Assembly (NCBI GenBank): GCA_020073325.1
Contig: JAIQFJ010000011.1
Span: 1 to 34,671, forward strand
From: Terriglobia bacterium
Lineage (GTDB): Bacteria; Acidobacteriota; Terriglobia; Bryobacterales; Bryobacteraceae
Reading direction: 5' to 3'
Length of the DNA stretch: 34,671 nt
Made by a program: the position numbers and the translations under genes. Below the pieces are notes generated by a model, which saw only the letters and a list, made by a program, of their open reading frames with translations, was not told the origin of the DNA and did no database searches. Below are positions 1 to 34,671 of this stretch, in pieces. Every line of letters begins with the position of its first letter. Positions within the stretch are counted from its first letter, which is position 1.

Positions 1-27
1 AATCTATGCCACAATCTCCACTGACCC

Positions 28-1560
28 ATGCCGCGCCCCCTCCTCGCGACGCTCCTCTGTCTCCCGAGCCTCGCCTTCATCCTCTACAACCGCGATGTCC
101 CCCATTTCGGAATCCTCGAAGACGACGGCATCTACCTCATCGGAGCCAAATCCATCGCCGAAACCGGCAGCTACAGAGTCCTCAATCTCCCCACCGAGCC
201 GCCGCAAACGAAATACCCGCCGCTCTACCCTCTCTATCTCTCGCTCGCCTGGAAACTCGCCCCGGCGCTCCCGCAAAAAATCAGCGCCGCGATGCTGACC
301 TCCTGGATCGCGCTCCCGCTCACCGTCGTGCTGTTCCATCTCTGGCTGGTCCGCCGAAAATTTCAACCGCGCGCCGCCTGGATCATCACAGGTCTGTTCG
401 CCCTGAATCCCTACGTTCTTTTTTTCACCTCGAACCTCGGCTCCGAGCTGTTCTTCATCGTCTGGCTGTTCCTCGCCATCCGATCCGCTGAACGCGGCGA
501 CGCAGCGATCTCCGGCCTGTACGCCGGACTTGGCTTCCTCGCCCGCACCGCCGGCGTCGCCCTGCTCCCCGCCGCGATCGTCTACTACCTGATCGCCCGT
601 CAGCCGCGCAAAGCCGCCGTCTTCACCCTCGCGATGCTCCCCGCGATCCTCGGCTGGACCCTCTGGAGCCGCGCCCACACCTCCTCCGCACACGACCTGG
701 TGACGCTCTACTACACCAATTACCTCCGCTACCAATTCCTGAACGTCGGCCTCGACAACATCGGCGTCGTGCTTTGGAAGAATTTCAGCGCGCTGCTTGA
801 ATCCTGCGGATCCTACGTCTTTCCGCAAATGATCGCCGGCCTCCCTGCGAAACTGATCCTCCAGCCGCTCGCTCTCGCGATGATCCTTGGAGTGGTCCGC
901 ATCGCCCGCGACCGCGCCGCGTCGCTCTATCCGATCTTCGGCGCGTTTTCCGCCGCGATGCTGCTGGTCTGGCACTTCGCACCGAACCAGCGATTCGTTC
1001 TTCCGCTGGTCCCGCTGCTGCTGGCCGGATTCTGGAAGGAAGCCGAACACTTCTCCGGCCTGGTCCGCACCGCGTTCCGCCACAAGGACCGCAGCCAGCG
1101 CATTGTCGCCTACGGATTCGCCGGATTCCTCATCGCGATTCTCGCCACCGGCGCGGCTCTGCAGGTTTATATGTGGATCAACGTCATCCCCGGCCAGGCT
1201 CGCGACGATCGCGCCAACGCCGCCGAATACGCGTCCGTCTACCGCTGGATCGTCCAAAACACGCCTCCCGACGCCAAAATCCTGTGGGAAAACGACACGA
1301 ATCTCTATCTCTCGACCGGCCGCCACGCCGTCGCATTCCTGATCCCGACCCGCCAGTGGTATCGCAGCGAAAACGACGAGGACCTCGCCTCGTACCGCCA
1401 GATCGACCAGTACGCACGCGCGCAAGGACTCGAATACATCGTGCTCCCCGAATCGGGACCGCACCGTAATGAAGATGTCTTGAAATCAGCCGAGCAAAAC
1501 GTCAGCCTGGAGAAACTGCACGAGGAAACTGGCGGGATCGTCTACAAGCTTAAAAAATAA
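28..1560 (+). CDS. GT-C family membrane glycosyltransferase (ArnT/GT39-like), paralog 1
   Basis: A 510-residue, very hydrophobic protein with about ten predicted membrane segments and a short soluble C-terminal part. The N-terminal membrane segment is followed by an acidic pair in a loop (E31-D32-D33, context GILEDDGIY), the usual place for the catalytic acidic motif in GT-C enzymes that use polyprenyl-linked sugars. Other marks are KYPPLYPLYLSLAW near residue 60 and RTAGVALL near 170. It is a clear paralog of the gene at 2017-3585, sharing these blocks and RYQFLNVG plus LWKN. The family normally moves a sugar from a lipid carrier to a glycan, lipid or protein outside the membrane; substrate and acceptor cannot be read from the sequence. 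Only 27 bases lie upstream, so the promoter is not visible. The GT-C assignment rests on topology and the acidic motif, not on a search. Confidence 0.8.
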   Translation: MPRPLLATLLCLPSLAFILYNRDVPHFGILEDDGIYLIGAKSIAETGSYRVLNLPTEPPQTKYPPLYPLYLSLAWKLAPALPQKISAAMLTSWIALPLTVVLFHLWLVRRKFQPRAAWIITGLFALNPYVLFFTSNLGSELFFIVWLFLAIRSAERGDAAISGLYAGLGFLARTAGVALLPAAIVYYLIARQPRKAAVFTLAMLPAILGWTLWSRAHTSSAHDLVTLYYTNYLRYQFLNVGLDNIGVVLWKNFSALLESCGSYVFPQMIAGLPAKLILQPLALAMILGVVRIARDRAASLYPIFGAFSAAMLLVWHFAPNQRFVLPLVPLLLAGFWKEAEHFSGLVRTAFRHKDRSQRIVAYGFAGFLIAILATGAALQVYMWINVIPGQARDDRANAAEYASVYRWIVQNTPPDAKILWENDTNLYLSTGRHAVAFLIPTRQWYRSENDEDLASYRQIDQYARAQGLEYIVLPESGPHRNEDVLKSAEQNVSLEKLHEETGGIVYKLKK

Positions 1561-1568
1561 TGCGGAAA

Positions 1569-1600
1569 GGGACGGAGTTGGCGGTTGCCGCCCCCGTCCC
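1569..1600. terminator. Hairpin between convergent genes
   Basis: An inverted repeat GGGACGG (1569-1575) / CCGTCCC (1594-1600) encloses an inner GGCGG/CCGCC pair. It sits just past the stop of the GT-C gene on the plus strand and just past the stop of the pilin gene on the minus strand. On the minus strand it is followed by TTTCC, a weak U-tract, so it could serve both genes as a bidirectional terminator. Confidence 0.5.
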
Positions 1601-1620
1601 GATCCGGAAATTGGTTAAAA

Positions 1621-1812
1621 TTAGCTGCCCTGGTTGGAGGCGGCGGACATAACAGACGCGATCTTCGAAAAGATCGTGCTGATGCTGGTCGCAACACCCG
1701 GCATGATCGCGCCGGCGGCGACGGCCACGAAACCCGCCATCAAAGCATATTCGATGAGGTCCTGACCGCGCGTATCTTTCCAAACCTGCAACTTCAAAAT
1801 CAGATTTTTCAT
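1621..1812 (-). CDS. Flp-type pilin subunit
   Basis: A 63-residue protein with the layout of Flp/Fap pilins: a short basic leader ending KDTRG, then QDLIEYALMAG and a long hydrophobic helix. The prepilin peptidase (TadV/CpaA type) would cut after the glycine, leaving QDLIEYAL at the mature N-terminus, with the Glu-Tyr pair typical of the family. AGGAGA lies a few bases before the ATG on the minus strand. No tad/cpa assembly genes are visible within the window, so assembly must depend on genes elsewhere, or the pilin is an orphan. It lies between two paralogous GT-C glycosyltransferases and opposite to both. The family call is firm from the sequence; any functional link with the neighbours is inference. 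Confidence 0.9.
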   Translation of the reverse strand: MKNLILKLQVWKDTRGQDLIEYALMAGFVAVAAGAIMPGVATSISTIFSKIASVMSAASNQGS

Positions 1813-2016
1813 TTCTCCTGTAATCTCCTCTCCCTATGGTGCGCGACAGGTCTCTGTCGCTGAATCAAAAGTATCATCGCTGGATTTTCGAAAGAATCGG
1901 GCTAAAAGCCTAAGAGGTCTCTTGAAAACTCTCAGGGACCTGGCTTGGGAGACCGTTCCAACACCTTAGAGCACTCCTGGTATTTCCCGTTCGGACGATC
2001 TGCTAGCTTAGAACGA

Positions 2017-3585
2017 ATGCCCCGAAGTCTTCAGAGGTTATTGATTTTCTTAGTGCTTCTCGTTCCCTCGGCCCACTACGCCTGGAGCGAGCGGCGCATG
2101 CCGGACTTCGGGTATCTCCACGACGACGGCCTTTTCTTCATCAGCGCAAAAAGTTTGGCCTCCGGAGCCTTCCGCATCGAAAGCCTGCCCGAGCAATCCG
2201 CCCAAACCAAGTTCCCGCCGCTCTATCCTCTTTATTTATCATTGGCTTGGCGTATAAATCCGCATTTTCCCGAAAACCTGCCCGTGGCCGCTCTGCTGAG
2301 CTGGATCGTCCTCGCCGCCTGCGCCGCTTTGGCCTGGACGCTTTACTACCACAGCAAAATGGGGGAGGTCCGAGCCTGGATCCTCACCGCGCTGCTCGCC
2401 GCGAATCCCTACGTGATCCTGTTCGGGACCCGGATGTTTTCGGAAATCTTCTTTACTTGCCTCGTCTTAGCGACCTTTCTCCTACTCCGCCGCGGAAACC
2501 TCAAGTTCGCCGCCTTAGCCGGGCTCATGGCAGGACTCGCTTATCTTTCAAGAACGGCCGGGGTCGCTCTGCTGGTTTCTGTTCCGCTGGTGCTGCTGTG
2601 GAAGCGCGAATCCCGCCGAGCCGCCGTTTTTGCGGGAACCATGCTGCCGTTCGTCCTCGCCTGGTCCTTGTGGACCCGCGCTCATATGGCGAGCGGCGAC
2701 CAGACCCTCATTTATTACACCGATTACGTCCGCTACCAGTTCCTGAACGTGGGATTCGATAACCTCGGTATCGTTCTGTGGAAGAACATCGACCAGGTCC
2801 TCTATGGCATCGGTTCGCTTGCCTTGCCGAAAGTGTTCGATATCCTCCCGCTGAAAATCCTGACCCAGGTGATCGGCATCGCGATGATCGCCGGAACCAT
2901 CCGTCTGGTCCGCCGCGGAGTGATGCTGCAATACGCGGCCTTCGCGCTGGTTTCGATCGGCATGCTGCTGGTCTGGCATTTCCCGCCGACCGAGCGATTC
3001 GTCCTGCCTCTGTTTCCGCTGCTGATCGCCGGACTGCTGGAAGAACTCCAGCATCTCGCCAAACTCCTTCGCGCCGGCTTCGCGCATCGCGACGCGAGCC
3101 AGCGGGTCATGGCCGGGATCTTCGCCGCCATCGCCGTCGCGATCTTTGGTGGCGCGCTGGTCGTCCAAGGCTACGTGACCTTCGCGTTCCTGGACGCATC
3201 GGCCCGCGAAAAAGAATCGAAGCTGCACGACCTCCGCGCGGCCTACACGTGGATCGAGGCGAACCTGCCGCCCTCGGCGAACGTGCTGTCCTATGACGAT
3301 CCCCTGCTCTATCTCTACACCGGCCGCCTCGGAAATTATCTGCCGCTGCTGCCGCGCTGGTGGTATGCCGAGGATCACGCCTCCATCGTCTCCGCGTACC
3401 GCAATATCGCCGACTATAGCCGATCCCGCAATCTCAGCTATGTCCTGTTCACCACGCAGGACCTCTCGCGCGAAACCGGCGAAGAAGATCGCCAGGCGAT
3501 CGAAAAATCGCTACAGGAAAATCCTCGCTTAAAGCCTGTCTACCGCACCGGGATCGCAACGATCTACCGCGTCACCGCGCCCTAA
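2017..3585 (+). CDS. GT-C family membrane glycosyltransferase (ArnT/GT39-like), paralog 2
   Basis: A 522-residue multi-pass membrane protein, paralogous along its whole length to the product of 28-1560. The loop after the first membrane segment carries H35-D36-D37 (YLHDDGLFF), matching the acidic site of the first copy. KFPPLYPLYLSLAW, RTAGVALL and RYQFLNVGFDN follow at equivalent positions. An in-frame ATG exists at 1945, but the start at 2017 is preferred because MPRSLQRLL aligns with the MPRPLLATL start of the paralog and the extra 24 residues are polar. A TAGCTTAG sequence about ten bases upstream could be a -10 element, which would give a nearly leaderless transcript. The two copies have diverged well beyond a recent duplication. 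Substrate unknown. Confidence 0.8.
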   Translation: MPRSLQRLLIFLVLLVPSAHYAWSERRMPDFGYLHDDGLFFISAKSLASGAFRIESLPEQSAQTKFPPLYPLYLSLAWRINPHFPENLPVAALLSWIVLAACAALAWTLYYHSKMGEVRAWILTALLAANPYVILFGTRMFSEIFFTCLVLATFLLLRRGNLKFAALAGLMAGLAYLSRTAGVALLVSVPLVLLWKRESRRAAVFAGTMLPFVLAWSLWTRAHMASGDQTLIYYTDYVRYQFLNVGFDNLGIVLWKNIDQVLYGIGSLALPKVFDILPLKILTQVIGIAMIAGTIRLVRRGVMLQYAAFALVSIGMLLVWHFPPTERFVLPLFPLLIAGLLEELQHLAKLLRAGFAHRDASQRVMAGIFAAIAVAIFGGALVVQGYVTFAFLDASAREKESKLHDLRAAYTWIEANLPPSANVLSYDDPLLYLYTGRLGNYLPLLPRWWYAEDHASIVSAYRNIADYSRSRNLSYVLFTTQDLSRETGEEDRQAIEKSLQENPRLKPVYRTGIATIYRVTAP

Positions 3586-3668
3586 AGAGCCTCTGTGAAA
3601 TATCGCTCAGAGCCACCAAAGAGCCGCGAGTGCCAGTGAGCGGATGCCGAGTCTTTCACGAAAGGGCG

Positions 3669-3705
3669 CGGCTACAGCCCTGGCCGTCAGGCCGGGGTTC
3701 TAACG
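3669..3705. repeat. Dispersed GC-rich palindromic repeat, family B, copy 1
   Basis: The core GGCCGTCAGGCCGGGGTTC (3682-3700) recurs with one difference at 19824-19842. The core contains the palindrome GGCC-GTCA-GGCC. Both copies lie between genes, as expected for REP-like elements. The rest of the 3586-3713 spacer shows nothing else recognisable. Confidence 0.55.
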
Positions 3706-3713
3706 CACGCCGC

Positions 3714-6128
3714 TCACTCGTGCCGCAGCGCGACCATCGGATCCACGCGCATCGCCCGCCGCGCCGGAATCCAGCACCCCAACATCGCCGCCGCGATCAG
3801 CGCTCCGCAAGTGACCGCATAACTCACCGGATCCGCCGCCGACACATGCACCAGCAGCGACTGCAACACGCGATTCACGCCCAGCGACGCGGCCAGCCCG
3901 ATCGTCAGCCCGCCCGCCAACGGAAGCATTCCCTGCGCAAACACCAGCCGCAAAATATCGCGCCCCGTCGCGCCGACGGCTATGCGAATCCCGATCTCCT
4001 GCGTCCGCTGGCTGACCGCGTGCGCGATCACCGCATAGAGTCCGACCGCCGCCAGCACCAGCGCGATCGTCGCGAAGACCAGGAACAGCACGCCGCTGGT
4101 TCCTCTGTATTGATACCCCCACGCCAGATATTCCGAAAGCGGCGTGGGGCCGATCGCCGTTGGAAGATCGGGATCGAGCGCTTGCATTTCGCGCCGGAAC
4201 GCATTCGCCAGCGTCGAGGGGGGCACGGAGGTCCGCACCAGAAACCACACCGCCTTCGCCGGGTTCTGCCGGAACGGCACGTAGACCACCGGGTCGAATC
4301 TCTGCCGCGTCATGTCGTTCTCGACGATATTCGGAGCCACGCCGGCCACCGTCATCCATTTCCCGTTCGACAGCCGCAGCCGCTTCCCGATCGCCGCCTC
4401 GCCTGGCCAGACGTCCTCCGCGAAGCGCTGATTCACGATCGCCACCGGCGCTCCCGACGCGTTATCGAAATCCGTAAATTCGCGTCCCGCGATCAGCGCC
4501 GTGCCCAGCGCGCGAAAATAGCCCGGACTCACTGTCACCGACGCCACTCTCGTGCGGCTCTGCTCCTCCACCGGCTCCGCGCCCGCGATCTCATAAGCGA
4601 CGCGGCGCGCTCCGTTCGCGGGTAACACGTTCGCGACCGCCACGGATTCGACGCCGGGAATCGTCTCCAGGCGCTCCGCAAGTTTTTCGTGGAACGAAAT
4701 CCACGCTTCGGCGCGCGAATCGCGCACCCCGATCAACGCCGTCAGGACATGGTCCATGCGGACGCCCATCTCCGCCCGGTAGACCTTCAGAAAACTGCGG
4801 ATCATCACGCCCGCGCCCGCCAGCAGCACCACCGCCAGCGCCATCTCGCCCGCGACCAGCAGCGAGGAGAGCCGCCCTCGCGTCGCGCCGCGCCCGCCAT
4901 CCTTCATCGCCGTGCTGACGTCGATCTTCGAAAGGCGCCGCGCCGGAAAAAGCCCGAACAGCAAGCCCGTGCCGATCGAAATCGCGACCAGGTATGCCGA
5001 GACGTGCGCGTCCGCCGAATAATCCAGAACATGGTCGAACCATGTGCCCCCGATGGTGTCCGACACCGCGGGTCCGTTCGCAAACAGCGCGAAAATCCGC
5101 ACGCCCGATTGCGCGATCCACCATCCCGCCGCCCCTCCCATCGCCGAAAGCAGGATGCTTTCGACCAGCAGCATGCGGACGATTCTCCACCGGCCCGCGC
5201 CCAGCGCGATCCGCACCGAAATCTCGCGCGACCTCGCCATCCCGCGCGCCAGCAGCAGATTCCCCAGATTCGCGCAGGCGATCAGCAGCACGAACACCAC
5301 CGCGCCCAGCATCGCTTCGTAGATCATGGTCGCGTTGGGCCCGATGAAAAATTCGTGGAACGTCTGCACGCGCGGAATCAGATTCTGGCCTTGATTCGTC
5401 AGCGGATACGCGCCTCCCAGACGCCGCCCGATGGTTTCCATCTCGGCGCGCGCCGTGTCGATGGTCGCGCCATCGGCGAGCCGCGCGAACACGAACCACA
5501 GGTCGCGATTCTGCCGTTTGCGCAATTCCGCCGCCGGCGTCAGCGGCACCCAAAGTTCCTGATTCTGCGGAAACGAAAAGCCGCGAGGCATGACGCCGAT
5601 CACCGTGGTCGGCTCGCCATTGATCCTGACGACGCGCCCGAGAATCGCCGGATCTTTTCCATAGCGCTGCTCCCAGAATTCGTAGCGCAGGATCGCCACC
5701 GGAGACGCGCCGGGCACTTCATCGGCGGCCGAAAAATCACGCCCTAGAACCGGCTTCTGGCCCGCGATCCGGAACGTGTCCGCGCTGACTTCGGTGGTGT
5801 TGTACGTTTCCGGAAATCCGCTGCCCGCATCGCTGTAGGATTTCTGAATTCCGTGGACGATGGCCATCCCCTGAAACGATTTCGCCTGCGCGCGCCAGTC
5901 CTCGAAATCCGGATAAGAGACGCAGCAACCGCGCCCGTTGCTTAGATAAGCCGTGCGATCGTTGCGCTCGACGCCCGAAAATCCTTTGAACAGGACGGCA
6001 TTCGTCAGCGTGACGACCGTCGCGTTCACGCCGATGCCGATCCCGAGCGTCGCAATCGCCGTGAGCGTCACGCCGGGGCTGCGCCACAACCCGCGCGCCG
6101 CGTAACGAACATCCTGAAGCCAGTCCAT
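3714..6128 (-). CDS. ADOP-type FtsX/MacB-like permease
   Basis: An 804-residue permease with the duplicated layout of the acidobacterial ADOP family: an N-terminal membrane segment (about 20-45, starting MDWLQDVRYAARGLWRSPG), a periplasmic MacB-PCD domain (about 50-240), an FtsX membrane domain (about 280-400), a second PCD (about 440-640) and a second FtsX domain (about 690-800, ending RRAMRVDPMVALRHE). The length matches the family. These proteins resemble the permease half of MacB-type transporters but usually have no ATPase beside them, and none is encoded here; the transported substrate is unknown. The start lies 36 bases after the PAP2-like gene on the same strand, so the two are probably co-transcribed. 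The frequent PadR-type regulator partner is absent. Confidence 0.93.
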   Translation of the reverse strand: MDWLQDVRYAARGLWRSPGVTLTAIATLGIGIGVNATVVTLTNAVLFKGFSGVERNDRTAYLSNGRGCCVSYPDFEDWRAQAKSFQGMAIVHGIQKSYSDAGSGFPETYNTTEVSADTFRIAGQKPVLGRDFSAADEVPGASPVAILRYEFWEQRYGKDPAILGRVVRINGEPTTVIGVMPRGFSFPQNQELWVPLTPAAELRKRQNRDLWFVFARLADGATIDTARAEMETIGRRLGGAYPLTNQGQNLIPRVQTFHEFFIGPNATMIYEAMLGAVVFVLLIACANLGNLLLARGMARSREISVRIALGAGRWRIVRMLLVESILLSAMGGAAGWWIAQSGVRIFALFANGPAVSDTIGGTWFDHVLDYSADAHVSAYLVAISIGTGLLFGLFPARRLSKIDVSTAMKDGGRGATRGRLSSLLVAGEMALAVVLLAGAGVMIRSFLKVYRAEMGVRMDHVLTALIGVRDSRAEAWISFHEKLAERLETIPGVESVAVANVLPANGARRVAYEIAGAEPVEEQSRTRVASVTVSPGYFRALGTALIAGREFTDFDNASGAPVAIVNQRFAEDVWPGEAAIGKRLRLSNGKWMTVAGVAPNIVENDMTRQRFDPVVYVPFRQNPAKAVWFLVRTSVPPSTLANAFRREMQALDPDLPTAIGPTPLSEYLAWGYQYRGTSGVLFLVFATIALVLAAVGLYAVIAHAVSQRTQEIGIRIAVGATGRDILRLVFAQGMLPLAGGLTIGLAASLGVNRVLQSLLVHVSAADPVSYAVTCGALIAAAMLGCWIPARRAMRVDPMVALRHE

Positions 6129-6164
6129 TTGTCCGTGAGTATGCCACAGCGCGGCCGGTGTGGC

Positions 6165-7331
6165 TTACCGGTTTCGCGACACGCGCGTGATTGCCGCCGC
6201 CGCCGACAGGGTCGCGACGATCACGGTCCAGTGGATCCACGGGGCGACGTGAGTCCACGCGCCGCTGCGGAGATAGGCGGTCCAGCCGGCGGCGAGCGCG
6301 ACGCCCGCGGCTCCCAGCGCGACGTTGCGGCGATAGATTCCCACGGTTGCCATCACGACCGGCGCCGCGACGATCAGGTCGATCAGGTAATGCTCGCCGA
6401 AACCGAGCGTCGCGAGCCCGGTGAAGCCCACCACCAGCGTCGCCAAAGCGATCGCCGCCGCGCCCAGTTCCCAGGCCGCGAACCAGACCAGCAAAGCCCA
6501 GCTCATATGCATCGAGGGCATCGCGTTGTTCACGCCCGTGCTCGAAAAGGGTTGCAGCGGGACCGAAGCGGGCAGATGATCGGGAAATTGCGACGAAAAC
6601 GCGTACAGCGGTCCCATCGCCGGGCAGATTTGATAGAACAGGAATCCGCACAATCCGGCGATGACGAAGCGGTGCATCAGGTTGTTCTTCTCCGCGCGGC
6701 CGCGCCACAGCGCCCAGGCGTGATACAGCGTCGGGAAGATCAGCAAGCCGGCGTACACCAGTTCGGCTCCGGTTTGCGTCCACGGCATGCGATGGAACAG
6801 GCGAACCACGGCGGCGCCGGGAAAAATTCCGAGCGACGATTCGAATCCGTAAACCAGATAGTCGTAGCTGGGATGCGCGGCGTGATTCGTCAACTGCATG
6901 CCGATTCCGGCGACCAGCGAAAATACGGGCAGGACCAGTGCATCGGCAAGAAACCGCGCGCGGTCGCGCCGCTCGCGCGCCACCATTTCAAACGAGAGAA
7001 TCGCGATGCTGCCGATCCCGAGGAAGGCTCCGAGGCCCATGCTCCGCGTAAAGGCGTCGGCGCCGACGGGTCCTTTGAGAAGCAGATAAAGCGCTCCGGC
7101 GACCATTCCCGCGGCGAGAGTCGTGAAAATTTCGTTGAGCGAAGGACGTGAAGAAAAATGAATGAACGCCGCGCCGAGGAATCCGCAGGCGATCATCGAG
7201 TTGGCGCCCAGATGCCAGATTCCGGCGACCATCAGCAGCGCCAGCCCGATCGCCGAACAGGCGCACGCCTTATAAAGCGTCGCGATGGTGCGATTCCCGG
7301 TCGCGGGCAGAGGCTGGCTGACGCCTTCCAT
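6165..7331 (-). CDS. PAP2-superfamily (inositolphosphotransferase/AUR1-like) membrane protein
   Basis: A 388-residue protein with roughly ten to twelve hydrophobic segments. The C-terminal half carries PAP2 hallmarks: CPAMGP, then NAMPSMHMSWALL (the PSMH active-site histidine block), then GEHYLIDLIVAAPV (the second histidine with a following Asp). This arrangement resembles the PAP2_3 branch, which acts on lipid phosphates or transfers phospho-headgroups. The N-terminal half adds several membrane helices without a recognisable catalytic motif. It sits 46 bases after the DUF4242 gene and 36 bases before the ADOP permease, all on the minus strand, so a three-gene operon is likely. A lipid-phosphate substrate is an inference from the family. 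Confidence 0.8.
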   Translation of the reverse strand: MEGVSQPLPATGNRTIATLYKACACSAIGLALLMVAGIWHLGANSMIACGFLGAAFIHFSSRPSLNEIFTTLAAGMVAGALYLLLKGPVGADAFTRSMGLGAFLGIGSIAILSFEMVARERRDRARFLADALVLPVFSLVAGIGMQLTNHAAHPSYDYLVYGFESSLGIFPGAAVVRLFHRMPWTQTGAELVYAGLLIFPTLYHAWALWRGRAEKNNLMHRFVIAGLCGFLFYQICPAMGPLYAFSSQFPDHLPASVPLQPFSSTGVNNAMPSMHMSWALLVWFAAWELGAAAIALATLVVGFTGLATLGFGEHYLIDLIVAAPVVMATVGIYRRNVALGAAGVALAAGWTAYLRSGAWTHVAPWIHWTVIVATLSAAAAITRVSRNR

Positions 7332-7377
7332 GGCTTCTTATCGATCGACAGAAGCCTGGATTCTCAACAGATGCGAG

Positions 7378-7650
7378 CTACTCCGACGTCGTGGGATCGA
7401 TCTTCGTCCGGACCTGCGAGACGCGATTCGCGGGAAAGCCGCCGCGGGTCGCATGCTCGCGCACGGAGGCCTCATCCGGCGCGATATAGACGCAGTAAAT
7501 CTTGTCGTCGGTGACGTAGCTCTCCACCCACTGGACCTGCGGACCCATCGCGCGCAGCACCCCGCACGATTTCTGCGAGATGGCCTGCAATTCAGCCGGA
7601 GTCAGCTTCCCCGCCCCCGGAATTTCACGTTCGATCACGTATTTCGGCAT
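7378..7650 (-). CDS. DUF4242 (nickel-binding SCO4226-like) small protein
   Basis: A 90-residue soluble protein with the compact ferredoxin-like pattern of DUF4242: MPKYVIEREIPGAG at the start, VQWVESYVTDDKIYCVY in the middle, and APDEASVREHATRGGFP near the end. Relatives such as SCO4226 bind nickel, and some members are annotated as possible mono-oxygenase-like proteins. The role here is unknown. It is the first gene of a probable minus-strand operon with the PAP2-like protein and ADOP permease. A good promoter candidate lies directly upstream, within the start region of the divergent oxidoreductase gene. Confidence 0.8.
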   Translation of the reverse strand: MPKYVIEREIPGAGKLTPAELQAISQKSCGVLRAMGPQVQWVESYVTDDKIYCVYIAPDEASVREHATRGGFPANRVSQVRTKIDPTTSE

Positions 7651-7659
7651 CGTTGTTAC

Positions 7660-7687
7660 AGTATACTTTGGACAACTTTATTGTCAT
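7660..7687 (-). promoter_or_regulatory. Candidate sigma-70-type promoter for the DUF4242/PAP2/ADOP operon
   Basis: Read on the minus strand, ATGACA (7682-7687, five of six bases of TTGACA) and TATACT (7660-7665, five of six of TATAAT) are separated by 16 bases, and the -10 box lies 9 bases before the DUF4242 start codon. GTATAC is palindromic, so the same box also reads as TATACT on the plus strand, but no matching -35 exists there. Confidence 0.5.
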
Positions 7688-8720
7688 CCCACACCCGCCG
7701 CTGACCACGTTTGCCACGGCGATTCTCGAAGCGAGCGGCGTCCCGCAACCGATTGCCGCGCTGGTGGCCGAATCGCTGGTGTCCGCCAATCTGCGCGGCG
7801 TCGATTCCCACGGAGTGCAACTGCTCATCTGGTATTCCGGCCAGATCCGCGCGGGCAATGTCGCGGTGGCGGAAGCGGGAAAAGTGGTCAGCGAAAACGG
7901 AGCCTGCCTGGTCTACGACGGTCACAACGGAATGGGCCAGTGGATCTCCAATATTTGCTGCGATCACGCGATCCGCATCGCGCGCGATTCGGGCATCGGC
8001 ATGGTTGTGGCGCGCAATTCGACGCATTTCGGGGCGTGCGCGTGGTGGGCGCAGAAAATGGCCGGCGCGGGATTCATCGGCATCGCGATGTGCAACGCCA
8101 CCGCGCTGGTCGCGCCGTGGCAGGGGCGGGAAAAAATGCTGGGGACGAATCCGATTTGTCTCGCGGTTCCGGGCCCGCAGACGTTTCTGCTCGATATGGC
8201 GACCACCACGGTCGCGCTAAACAAGATTTACAAGGCGGTCCTCAGCGGGGAAAAAACCATCCCGGCCGGATGGGCGATGGATGAGCATGGCAATCCCACG
8301 ACAGATCCGCAGGCGGCACTGGCCGGATTGCCGATGCCGCTCGGCGGATATAAGGGGACCGGGCTCGCCGTCATGGTCGAAATCTTATGCGCGGTGCTGT
8401 CGGGCGGCGCGATGCTCACCGACGTCGGTGGAATTCGCTTCACCGGAAAAGAAATGCGCGCGAGCCACATGTTCCTGGCGATCGACGTGACGCGCTTCAT
8501 GCCGATGGACGAATTCGTCGCGCGCATGGAATGGCTGCGCGACACGCTGAAGAGCGCCGGACCCGCGGCGGGATTCGAGGAGGTGCTGGTGGCGGGCGAT
8601 CCGGAGTGGCGTGCGGAACAGATCCGCCGTCGCGATGGGATTCCGGTGGCTCGCGGGATCTGGGAGGAACTGGGCAAACTCGCTCAAAGCCTGAACGTCA
8701 CGGTCCCGCCCATCCAGTAG
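7668..8720 (+). CDS. Malate/L-lactate dehydrogenase (Ldh/YlbC) family oxidoreductase
   Basis: A protein of about 350 residues with family signatures throughout: LRGVDSHGVQLL near residue 45 (the conserved Asp-Ser-His of the active site), the central NSTHFGACAWWA block, GTNPICLAVPG, GWAMDEHGNPTTDP, and LPLGGYKGTGLAVMVE-like residues near 225. These NAD(P)-dependent enzymes reduce 2-keto acids such as pyruvate, oxaloacetate or 2,3-diketogulonate to 2-hydroxy acids; the substrate cannot be chosen from the sequence. A TTG start at 7668 is preferred because MDNFIVIPHPPL fits the usual family N-terminus; another TTG at 7653 would add five residues. No Shine-Dalgarno is evident at either. The gene diverges from the DUF4242 operon. 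Confidence 0.85.
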   Translation: MDNFIVIPHPPLTTFATAILEASGVPQPIAALVAESLVSANLRGVDSHGVQLLIWYSGQIRAGNVAVAEAGKVVSENGACLVYDGHNGMGQWISNICCDHAIRIARDSGIGMVVARNSTHFGACAWWAQKMAGAGFIGIAMCNATALVAPWQGREKMLGTNPICLAVPGPQTFLLDMATTTVALNKIYKAVLSGEKTIPAGWAMDEHGNPTTDPQAALAGLPMPLGGYKGTGLAVMVEILCAVLSGGAMLTDVGGIRFTGKEMRASHMFLAIDVTRFMPMDEFVARMEWLRDTLKSAGPAAGFEEVLVAGDPEWRAEQIRRRDGIPVARGIWEELGKLAQSLNVTVPPIQ

Positions 8721-8813
8721 GAGGTCGAAAGCGGCGCTACCCACTCGCTGGCGCTCGTGGTTCTGTCGTTTGCACGGAACGAACGCGAGTGAGCGGGCCG
8801 GTTCGCTTTCCTT

Positions 8814-8887
8814 GTGGGGCTGCTCGTCAGAGTGGCAAGCCGGTCGTTTGACCGGCTGCCCGGCTCACCGCTCTGGCGAGCCGCGCC
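8814..8887. repeat. REP-like palindromic repeat, family A, copy 1
   Basis: A GC-rich imperfect hairpin: GCTCGTCAGAGTGGCAAGCC is followed by a CCGGTCGTTTGACCGG inner palindrome and then by a reverse-complement-like CCGCTCTGGCGAGC. The leading 33 bases closely match the segment at 12126-12158. It lies between the convergent Ldh and DUF1080 genes, where it could also act as a transcript-end hairpin. The preceding stretch 8721-8813 holds a looser palindrome around CACTCGC / GCGAGTG. Confidence 0.65.
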
Positions 8888-8888
8888 A

Positions 8889-9686
8889 TTAGTTCAGCCG
8901 TCGAATCCAGATATTCCGGTACCGCACCGGATTCCCATGATTCTGCAGCGCCAGCGAATCTTCGGCCGGCTGCGGGACATACTTCGCTACGGCGCGATAC
9001 ACCGTAGGACCCATCGCCTCGCGATGATTCTGCACCACCACTCCATTGAAGATCACCGTGAGATACGCGGGCTTCACCAGCTTCTCGCCCTCGAATTTGG
9101 GAGCCTCGAACAGGATGTCGTAGGTCTGCCACTCACCCGGCTTGCGAGCCGCATTCGCCAGCGGCGGCCATTGTCCGTAGACCGCTCCGGCCTGGCCGTC
9201 GGCATAGGTGATGTTGTCGAAGGAATCCAGCACCTGGACCTCGTAGCGGCCTTGCAGAAAAACCCCGCTGTTGCCGCGGCTCTGGCTGTTGCCGCGAACT
9301 TCGGAGGGAGCCGCCCATTCGATGTGCAACTGTACGTCGCCGAATTTCTCCTTGGTCGCGATGTCGCCCTTGCCCGGGACCACTTCCATAAATCCGTTCT
9401 CGAGCTTCCACGTCGGAGCCGACGCCGCAAGCGTCACTCCGTTGCCCAGCTTCGCCGCCGACCATTTTGAAAAATCGGATCCGTTGAACAGCACAATCGC
9501 ATCCGACGGAGCGCCTCCTGGCTGCGCCCCGGGCGTCACCACCGGCGGATGCGGACGCGCAGGGTCGTGCACGTGAAACGGCAAGCCAGGGAGCATCGGA
9601 GTGTCGGTGAACCCCTTGTCATCGGCGGCAGGTTTATTCTGCGCAAAGCTAACGATACAAACGGTGGAGAGGAGCAATAGGCGCAT
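8889..9686 (-). CDS. Secreted DUF1080 (3-keto-disaccharide hydrolase-type) protein
   Basis: A 265-residue protein with a signal peptide (MRLLLLSTVCIVSFAQ) and one DUF1080 domain of LamG-like fold from about residue 70. Typical blocks are IVLFNGSDFSKWSAA, WKLENGFMEVVPGKGDI, SRGNSGVFLQGRYEVQVLDS, GQAGAVYGQ and a final VRYRNIWIRRL. Some family members hydrolyse 3-keto-glycosides; many are uncharacterised secreted proteins abundant in Acidobacteria and Planctomycetes. The start at 9686 is chosen because GAGG sits just upstream and the signal peptide begins there; an open frame extends back to 9767 without a plausible start. It is divergent from the gene at 9714, so the 27-base gap must hold both starts and overlapping control elements. 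Confidence 0.88.
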   Translation of the reverse strand: MRLLLLSTVCIVSFAQNKPAADDKGFTDTPMLPGLPFHVHDPARPHPPVVTPGAQPGGAPSDAIVLFNGSDFSKWSAAKLGNGVTLAASAPTWKLENGFMEVVPGKGDIATKEKFGDVQLHIEWAAPSEVRGNSQSRGNSGVFLQGRYEVQVLDSFDNITYADGQAGAVYGQWPPLANAARKPGEWQTYDILFEAPKFEGEKLVKPAYLTVIFNGVVVQNHREAMGPTVYRAVAKYVPQPAEDSLALQNHGNPVRYRNIWIRRLN

Positions 9687-9713
9687 GTCCCTCATGCTAC
9701 CCTGGGGGCGCTG

Positions 9714-10928
9714 ATGTTCGCTCGTTTGCTTCTGGCGGCGCTGTTCGTCTCGACCGCCTTCGCTCAATCAACGCTGTTCCAGCAGGTCGACGAGATGGTC
9801 TCGGCTCTGTCCGACATCACCGGCTGGAGAATCGAGCGCAAGGTTCCGGCGGAAATGCTGACCAAGGAAAAGTTCCGCCGCTACGTCGATTCGAAGATGA
9901 AGGACTCCAGCCGCGAGCAGCTTCATGCCGAAGAAGTGACGCTCAAAATGTTCGGCTTCGTCCCGCAGGACTACGACCTGGCCAAGGAAACCGTCGACCT
10001 GGTGAGCGAGCAGGCCGCCGCTTTTTACGACTACAACAAGAAGCGCCTGTTCATTCTCGATTCGACCACCGAAGGCAACGAGCAGCGCGTCGCGTTGGTC
10101 CATGAACTGGCCCATGCGCTGGCCGATCAGCATCATCCGCTCGGAAAATTCATGCACAAAGGATCGCCCGACGACGACGCGTCGACGGCGCGGCAAGCCG
10201 TCATGGAAGGACAGGCGACCTGGCTCACCTGGGCTTATGTTTCCAGGCGCAACGGCGGCGAGGCGTCGGTCCCGGCTGAGATGATCGAGGAACTGACGAA
10301 ATCTTCCGGCTCGGACAACACGGAATTTCCGGTGTTCACCAAGGCTCCGTTGTATATGAAGGAGTCGCTGGTGTTTCCCTATAACGAAGGATTGAAATTC
10401 CAGGACGCGATCTTTCATCGCCTGGGGCGGCCTGCGTTCGACCAGGTTTTTACGCGCGCGCCGCAAAGCACACAGCAGATTCTGCACCCCGGCGCTTACC
10501 TGGCCGCGAAGAAACCGACGGAGCCGGAGCCGCCATCGCTGCAGTCGGCGCTCGGAAAGAAAGAAGCGAAGCAGTATCGGCTGCTGGCCGAGGGAAGCCT
10601 CGGGGAATTCGATTTTTCGGTGCTGCTGCGGCAGTACGTTCCGGAACAGCAGGGCGCGGAGGCGGCCAGCCACTGGCGCGGCGCGTCGTACCGGCTCTAT
10701 GAAAACAAGCGCGACAAGTCCGACGTGTTGACGTATCGCGCCGAGTGGGATTCGCCGGAATCGGCACAGAAGTTCGAAGAGCTCTATCTTCGTGTGATGC
10801 GGGGCCGCTCGAAGAAATTCGAAAAGAGCGGCGAAGGCGCGGCTGTTTCCGGTTCGGGCGATTCGGGCGCGTTCCGGTTATCGGTCAAAGGCGACGCCGT
10901 CGAGTCGATTGAAGGCTTGAAGAACTGA
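9714..10928 (+). CDS. Secreted HExxH (zincin-like) protein
   Basis: A 404-residue protein with a signal peptide (MFARLLLAALFVSTAFAQ). At about residues 128-140 it carries VALVHELAHALADQHHP, an HExxH zinc-binding motif, and about 35 residues later MEGQATW, whose glutamate could be the third zinc ligand as in gluzincins. YDYNKKRLFILD before the motif resembles the strand preceding the active helix in metallopeptidases. The C-terminal half (about 250-404) has no motif I recognise. It is probably exported and metal dependent; the peptidase activity is an inference from the motif. It is followed after 50 bases by the thioredoxin-fold pair on the same strand. Confidence 0.75.
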   Translation: MFARLLLAALFVSTAFAQSTLFQQVDEMVSALSDITGWRIERKVPAEMLTKEKFRRYVDSKMKDSSREQLHAEEVTLKMFGFVPQDYDLAKETVDLVSEQAAAFYDYNKKRLFILDSTTEGNEQRVALVHELAHALADQHHPLGKFMHKGSPDDDASTARQAVMEGQATWLTWAYVSRRNGGEASVPAEMIEELTKSSGSDNTEFPVFTKAPLYMKESLVFPYNEGLKFQDAIFHRLGRPAFDQVFTRAPQSTQQILHPGAYLAAKKPTEPEPPSLQSALGKKEAKQYRLLAEGSLGEFDFSVLLRQYVPEQQGAEAASHWRGASYRLYENKRDKSDVLTYRAEWDSPESAQKFEELYLRVMRGRSKKFEKSGEGAAVSGSGDSGAFRLSVKGDAVESIEGLKN

Positions 10929-10978
10929 TCTCGCCCCGATGGAAACCCACGATGGAAACGTTGAGGTAAACTGATGGC

Positions 10979-11560
10979 ATGCGCACACTCGCCAGTCTGG
11001 CTCTTGTTGCGGCGTTGACGGTTCCGGCCGTGTTCGCCGAGAACGCCCCCAAGAAAGCTCCGGATTTTACCTTCACCGATATGAGCGGAAAACAGGTTCA
11101 GCTCTCCACGGCCGCCAAGGGCAAGGTTTGCGTCCTGACGTTCATTCTGACGACGTGCCCGCACTGCCAGCGGGAATCGCAGATGCTGACGAAGATGTAT
11201 AAGGAAATGGCTCCGCGCGGACTTTCTGTGTACGCCGTCGCGGTGAACGACAATGCGGCCGTCCTGATTCCCGGTTTTGCGCAGCAGTTCGAAGTCGGCT
11301 TCCCGGTCGGATTTTCATCTCCCGACGCGATGATGTCGTTCATGGGATTTTCGCCGATGGAGCGCTGGGTGGTTCCGCAGGTCACGGTGATCGACCGCAA
11401 GGGCATGATCCGCGCGCAGTCCCCATATAGCGGCGATCCGAATCTGCAATCGGAAACGTACATGCACAGCCTGCTCGACGGTCTGCTGAAGGAAGGCGCC
11501 GCGACCACCAAGACGGGCGCCAAAGCCACCAAGACCACGGCCAGCACTCATCACCAGTAA
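10979..11560 (+). CDS. Secreted thioredoxin-fold (AhpC/TSA-TlpA type) protein with CPHC site
   Basis: A 193-residue protein: signal peptide (MRTLASLALVAALTVPAVFA), then APDFTFTDMSGKQVQLS and TTCPHCQRESQM, a CxxC redox site placed as in TlpA/ResA-like proteins, and a cis-Pro region (RWVVPQVTVIDRKG). The C-terminus is Lys/Thr rich (KTGAKATKTTAS) and ends in histidines. GAGGT lies about ten bases before the chosen ATG. The stop codon overlaps the start of the next gene (TAATG), so the two paralogs are translationally coupled. A role in extracytoplasmic thiol-disulfide exchange or peroxide reduction is inferred from the fold; the partner is unknown. Confidence 0.85.
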   Translation: MRTLASLALVAALTVPAVFAENAPKKAPDFTFTDMSGKQVQLSTAAKGKVCVLTFILTTCPHCQRESQMLTKMYKEMAPRGLSVYAVAVNDNAAVLIPGFAQQFEVGFPVGFSSPDAMMSFMGFSPMERWVVPQVTVIDRKGMIRAQSPYSGDPNLQSETYMHSLLDGLLKEGAATTKTGAKATKTTASTHHQ

Positions 11561-12090
11561 TGAAGCGCCTCATTTCGGCTGTACTCCTTTCCGCGATGAC
11601 GCTCGCGGCGATGCCTCCGCTGCCGCGCAAATCGCCTGAATTTACCATCACCGAGGGTCCGGCGAAGGAAACGCTGCTGTCGAGCTATCGCGGCAAAGTC
11701 GTCGTGCTGGCCTTCGTCCACACGACCTGCATCCACTGCCAGCAGTTTTCCGCGGTGCTGACGAAGCTGCATCACGAGCTGGGGCCAAAAGGATTCCAGC
11801 CGATCGACGTGGCCTGGAACCAGGGCGCCATGGCGCTGGTCCCCGGATTCGTGAAACAGATCGGCATCGATTTCCCGGTGGGCTACAGCGACTGGGACCC
11901 GATCATGAGCTACCTGGGATTTTCGATCATGGACCGTCCCGTGGTGCCGCTGATCGTGGTGATCGATAAAAGAGGAATGATTCGCGCGGAGAGTCCTCCG
12001 CAGGGCGATCCGAATCTTCAGGACGAAGCGAGGCTGAAGGCGCTGATCGAAAGCCTGCTGGCGGAAGGCTCGTCGGCAAAGAAGAAGTAA
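11560..12090 (+). CDS. Secreted thioredoxin-fold protein with CIHC site, paralog of upstream gene
   Basis: A 176-residue paralog of the preceding protein: short signal peptide (MKRLISAVLLSAMTLA), KSPEFTITEG, then TTCIHCQQFS with CIHC replacing CPHC, and a conserved tail region (RPVVPLIVVIDKRGMI, then QGDPNLQDEARLK). The shared phrases GDPNLQ, FPVGYSDWD-like residues and the Pro-Val cis-proline area show that the two arose by duplication. The change of Pro to Ile between the cysteines would be expected to alter the redox potential, so the two may have different partners or directions of electron flow. Translation probably couples through the TAATG overlap. Confidence 0.83.
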   Translation: MKRLISAVLLSAMTLAAMPPLPRKSPEFTITEGPAKETLLSSYRGKVVVLAFVHTTCIHCQQFSAVLTKLHHELGPKGFQPIDVAWNQGAMALVPGFVKQIGIDFPVGYSDWDPIMSYLGFSIMDRPVVPLIVVIDKRGMIRAESPPQGDPNLQDEARLKALIESLLAEGSSAKKK

Positions 12091-12120
12091 CGGTTCTCGT
12101 TTTCTCCCAATCCAGCTTGT

Positions 12121-12208
12121 GAAATGTGGGGCCGCTCGTCAGAGCGGCGAGCCGGTTGCCAAACCGGCTTTTCGTGATCAGCCGGTCTCACGACCGGCCC
12201 CACATTTC
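12121..12208. repeat. REP-like palindromic repeat, family A, copy 2
   Basis: An 88-base element bounded by the perfect inverted repeat GAAATGTGGGGCC / GGCCCCACATTTC. Inside are CCGCTCGTCAGAGCGG and AGCCGGTTGCCAAACCGGCT, each its own hairpin. The block from 12126 matches 8814 onward with few changes. It fills most of the 147-base spacer between the thioredoxin-fold gene and the NHL gene. Confidence 0.7.
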
Positions 12209-12237
12209 ATATACTCGATAAGTTCAGGAGGACCCAG

Positions 12238-13281
12238 GTGTCTACAAACTTTCTTCTCTTCGCCGCCGCCGCTGCCGTCGTCTCCTTCGCCGCCGACGTT
12301 GTGCCCAATTCGCAGCCGAATCCTTACAAAATGGTGGAGCACTGGTATCAGCTCCCCGCAGGCCGCACCATGGGATCCTCGAGCGCCGTCGACATCGACT
12401 CGAAAGGACACATCTGGATTGCCGACCGCTGCGGAGCCAATAGCTGCGCGGGCAAGGACGACATCGATCCCATCATGGAGTTCGATTCGTCGGGAAAACT
12501 CGTGAAGTCTTTCGGCAAGGGGATGTTCCTTTTTCCGCACGGCATCTGCATCGATAAGCAGGACAACATCTGGATCACCGACGGGCAGGGCCGCGACGGC
12601 AAGGGTCACGTCGCGATCAAGCTGAGTCCCGAAGGCAAGGTGCTGATGACGATCGGCAAGCCGGGCGTCGCGGGCGACAGCGAAGACACGCTGAATCAGC
12701 CCAACGACGTCGCCATCGCGCCCAACGGCGATATTTTTATCGGCGACGGCCACAACGTCGGCACCGGCAACGCACGCGTCGTCAAGTACGACAAGAACGG
12801 CAAGTTCATCAAGCAATGGGGCAGCCACGGCTCGGGTCCGGGACAGTTCGAGATGCCGCACTCGCTGGCGTTCGATTCGAAAGGCCGCCTGTTCGTCGCC
12901 GATCGCGGCAACAACCGCATCCAGATCTTCGATCAGGACGGAAAATTTATCGCCGAATGGAAACAGTTCGGGCGTCCCAGCGGAATCTTCATCGACAAGA
13001 AAGATAACCTCTATTCAGCCGACTCCGAATCGCAGCCGGTGAAGACCGAAGGCAGGATGGCGGCCTACGGTTTCAACCCCGGCTACAACCGCGGCCTGCG
13101 CATCGGCAGCGCCAAGGACGGCACGGTGGTGGCGTTCATTTCCGATCCGCCCACCGACAATATTCTCGACAAGCCGCGCGCGATCACCAGCAATGCCGAA
13201 GGCATCGCGGCGGATGCGCAGGGGAACGTGTACGGAGCCGAGGTCGGGCCGAGGGACGTCAAGAAGTACGTGAAGAAGTAG
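12238..13281 (+). CDS. Secreted NHL-repeat six-bladed beta-propeller protein
   Basis: A 347-residue protein with a GTG start nine bases after a perfect AGGAGG, a signal peptide (STNFLLFAAAAAVVSFAA) and a chain of NHL-type blades: DIDSKGHIWIADRCG, CIDKQDNIWITDG, AIAPNGDIFIGDGHN, AFDSKGRLFVADRGNNRIQIFD and SNAEGIAADAQGNVYGAEV. Such propellers include peptidyl-alpha-hydroxyglycine alpha-amidating lyase-like and SMP-30-like enzymes as well as pure binding domains. The layout resembles lyase-like NHL proteins, but I cannot assign an activity. It ends at a hairpin terminator. Confidence 0.85.
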   Translation: MSTNFLLFAAAAAVVSFAADVVPNSQPNPYKMVEHWYQLPAGRTMGSSSAVDIDSKGHIWIADRCGANSCAGKDDIDPIMEFDSSGKLVKSFGKGMFLFPHGICIDKQDNIWITDGQGRDGKGHVAIKLSPEGKVLMTIGKPGVAGDSEDTLNQPNDVAIAPNGDIFIGDGHNVGTGNARVVKYDKNGKFIKQWGSHGSGPGQFEMPHSLAFDSKGRLFVADRGNNRIQIFDQDGKFIAEWKQFGRPSGIFIDKKDNLYSADSESQPVKTEGRMAAYGFNPGYNRGLRIGSAKDGTVVAFISDPPTDNILDKPRAITSNAEGIAADAQGNVYGAEVGPRDVKKYVKK

Positions 13282-13289
13282 TTGTTTGT

Positions 13290-13334
13290 GCCACGAATGC
13301 ACACGAACGTGTTCATTCGTGGCTGCTCCTTTTT
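13290..13334 (+). terminator. Intrinsic terminator after the NHL gene
   Basis: A ten-base stem GCCACGAATG (13290-13299) / CATTCGTGGC (13314-13323) with a 14-base loop, followed shortly by TTTTT (13330-13334). It lies directly after the NHL gene stop codon. Confidence 0.65.
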
Positions 13335-13361
13335 CCCGTCACGCAGCATCCAACCACTTAC

Positions 13362-14228
13362 ATGAAAATCGCATTCATCGGACTCGGGAATATGGGTATC
13401 GGCATGGCGCACAATCTGCAACGCGCCGGCCACGAATTGACCGTCTACAATCGCAGCCGTGAAAAAGCCGACGCGTTCGGCGCTCGCGTGGCGGATTCTC
13501 CCAAGCAGGCCGCAAGCGGCGCCGACGTCGCGATCACGATGCTGGCGGACGATCGCGCGGTGGAAGATGTGACGTTCGGCGACCACGGCATCGCCGCCGG
13601 ATTGCCGCGCGGCTCGGTTCACGTTTCGAGCAGCACCATCAGCACCGCGCTTTCACGACGCCTCGCCGCGGTGCATGGCGGACATCAGCAGGGTTACGTC
13701 AGCGCGCCGGTTTTCGGGCGTCCCGACGCCGCCGAGGCGAAGCGATTGCTGGTGGTTCCCGCCGGTCCCGCGGACCTGATCGAGCGCTGCCAGCCCCTTT
13801 TCGACGCGATCGGCCGCCAGACCTTCGTGATCGGTTCTGAGCCGTGGCAGGCGAACGCGCTCAAGCTGTGCGGGAATTTCATGATCGCGAGCATGCTGGA
13901 ATCCTTCGGCGAGGCGTTCGCGACGCTGAAAAAAGCCGGCGTCGAACCGCACACGTTTCTGGACGTGATGAGCACGCTGTTCGGCTCGCCCGTGTACGCG
14001 AACTACGGAAAAATCATCGCGGACGAAAAATTCGAGCCCGCGGGATTCGCGCTGAAGCTGGGCTTGAAAGACGTGCGGCTCGTGCTACAGACCGCCGAGG
14101 AGTGCGCCTCGCCCATGCCGATCGCGAGCGTGGTGCGCGATCGTCTTCTCTCCGCGATGGCCCACGGCCAAGGTGAACTTGACTGGTCCAGCATCGCGCG
14201 CATGTCGGCGAAGCAGGCCGGGCTGTAA
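13362..14228 (+). CDS. 3-hydroxyisobutyrate dehydrogenase-like NAD(P)-dependent oxidoreductase
   Basis: A 288-residue beta-hydroxyacid dehydrogenase. The N-terminal Rossmann fold starts MKIAFIGLGNMGIGMAHNLQ (GxGxxG) and has YNRSREKA at the end of strand 2, where the arginine suggests NADP preference. The substrate-binding VSAPVFGRPDAAEA replaces the usual D-A-P-V-SGG phrase. The catalytic lysine lies in NALKLCGNFMI near residue 168, and the all-alpha C-terminal domain runs from about 165 to 288. Relatives include tartronate semialdehyde reductase, glyoxylate/succinic semialdehyde reductases and imine reductases. The exact substrate is unknown. Confidence 0.87.
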   Translation: MKIAFIGLGNMGIGMAHNLQRAGHELTVYNRSREKADAFGARVADSPKQAASGADVAITMLADDRAVEDVTFGDHGIAAGLPRGSVHVSSSTISTALSRRLAAVHGGHQQGYVSAPVFGRPDAAEAKRLLVVPAGPADLIERCQPLFDAIGRQTFVIGSEPWQANALKLCGNFMIASMLESFGEAFATLKKAGVEPHTFLDVMSTLFGSPVYANYGKIIADEKFEPAGFALKLGLKDVRLVLQTAEECASPMPIASVVRDRLLSAMAHGQGELDWSSIARMSAKQAGL

Positions 14229-14245
14229 AACTTCTTTACTCGATT

Positions 14246-14518
14246 TCAGTTCCGCCGGCGGTAGTATCCCCCGCCCCCAAGCCCGCCTGCGTCGATCAGC
14301 ACCGCGACGACCAGGATCAGCACATTCCCGCCCTCGATCGGCATGTGCGAATTAAGCATCCACGCATACGCCAGCGTCGTCAGCGGCAGAAAAATGAACC
14401 CGAGCAGCGGAATCAGAATCCCGTGATACGCGCGATCCAGATAGCTCGAAAAAAAGAACAGGAGCGCCAGCACCACGCGCGGAAAAGCGAGCACGACGAG
14501 CAGTAAGAGACAAGGCAT
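14246..14518 (-). CDS. Small membrane protein of unknown function
   Basis: A 90-residue protein with three hydrophobic segments (about 2-22, 32-54 and 64-80) and a short glycine-rich, basic tail (GGLGGGGYYRRRN). It is convergent with the dehydrogenase gene, with 17 bases between the stops. No Shine-Dalgarno is apparent before the ATG. The pattern of a small multi-pass protein with a conserved-looking LPLTTLAYAW segment suggests a real gene; I do not recognise a family. Confidence 0.6.
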   Translation of the reverse strand: MPCLLLLVVLAFPRVVLALLFFFSSYLDRAYHGILIPLLGFIFLPLTTLAYAWMLNSHMPIEGGNVLILVVAVLIDAGGLGGGGYYRRRN

Positions 14519-14574
14519 GCCGATTCAATTTTCGCGCAAACAGCCCGTTCCCGCCCGCGGCCAGCGACCCGCAG

Positions 14575-15126
14575 TTACGCGTGGACCCGCACATGGCTGA
14601 AGAGCTGGATCATTTCGCGATTGAAGGCCGGGAGATCGTCCGGCTTGCGGCTGGTGACCAGATTCCCGTCGACCACCACTTCCTGATCCACCCACTCCGC
14701 TCCCGCATTGCGAAGGTCGGTCTTGAGCGACGGCCACGACGTGATTTTCCGGCCGCGAGCGCCGCCCGCCTCGATCACCATCCATGGGCCATGGCAGATC
14801 GCCGCCACCGGCTTGTTCTTTTCGAAAAACGATCGAGCGAACGCGACGGCCGCAGCCTCCATCCGCAGCCTGTCCGGGCTGATCACGCCGCCCGGCTGCA
14901 ACAGAGCGTCGAAATCATCAGGCCGCGCCCGATCGAGCTTCACATCCACCGGGAAATAGCCGCCCCATTCCGTAAACTTCCAACTGCGGACCGTATCTCC
15001 GGCCGGCGAAACGATTTTCGTTTCCGCGCCGGCAGCCTGAAGCGCCCGCCTGGGCTCGGTCATCTCGATTTCTTCAAAGCCGTTCTCGACCAGAATGGCG
15101 ACCTTCAAACCTTTCAGATTGTCCAT
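14575..15126 (-). CDS. DJ-1/PfpI family protein (YhbO/PfpI-type)
   Basis: A 183-residue protein with class I glutamine amidotransferase-like fold. It starts MDNLKGLKVAILVENGFEE, with the conserved glutamate near residue 20, and has PDDFDALLQPGG and the nucleophile elbow AICHGPW, whose cysteine is near residue 107 followed by His. The family includes PfpI peptidase and YhbO-type deglycase or stress proteins. A perfect AGGAGG precedes the ATG at 15126; an open frame runs back to 15213 but is not needed. The promoter region is shared with the divergent thioredoxin gene 99 bases away, which fits a stress-response theme but does not prove it. Confidence 0.9.
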   Translation of the reverse strand: MDNLKGLKVAILVENGFEEIEMTEPRRALQAAGAETKIVSPAGDTVRSWKFTEWGGYFPVDVKLDRARPDDFDALLQPGGVISPDRLRMEAAAVAFARSFFEKNKPVAAICHGPWMVIEAGGARGRKITSWPSLKTDLRNAGAEWVDQEVVVDGNLVTSRKPDDLPAFNREMIQLFSHVRVHA

Positions 15127-15225
15127 GAGAACCTCCTGCTTGTTTCGAAAGTGGTTTGATGCGACCGATTGCGAACCGTGTCGCGGAAACCGCAGGCGGC
15201 CGAAAATCATCACATAATCGTGACG

Positions 15226-15681
15226 ATGGCTGAAACGCTACTTTGTCGATGCCCGTCCTGTTCGGCCTTGAACAGGATTCCTCTGGAGAAGATCCGCGAA
15301 CATCGCGAGCCGGTGTGCGGCAAATGCAAGACGGTCCTACCCGTGGATAAGCCTGTGATCGTCACCGACTCTTCCTTCGCCACCGACGTCGGCCAGTCGA
15401 CACTTCCCGTCTTGCTCGATCTATGGGCCGACTGGTGCGGTCCATGCCGCTATATCGCCCCGGTGGTGAACGAACTCGCGCGCGAAATGATCGGGCGGGT
15501 GCGCGTCGCGAAGCTGAATATCGAGGAGAACCCCGTCACGCCGGCGCGCTATAACGTGCAGAGCATTCCCACGCTGCTGATCATCAAAGACGGCGACGAA
15601 ATCGATCGCATCGTCGGCGTGCAGCCGAAGGCCGCGATCGTGAGCCGGCTGGAAAAAGCGCTCAGTCGAAGTCCAGCATGA
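15226..15681 (+). CDS. trxC: Thioredoxin 2 (TrxC-type) with N-terminal zinc-binding motif
   Basis: A 151-residue thioredoxin with an N-terminal extension carrying two CxxC pairs (CPSC and CGKC), as in zinc-binding Trx2, then the thioredoxin domain with W70-C71-G-P-C74 and the cis-proline loop QSIPTLLI. It would reduce protein disulfides in the cytosol using thioredoxin reductase. The ATG at 15226 is chosen because MAETLLCRCPSC matches the family start. The last 20 bases overlap the end of the convergent UBP zinc-finger gene. Confidence 0.9.
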   Translation: MAETLLCRCPSCSALNRIPLEKIREHREPVCGKCKTVLPVDKPVIVTDSSFATDVGQSTLPVLLDLWADWCGPCRYIAPVVNELAREMIGRVRVAKLNIEENPVTPARYNVQSIPTLLIIKDGDEIDRIVGVQPKAAIVSRLEKALSRSPA

Positions 15682-15925
15682 CCTGGTCGACGTAGCACCA
15701 TCCCCAATCCTCGCCCGGCTCGATCGACCTGACAATGGGGTGCTTCGTCGCGTGAAAATGCTTCGTGGCGTGCTTGTTCTTCGACGAATCGCAGCATCCC
15801 ACATGTCCGCAAATGAGGCACAGCCGCAGGTGGACCCAGGTGTCGCCCATCTTGAGGCACTCCTCGCATCCGTTGGTATGCGGCGTGACATCTTTGATCT
15901 GGCCGAGGTGGCTGCACTGTTCCAT
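15662..15925 (-). CDS. UBP-type zinc finger domain protein
   Basis: An 87-residue protein made almost entirely of one UBP zinc finger: CSHLGQI at the start, NGCEECLKMGDTWVHLRLCLICGHVGCCD with clustered Cys ligands, then HATKHFHATKHPIV with His ligands, and a terminal WGWCYVDQVMLD. In eukaryotes this domain binds the ubiquitin C-terminus; bacterial stand-alone forms are common in Acidobacteria and Actinobacteria, and their role is not established. GGAAG precedes the ATG. Its 3' end overlaps the thioredoxin gene by 20 bases in convergent orientation. Confidence 0.9.
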   Translation of the reverse strand: MEQCSHLGQIKDVTPHTNGCEECLKMGDTWVHLRLCLICGHVGCCDSSKNKHATKHFHATKHPIVRSIEPGEDWGWCYVDQVMLDFD

Positions 15926-15969
15926 ACTTCCAGGATCGCGCAGTTGTCAATCGCCCGATAACATTGACC

Positions 15970-16190
15970 GAGCCCCCGCGATCACTCGCGGGGCTTTCCC
16001 GTACGAATTCGAATCGGTGAAAAGCCCCGCCAGTCAGAGTCTGCGTGAAAATGACCGGCGCCGGCCGCTTCCTCCGGTCGCGGTTCCTTAAACGGCTGAT
16101 TCAGCAGGATGCCGACAATGAACCGCGACCGCAGGAAGCGGCGAACATTCAGTTTTCACACAGACTCGGTCATGGCGGGGGCCGGTCCGC
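15970..16190. repeat. Diverged third copy of the 159-bp intergenic repeat, split by an insertion
   Basis: GAGCCCCCGCGAT-ACTCGCGGGGCTTTCC at 15970 onward, then GCCCCGCCAGTCA (16024-16036), then TCATGGCGGGGG after 16170, matches the repeat units at 17812-18126 in the same order. The match is interrupted between GTCA and TGGCGGGGG by the 132-base element described separately. Confidence 0.7.
16037..16168. mobile_element. MITE-like hairpin element with 4-bp target duplication
   Basis: A 132-base non-coding insertion. Its ends are GAGTCTGCGTGAAAA and TTTTCACACAGACTC, inverted with one mismatch in 15. Inside, GCCGCTTCCTCCGGTCGCGG is mirrored by CCGCGACCGCAGGAAGCGGC, so nearly the whole element folds into one hairpin with a loop of about 33 bases. 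GTCA flanks it on both sides (16033-16036 and 16169-16172). The two uninterrupted repeat copies at 17812-18126 read GCCAGTCATGGCGG, which is the expected empty site. No transposase is encoded; it would need one supplied in trans. Confidence 0.8.
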
Positions 16191-16228
16191 CGCATCGGAA
16201 CACTCATTTGTAATATCCTCAATTCGAT

Positions 16229-17809
16229 ATGCGACTGCTGCTTCTCCTCTCCTTCGCCGCTGCTTCCTTCGCACAAGATAAAGCGGATTTACGAGTGGTC
16301 CAACAGATCCGTGACGAGGCCTTCAATCGTTCGCAGGTCATGGAAACGCTCTTCTACCTGACCGACGCCAATGGACCTCGCGTGACCAACTCCAACGGCT
16401 TCAAGGCCGCCGCCGACTGGGTGGTCAAGCGCCTGGAAGGCTACGGACTGATCAACGTCAAGCAGGAACCCTGGGGCGCCTTCGGGCGAAGCTGGAACCT
16501 GACTCACTACGAAGGCCACATGCTGGAGCCGCAGTATTCGCCGCTGATCGGATTCCCGCTGGCGTGGTCGGATGCGACTCCGGGCGTCGTGCGCGGCGAT
16601 GCGCTGCTCGCGCCGCTTTCGACCGAGGCCGACCTCGCGAAATACAAAGGCCAGCTTCGCGGAAAAATGGTCCTCACCATGGCGCCGCACGAGCTGGAAA
16701 TGGCGATGGCTCCCTACGCGCATCGCCTCACCGACGAAGAACTTCGCCAGCGCGCTGAAACGCCCGATCCGTCGCGATTCGCGTTCGGTCCCGGAGCGCC
16801 GGGCGGCCGCGGCCGCGGCAATGCCCCGCCCCAGGATCCCGCCGCGCAGCGCCGTTTCCGCGAACACATGCTTCAATTCCTGATCGACGAAAAACCCGCC
16901 GTGGTCATTATGTTCAGCCCCATTCAGGACGGCGGCACGGTCTTCGGCTCAAGCCTCGGATCGTACAAAGCGGGCGAGCCGCTGCCTCCTCCGGCGGTGC
17001 AACTCGCGGAGGAACATTACAACCGCATCGCGCGCCTGCTCGAACACAAAGTTCCCGTGAAGCTCGAATTCGACATTCGCTCGAAGACCGGCACGCAGGC
17101 GGAGCAGTCCTTCAACATCGTCGCCGAGATCAAGGGCACGAAAAAACCCGACGAGATCGTCATGCTCGGCGGACACTTCGATAGCTGGCAGGGCGGCACC
17201 GGCGCCACCGACAACGCCACCGGCTCGAGCGTCGCCATCGAAGCGATCCGGATCCTGAAAGCCCTGAACCTCCAGATGGACCGCACGGTTCGACTCGCCC
17301 TGTGGAGCGGCGAAGAAGAAGGCTTGCTCGGTTCGATCGCCTATGTGAAAAATCATTTCGCCGATCGCGCGGATATGAAGACCAAGCCCGAATACGGCAA
17401 GCTGGTCGCGTATTTCAATGACGACAACGGCACGGGAAAATTCCGCGGGATCAATCTCGGCGGCAACGATCTGGTGCGGCCCATCTTCGAAGCGTGGATC
17501 AAGCCGTTCAACGACCTGGGCGCGACGGTCGTGGCCGGCGCGAGCGGTCCGACGGATCGCGCGCCGGGCGGCACCGATCATACATCGTTCACCTACGTCG
17601 GCCTGGACGGCTTCGGCTTTTTGCAGGACCCGATGGAATACGCCACGCGCACGCATCACTCCAACATGGACCTCTACGATCGCGTTCAGAAAGGCGACGT
17701 GATGCAGGCCGCCGCAATTGAAGCCGCTTTCGTTTATCACACCGCCGTTCGTCCCGACCCGCTGCCGCGCGCGCCGATGCCGAAGCCGCAGCCGTGGGCG
17801 ACAAGGTAG
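16229..17809 (+). CDS. Secreted M28-family zinc peptidase, paralog 1
   Basis: A 526-residue protein with a signal peptide (MRLLLLLSFAAASFAQ), an N-terminal segment with RVTNSNGFKAAADWVVK, a PA-like inserted domain (about 120-290) holding a Gly/Arg/Pro-rich stretch (GAPGGRGRGNAPP), and an M28 catalytic domain from about 305. Zinc ligands and catalytic residues are visible: H316-F-D318, D328 (GATDNATGSS), the E362-E363-E364 run, an Asp in FNDDNGTG, and H451 (GTDHTSF). The arrangement resembles secreted carboxypeptidase Q-like enzymes that act as amino- or carboxypeptidases on peptides. It is a tandem paralog of 18134-19744. Confidence 0.92.
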   Translation: MRLLLLLSFAAASFAQDKADLRVVQQIRDEAFNRSQVMETLFYLTDANGPRVTNSNGFKAAADWVVKRLEGYGLINVKQEPWGAFGRSWNLTHYEGHMLEPQYSPLIGFPLAWSDATPGVVRGDALLAPLSTEADLAKYKGQLRGKMVLTMAPHELEMAMAPYAHRLTDEELRQRAETPDPSRFAFGPGAPGGRGRGNAPPQDPAAQRRFREHMLQFLIDEKPAVVIMFSPIQDGGTVFGSSLGSYKAGEPLPPPAVQLAEEHYNRIARLLEHKVPVKLEFDIRSKTGTQAEQSFNIVAEIKGTKKPDEIVMLGGHFDSWQGGTGATDNATGSSVAIEAIRILKALNLQMDRTVRLALWSGEEEGLLGSIAYVKNHFADRADMKTKPEYGKLVAYFNDDNGTGKFRGINLGGNDLVRPIFEAWIKPFNDLGATVVAGASGPTDRAPGGTDHTSFTYVGLDGFGFLQDPMEYATRTHHSNMDLYDRVQKGDVMQAAAIEAAFVYHTAVRPDPLPRAPMPKPQPWATR

Positions 17810-17811
17810 TC

Positions 17812-18126
17812 GCGTGAGCAGTCAGTCAATAGCACGCAGAGCCCCCGCGATGACTCGCGGGCCTTTCCTGCTCCCGTATAAACGCCCGGGCAAGCCCCGC
17901 CAGTCATGGCGGGGGTCAGTGCCCCAAAAAGTAACCCCCGCGTGCCCGCGCACGCCCCATAAAGGTAATCGCGTGAGCAGTCAGTCAATAGCACGCAGAG
18001 CCCCCGTGATGACTCGCGGGGCTTTCCTGCTCCCGTATAAACGCCCCGGCAAGCCCCGCCAGTCATGGCGGGGGTCAGTGCCCCAAAAAGTAACCCCCGC
18101 GTGCCCGCGCACGCCTCATAAAGGAT
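17812..18126. repeat. Two tandem copies of a 159-bp intergenic repeat
   Basis: Unit 1 starts at 17812 and unit 2 at 17971, both with GCGTGAGCAGTCAGTCAATA. They agree almost base for base to the CATAAAGG near 17964 and 18122. Each unit holds two hairpins: CCCCCGCGATGACTCGCGGG and CCCCGCCAGTCATGGCGGGG. The array fills the spacer between the paralogous M28 genes. Long open frames cross it on both strands, but they simply repeat the same residues and look non-coding. Confidence 0.9.
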
Positions 18127-18133
18127 TCTGATC

Positions 18134-19744
18134 ATGCGAAAGCTCTTTCTCACGTTCTGCACCATCTCGATCGCCGCGCTCGCCCAGGAAAAGGTCGACC
18201 TCGCGACGCTTCACAAAATTAAAGCCGAAGCGTTCCAACATTCCCAGGTGATGGACACCATGTTCCAGCTCACCGACGTCCACGGCCCGCGGCTCACCAA
18301 TTCGCCTGCCTACTTCGGCGCCGCCGACTGGATCGTCAAGACCATGACCGACTGGGGCATGAAAGCCCACACCGAAAAATGGCCCTTCGGCAAAGGCTGG
18401 GAATTCACGCGCTTCTCGGCGCATCTGGTGGAGCCGCAATATGCGCCCCTGATCGGCTTCCCCCTCGCCTGGACCGCCGGCACCAACGGCGTCGTCAGCG
18501 GTGAGCCGATCCTGATCGAATCGCTGGCCAGCGACGCCGATCTCGAAAAGTACAAGGGCAAGATCAAAGGGAAGATCATCCTGGTGGGCGCGCCGCGAGA
18601 TCTGCAGATGAGCATGACCGCTCTCGGCCGCCGCTACACCGATCAGGAACTGGCCGATCTCTCCATGGCGCCCGATCCCGGCATCGCCGGCCGTGGCCCG
18701 ATCTTCATCGGCGGACCGCAGGGGCGTCCCGGTCAGCCGCAGGCCGGCCCCGGCGGTCCCGGAGGACGCGGCTTCCAGCAGAAACTCCAGAAATTTTATG
18801 CCGAGGAACAGCCCGCCGTGATCGTCCGCGCGGGCACCGGGCATAGCGAAGGCGGCACCGTCTTCGGAGCCTCCGCCGGCGGATCGCGCGATCCCAAGGA
18901 TCCCATCGTTCCCTCGACCGTCCTGATCACGCCCGAGCACTACAACCGCATCGTGCGCCTGATCGATCACAAGATCCCGGTGAAGCTCGAATTCGACGTC
19001 GAAGCGAAGTTCCAGACCGAGCGCACCGATTCGGTCGACGTGGTCGCCGAAATCGAAGGCAATCGCAAGAAGGATGAAATCGTGATGCTCGGCGCGCACC
19101 TCGATAGCTGGCACGCCGGCACCGGCGCCACCGACAATGCCGCCGGCAGCGCCGTGATGATCGAGGCGATGCGCATCCTGAAGTCCCTGGACCTCAAAAT
19201 GGACCGCACCGTTCGCATGGGCCTGTGGGGCGGCGAAGAAGAAGGGCTGCTCGGTTCCCGCGCCTATGTGAAGGAGCACTTCGGCGATCCCGAAACCATG
19301 AAGATCACGTCGGAACACGCCAAGCTTTCCGGTTATTTCAACATCGACAACGGAACCGGAAAAGTCCGCGGCGTCTATCTGCAAGGCAACGACATGATGC
19401 GCCCGATCTTCGAGCAGTGGTTCGAGCCGCTCAAGGACCTGACCAACGGCGCCATCACGATCCGCAACACCGGCGGCACCGATCACCTGTCGTTCGACGC
19501 CGTCGGCCTGCCCGGCTTCCAGTTCATCCAGGACCCGATGGAGTACGACACGCGCACGCATCACTCGAACATGGACACGCTCGATCGAATCCAGAAGGGC
19601 GACATGATGCAGATGTCGGCGATCGTGGCGTCGTTCGTGTACAACACGGCGATGCGCGAAGAGATGCTGCCTCGCAAGCCGCTGCCCAAGCCGCAGCCGA
19701 GGCGCGACGGCGGCGGTCGCGGGCCGACCCAGCAACAGAACTAA
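18134..19744 (+). CDS. Secreted M28-family zinc peptidase, paralog 2
   Basis: A 536-residue paralog of the preceding gene along its whole length: signal peptide (MRKLFLTFCTISIAALAQ), RLTNSPAYFGAADWIVK, a PA-like domain with a longer Gly/Pro-rich insert (GGPQGRPGQPQAGPGGPGGRG near residues 195-215), and an M28 catalytic domain with H322-L-D324, D334, the GEEEGLLG glutamates at about 368-370 and H451 in GTDHLSF. All catalytic residues are kept, so both copies should be active. The start lies eight bases after the end of the tandem repeat array, so the repeat makes up its whole upstream region, including any promoter. Confidence 0.92.
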   Translation: MRKLFLTFCTISIAALAQEKVDLATLHKIKAEAFQHSQVMDTMFQLTDVHGPRLTNSPAYFGAADWIVKTMTDWGMKAHTEKWPFGKGWEFTRFSAHLVEPQYAPLIGFPLAWTAGTNGVVSGEPILIESLASDADLEKYKGKIKGKIILVGAPRDLQMSMTALGRRYTDQELADLSMAPDPGIAGRGPIFIGGPQGRPGQPQAGPGGPGGRGFQQKLQKFYAEEQPAVIVRAGTGHSEGGTVFGASAGGSRDPKDPIVPSTVLITPEHYNRIVRLIDHKIPVKLEFDVEAKFQTERTDSVDVVAEIEGNRKKDEIVMLGAHLDSWHAGTGATDNAAGSAVMIEAMRILKSLDLKMDRTVRMGLWGGEEEGLLGSRAYVKEHFGDPETMKITSEHAKLSGYFNIDNGTGKVRGVYLQGNDMMRPIFEQWFEPLKDLTNGAITIRNTGGTDHLSFDAVGLPGFQFIQDPMEYDTRTHHSNMDTLDRIQKGDMMQMSAIVASFVYNTAMREEMLPRKPLPKPQPRRDGGGRGPTQQQN

Positions 19745-19819
19745 TCGCCGTGCCGCCAGCGGGCTTTCCATCCGTGAACGCCCGCACTTGCCGACCCCGC
19801 TCTTTCAGTAAGCGGGCAG

Positions 19820-19850
19820 CCGCGGCCGTAAGGCCGGGGTTCGAAACACG
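19820..19850. repeat. Dispersed GC-rich palindromic repeat, family B, copy 2
   Basis: GGCCGTAAGGCCGGGGTTC (19824-19842) matches 3682-3700 with one difference. It lies in the 204-base spacer between the M28 gene and the response regulator, which holds nothing else I can identify. Confidence 0.55.
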
Positions 19851-19948
19851 TATTCTTTCCCAACCCGATTCAATGCTAGAGTAGTCTCTTGTTACGCTCC
19901 TCTCCGCTGTTCCCGTAGTGAATGACTCTCAGTATCCAGGACGGAATT

Positions 19949-20482
19949 ATGGAATCCAAGGACCTGAGGATTTTTGTCGTCGAGGACAATCTCAGCGATG
20001 TCCTTCTGATCCAGGAAGCGCTGAACGCCCGCGGCATTCAGGCCAAACTCCAGATCGCCGTCGAGGGTGAACGGGCCATGCAGGATCTGGCCGCAATGGG
20101 CCTGGCCGACGTCCCCCACCTGATCATCGTCGACCTGAATCTTCCGCGCGTGAACGGACTCCAACTGCTGCGCGCCATCCGCAGGAATCTGAAGTTCACC
20201 GCGACACCGGTGATGGTGCTGACGTCCTCCCGCTCTTCGCAGGATCGCGTGGAGGCTGAAAAGCTGGGCGCGACGGCCTACGTCAGCAAGCCCGGGAGCC
20301 TCGACGAGTTTCTGGGCCATGTAGGAGAAACCATCCAGCGGCTGCTGGCAAATCGCGCCGCCGACGCGGCCTTCAGGCGGGGAGCACGGCGAGAGCACCG
20401 CTTTCCAACAATCCGTCGCCATGCAATCCCGCGATGCGCACGTCCACCAGCAGGTTCGCGGCGCGCGGCGCGGCGAGCCTGA
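19949..20482 (+). CDS. Single-domain (Rcp1/CheY-like) response regulator with an antisense-derived tail
   Basis: A receiver domain with all key residues: E12-D13 in FVVEDN, phospho-acceptor D62 in IIVDLNLPRVNG, the conserved Ser/Thr in VLTSSRS, and K114 in YVSKPG. The LPRVNGLQLL phrase and the short length resemble Rcp1-type regulators paired with phytochrome-like or hybrid histidine kinases; no kinase is nearby. ATG 19949 is preferred to 19922 because AGGACGG sits upstream. The domain should end near residue 140, but the frame stays open to 177; residues after about 142 lie antisense to the 3' end of mtaB and are Arg/Ala rich. This tail may be a product of stop-codon loss. Confidence 0.88.
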   Translation: MESKDLRIFVVEDNLSDVLLIQEALNARGIQAKLQIAVEGERAMQDLAAMGLADVPHLIIVDLNLPRVNGLQLLRAIRRNLKFTATPVMVLTSSRSSQDRVEAEKLGATAYVSKPGSLDEFLGHVGETIQRLLANRAADAAFRRGARREHRFPTIRRHAIPRCARPPAGSRRAARRA

Positions 20483-21659
20483 TCTTCAAATAGTTCTCGC
20501 TTAACGCGCCCTCATCGAGCGTCACCGCCGACAGGGTTTTCCCGATCATCGATCGCCGGTATTCCAGATTTTTCGCTGCCGCAAGCTCGCGCAGCACGCG
20601 TGTCCGGTCTTTCCGCACGGCTACGGGAACCTGCTGCGCCGATTCCGCCGCCGGCGTTCCCGGACGCTCGGAATACGTGAACACGTGAAGATAGGTGAAC
20701 GGAAGGCTGGCGATAAACGCGCGCGACTCCTCGAACTCCGCGTCCGTCTCGCCCGGAAATCCCGTCATCACGTCGGCCCCCACCGCGCACCACGGCATCA
20801 GCGCGCGCGCCTTCGCGATTCGATCCGCGTAGTGCCGCGGCCGGTATTTGCGATGCATCCTGCGCAGCACGCGGTCCGATCCCGATTGCAGCGGCGCATG
20901 CACATGCTTGGCGATGCGCGGCGAGTCCGCCATCAATCCCAGCAGGTCGTCTGAAAAATCCATCGGCTCGACCGAGCTGAGCCGCAGCCGCTCGACTTCC
21001 GTCTCCCCCAGCAGCCGCCGCACCAGGTCCACCAGCCGCACGCGCCCGTCGAGATCGCGTCCCCAGCGCCCCAGGTTGATACCGCTCAGCACCACTTCAC
21101 GATATTTCGCCGCCAGCGTGCGCACCTGATCGATCACCTGGTCCGGCGTCGCGCTGCGGCTTCTGCCGCGCACGAACGGAATAATGCAGAACGAGCAGCG
21201 GTTGTTGCAGCCATCCTGAATTTTCAGATTGGGCCGCGTCCGGTCGCCCATCGCGTCATCGACCGGAGCCGAGAGAAAATCGCGCTGCTCGAAAATGTCG
21301 CCGATGTGGATTTGAGAATGATAGGGCGTCGAAACCAGATCGGGGATGTGTGTCTTATGCGAATTACCGACCACCAGCGTGACGCCTTCCATGGCCGCCA
21401 GTTCTTCCGGAGCGCGTTGCGCGTAACAACCGGTCACCAGAATCCGCGCCGCGGGACTTTCGCGATGAATCCGCCGCACCGTCTGCCGCACCTCGTCGTC
21501 GGCCGTCGCCGTCACGGTACACGTGTTCAGGACCACAAGGTCGGCATCGGCGGCGCTGCCCGACGGAGCCATGCCCTTCGCCGCCAGCCCGGCTTCGATG
21601 GCCGCTCCATCCGCCTGCGACGCGCGGCATCCGAAATTCTTGATCCAGAACCGTTCCAA
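20373..21659 (-). CDS. mtaB: tRNA t6A37 methylthiotransferase MtaB
   Basis: A 428-residue radical SAM methylthiotransferase. The N-terminal UPF0004 domain supplies three cysteines for one [4Fe-4S] cluster (C11 in NFGCRASQADG, C47 in NTCTVT, C78 in VTGCYAQR). The radical SAM domain has C151-x3-C155-x2-C158 in QDGCNNRCSFC followed by IIPFVRGRSRS, the phrase that separates MtaB from MiaB and RimO. The C-terminal part is short and TRAM-like. It converts t6A at position 37 of ANN-decoding tRNAs to ms2t6A. The start is TTG, with TAGAAT about 12 bases upstream. The 3' end overlaps the response regulator frame by 110 bases. Confidence 0.93.
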   Translation of the reverse strand: MERFWIKNFGCRASQADGAAIEAGLAAKGMAPSGSAADADLVVLNTCTVTATADDEVRQTVRRIHRESPAARILVTGCYAQRAPEELAAMEGVTLVVGNSHKTHIPDLVSTPYHSQIHIGDIFEQRDFLSAPVDDAMGDRTRPNLKIQDGCNNRCSFCIIPFVRGRSRSATPDQVIDQVRTLAAKYREVVLSGINLGRWGRDLDGRVRLVDLVRRLLGETEVERLRLSSVEPMDFSDDLLGLMADSPRIAKHVHAPLQSGSDRVLRRMHRKYRPRHYADRIAKARALMPWCAVGADVMTGFPGETDAEFEESRAFIASLPFTYLHVFTYSERPGTPAAESAQQVPVAVRKDRTRVLRELAAAKNLEYRRSMIGKTLSAVTLDEGALSENYLKIRLAAPRAANLLVDVRIAGLHGDGLLESGALAVLPA

Positions 21660-21917
21660 GTCTTTATTCTATCCTCCGCCTGCGAAGAGCGCCGCTCGGG
21701 TCCATGTAACGTCAGCGGAGCTACCAAGCATTGGGCCGGTTTTTCGCAGCTATCTGCTTGCATTCTAAAGGCTTGAGCCGGAAACCGTTCGACGTCGGCA
21801 TGTAGCCGTCCAATGCATCCAGCGGCCTTTCGATTCATTCAGGTAGGTGCTCCCCGGAGCGTCTAATATACTGAATCGTCGTTTAATCTCAACTGGGAAA
21901 GCCCTTCAGAACAAACA

Positions 21918-24020
21918 ATGACCAAACCCATCAAGCATGTCGAAAAGGCTGTCGCCGTCGCGGCCAACGCCGCCTGGTTCGTATTTGACAAGCTGAACTC
22001 GATCAAGCCGAATCCGTCGTTCACTCCGAAGTGGTCGGATAAGCCGTTGCTGAAGAGCTGGGAAAAGCAGAAGCCGAAGCTGGGCTGGCCGCGCGAAACC
22101 GATTCGCTGTGTCCCAAGTGTATCCCTGAGCTGCGTCAGCAGATCCTCGATGGAAAACTGCCGGTCGACATTCTCAAGGACGAGAAGCGCGGCGAAATCA
22201 AAGCGCGCATTATCGAAAAAGACGGCAAAATCGTGATGGTGAAGGAATGCCCGGTGCATGGGGAGTTTGAAGACCTCATGTCGATCGACCCGGCGTTCAG
22301 CCAGCACCTGGAAGATGTTTTCCCCGGCCGCGACATCCGCGCGCACAACGATGAAGCGCTGCACGACCACGGCTCCTCGACCATCACGCACGGCCGCGGA
22401 TCGGTCCTGACCATCGACCTGACGAATCGCTGCAACATGATGTGCGATCCGTGCTTCATGGATGCGAACCAGGTCGGCTTCGTGCATGAGCTGAGCTGGG
22501 AAGAGATCAAGACGCTGCTCGACAACGCGATGTCGATCAAGCCGCGCCGCCAGCTTTCGGTGCAGTTCTCGGGCGGCGAGCCGACCCTTTCCCCCTACTT
22601 CCTGGATGCGGTAAAGTATTGCCGCAAAATCGGTTATCAGAGCGTCCAGGCCGCGACCAACGGGATCGAGTTCGCCAAGAAACCGGAGTTCGCCAAACAA
22701 GCGGCGGAAGCGGGCTTGCGCTACGCCTATCTCCAGTTCGACGGCATCGGCAATGAGGCCAACTCGCACCGCGCCGTCGGCAACCTGTTCGATGTGAAGC
22801 TGCGCGCGATCGAAAATCTGTATAGCGCGGGCGTCGACATCGTCCCGGTGATCACGCTGATCAACGGCGTGAACAATGAGCAGGTGGGCGCGGTGGTCCG
22901 TTTCGCGCTCGACAATCCCAAGAAAATTCCGTTCCTCAGCTTCCAGCCGGTTTCCTTTACCGGTCGCGACGAAGCCGTGACCGACGAACGCAGACAAGCT
23001 CAGCGCTACACGCTGTCGCACCTGGCGCACGATGTGAAGAGCCAGACCGGCCTCGGCGAGCCGGTGCGCGACTGGTTCCCGATCAGCTTCATGTCGACGT
23101 TCTCCGATTTCGCGGATCTGGTCCACGGGCCGAACGCGGATTGGGGCCAGCTCTCCTGCGGCTGCCACCCGAACTGCGGCATCGGCATGGCCGTGATGTG
23201 CGACAAGGAAACCAAGGAATACCGTCCGGTGACGGCGTTCCTGAATGCCGACCAGCTTGCGAAAGACGTGGCCCGGATCAACGACGCGGCGCGCAGCAAG
23301 CGCATGTCGGTAATCGGGGTGTCGCTCGCGCTGCTGCGCAACTACAATCCCTACGAAGCTCCCACGCACTTCCGCCTGAGCGACCTGATCGCCAAGTTCG
23401 ACAAGTGCTTCGGCATGACCAACAAGAAGTACGGCAAAGTGACGGGCGACCGGACCATGGCCGATATCCAGCAGCGCCGCGCCGATCGCTGGAACTTCCT
23501 GTTCATCGCCGGCATGTGGTTCCAGGATCTGTTCAACTACGATTTCCGCCGTACCGAGCAGTGCATCATCCCCTACGCGACGCAGGAAGGCGAAATTTCC
23601 TTCTGCGCGTACAACACCGGCGTCGGCTGGCGCAACATCGTCGAGAAGATGCACATGACGGCGACGCTCACCAAGTGGTACGAAGAGAAGGGCCGCCACG
23701 AAATCATCGCCGGCGGCAAAGCGGTCAACCTGCCGTCGAAAGAGCACACGCTGGTGCTGCGTGCCGAAGACGTCAACAAGGAACGCCAGCACGACCTGGA
23801 CGAAAAAGGCATCGCCAAGACGGCCCGCGAAGAGAAACTCCGGGCCCGCGACGCGAAGCTGAAGGAACAGGCCAAGGACGCGCAGATGATGAAGATGTAT
23901 CGCGAACACGTCCTCGGCGAAAAGCCCCAGGCGGATGTAGTGCCGCTCGGCTCCATCGCTCCGGCTGCTCCGAAGGCGGATAAAACCAAGACTGAAGAAG
24001 TCGGCTCGTTCGGCGACTAA
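21918..24020 (+). CDS. Tes/MSS-like radical SAM protein with N-terminal rubredoxin-like motif
   Basis: A 700-residue enzyme. C65-PK-C68 and C111-P-V-H114-G form the rubredoxin-like iron site known from tetraether lipid synthase (Tes). The radical SAM motif is C172-x3-C176-x2-C179 (LTNRCNMMCDPC). QFSGGEPTLSP (the GGE motif for SAM) follows. Further cysteines suited to auxiliary clusters lie at C414/C416/C420 (SCGCHPNC), in KFDKCFG, in TEQCIIPYAT and in ISFCAYN. The last 80 residues are charged and probably coiled coil. Tes joins lipid tails at methyl carbons; bacterial relatives are linked to membrane-spanning diabolic-type lipids, which acidobacteria make. The lipid role is an inference. TATACT at 21867 may be the -10 box. 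The gene is closed by a strong terminator. Confidence 0.85.
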   Translation: MTKPIKHVEKAVAVAANAAWFVFDKLNSIKPNPSFTPKWSDKPLLKSWEKQKPKLGWPRETDSLCPKCIPELRQQILDGKLPVDILKDEKRGEIKARIIEKDGKIVMVKECPVHGEFEDLMSIDPAFSQHLEDVFPGRDIRAHNDEALHDHGSSTITHGRGSVLTIDLTNRCNMMCDPCFMDANQVGFVHELSWEEIKTLLDNAMSIKPRRQLSVQFSGGEPTLSPYFLDAVKYCRKIGYQSVQAATNGIEFAKKPEFAKQAAEAGLRYAYLQFDGIGNEANSHRAVGNLFDVKLRAIENLYSAGVDIVPVITLINGVNNEQVGAVVRFALDNPKKIPFLSFQPVSFTGRDEAVTDERRQAQRYTLSHLAHDVKSQTGLGEPVRDWFPISFMSTFSDFADLVHGPNADWGQLSCGCHPNCGIGMAVMCDKETKEYRPVTAFLNADQLAKDVARINDAARSKRMSVIGVSLALLRNYNPYEAPTHFRLSDLIAKFDKCFGMTNKKYGKVTGDRTMADIQQRRADRWNFLFIAGMWFQDLFNYDFRRTEQCIIPYATQEGEISFCAYNTGVGWRNIVEKMHMTATLTKWYEEKGRHEIIAGGKAVNLPSKEHTLVLRAEDVNKERQHDLDEKGIAKTAREEKLRARDAKLKEQAKDAQMMKMYREHVLGEKPQADVVPLGSIAPAAPKADKTKTEEVGSFGD

Positions 24021-24043
24021 CTCCTAACCCAGGTTTGGAATCG

Positions 24044-24074
24044 CGGCCTCCCGATTCGTCGGGAGGCCGTTTTT
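24044..24074 (+). terminator. Strong intrinsic terminator after the radical SAM gene
   Basis: A perfect ten-base stem CGGCCTCCCG (24044-24053) / CGGGAGGCCG (24060-24069) with a six-base loop and a following TTTTT (24070-24074). It begins 24 bases after the stop codon. Confidence 0.93.
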
Positions 24075-24154
24075 GTTTATGGCAGGCGCTTCAGCGCAGG
24101 CCGGAAAATCGCTGGCCTTCCTCGAAAACCCGCGACGGTCCGTGTCGCGCGGGG

Positions 24155-24445
24155 ATGATGGCGAGCCCTCAAGACTACCGCTGGTCGAGCGCGGCCGTCC
24201 ATCTGGGCCTGCGCGGCGACGAGTACAACCTGATCGACCTGGCATATTGGGAGCGCTCCGGCGGAGCCGAAACGTGGAGGGAAATGTTCTCGGCTCCAGC
24301 CGTCGAGGAGCAGCTCGAGCAACTACGAAAGTGCACGTACGGCGGGCGTCCCTACGGCGGTCAAGATTTCGTGGCGAGGATCGAGGAGGACTCTGGCCGG
24401 AGGTGGAAGCGGGACGGATCGCAAAGACTCGCAAGAACCGCATAA
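24155..24445 (+). pseudogene. C-terminal fragment of a REP-associated tyrosine transposase (RAYT)
   Basis: The frame encodes RAGMMASPQDYRWSSAAVHL, the block that follows the catalytic domain in RAYT (Y1_Tnp, TnpA-REP) proteins, then a family-like tail with YWERSGGAETWREMF, EQLEQLRKCTYGGRPYGG and FVARIEEDSGRRW. The upstream catalytic part, with HUH histidines and the active tyrosine, is missing, and the open frame before 24155 does not look like it. It is followed by TTGGGACAG / CTGTCCCCAA, an inverted repeat at 24453-24479 that may be the element's end. RAYTs move REP palindromes, and REP-like elements are present in this window. Confidence 0.75.
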
Positions 24446-24480
24446 AATAGGGTTGGGACAGACAATAGACTGTCCCCAAA

Positions 24481-24756
24481 ATGAACAATGATGCGAGTCG
24501 CGTCAGGCTGTCCCCATCAGCCCCCATCAGCCCGTCCCCATCAGCCCGCACGACTCAAGAAGTAGCACGCTGGCTCGGCCTCTCATCTCGGACGATTTGT
24601 CTTTGGGCTGAATGTGGCGAAATTCCGGGGTTTAAAGTCGGGCGTCAGTGGCGGTTCGAGGTTGACGCTCTTGAAACATGGCTTCGTGGGAAAGGAGGCG
24701 CGCTGGTTTCCCAGTTCTCGACCTACGCCCGCCCTACCCGGCGAAGTCAGGAATGA
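24481..24756 (+). CDS. Excisionase/MerR-like HTH protein
   Basis: A 91-residue protein with one HTH_17-type domain at about 23-72: TTQEVARWLGLSSRTICLW, then GEIPGFKVGRQWRFEVDALETWL, the wing phrase of DNA-binding excisionase-family proteins. The N-terminal 22 residues are encoded by a short repeat (CCCATCAGCC three times within 24513-24547) and look like low-complexity additions, so the true start is uncertain. It directly follows the RAYT fragment. No integrase lies beside it, so it may be a remnant or a stand-alone regulator. Confidence 0.65.
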   Translation: MNNDASRVRLSPSAPISPSPSARTTQEVARWLGLSSRTICLWAECGEIPGFKVGRQWRFEVDALETWLRGKGGALVSQFSTYARPTRRSQE

Positions 24757-24910
24757 ATTAACGCGAGCACCTTGGGACGGCTTGCGGGTATTCAATCCTT
24801 CGAAAACGAAAAATCGCCGATTCGGTTTTCTGTCAGACCAAGCGCTCGCAATGCGTCAAAAATCAAGCGTGAGGAAACCGATTGTCTCGTATGGAGCCGC
24901 CCAAATCAAA
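24757..24910. other. Intergenic stretch without recognised features
   Basis: I see no gene in this 154-base spacer between the HTH gene and the end of the broken membrane-protein gene. Open frames crossing it on the plus strand run on as the antisense of the latter. Confidence 0.4.
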
Positions 24911-26315
24911 CTACCGATAAATTCGAGGTACAGTGTCAATGTAGTCGACGACGAGATCGTATTTCGTCGCCGGGTCCGGCGCGGCTTTCCGTTCCACAAC
25001 CACATCGGGATCTTTGAAGCGAAGCTGAACGACCCAAAGAGGGTGGTAGCTCGAGGCATCAAAGGGATCGTTCAAAAATAAAACCTTGGAATGTTTTGGA
25101 ATAGTCCCATCGAAGCTGTTTATGTTTTCCGTTAGTGCGCCGATCAGAAGTTGAGAACGCTCGACGTCTTTCAGAGGTTTCTCATCACCTAACTGAATCG
25201 TCGCCACACCAGCGATGAGGATGAGGCCGGCCAACGCACTCCTGCCTTTTGGGAACAGCAGCTGCCTGATGCCAATCAGAGAGACTGCGACAACAATCGC
25301 CCAACCGACAATCGGGATATACATTGCGTAGAACCCTCGAGTTGCAATGAAATTGACAGGCAGCGGTGCGATAAGAACGACCGCGGCCGATAAGATGAGC
25401 ACTCGATTCTTGGAAGCCGCTGCCAGCAGGACAACACTGGCGAGCAGAATTACGACGTGAGCGCGATTTATGGCTCTCAGGAGAGAGCAAGAATAGATCA
25501 GAAAGCCAGCGTTGCGTAGTATTAAACCACTGCTCCAAGGTGAAATGGGGTGTGTAGGAATCAACACCGTAAAAGTCGCTCTTGCTTGAGGTCTTCGCGT
25601 GAATTGCGAACGCCGTGATGACGAGCGCGGCAAAAAGCGTGAGATTGAAATCGACACTTTTCCGAAATGTGACTAACCCTTCATACGCCACGTTATATAT
25701 GAGTAATATGATTGGTAAGGTTACAGCCATCTCTTTTGAGTTTAGGGCGAGAACAAAGAGACCTATAAATATTGCAGCTCGACGAGGGATCATCCGACCA
25801 AGCCGCTGTTTAACGGTAATATAGTAGAGCATAGCTCCGTAGTAGAACGTGAAACACAAAATGTCATAGATTATCCCGTTGTTCAGGTACATGTCTATGA
25901 ATCGTGCGTGATAGGCGTCTAGAAATACTGTTATGATGGCCAGATCCGATGAGCTGGTCAACTCGAGGACGAGCCTGAACAGGAGGTACAAATTCAAGCC
26001 CAATAGGACATAGGTTACGAGTCGGAAAGGCAATGGGTGTAGACCAAAAAGTGCGAACAGCAGTCGGTGATACGCTGACCCGAACGGCCGATAGATAGGA
26101 GTGAACGGCGTTATGTTGGCCCACACCAGCTTGCGCATTGGGAGTGTCCAGGCGGCACTGATGTTCATCAAATCGTCGCCCGTGAACGGGATTAGGATGC
26201 CTCTCCAAGAACACCCGAGGAACCATGCTGCGATTAGGATAAATGCAAAGATTCGAAAGTTTCGCTCTATAACACGGTTGAAGAGAGTCGCTCCGTCACG
26301 CGGATATTCTAACAT
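24911..26315 (-). pseudogene. Frameshifted GT-C-like multi-pass membrane protein
   Basis: The 5' part (26315 to about 25475) starts MLEYPRDGATLFNRVIERN and encodes a membrane protein with GDDLMNISAAWTL (acidic loop after the first helix), FTPIYRPFGSAYHRLLF and several hydrophobic segments ending at FNTTQRWLSDLFLLS. The 3' part continues in another frame from CSLLRAINRAHVVILL through further helices to the stop at 24911, including ATRGFYAMYIPIVGWAIV. The two parts join naturally only if the frame changes near 25470-25485, at the hairpin GCTCTC-TCCT-GAGAGC on the minus strand. This is either a real inactivating indel or a sequencing error. The region is visibly lower in GC than its neighbours, suggesting transfer. 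Confidence 0.75.
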
Positions 26316-26810
26316 GCATGGCTTAGCATCATCGACGGCAACCCGGCGCCGTAACAGCAAGGGTCGCCCCGTTCTGCCTGTGCAGGCTTTAGGGAAAACC
26401 GGGGGAAAACCGTGACAGACGGAGATATCCGCAATCAAGAAACCGGGAAACGTCCGTCTGTCCCACATTTTCCGTCCCGCATTTTCCCCCTCTGGTCGTC
26501 CCTTCTGGCCGTCTAATTTTACGTTCGTGAGCTAATCGAGCCAGGACTTGCGCAATCCCTACTGCACTCGCGCAACTTGCGCAGGGCAGGAGGAACCCGT
26601 GCATCACCTGAAACGTGCAATGAAAGTGACCGTCGTCACGGAGCGCACGGCCATCGCGCCGGCAGTAGCGCGCCGCTCTGGTTCGAAATCAAGGCGAGCG
26701 TCGCCGTTTGGTCGTGACCAACGGAAATCTCGCGATGGGGGCGCCCACGACACAGACCGGGGCGTTTCGGTACGGCTCGGTCCCGGCGAGGCTTAATTAG
26801 GAGCGCAACG
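26316..26810. other. Intergenic stretch with an inverted repeat
   Basis: Nearly 500 bases with no gene I can support. It contains a perfect ten-base inverted repeat GACAGACGGA (26414-26423) / TCCGTCTGTC (26453-26462). The short open frame at 26548-26796 is Arg rich and has no family features, so I do not call it. Confidence 0.5.
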
Positions 26811-27278
26811 ATGAATCAATTCACTCGATGGATCTGGATGAGCGCGGGCCTCGCCGTGTTCGGGGCGGCGCTGACATTGATGACGGAAGGGCGCGCCGTC
26901 GCGCAGGCGGTACGCGCAGCGCTGGTCCGCAATCAGGACGAGCCGGGAAGGAATCCGTACACGGAGCAACAGGTCTGCAACGCGTTGAACTGCAACCTGA
27001 CTTTCGCTCCTGTTCCCGCGGGCCAGCGGTTGGTGTTGACCTCAGTCAACTTCGCACTATTAGGAGTTTCGGGCTCTCCGCTCGTTGTCCTGAACGGCCC
27101 CGGCACCCAGGTCCGCTTGATTCCGGGGACTATGAGCGGCCCCTTTCAGGTCGGGAACGTGCCAGTCGTCGCTTATTTCGACGCGGGCCAGCAGCCGGCT
27201 CTCGAATGCGCCACCGTCCCATGTGGAAATAGCGGGTTCGAAGCGGTTCTATCCGGGTACTTCATCACTCTTCCGTAA
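26811..27278 (+). CDS. Small secreted protein of unknown function
   Basis: A 155-residue protein with a good AGGAG eight bases before the ATG and a long N-terminal signal or anchor segment (IWMSAGLAVFGAALTLM, then AVAQA). The mature part has four cysteines in two pairs (VCNALNCN and ECATVPCG), which could form disulfides, and beta-rich segments. It ends SGYFITLP. I do not recognise the family; the pattern suggests an exported beta-sandwich-like protein. It is followed at about 50 bases by the left end of the IS110 element, which may have removed its downstream context. Confidence 0.65.
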   Translation: MNQFTRWIWMSAGLAVFGAALTLMTEGRAVAQAVRAALVRNQDEPGRNPYTEQQVCNALNCNLTFAPVPAGQRLVLTSVNFALLGVSGSPLVVLNGPGTQVRLIPGTMSGPFQVGNVPVVAYFDAGQQPALECATVPCGNSGFEAVLSGYFITLP

Positions 27279-27336
27279 GCTATTGCGCGCTCTACGTTGG
27301 CAACTCTCCAAGGGGGGGACAGCGGGGACAGATAGG

Positions 27337-27349
27337 ATGAGCGGGCTGG
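27337..27349 (+). repeat. IS110/IS1111 left subterminal inverted repeat
   Basis: ATGAGCGGGCTGG, inverted match in 12 of 13 bases to the right copy at 28858-28870. Confidence 0.85.
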
Positions 27350-27420
27350 CCCCCATCCAGCGGCGGTAAGCTCGCTGGTGAATAAACGCACTCCGTTGAG
27401 GGTGCAAAAGGAGACCAGCC

Positions 27421-28479
27421 ATGAAGAAGAATATCATCCCTGTTTCTGAATTTCCCGAATTGACCATTGGCCTCGATCTCAGCGATCGCACGTTCCAGTT
27501 CTGCGAACTCAACGCAACGGACGAGATCGTTAAGGAAGGCCAACTCAAACTCGACCGATCGACGCTGCGAAAGTATCTTGCTTCGCAGCCGAAGGCGCGA
27601 GTGGCGCTGGAAACGGGCGGACAATCCGCGTGGGTGAAACAAATCATCGAAGAGATGGGCCACAAGGCCGTGGTGGCGAATGCGCGCGAGCTCAAGGCGG
27701 TGACCGGACGCAGTCATCGCAGCGATCATCACGACGCGCGGCAACTGGCGCGATTGGCGCGCGTGGATTGCGCGTTGCTGAATCCGGTCCAGCTGCGCGA
27801 TGCGCACCAGCAGGCCGATCTGTTCGTGATTCGCGCCCGCGCGATCCTGCTGGAAGCGCGAACGATGCTGATCAACTTCGCGCGCGGCATCACCAAGAGC
27901 ACTGGGCAAAGACTGCCTTCCAGCGCCACGCATCGTTTCGCCGAGCGCGTGCGCAGCGCGGTGCCGGAAGCGCTGCGGCCGGCGCTGCTGCCGTTGCTCA
28001 ACGTGCTCGATCAAATCGCAATGGAGCTGGAGGGCTACGACGAGAACGTCGAAGCGTTGGCCGAGCAGCGTTACCCGGAGACGCGCTGGCTGCGCCAGGC
28101 GCCGGGAGTCGGCACTCTGACGGCGGTGACGTTCGTGTTGACGGTGAGCGATCCGGCGCGGTTCGCGCACAGCCGCGATGTGGGTCCGTTTCTAGGTTTG
28201 GTGCCGCGGCGCAGACAAAGCGGCGAGCAGGATCCGCATCTGCGCATTAGCAAGTGCGGCGATGGATACTTGTGCAAACTGCTGGTGCAATGCGCGCACG
28301 TGGTAATGGGCCGGTTCGGGCCCGACTGTGCGTTGCGGCGCTGGGCACTTCAGCACGCCCAGCATAGCCGCACGGCGAAGAAGCGCACAGTAGTGGCCGT
28401 GGCGCGAAAGCTCGCCGTGATGCTGCACCGCTTGTGGCGTGGTCAGGAGGTGTTTCAGCCGTTCCCAGTCGCGGCATAA
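27421..28479 (+). CDS. IS110-family transposase (DEDD recombinase)
   Basis: A 352-residue transposase. The N-terminal RuvC-like DEDD domain begins TIGLDLSDRTFQFCEL (first Asp), has VALETGGQSAWV (Glu) and SHRSDHHDARQLARLARVD (the paired acidic residues). A helical middle part follows. The C-terminal transposase_20 domain has RQAPGVGTLTAVTFVL, FLGLVPRRRQSGEQD and the terminal ISKCGDGYLCKLLVQCAHVV block, where family members have a conserved serine; here the position after GDGYL is Cys or nearby and should be compared. AGGAG precedes the ATG. The frame is intact, so the element could be active. These recombinases work with an RNA guide encoded by the element's own non-coding end. Confidence 0.92.
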   Translation: MKKNIIPVSEFPELTIGLDLSDRTFQFCELNATDEIVKEGQLKLDRSTLRKYLASQPKARVALETGGQSAWVKQIIEEMGHKAVVANARELKAVTGRSHRSDHHDARQLARLARVDCALLNPVQLRDAHQQADLFVIRARAILLEARTMLINFARGITKSTGQRLPSSATHRFAERVRSAVPEALRPALLPLLNVLDQIAMELEGYDENVEALAEQRYPETRWLRQAPGVGTLTAVTFVLTVSDPARFAHSRDVGPFLGLVPRRRQSGEQDPHLRISKCGDGYLCKLLVQCAHVVMGRFGPDCALRRWALQHAQHSRTAKKRTVVAVARKLAVMLHRLWRGQEVFQPFPVAA

Positions 28480-28857
28480 AGTTTTTTCAAAGGTGAGCAT
28501 CCTCGAGTTCTGGCGACTGCGCGAGTGTTCAGGCAGGACCGGCCGCGCCCAGCAGCCGAGCCCGTGGGACAGTTTGCAGCGCCAGCTTTCTAACCGGAAC
28601 CCCTCTTGCAGCGATCCTATAGCGGATCAACTCAGACTGCGCATGGAAGCCGGAGGCAAAGCTCAGAGCTCACCAACGGAAACGAGTTTCCGCTCCGCCG
28701 CCCGTCAAGTGCTGTCGGTAAAGCCGAACGGTGCTCGCCGGCAAGGGTTCGCTCCGCCGCGCTGACGCGCGCCCTTGCCTGCTGCGCTCCGTTCGGCAGA
28801 GTCGAAGTCGCGACGGGCGGCTCCGACGGAAACTCGAACCGATTTTGCTTGACAGTA
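28480..28857 (+). ncRNA. Candidate bridge RNA locus in the IS110/IS1111 right end
   Basis: The 378-base right end has no protein-like frame but strong nested base pairing. The outer stem is 28683-28706 with 28812-28836, the middle stem GCCGAACGG (28723-28731) / CCGTTCGGC (28789-28797), and the inner stem GGCAAGGG (28740-28747) / CCCTTGCC (28772-28779), with internal loops at 28732-28739 and 28780-28788 and a CGCG-CTGA-CGCG tip. Stems broken by internal loops are what bridge RNAs use to hold target- and donor-binding guides. GGGACAG at 28566-28572 repeats in the left flank. The RNA, its ends and the loops are inference from IS1111-group biology. Confidence 0.6.
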
Positions 28858-28870
28858 CCAGCCTGCTCAT
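28858..28870 (-). repeat. IS110/IS1111 right subterminal inverted repeat
   Basis: CCAGCCTGCTCAT, inverted match in 12 of 13 bases to 27337-27349. TTGACA lies four bases before it. Confidence 0.85.
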
Positions 28871-28873
28871 GGA

Positions 28874-29143
28874 AGTCCACTAGTTCCTTGAGCTGGGTCA
28901 CCGATCGATCCTGGGCATGCCGTTACCGAAAATGTCCGATATCGTTCCGCATAAAGGCAACTTCCCAGAACTCGACTTCTGGCTCGTGATCAGCAAATCA
29001 GATTGCTCGCAAACGATAAACACCGCTACTTTGCGCTTGACGGATTCTGCCGCCATTTCGCTAAGTGAACCGGCTTGCCCCAAGTCTCGTACAGATTCAC
29101 GATCCAGCGTCCGGCGCGATCGATTTGCTTTACGTCGGTACGA
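28874..29143. other. Unassigned stretch right of the IS element
   Basis: About 270 bases without a recognisable gene. On the minus strand an ATG at 29061 opens a frame of about 50 codons (MAAESVKRKVAVFIVCEQSD...) that ends near 28898. It has some protein-like character but no family I know. It may be the remains of a gene cut by the insertion sequence. Confidence 0.35.
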
Positions 29144-29326
29144 GGATACCGGCCGACCGGCGACGAGAATCGCTATAACGCCTGGTATTACAAGAACTGC
29201 ATCGAGGGGGCCGGCGAAGGGAAGCTGAGTGGGAAGACGGTCGTCTTGAAGGACAACGTGTGGCTTGCCGGAGTGCCAATGACGAATGGCGCGTCGACGC
29301 TCGAAGGCTATGTGCCGGACGTCGAT
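29144..29326 (+). pseudogene. Amidase N-terminal fragment
   Basis: The frame encodes [31 protein letters not shown] and [21 protein letters not shown], the N-terminal block of amidase-signature enzymes that includes the catalytic lysine in VVLKDNV. The match stops abruptly at GTCGAT (29321-29326); the Ser-cisSer and nucleophile Ser parts are absent. Upstream coding is also missing or scrambled. The fragment cannot be functional. Confidence 0.75.
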
Positions 29327-29580
29327 GGCCATTTTCTTGCGAATGGTCCCCGAGAGGAACCCGCGCACGGAATGAGCCTGCCAGCCGGTCGCTTCCATCA
29401 GCTCCTTGGAAGTAGCTCCGCCCGGGCGCTTCAACAGGTCCAGGATCGTCGCGGCTCTGCTGCCGTCGCGGGCGCCCTGTTCCGTTTCCTTGGCGCGTGT
29501 GCGCGGCGTGTGGCGCCGTTTACCCTTATCTGCGGCTTTCTCCGATCGATCTCCTTCCCGGTCGATTCCGCCGGCGTTCG
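29324..29580 (-). pseudogene. DUF3489 protein C-terminal fragment
   Basis: On the minus strand the frame reads [19 protein letters not shown], then [20 protein letters not shown] and KMAI, the winged-helix-like DUF3489 domain, preceded by a basic linker ([20 protein letters not shown]). The end of the domain is lost where the frame runs into the antisense of the amidase fragment at about 29324, and the usual N-terminal half of the protein is not present. DUF3489 proteins are common on mobile DNA in proteobacteria and acidobacteria; their role is unknown. Confidence 0.7.
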
Positions 29581-29660
29581 AACGTGCATCCGGCCGAACT
29601 CGTGGAGGGGCACCTTACCGATCTTAATTCCACGAAAGCGCTGGAGCACGGTTTCGGGTC

Positions 29661-31266
29661 GACTGCGAAACCTATAGCGATGTTTATCTGGTCGACACAG
29701 CAAGTGGCGCGCGAAAGCTCGCGCTGAAGCAGTATCGCGGCGGATTCGGAGGAGGACGCGGAGGTGGTCCGCAGCTTTCTCCGGACGGCAAGCATCTGCT
29801 CGCGTTCAAGGGCGGGCAGTGGTGGTCCGTTCCAACCAATGGAGATCCGTCGACAAACCTGACCCTACCGACCGGCGGTACGTTCTTCAATGAGGATCAC
29901 GACACGCCGGACGAAGCTCCTGCCTACGGAACCGCGGGCTGGACGAAGGACGGCAAATGGGCCTTGGTCTACGATCGTTACGATGTTTGGACCGTCGCAC
30001 CCGAAGGCTCGCCCGCGCGCAAACTGACCAACGGACGCGCTTCGCATCTCGAGTTTCGCGTCGTCCGCACCGACAACGGTGACGACGAAGAGGAGCGCGG
30101 CATCGATCCCAGGAAGCCGCTGCTGTTGCGCGTCGAAAATCTGCGGACCCGCAATTCCGGATTTTATTCGCTCGCGAATCTAAGTGCGGCGCAGCCGCAG
30201 AAGCTGTTGATGGGTCTGGAGAATTATCGCGTGCTCGGCAAGGCGAAGGAAGCCGACGTCCTGATGGTCACCGCGACGACGTTCCACGATCAACCCGATA
30301 TTCAGATCACGGATTCGTCGTTCCGGCAATTGAAGAAAGTGACCGACGCGAATCCGCAGCAATCGCAATTGTTGTGGGGCTCGGGCGAACTGATCCGTTA
30401 TCGCAACGCCGACGGAGTCGAGTTGGATGCGGCGCTTTACAAACCAGAAAACTTCGATCCGTCGAAAAAATATCCGATGCTGATCTACATTTATGAGCGT
30501 CTTTCGCAGAGCCTCAACAGCCCCGCGCCCGGCACCTCGATCAATATTGCTTACTACGTCAGCAACGGATACCTGGTCCTGCCCCCGGACATCATTTGTA
30601 CGACCGGCCATCCTGGCCAGAGCGCGCTGAAATGCGTCCTTGCCGGCGATTCAGGCGGTGGCCGATAAGGGCTACGTCGATCGCGCCCGCATCGGAATCC
30701 AAGGCCATAGTTGGGGCGGATACCAGGCGTCGTAGTTGTTGACCCAAACGAATCTGTTTCGCGCCGCCGAAGCCGGCGCACCGGTCGCGAACATGATCAG
30801 CGCTTACGACGGGATTCGTTGGGGCAGCGGACTGCCTCGCCAATTCCAATACGAAAAAACGCAGAGCCGCATTGGTGACAGCATCTGGGAATATCCGATG
30901 CGGTTCATCGAGAACTCGCCGATCTTCATGGTCGATCGCATCGCGACGCCGCTGCTGATCCTGGAAAACGACGGCGACGACGCAGTGCCGTGGTATCAGG
31001 GCCTGGAGCTATTTCTGTCGCTGCGCCGGTTGGGCAAAGAAGTATACCTGTGGAACTACAACGGCGAGGCCCACGGATTGAGGAAGCGTCCGGCACAGAA
31101 GGATTACACGGTTCGGATGCAGCAATTCTTCGATCATTTCCTGAAAGACGCACCGGCCCCGGACTGGATGCAGAAGGGCATCCCCGATATCGATCGCGAG
31201 AAGGAAAAGGGCCGAATCAACTCCGTGAACGGAGAGCCAGGCGCCGAGGACAAAAAGAAGCAGTAG
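29661..31266 (+). pseudogene. S9-family (prolyl oligopeptidase-type) peptidase, disrupted
   Basis: A large coding relic lacking its N-terminus. From [16 protein letters not shown] onward it encodes propeller repeats (LSPDGKHLLAFKGGQWW, WTKDGKWALVYDRYDVW), then the hinge and alpha/beta-hydrolase domain with NIAYYVSNGYLVLPPDI. An extra T at about 30640 shifts the frame after SALKCVL; the correct frame resumes with PAIQAVADKGYVDRARIGIQ and GHSWGG, containing the nucleophile serine. TAG at 30733-30735 then interrupts GYQAS-LLTQTN. The rest is intact: Asp in NDGDDAVPWYQG, His in NGEAHGLRKR, stop at 31266. Two independent lesions plus the truncation make loss of function likely. Confidence 0.88.
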
Positions 31267-31314
31267 AGGGATGCTAGAATAGAAAAATCCAGCGAGGGCG
31301 CTTCCGCAGATCCC

Positions 31315-31390
31315 GGCCAGGTAGCTCAGTTGGTAGAGCGCAGCCCTGAAAAGGCTGGCGTCGGCGGTTCGATTCCGTCCCTGGCCACCA
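31315..31390 (+). tRNA. tRNA-Phe (GAA), CCA encoded
   Basis: A full cloverleaf: acceptor stem GGCCAGG (31315-31321) with CCTGGCC (31380-31386), D-arm GTAGCTCAGTTGGTAGAGC, anticodon stem CAGCC/GGCTG with loop CTGAAAA giving anticodon GAA at 31348-31350, and T-arm with GTTCGATTC. The CCA end is encoded. The 3' part of the gene is the likely attachment site of the integrase directly downstream. TAGAAT at about 31275 could be its -10 box. Confidence 0.96.
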
Positions 31391-31433
31391 CAAACTAAAG
31401 CACTTAGCGGCGACCAAAAACAGAGAGTTTCAG

Positions 31434-32579
31434 TCAACCGAACAATAGCCGAACATCCTCAACGGGCGTTCGCTTGTTCGGCATTAACATCTCCGCATTC
31501 TTTGCTTCCATCAGTCTCCAGATTTCCCGCGCCGTGCTGCCGGTCCGGGCGATGTGCGCCCGCGCCAGCTTGGCATAGCGTTCGGTCATCTTGATATTCG
31601 AGTGGCCCAGGATTTTCGCGAGCTCGTAAAGATCGCCGCCGTTCATCATGTACCAGGACGCGAACGTGTGCCGCAGATCGTGAAAGCGAAAGTTTTCGAT
31701 CATCGCCCGTTTGAGCAGATCCTCGAAACTCCGTTCAACGCGCTGTCGCCCACTGGTCGCGCCCGCCTTGGGCGGAAAAAGTCGATCCTCACCAATCACG
31801 ACGGGAAGCCGTCGCAGCTCGCCGGCAAGTTCAGGAGTCATCGGGACGTAACGCATTTTGCCGCCCTTCAGCTTCGCCCTTACCGCCAGTAGCCCCTCGC
31901 TGTACATCACGTCCGACCAGCACAGGCCAAAGACTTCTGACGCACGCATCCCCGTCGCGAGGGCGATGAGCACGATCAGCCTGAGCCGGAAGAACGTCTG
32001 GTTGAGCTTATTGGTTCCTTTGCAGTATGTTTTATCGTCGAGCGCTTGCTTCAATCTCCGAAGTTCGTCTTCGGAAAGGTACCGGTCTCGCTGATCATCC
32101 GGACGCTTCACTTCGACCAGGTCTGCGGGATTCCGGTCGATGCCGGTTTCCTTCGACCAGATCGTCGCGGCCTTCTCCATCATGTGATGCATGACGTTGA
32201 AGTGCCGAACCGCCGTGCCGGCCGATAAGCCGCGAACGGCGGTCAGATCTTCGTACCAGCGCGACACCGCGCTGCCGTCGACCTCCCGCACAAAGGCGCG
32301 CCCCAATGTTTCGCGGATGCCCTCGATCACGCTCTTCTCCCGGCTGGCCGAACGCTTCTTACTCCCGTAGTGCGTCCAGTAGCGGTCGAGTAGAGTCGAC
32401 ATCCGAAAGTTGACCTCGCGTTTGATATCGAGATGCCGGTTCTCATCGCGAACCGACATTTTCTTGCGCTCGATCTTCCGCGCGAGCTCGTACGAGCCGT
32501 GTACAAAAACGCTCCTGTTGTGACCTCCTTCCCTCCAACGGACCTCAAACAACCCATCGGATTTCTTGTGTATGGACAC
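31434..32579 (-). CDS. Tyrosine-recombinase integrase of a tRNA-Phe-borne genomic island
   Basis: A 381-residue phage-type integrase. It has an N-terminal arm-binding part (MSIHKKSDGLFEVRWREGG), a core-binding SAM-like domain at about 60-160, and a catalytic domain with Arg in GMRASEVFGL, HDLRHTFASW (His-x-x-Arg), LGHSNIKMTERYAKL (second His and the nucleophile Tyr). The GTG start follows AGGAG. The gene reads towards the tRNA and ends 44 bases from its 3' end, the classic position of an integrase beside its attachment site. The excisionase gene lies 15 bases upstream on the same strand. Island DNA should extend to the right. Confidence 0.95.
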   Translation of the reverse strand: MSIHKKSDGLFEVRWREGGHNRSVFVHGSYELARKIERKKMSVRDENRHLDIKREVNFRMSTLLDRYWTHYGSKKRSASREKSVIEGIRETLGRAFVREVDGSAVSRWYEDLTAVRGLSAGTAVRHFNVMHHMMEKAATIWSKETGIDRNPADLVEVKRPDDQRDRYLSEDELRRLKQALDDKTYCKGTNKLNQTFFRLRLIVLIALATGMRASEVFGLCWSDVMYSEGLLAVRAKLKGGKMRYVPMTPELAGELRRLPVVIGEDRLFPPKAGATSGRQRVERSFEDLLKRAMIENFRFHDLRHTFASWYMMNGGDLYELAKILGHSNIKMTERYAKLARAHIARTGSTAREIWRLMEAKNAEMLMPNKRTPVEDVRLLFG

Positions 32580-32594
32580 TCAAAGCTTCTCCTT

Positions 32595-32840
32595 TCAGTC
32601 AATGGTTTCGATCGTGTGCTGTTCAACGAAGCGCTCCAGCGCTTGCAGATCGAACCGCAATGCACGACCAACCTTGACGCAGGGAAGCTCCCGCAACCTG
32701 GCTTTCTTGTAGACCGTGTCCACTTCGAGACCGAGGTATTGGGCAGCCTCCCTGACATTCAGGAGCCGCCTACCGATGAGTCCATTAGACAACATTGCCG
32801 CCTTTTCGTCGTGAGCATGCCGATCCGTTTTTGGGTCCAT
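32595..32840 (-). CDS. Excisionase (HTH_17/MerR-like)
   Basis: An 81-residue protein with one HTH_17 domain: RRLLNVREAAQYLGLEVDTVYK then LRELPCVKVGRALRFDLQALERFV, the standard excisionase pattern. It sits 15 bases before the integrase gene, so xis-int are probably co-transcribed, and it would direct excision and bend DNA at the attachment site. The start could be ATG 32840 (MDPKTDRHAH) or ATG 32795 (MLSNGLIGRR), which has a GGCGG upstream; an open frame to 32939 is probably non-coding. Confidence 0.85.
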   Translation of the reverse strand: MDPKTDRHAHDEKAAMLSNGLIGRRLLNVREAAQYLGLEVDTVYKKARLRELPCVKVGRALRFDLQALERFVEQHTIETID

Positions 32841-32904
32841 GATGTTCTCGAAGCCAAGATTAAAACCGATCCGCGTGCAAAGCAACGAAATCAGTGGGAC
32901 AGTG

Positions 32905-33744
32905 GTGACAGTGGACGCCACGCTCCTATCAGCTTTCATTGATCACATCCTTCGGGATGTGGCGGAACGCCGCACGGACGATGGCGGGCAGCTGAAACGC
33001 GGTACGAGGCGGCGAATGCAAGTGAACGGACAGCTTCGCCGTCTGTTTATCCACGGGGACCACATCGCCTACCAGGGCGTGGAGAGGTTCCATGGCTCAG
33101 ACAGTGATTTCCGATTGACCATGGCCGCAACGGCAGCAGAAGCACTGGAGCGAAGGCGGATCGGAGAGAGCGGATACAAGGGCGCCGCGGCAGTTCTGGT
33201 GGCTGAGGCTATCCTGAGGTCGCCGAGTGAACGTCTTCGCCGTCGGTTTCTCAAGAGACGAAAGCAAAAAACCGACTTCGATGTTGTTCCGCTCAGCGAT
33301 ACGGTTCGAAGGCTCGTAGGCCGTTACCGCGATTCGCATCCGCAGTGGAGCGAGGAGTTCCAGTGCCAAATCGATCTGTTTCGGTCCGGGTATTTCCAGG
33401 ACGAGGAGTGGTTTCAGGAAGTTCAGGAGCGAGGCGAACGGTGGATCCTGGAGCTGCAGCAGCGCAAGAGGTTCGAGTGGTTTGAAGCGTCGAAGGTCGT
33501 CTCGATCGCCCAGATGTACCATCAGCGCCGGAAATTCGACGACGCGATGCGAGTGTATCAACGGGCGCTCGTAATTGCCGCGAAGGCCTTAATGACCGAG
33601 GGCTTGCACGGGCACCTCAGAGCTTGGCTTGAAAATGCATTGGATGCGTGTGCGAGAAGAGAGCCGCCGCTTCCGGAACTCGTTTATGCGGGCAGATGGG
33701 CACCGGAACCGGCCAATCGTGAAATTCATCGCAGACGATTTTGA
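32905..33744 (+). CDS. Island cargo protein of unknown function with a TPR-like segment
   Basis: A protein of about 280 residues, soluble, rich in Arg and Glu, and divergent from xis-int. I do not recognise a family for the first 200 residues. At about residues 190-225 VVSIAQMYHQRRKFDDAMRVYQRALVIAAKAL has the spacing of a tetratricopeptide repeat. Start choice is open: GTG 32905 gives the full frame, while ATG 33016 has GAGG at a good distance and would drop 37 residues. A perfect seven-base hairpin with a TTCG loop (32944-32961) lies between the two, so it could be in the leader if the later start is used. Being next to the integrase, it is probably island-specific. Confidence 0.6.
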   Translation: MTVDATLLSAFIDHILRDVAERRTDDGGQLKRGTRRRMQVNGQLRRLFIHGDHIAYQGVERFHGSDSDFRLTMAATAAEALERRRIGESGYKGAAAVLVAEAILRSPSERLRRRFLKRRKQKTDFDVVPLSDTVRRLVGRYRDSHPQWSEEFQCQIDLFRSGYFQDEEWFQEVQERGERWILELQQRKRFEWFEASKVVSIAQMYHQRRKFDDAMRVYQRALVIAAKALMTEGLHGHLRAWLENALDACARREPPLPELVYAGRWAPEPANREIHRRRF

Positions 33745-34023
33745 TTTCTTCCCCGCCGAAAATTCCCAATAGGTGTAACTGATTGACATGGCGCGCCTAT
33801 TCGAATTTTTTCACGAGCCGGCGCATCACTAGTAACTATTACTAAGTACTTAGACGGGTGCGCTTATTTTTCTCTTGAGAAATGGTCCGAGCCGACGCGA
33901 CTTGGGCCCACGGAGCCTCGTTTCAGATCGGCGCTTAGCTGGTGGAAGTTGAGGCGCCGTCGCAACTTCACGTGGCCAACTTCGGCGGCAATGCCGCTTC
34001 GAGCTGGAATCGCAGATTGAAAC
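33745..34023. other. Intergenic stretch, AT-rich in its first half
   Basis: About 280 bases without a gene. The first half is AT-rich and contains the perfect palindrome CTAAGTACTTAG (33842-33853). The second half is GC-rich with short palindromes. It ends at the left terminal sequence of the IS66 element. Confidence 0.45.
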
Positions 34024-34087
34024 GTAAGCGTCTGACCAACCCATCTTGATTTGAGAAGGAAGTCCGATCGGGCGAAGATTAGCGGGC

Positions 34088-34384
34088 ATGGGCAAGCCGA
34101 CCGATCGCCGATCCGAGATGAGGCGGGCAGTGGAGGAGTTCGCTGCAAGCGGTTTGACGCGCCGCGAGTTCTGCAGCCAGCGCGGCATCGCGCTTACGAC
34201 CTTCGATTACTGGCGTCGGCAACTCCGCTCCAGGCTGCGACTGGTGAAAGTGGAAGTGGCGCGGCCGGAAGCAGCGGCGCAGAGCTTCACGCTCCGCCTG
34301 GCCAACGGGCGAAGCATCGAGAGCTCGTGGCGATTTGATGAGGAAGAGTTGGCGCGGCTAATCCGGATTTCGGAAAACGCGTGA
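34088..34384 (+). CDS. tnpA: IS66 TnpA accessory protein
   Basis: A 98-residue protein: an N-terminal HTH-like part (RSEMRRAVEEFAASGLTRRE, then CSQRGIALTTFDYWRR) and a C-terminal segment (RLANGRSIESSWRFDEEELARLI) typical of IS66 TnpA. These proteins are needed with TnpB for efficient transposition by TnpC. tnpB begins ten bases further on. Confidence 0.9.
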   Translation: MGKPTDRRSEMRRAVEEFAASGLTRREFCSQRGIALTTFDYWRRQLRSRLRLVKVEVARPEAAAQSFTLRLANGRSIESSWRFDEEELARLIRISENA

Positions 34385-34393
34385 TGGTGGACG

Positions 34394-34671
34394 ATGTTAT
34401 TCGGCGTGGGGCTGGCCACCAAAATCTACCTCGCAGTGCAGGCCGTCGATATGAGGAAGGGATTCGAAGGCTTGTACGGAGCGGTGCGCGATCAGCTGGG
34501 ACATGATCCTGTGAGCGGCCATCTATTTTTATTTACGAACAAGACCAGGACGCGATTGAAAGCTCTGGTGTGGGACGGCAGCGGATTGTGGGTGTGCGCG
34601 AAACGATTGGAGAAGGGACGATTCCGTTGGCCGGAAGCGGAAGGCAGGCACAGCGTCACCATGCGATCGGA
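34394..34671 (+). CDS. tnpB: IS66 TnpB, incomplete at the window end
   Basis: The frame from ATG 34394 encodes LATKIYLAVQAVDMRKGFEG, GHDPVSGHLFLFTNKTRTRL, KALVWDGSGLWVCAKRLEKG and RFRWPEAEG, the conserved core of IS66 TnpB (Orf2). Ninety-two codons are visible and no stop is reached, so the gene runs past 34671. Confidence 0.92.
   Translation, partial: MLFGVGLATKIYLAVQAVDMRKGFEGLYGAVRDQLGHDPVSGHLFLFTNKTRTRLKALVWDGSGLWVCAKRLEKGRFRWPEAEGRHSVTMRS

What the first reader, a model, noticed from the sequence alone, without database searches (positions are those of the whole stretch)
28480..28873. Structured right end of an IS1111-group IS110 element: candidate new bridge RNA
The element has an intact DEDD transposase, subterminal inverted repeats (12 of 13) and a 378-base 3' non-coding end with three nested, near-perfect stems separated by internal loops. 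IS110-family recombinases use a bridge RNA encoded in a non-coding end, and in the IS1111 group this is the right end. The stems and loops here are seen directly; that they form a functional guide RNA is inference. The frame and both ends look intact, so the system may be active.
Basis: partly seen in the sequence, partly recalled or inferred. Interest (0 to 1): 0.8.

Follow-up and report, generated by a model that had tools for sequence, protein, structure and literature searches.

The report
IS1111 transposon with bridge RNA, hairpin
This soil-bacterium jumping gene carries a guide RNA of an already known kind that appears to choose its landing site, but the guide RNA lies beside, not inside, the striking hairpin that drew attention, and that hairpin resembles ones found in some unrelated mobile elements.

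Summary
In detail: an IS1111-group IS110 element with an intact 352-aa transposase, 12-of-13 subterminal repeats and a long structured 3' non-coding end. A bridge RNA (seekRNA) is encoded there, but it is the inconspicuous stretch 28490-28662. The three nested near-perfect stems at 28684-28835 are a separate palindrome. A covariance model built from 41 relatives without the window finds 28490-28662 at E 2.9e-21 and nothing else in the window. Its stems covary (0 of 500 shuffles as high). Across 41 elements the two guide segments match each element's own flanks (0 of 10,000 permutations each). The window's guide matches its left target half; the right half fits only partly. An apparently unoccupied copy of the target lies elsewhere in the genome. 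The palindrome shows no guide-like match to the element's ends, and a comparable palindrome stands out in only a handful of 49 relatives' spacers. Its tip resembles hairpins in an IS21 element, an ISL3 element and plasmids. The bridge RNA is a new member of a known kind; the shared hairpin is the more unusual loose end, of unknown function.

The parts
27315..27331 (+). left half of the target site, GGGGACAGCGGGGACAG; its last bases GGGACAG are mirrored in the RNA
   Evidence: GACARCGGGGACAG occurs 3 times in the 6.5-Mb assembly: here, beside the C53 remnant, and on C255 without an element
27332..27336 (+). left terminal extension ATAGG (element start; boundary inferred, uncertain by about 1 base)
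   Evidence: comparison with C53, C359 and the C255 site
27337..27349 (+). left subterminal inverted repeat ATGAGCGGGCTGG
   Evidence: 12 of 13 with the right repeat; similar repeats in relatives
27421..28479 (+). DEDD transposase/recombinase, 352 aa; D19, E64, D102, D105 and S267-G268 invariant in the alignment with 11 relatives (that these D/E are the catalytic ones is recalled)
28490..28662 (+). bridge RNA (seekRNA) core
   Evidence: covariance model built without the window: 85.8 bits, E 2.9e-21, only match in the window
28510..28520 (+). 5' strand of target-loop stem CTGGCG-A-CTGC (pairs with 28576-28585)
   Evidence: compensatory relative to the family's commonest pairs
28522..28530 (+). 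T guide CGAGTGTTC, would pair with the top strand of the right flank; 6 of 9 by eye
   Evidence: family test 0 of 10,000 permutations; window scores 5 of 8, and 1 of 40 other flanks scores as high
28564..28572 (+). B guide GTGGGACAG, same sense as the left flank (would pair with the bottom strand)
   Evidence: fixed-register family test 0 of 10,000; window 5 of 5
28576..28585 (+). 3' strand of target-loop stem GCAGCGCCAG
28608..28640 (+). donor stem-loop GCAGCGATCC...GGATC...CTGC; GCAG/CTGC replaces the family's commonest GCAC/GTGC
   Evidence: columns 202-240 of A3
28642..28649 (+). donor guide CATGGAAG, identical to 28868-28875 at the right end
   Evidence: first base concordant in 46 of 46 elements examined, 5-base identity in 43 of 46
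28849..28854 (+). TTGACA, -35-like box inside the right end; probable half of a circle-junction promoter (inferred)
   Evidence: TTGAC within 25 bases of the right repeat in 45 of 49 elements against 10 of 480 background windows
28858..28870 (+). right subterminal inverted repeat CCAGCCTGCTCAT
28871..28878 (+). right terminal extension GGAAGTCC (element end, boundary inferred)
   Evidence: GGAAG/AGAAG-like extension in relatives; C255 site
28879..28887 (+). right half of target ACTAGTTCC (C255 reads ACTAACTCC; C359 copy ACTAGGATC)

Best explanation
An IS1111-group element whose right end encodes a standard bridge RNA at 28490-28662. Shown by sequence comparison: a covarying target loop whose 5' strand (T guide) is complementary to the right flank and whose 3' strand (B guide) copies the left flank, and a donor loop that copies the right-end junction CATGGAAG. 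Inferred from published IS110/IS1111 work: the excised circle forms a junction promoter using TTGACA at 28849, transcribes transposase and RNA, and the recombinase-RNA complex brings the joined ends and a site of the form GGGGACAG/ACTAG together and recombines them. The palindrome at 28684-28835 lies between RNA and right end and is an accessory; whether it protects the transcript's 3' end or is a mere passenger is open.
For: Model without the window hits the window once, E 2.9e-21, and 35 of 39 other IS110-bearing sources not used to build it at E <= 1.4e-6, none in the IS21 control L147. 14 of 20 consensus pairs have compensatory changes; covariation 0.353 against 0.123 shuffled, 0 of 500, slid controls at most 0.093. 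T guide against own right flank 6.39 of 8 against 3.74 for other flanks; B guide 3.63 of 5 against 1.24; 0 of 10,000 permutations each, 41 elements. Donor guide follows the right end. Window B guide 5 of 5. Same target beside the C53 copy and without an element on C255. The model also reaches the right non-coding end of an ISAzs32-family element in Azospirillum, 29.1 bits, E 1.1e-7; ISAzs32 is one of six elements with a predicted bridge RNA named in a figure legend of PMC11208160 (passage seen).
Against: The window's T guide fits only partly. For this element alone the longest match of the RNA core to its ends and flanks is no better than shuffles (7 bases against a mean of 7.03, 204 of 300 as good), so the guide claim rests on the family and the fixed register. 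4 of 39 held-out sources gave no significant model match (L073, L088, L108, L111). My first B-guide test showed no signal before its window was corrected. The first half alone does not fold better than chance to a striking degree (z -1.4). No transcript data; one intact copy only. In the 50 elements the core was located by its motifs, so '50 of 50' is partly by construction. Permutations and Fisher's test do not correct for relatedness.
Confidence: 0.9

Rival explanations
1. The palindrome itself (28684-28835) is the guide RNA or a second guide.
For: Very stable fold, z -7.4; lies in the right non-coding end of an IS1111 element.
Against: No match to the family RNA model; longest match to own ends and flanks 6 bases, shuffles mean 6.72, 290 of 300 as good; comparable palindromes stand out in few relatives; a related hairpin sits at the 3' end of an IS21 istB gene, an unrelated recombinase system.
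Confidence: 0.04
2. The palindrome is a small mobile or exchanged hairpin (MITE-like) that entered the spacer of the element and has no function for it.
For: L017's IS1111 palindrome is 79% identical over 138 bases to the IS21-borne one in the window's genome, E 4e-25; those two and L022 are bounded by CCCTTTCCCT/AGGGAAAGGG arms (by eye); absent from the related C359 copy (by eye).
Against: Only two detectable copies in the 6.5-Mb assembly; the window copy lacks the CCCTTTCCCT arms; no target duplication or empty site was looked for.
Confidence: 0.4
3. The palindrome is a functional 3' stabiliser or transcription insulator kept by the element.
For: Lies just downstream of the RNA on the same strand; related tips also sit just 3' of an IS21 istB gene and of a serine recombinase; stems stay paired while arm sequences differ (by eye).
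Against: No terminator-like site found in 27300-28900; most relatives do without a standout palindrome; hairpins with a GTCAAGGG/CCCTTGAC tip also occur at ordinary genes.
Confidence: 0.4

Closest known systems
IS1111 seekRNA (ISEc11, ISPa11, ISKpn4, ISPst6; Siddiquee 2024, PMC11187229; abstract and sections 6, 8, 9, 13 read)
   Same: RNA from the non-coding region downstream of tnp; top-strand match 5' of bottom-strand match; subterminal inverted repeats
   Different: diverged transposase and RNA, own target GGGGACAG/ACTAG; extra palindrome between RNA and right end; no experiment here
Bridge RNA of IS110/IS1111 (Durrant 2024, PMC11208160; passages seen)
   Same: target loop and donor loop, in the right end for IS1111; the model made here matches an ISAzs32-family element
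   Different: sequence and loop lengths; that match is weak (29.1 bits)
IS21-borne hairpin on contig C142 of the same genome
   Same: 77% identical over 75 bases to the inner palindrome, same kind of tip
   Different: unrelated recombinase system (istA/istB); the istB frame reads through the hairpin there

Membership tests
IS1111 group of IS110 | DEDD transposase with Transposase_20 domain | tested here: met
   NCBIfam NF033542 IS110 family RNA-guided transposase 199.6 bits, cut-off 140
IS1111 group of IS110 | subterminal inverted repeats (7-17 bp as stated in PMC11208160) | tested here: met
   12 of 13
IS1111 group of IS110 | longer non-coding region downstream of tnp | tested here: met
   378 bases, against 71 between left repeat and start codon
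IS1111 bridge RNA / seekRNA | conserved, covarying RNA structure | tested here: met
IS1111 bridge RNA / seekRNA | segments matching top and bottom strand of the target, top match first | tested here: met
   family 0 of 10,000 permutations each; window itself strong for B, partial for T; free search on the window alone not significant
IS1111 bridge RNA / seekRNA | donor segment matching the element end | tested here: met
   46 of 46 concordant at the first base
IS1111 bridge RNA / seekRNA | RNA made, bound by transposase, required for transposition | not testable with these tools
   needs experiment
palindrome as bridge RNA | match to family model or to own ends/target | tested here: not met
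palindrome as MITE | terminal inverted repeats | tested here: inconclusive
   CCCTTTCCCT/AGGGAAAGGG arms in L017, L022 and C142, not in the window (by eye)
palindrome as MITE | target-site duplication, empty site | not tested
   the nearest intact relatives found are about 46% identical in protein, too far to show an empty spacer

The most novel reading that the evidence does not exclude
A hairpin with a conserved tip (GTCAAGGGTTCGC...GCGCCCTTGAC) and freely varying but still paired arms is passed between unrelated mobile elements (IS1111, IS21, ISL3, a relaxase region, a serine recombinase, plasmids) and serves them by a shared mechanism not yet described, such as transcript 3'-end protection or insulation.
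Probability: 0.2. Interest if true: 0.7.

Novelty: new member of a known kind. Interest (0 to 1): 0.42.

Why it matters
It corrects where the guide RNA lies in this element, so that any reprogramming work would use 28490-28662 and not the eye-catching stems. It gives 47 aligned RNAs with their element ends, from Acidobacteriota and other phyla, in which target, donor and stem covariation can be read directly. The shared hairpin, if its link to mobile elements holds up, would be a small exchanged part of unknown function.

Tried and rejected
Searching genome contigs with the single protein found no relative; the alignment query gave 80 loci. A first B-guide score that trimmed too much gave no signal (3.93 against 3.61, 272 of 10,000 permutations as good); after I corrected which bases were compared it gave a sharp peak at one of nine registers, so that test was set after seeing the first fail. 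Free longest-match search gave nothing for the core or the palindrome.

The idea that the hairpin tip marks mobile elements in general was weakened. The relaxed pattern GTCAAGGGN{20,50}CCCTTGAC occurs 51 times (9 in one genome) in 396 Acidobacteriota genomes against 27 for the reversed control (my count from the table). Of its 30 loci I scanned 40 neighbouring proteins from 28 (one or two each; L171 and L173, known elements, not rescanned): mixed, many ordinary metabolic genes, others an istA/istB pair, relaxase, ArdC-like and GmrSD-like proteins. The strict pattern TCAAGGGTTCGCN{5,35}GCCCTTGA gave 4 hits, reversed control 0: the known IS1111 element L022, a relaxase region (Pfam), a serine recombinase (Pfam), and one beside a protein that I took by eye for a transposase but which matches only helix-turn-helix domains. 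In E. coli genomes the tip query matched 48 places, all on plasmids, none on chromosomes; of the 30 rows I saw, most are records of about 34 kb with the same 86.5% match, so perhaps one lineage. On plasmids the tip also lies beside no mobile gene, 0.85 kb from an IS6 transposase, or in stretches without annotation; L155 looked chance-like when folded. Letters of the tip: only two unrelated papers. Searches for papers on palindromes in such elements gave nothing I recognised as describing it from the listings. Rfam: only a tRNA in the window at gathering scores and one irrelevant weak match in the element. Exact joined-site pattern with GGAAGTCC: none.

Palindrome counts: by an ungapped inverted-repeat test on 49 spacers L022, L093, L105 and L080 stand clearly above 20 shuffles each and L068 slightly; the window (10) and L017 (11) only equal their best shuffle, because their arms are interrupted. 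By folding, of the 41 spacers of 40 bases or more the window (z -5.7) and L022 (z -9.3) stand out, L093, L105, L024, L080 and L125 lie between -2.9 and -3.5, and L017's whole 350-base spacer is at -0.3. L017 is counted with the palindrome group by its sequence match, not by these tests.

Rows dropped: of 84 entries examined (window, 10 loci, 73 of the 80), 50 had both repeats and were kept; A3 used 47 of these (L074, L021, L135 left out as near-duplicates), A4 41 (also without the window, L093, L106, L116, L122, L130), the guide tests 41 (near-duplicates and elements with short or N-holding flanks left out), the donor test 46 (without L074, L021, L135, L097).

Full report
What is there. The window (contig C179 of a 6.5-Mb, 93% complete genome) carries a 352-aa IS110-family transposase at 27421-28479 with both Pfam domains and the NCBIfam IS110 model. 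In an alignment with 11 relatives at 39-46% identity to it, D19, E64, D102, D105 and S267-G268 are invariant; that the D/E residues are catalytic is recalled, and PMC11187229 section 6 reports that the SG pair is needed in the related Piv protein. The subterminal repeats match 12 of 13. The solved relatives found by sequence are the IS621 and ISCro4 transposases, both weak (E about 1e-5).

Where the RNA is. I collected relatives from the phylum (11 of 396 genomes with a match) and from genome contigs (80 loci). Of 84 entries examined, 50 including the window had both repeats by my criteria. In all 50 a motif series could be located downstream of tnp (the search used the motifs, so this is partly by construction). 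The RNAalifold consensus of 47 has 20 pairs, 14 with compensatory change. Against shuffles the covariation is 0.353 against 0.123 with 0 of 500 as high, and slid partners give at most 0.093. A model built from 41 relatives, window left out, finds the window at 28490-28662, 85.8 bits, E 2.9e-21, and nothing else in 34.7 kb up to E 10. Of 39 other IS110-bearing sources not used in the model it finds 35 at E <= 1.4e-6, the remnants on C53 and C359 among them; L073, L088, L108 and L111 gave nothing significant.

How it reads its target. The bases after GACTGCG (T guide) match the reverse complement of each element's own right flank: 6.39 of 8 against 3.74 for other elements' flanks, 0 of 10,000 permutations; own flank best or tied in 32 of 41. 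The bases before GCAGC (B guide) match the left flank at a single register, 3.63 of 5 against 1.24, 0 of 10,000; my first version of this test was mis-set and showed nothing. The donor segment follows the right end: the first base agrees in 46 of 46 elements, all five bases in 43. In the window the B guide is 5 of 5 and the T guide 5 of 8, a score that 1 of 40 foreign flanks also reaches. Order and strands agree with the published seekRNA pattern for IS1111 (PMC11187229, abstract and section 9). For this one element a free search for matches is not significant.

The target in this genome. GACARCGGGGACAG occurs three times: at this element's left end, at the left end of the C53 remnant, and on C255 without an element, where it continues ACTAACTCC; the window's right flank after GGAAGTCC reads ACTAGTTCC and that of the C359 remnant ACTAGGATC. 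This suggests a target GGGGACAG/ACTAG and an element of about 27332-28878. It is read from few sites, so the boundary may be off by a base. C53 also holds a piece 89% identical to window 28557-28666 directly before the left end of a remnant.

The promoter. TTGAC lies within 25 bases inside the right repeat in 45 of 49 elements against 10 of 480 background windows. PMC11187229 section 8 states that the only promoter seen in its element was the one formed by joined ends; I infer the same here. I did not identify a -10 box; the linear scan found no promoter, which a split promoter would not contradict.

The palindrome. The nested stems at 28684-28835 are strong (z -7.4) but separate from the RNA, and show no guide-like match. 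Among 49 spacers an ungapped test singles out L022, L093, L105 and L080, with L068 slightly above its shuffles; folding singles out the window and L022; L017 joins them only by sequence. The window's inner part is 77% identical over 75 bases to a hairpin at the 3' end of an IS21 istB gene in the same genome (istA and istB confirmed by Pfam), and L017's is 79% identical over 138 bases to that hairpin, E 4e-25. Plasmid searches gave similar tips in an ISL3 element of Caballeronia and Paraburkholderia, between IS4-family and IS21 genes in P. phymatum, and in small plasmids and an IncN plasmid; others had no mobile gene close by or no annotation. The strict tip gave 4 hits in 396 Acidobacteriota genomes, three of them with a confirmed mobile-element gene beside them. 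The looser pattern is not specific to mobile elements. So a hairpin shared between IS families is shown; a general rule is not, and its function is unknown.

Verdict.

Noticed in passing
window 31315-32939: A tRNA gene beside a Phage_integrase-family protein (31434-32579, minus, E 4e-32) and a small helix-turn-helix protein (32595-32939, minus): a likely integrative element at a tRNA.
   Followed up: partly
L147 478-2652 (C142): The frame of the IS21 istB gene stays open through the palindrome at its 3' end.
   Followed up: no
L066, about 433 bases after the tnp stop: An IS1111 relative appears to be inserted directly beside a hairpin with a TCAAGG...CCTTGA tip, so such hairpins may also serve as targets.
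   Followed up: no
L148 7285-7340: The same hairpin tip occurs in a 9.7-kb viral contig; two of its proteins have no Pfam match, so its kind is unknown.
   Followed up: partly
E. coli collection: The hairpin tip matched 48 places on plasmids and none on chromosomes in 5426 genomes; the listed rows suggest few independent lineages.
   Followed up: partly
L169 1459-1620: A GTCAAGGG/CCCTTGAC hairpin lies between an istA-like and an istB gene in another Acidobacteriota genome.
   Followed up: no
window 24470-24515: Two more GGGGACAG copies on the minus strand, 38 bases apart; four in the window against 0.77 expected.
   Followed up: no
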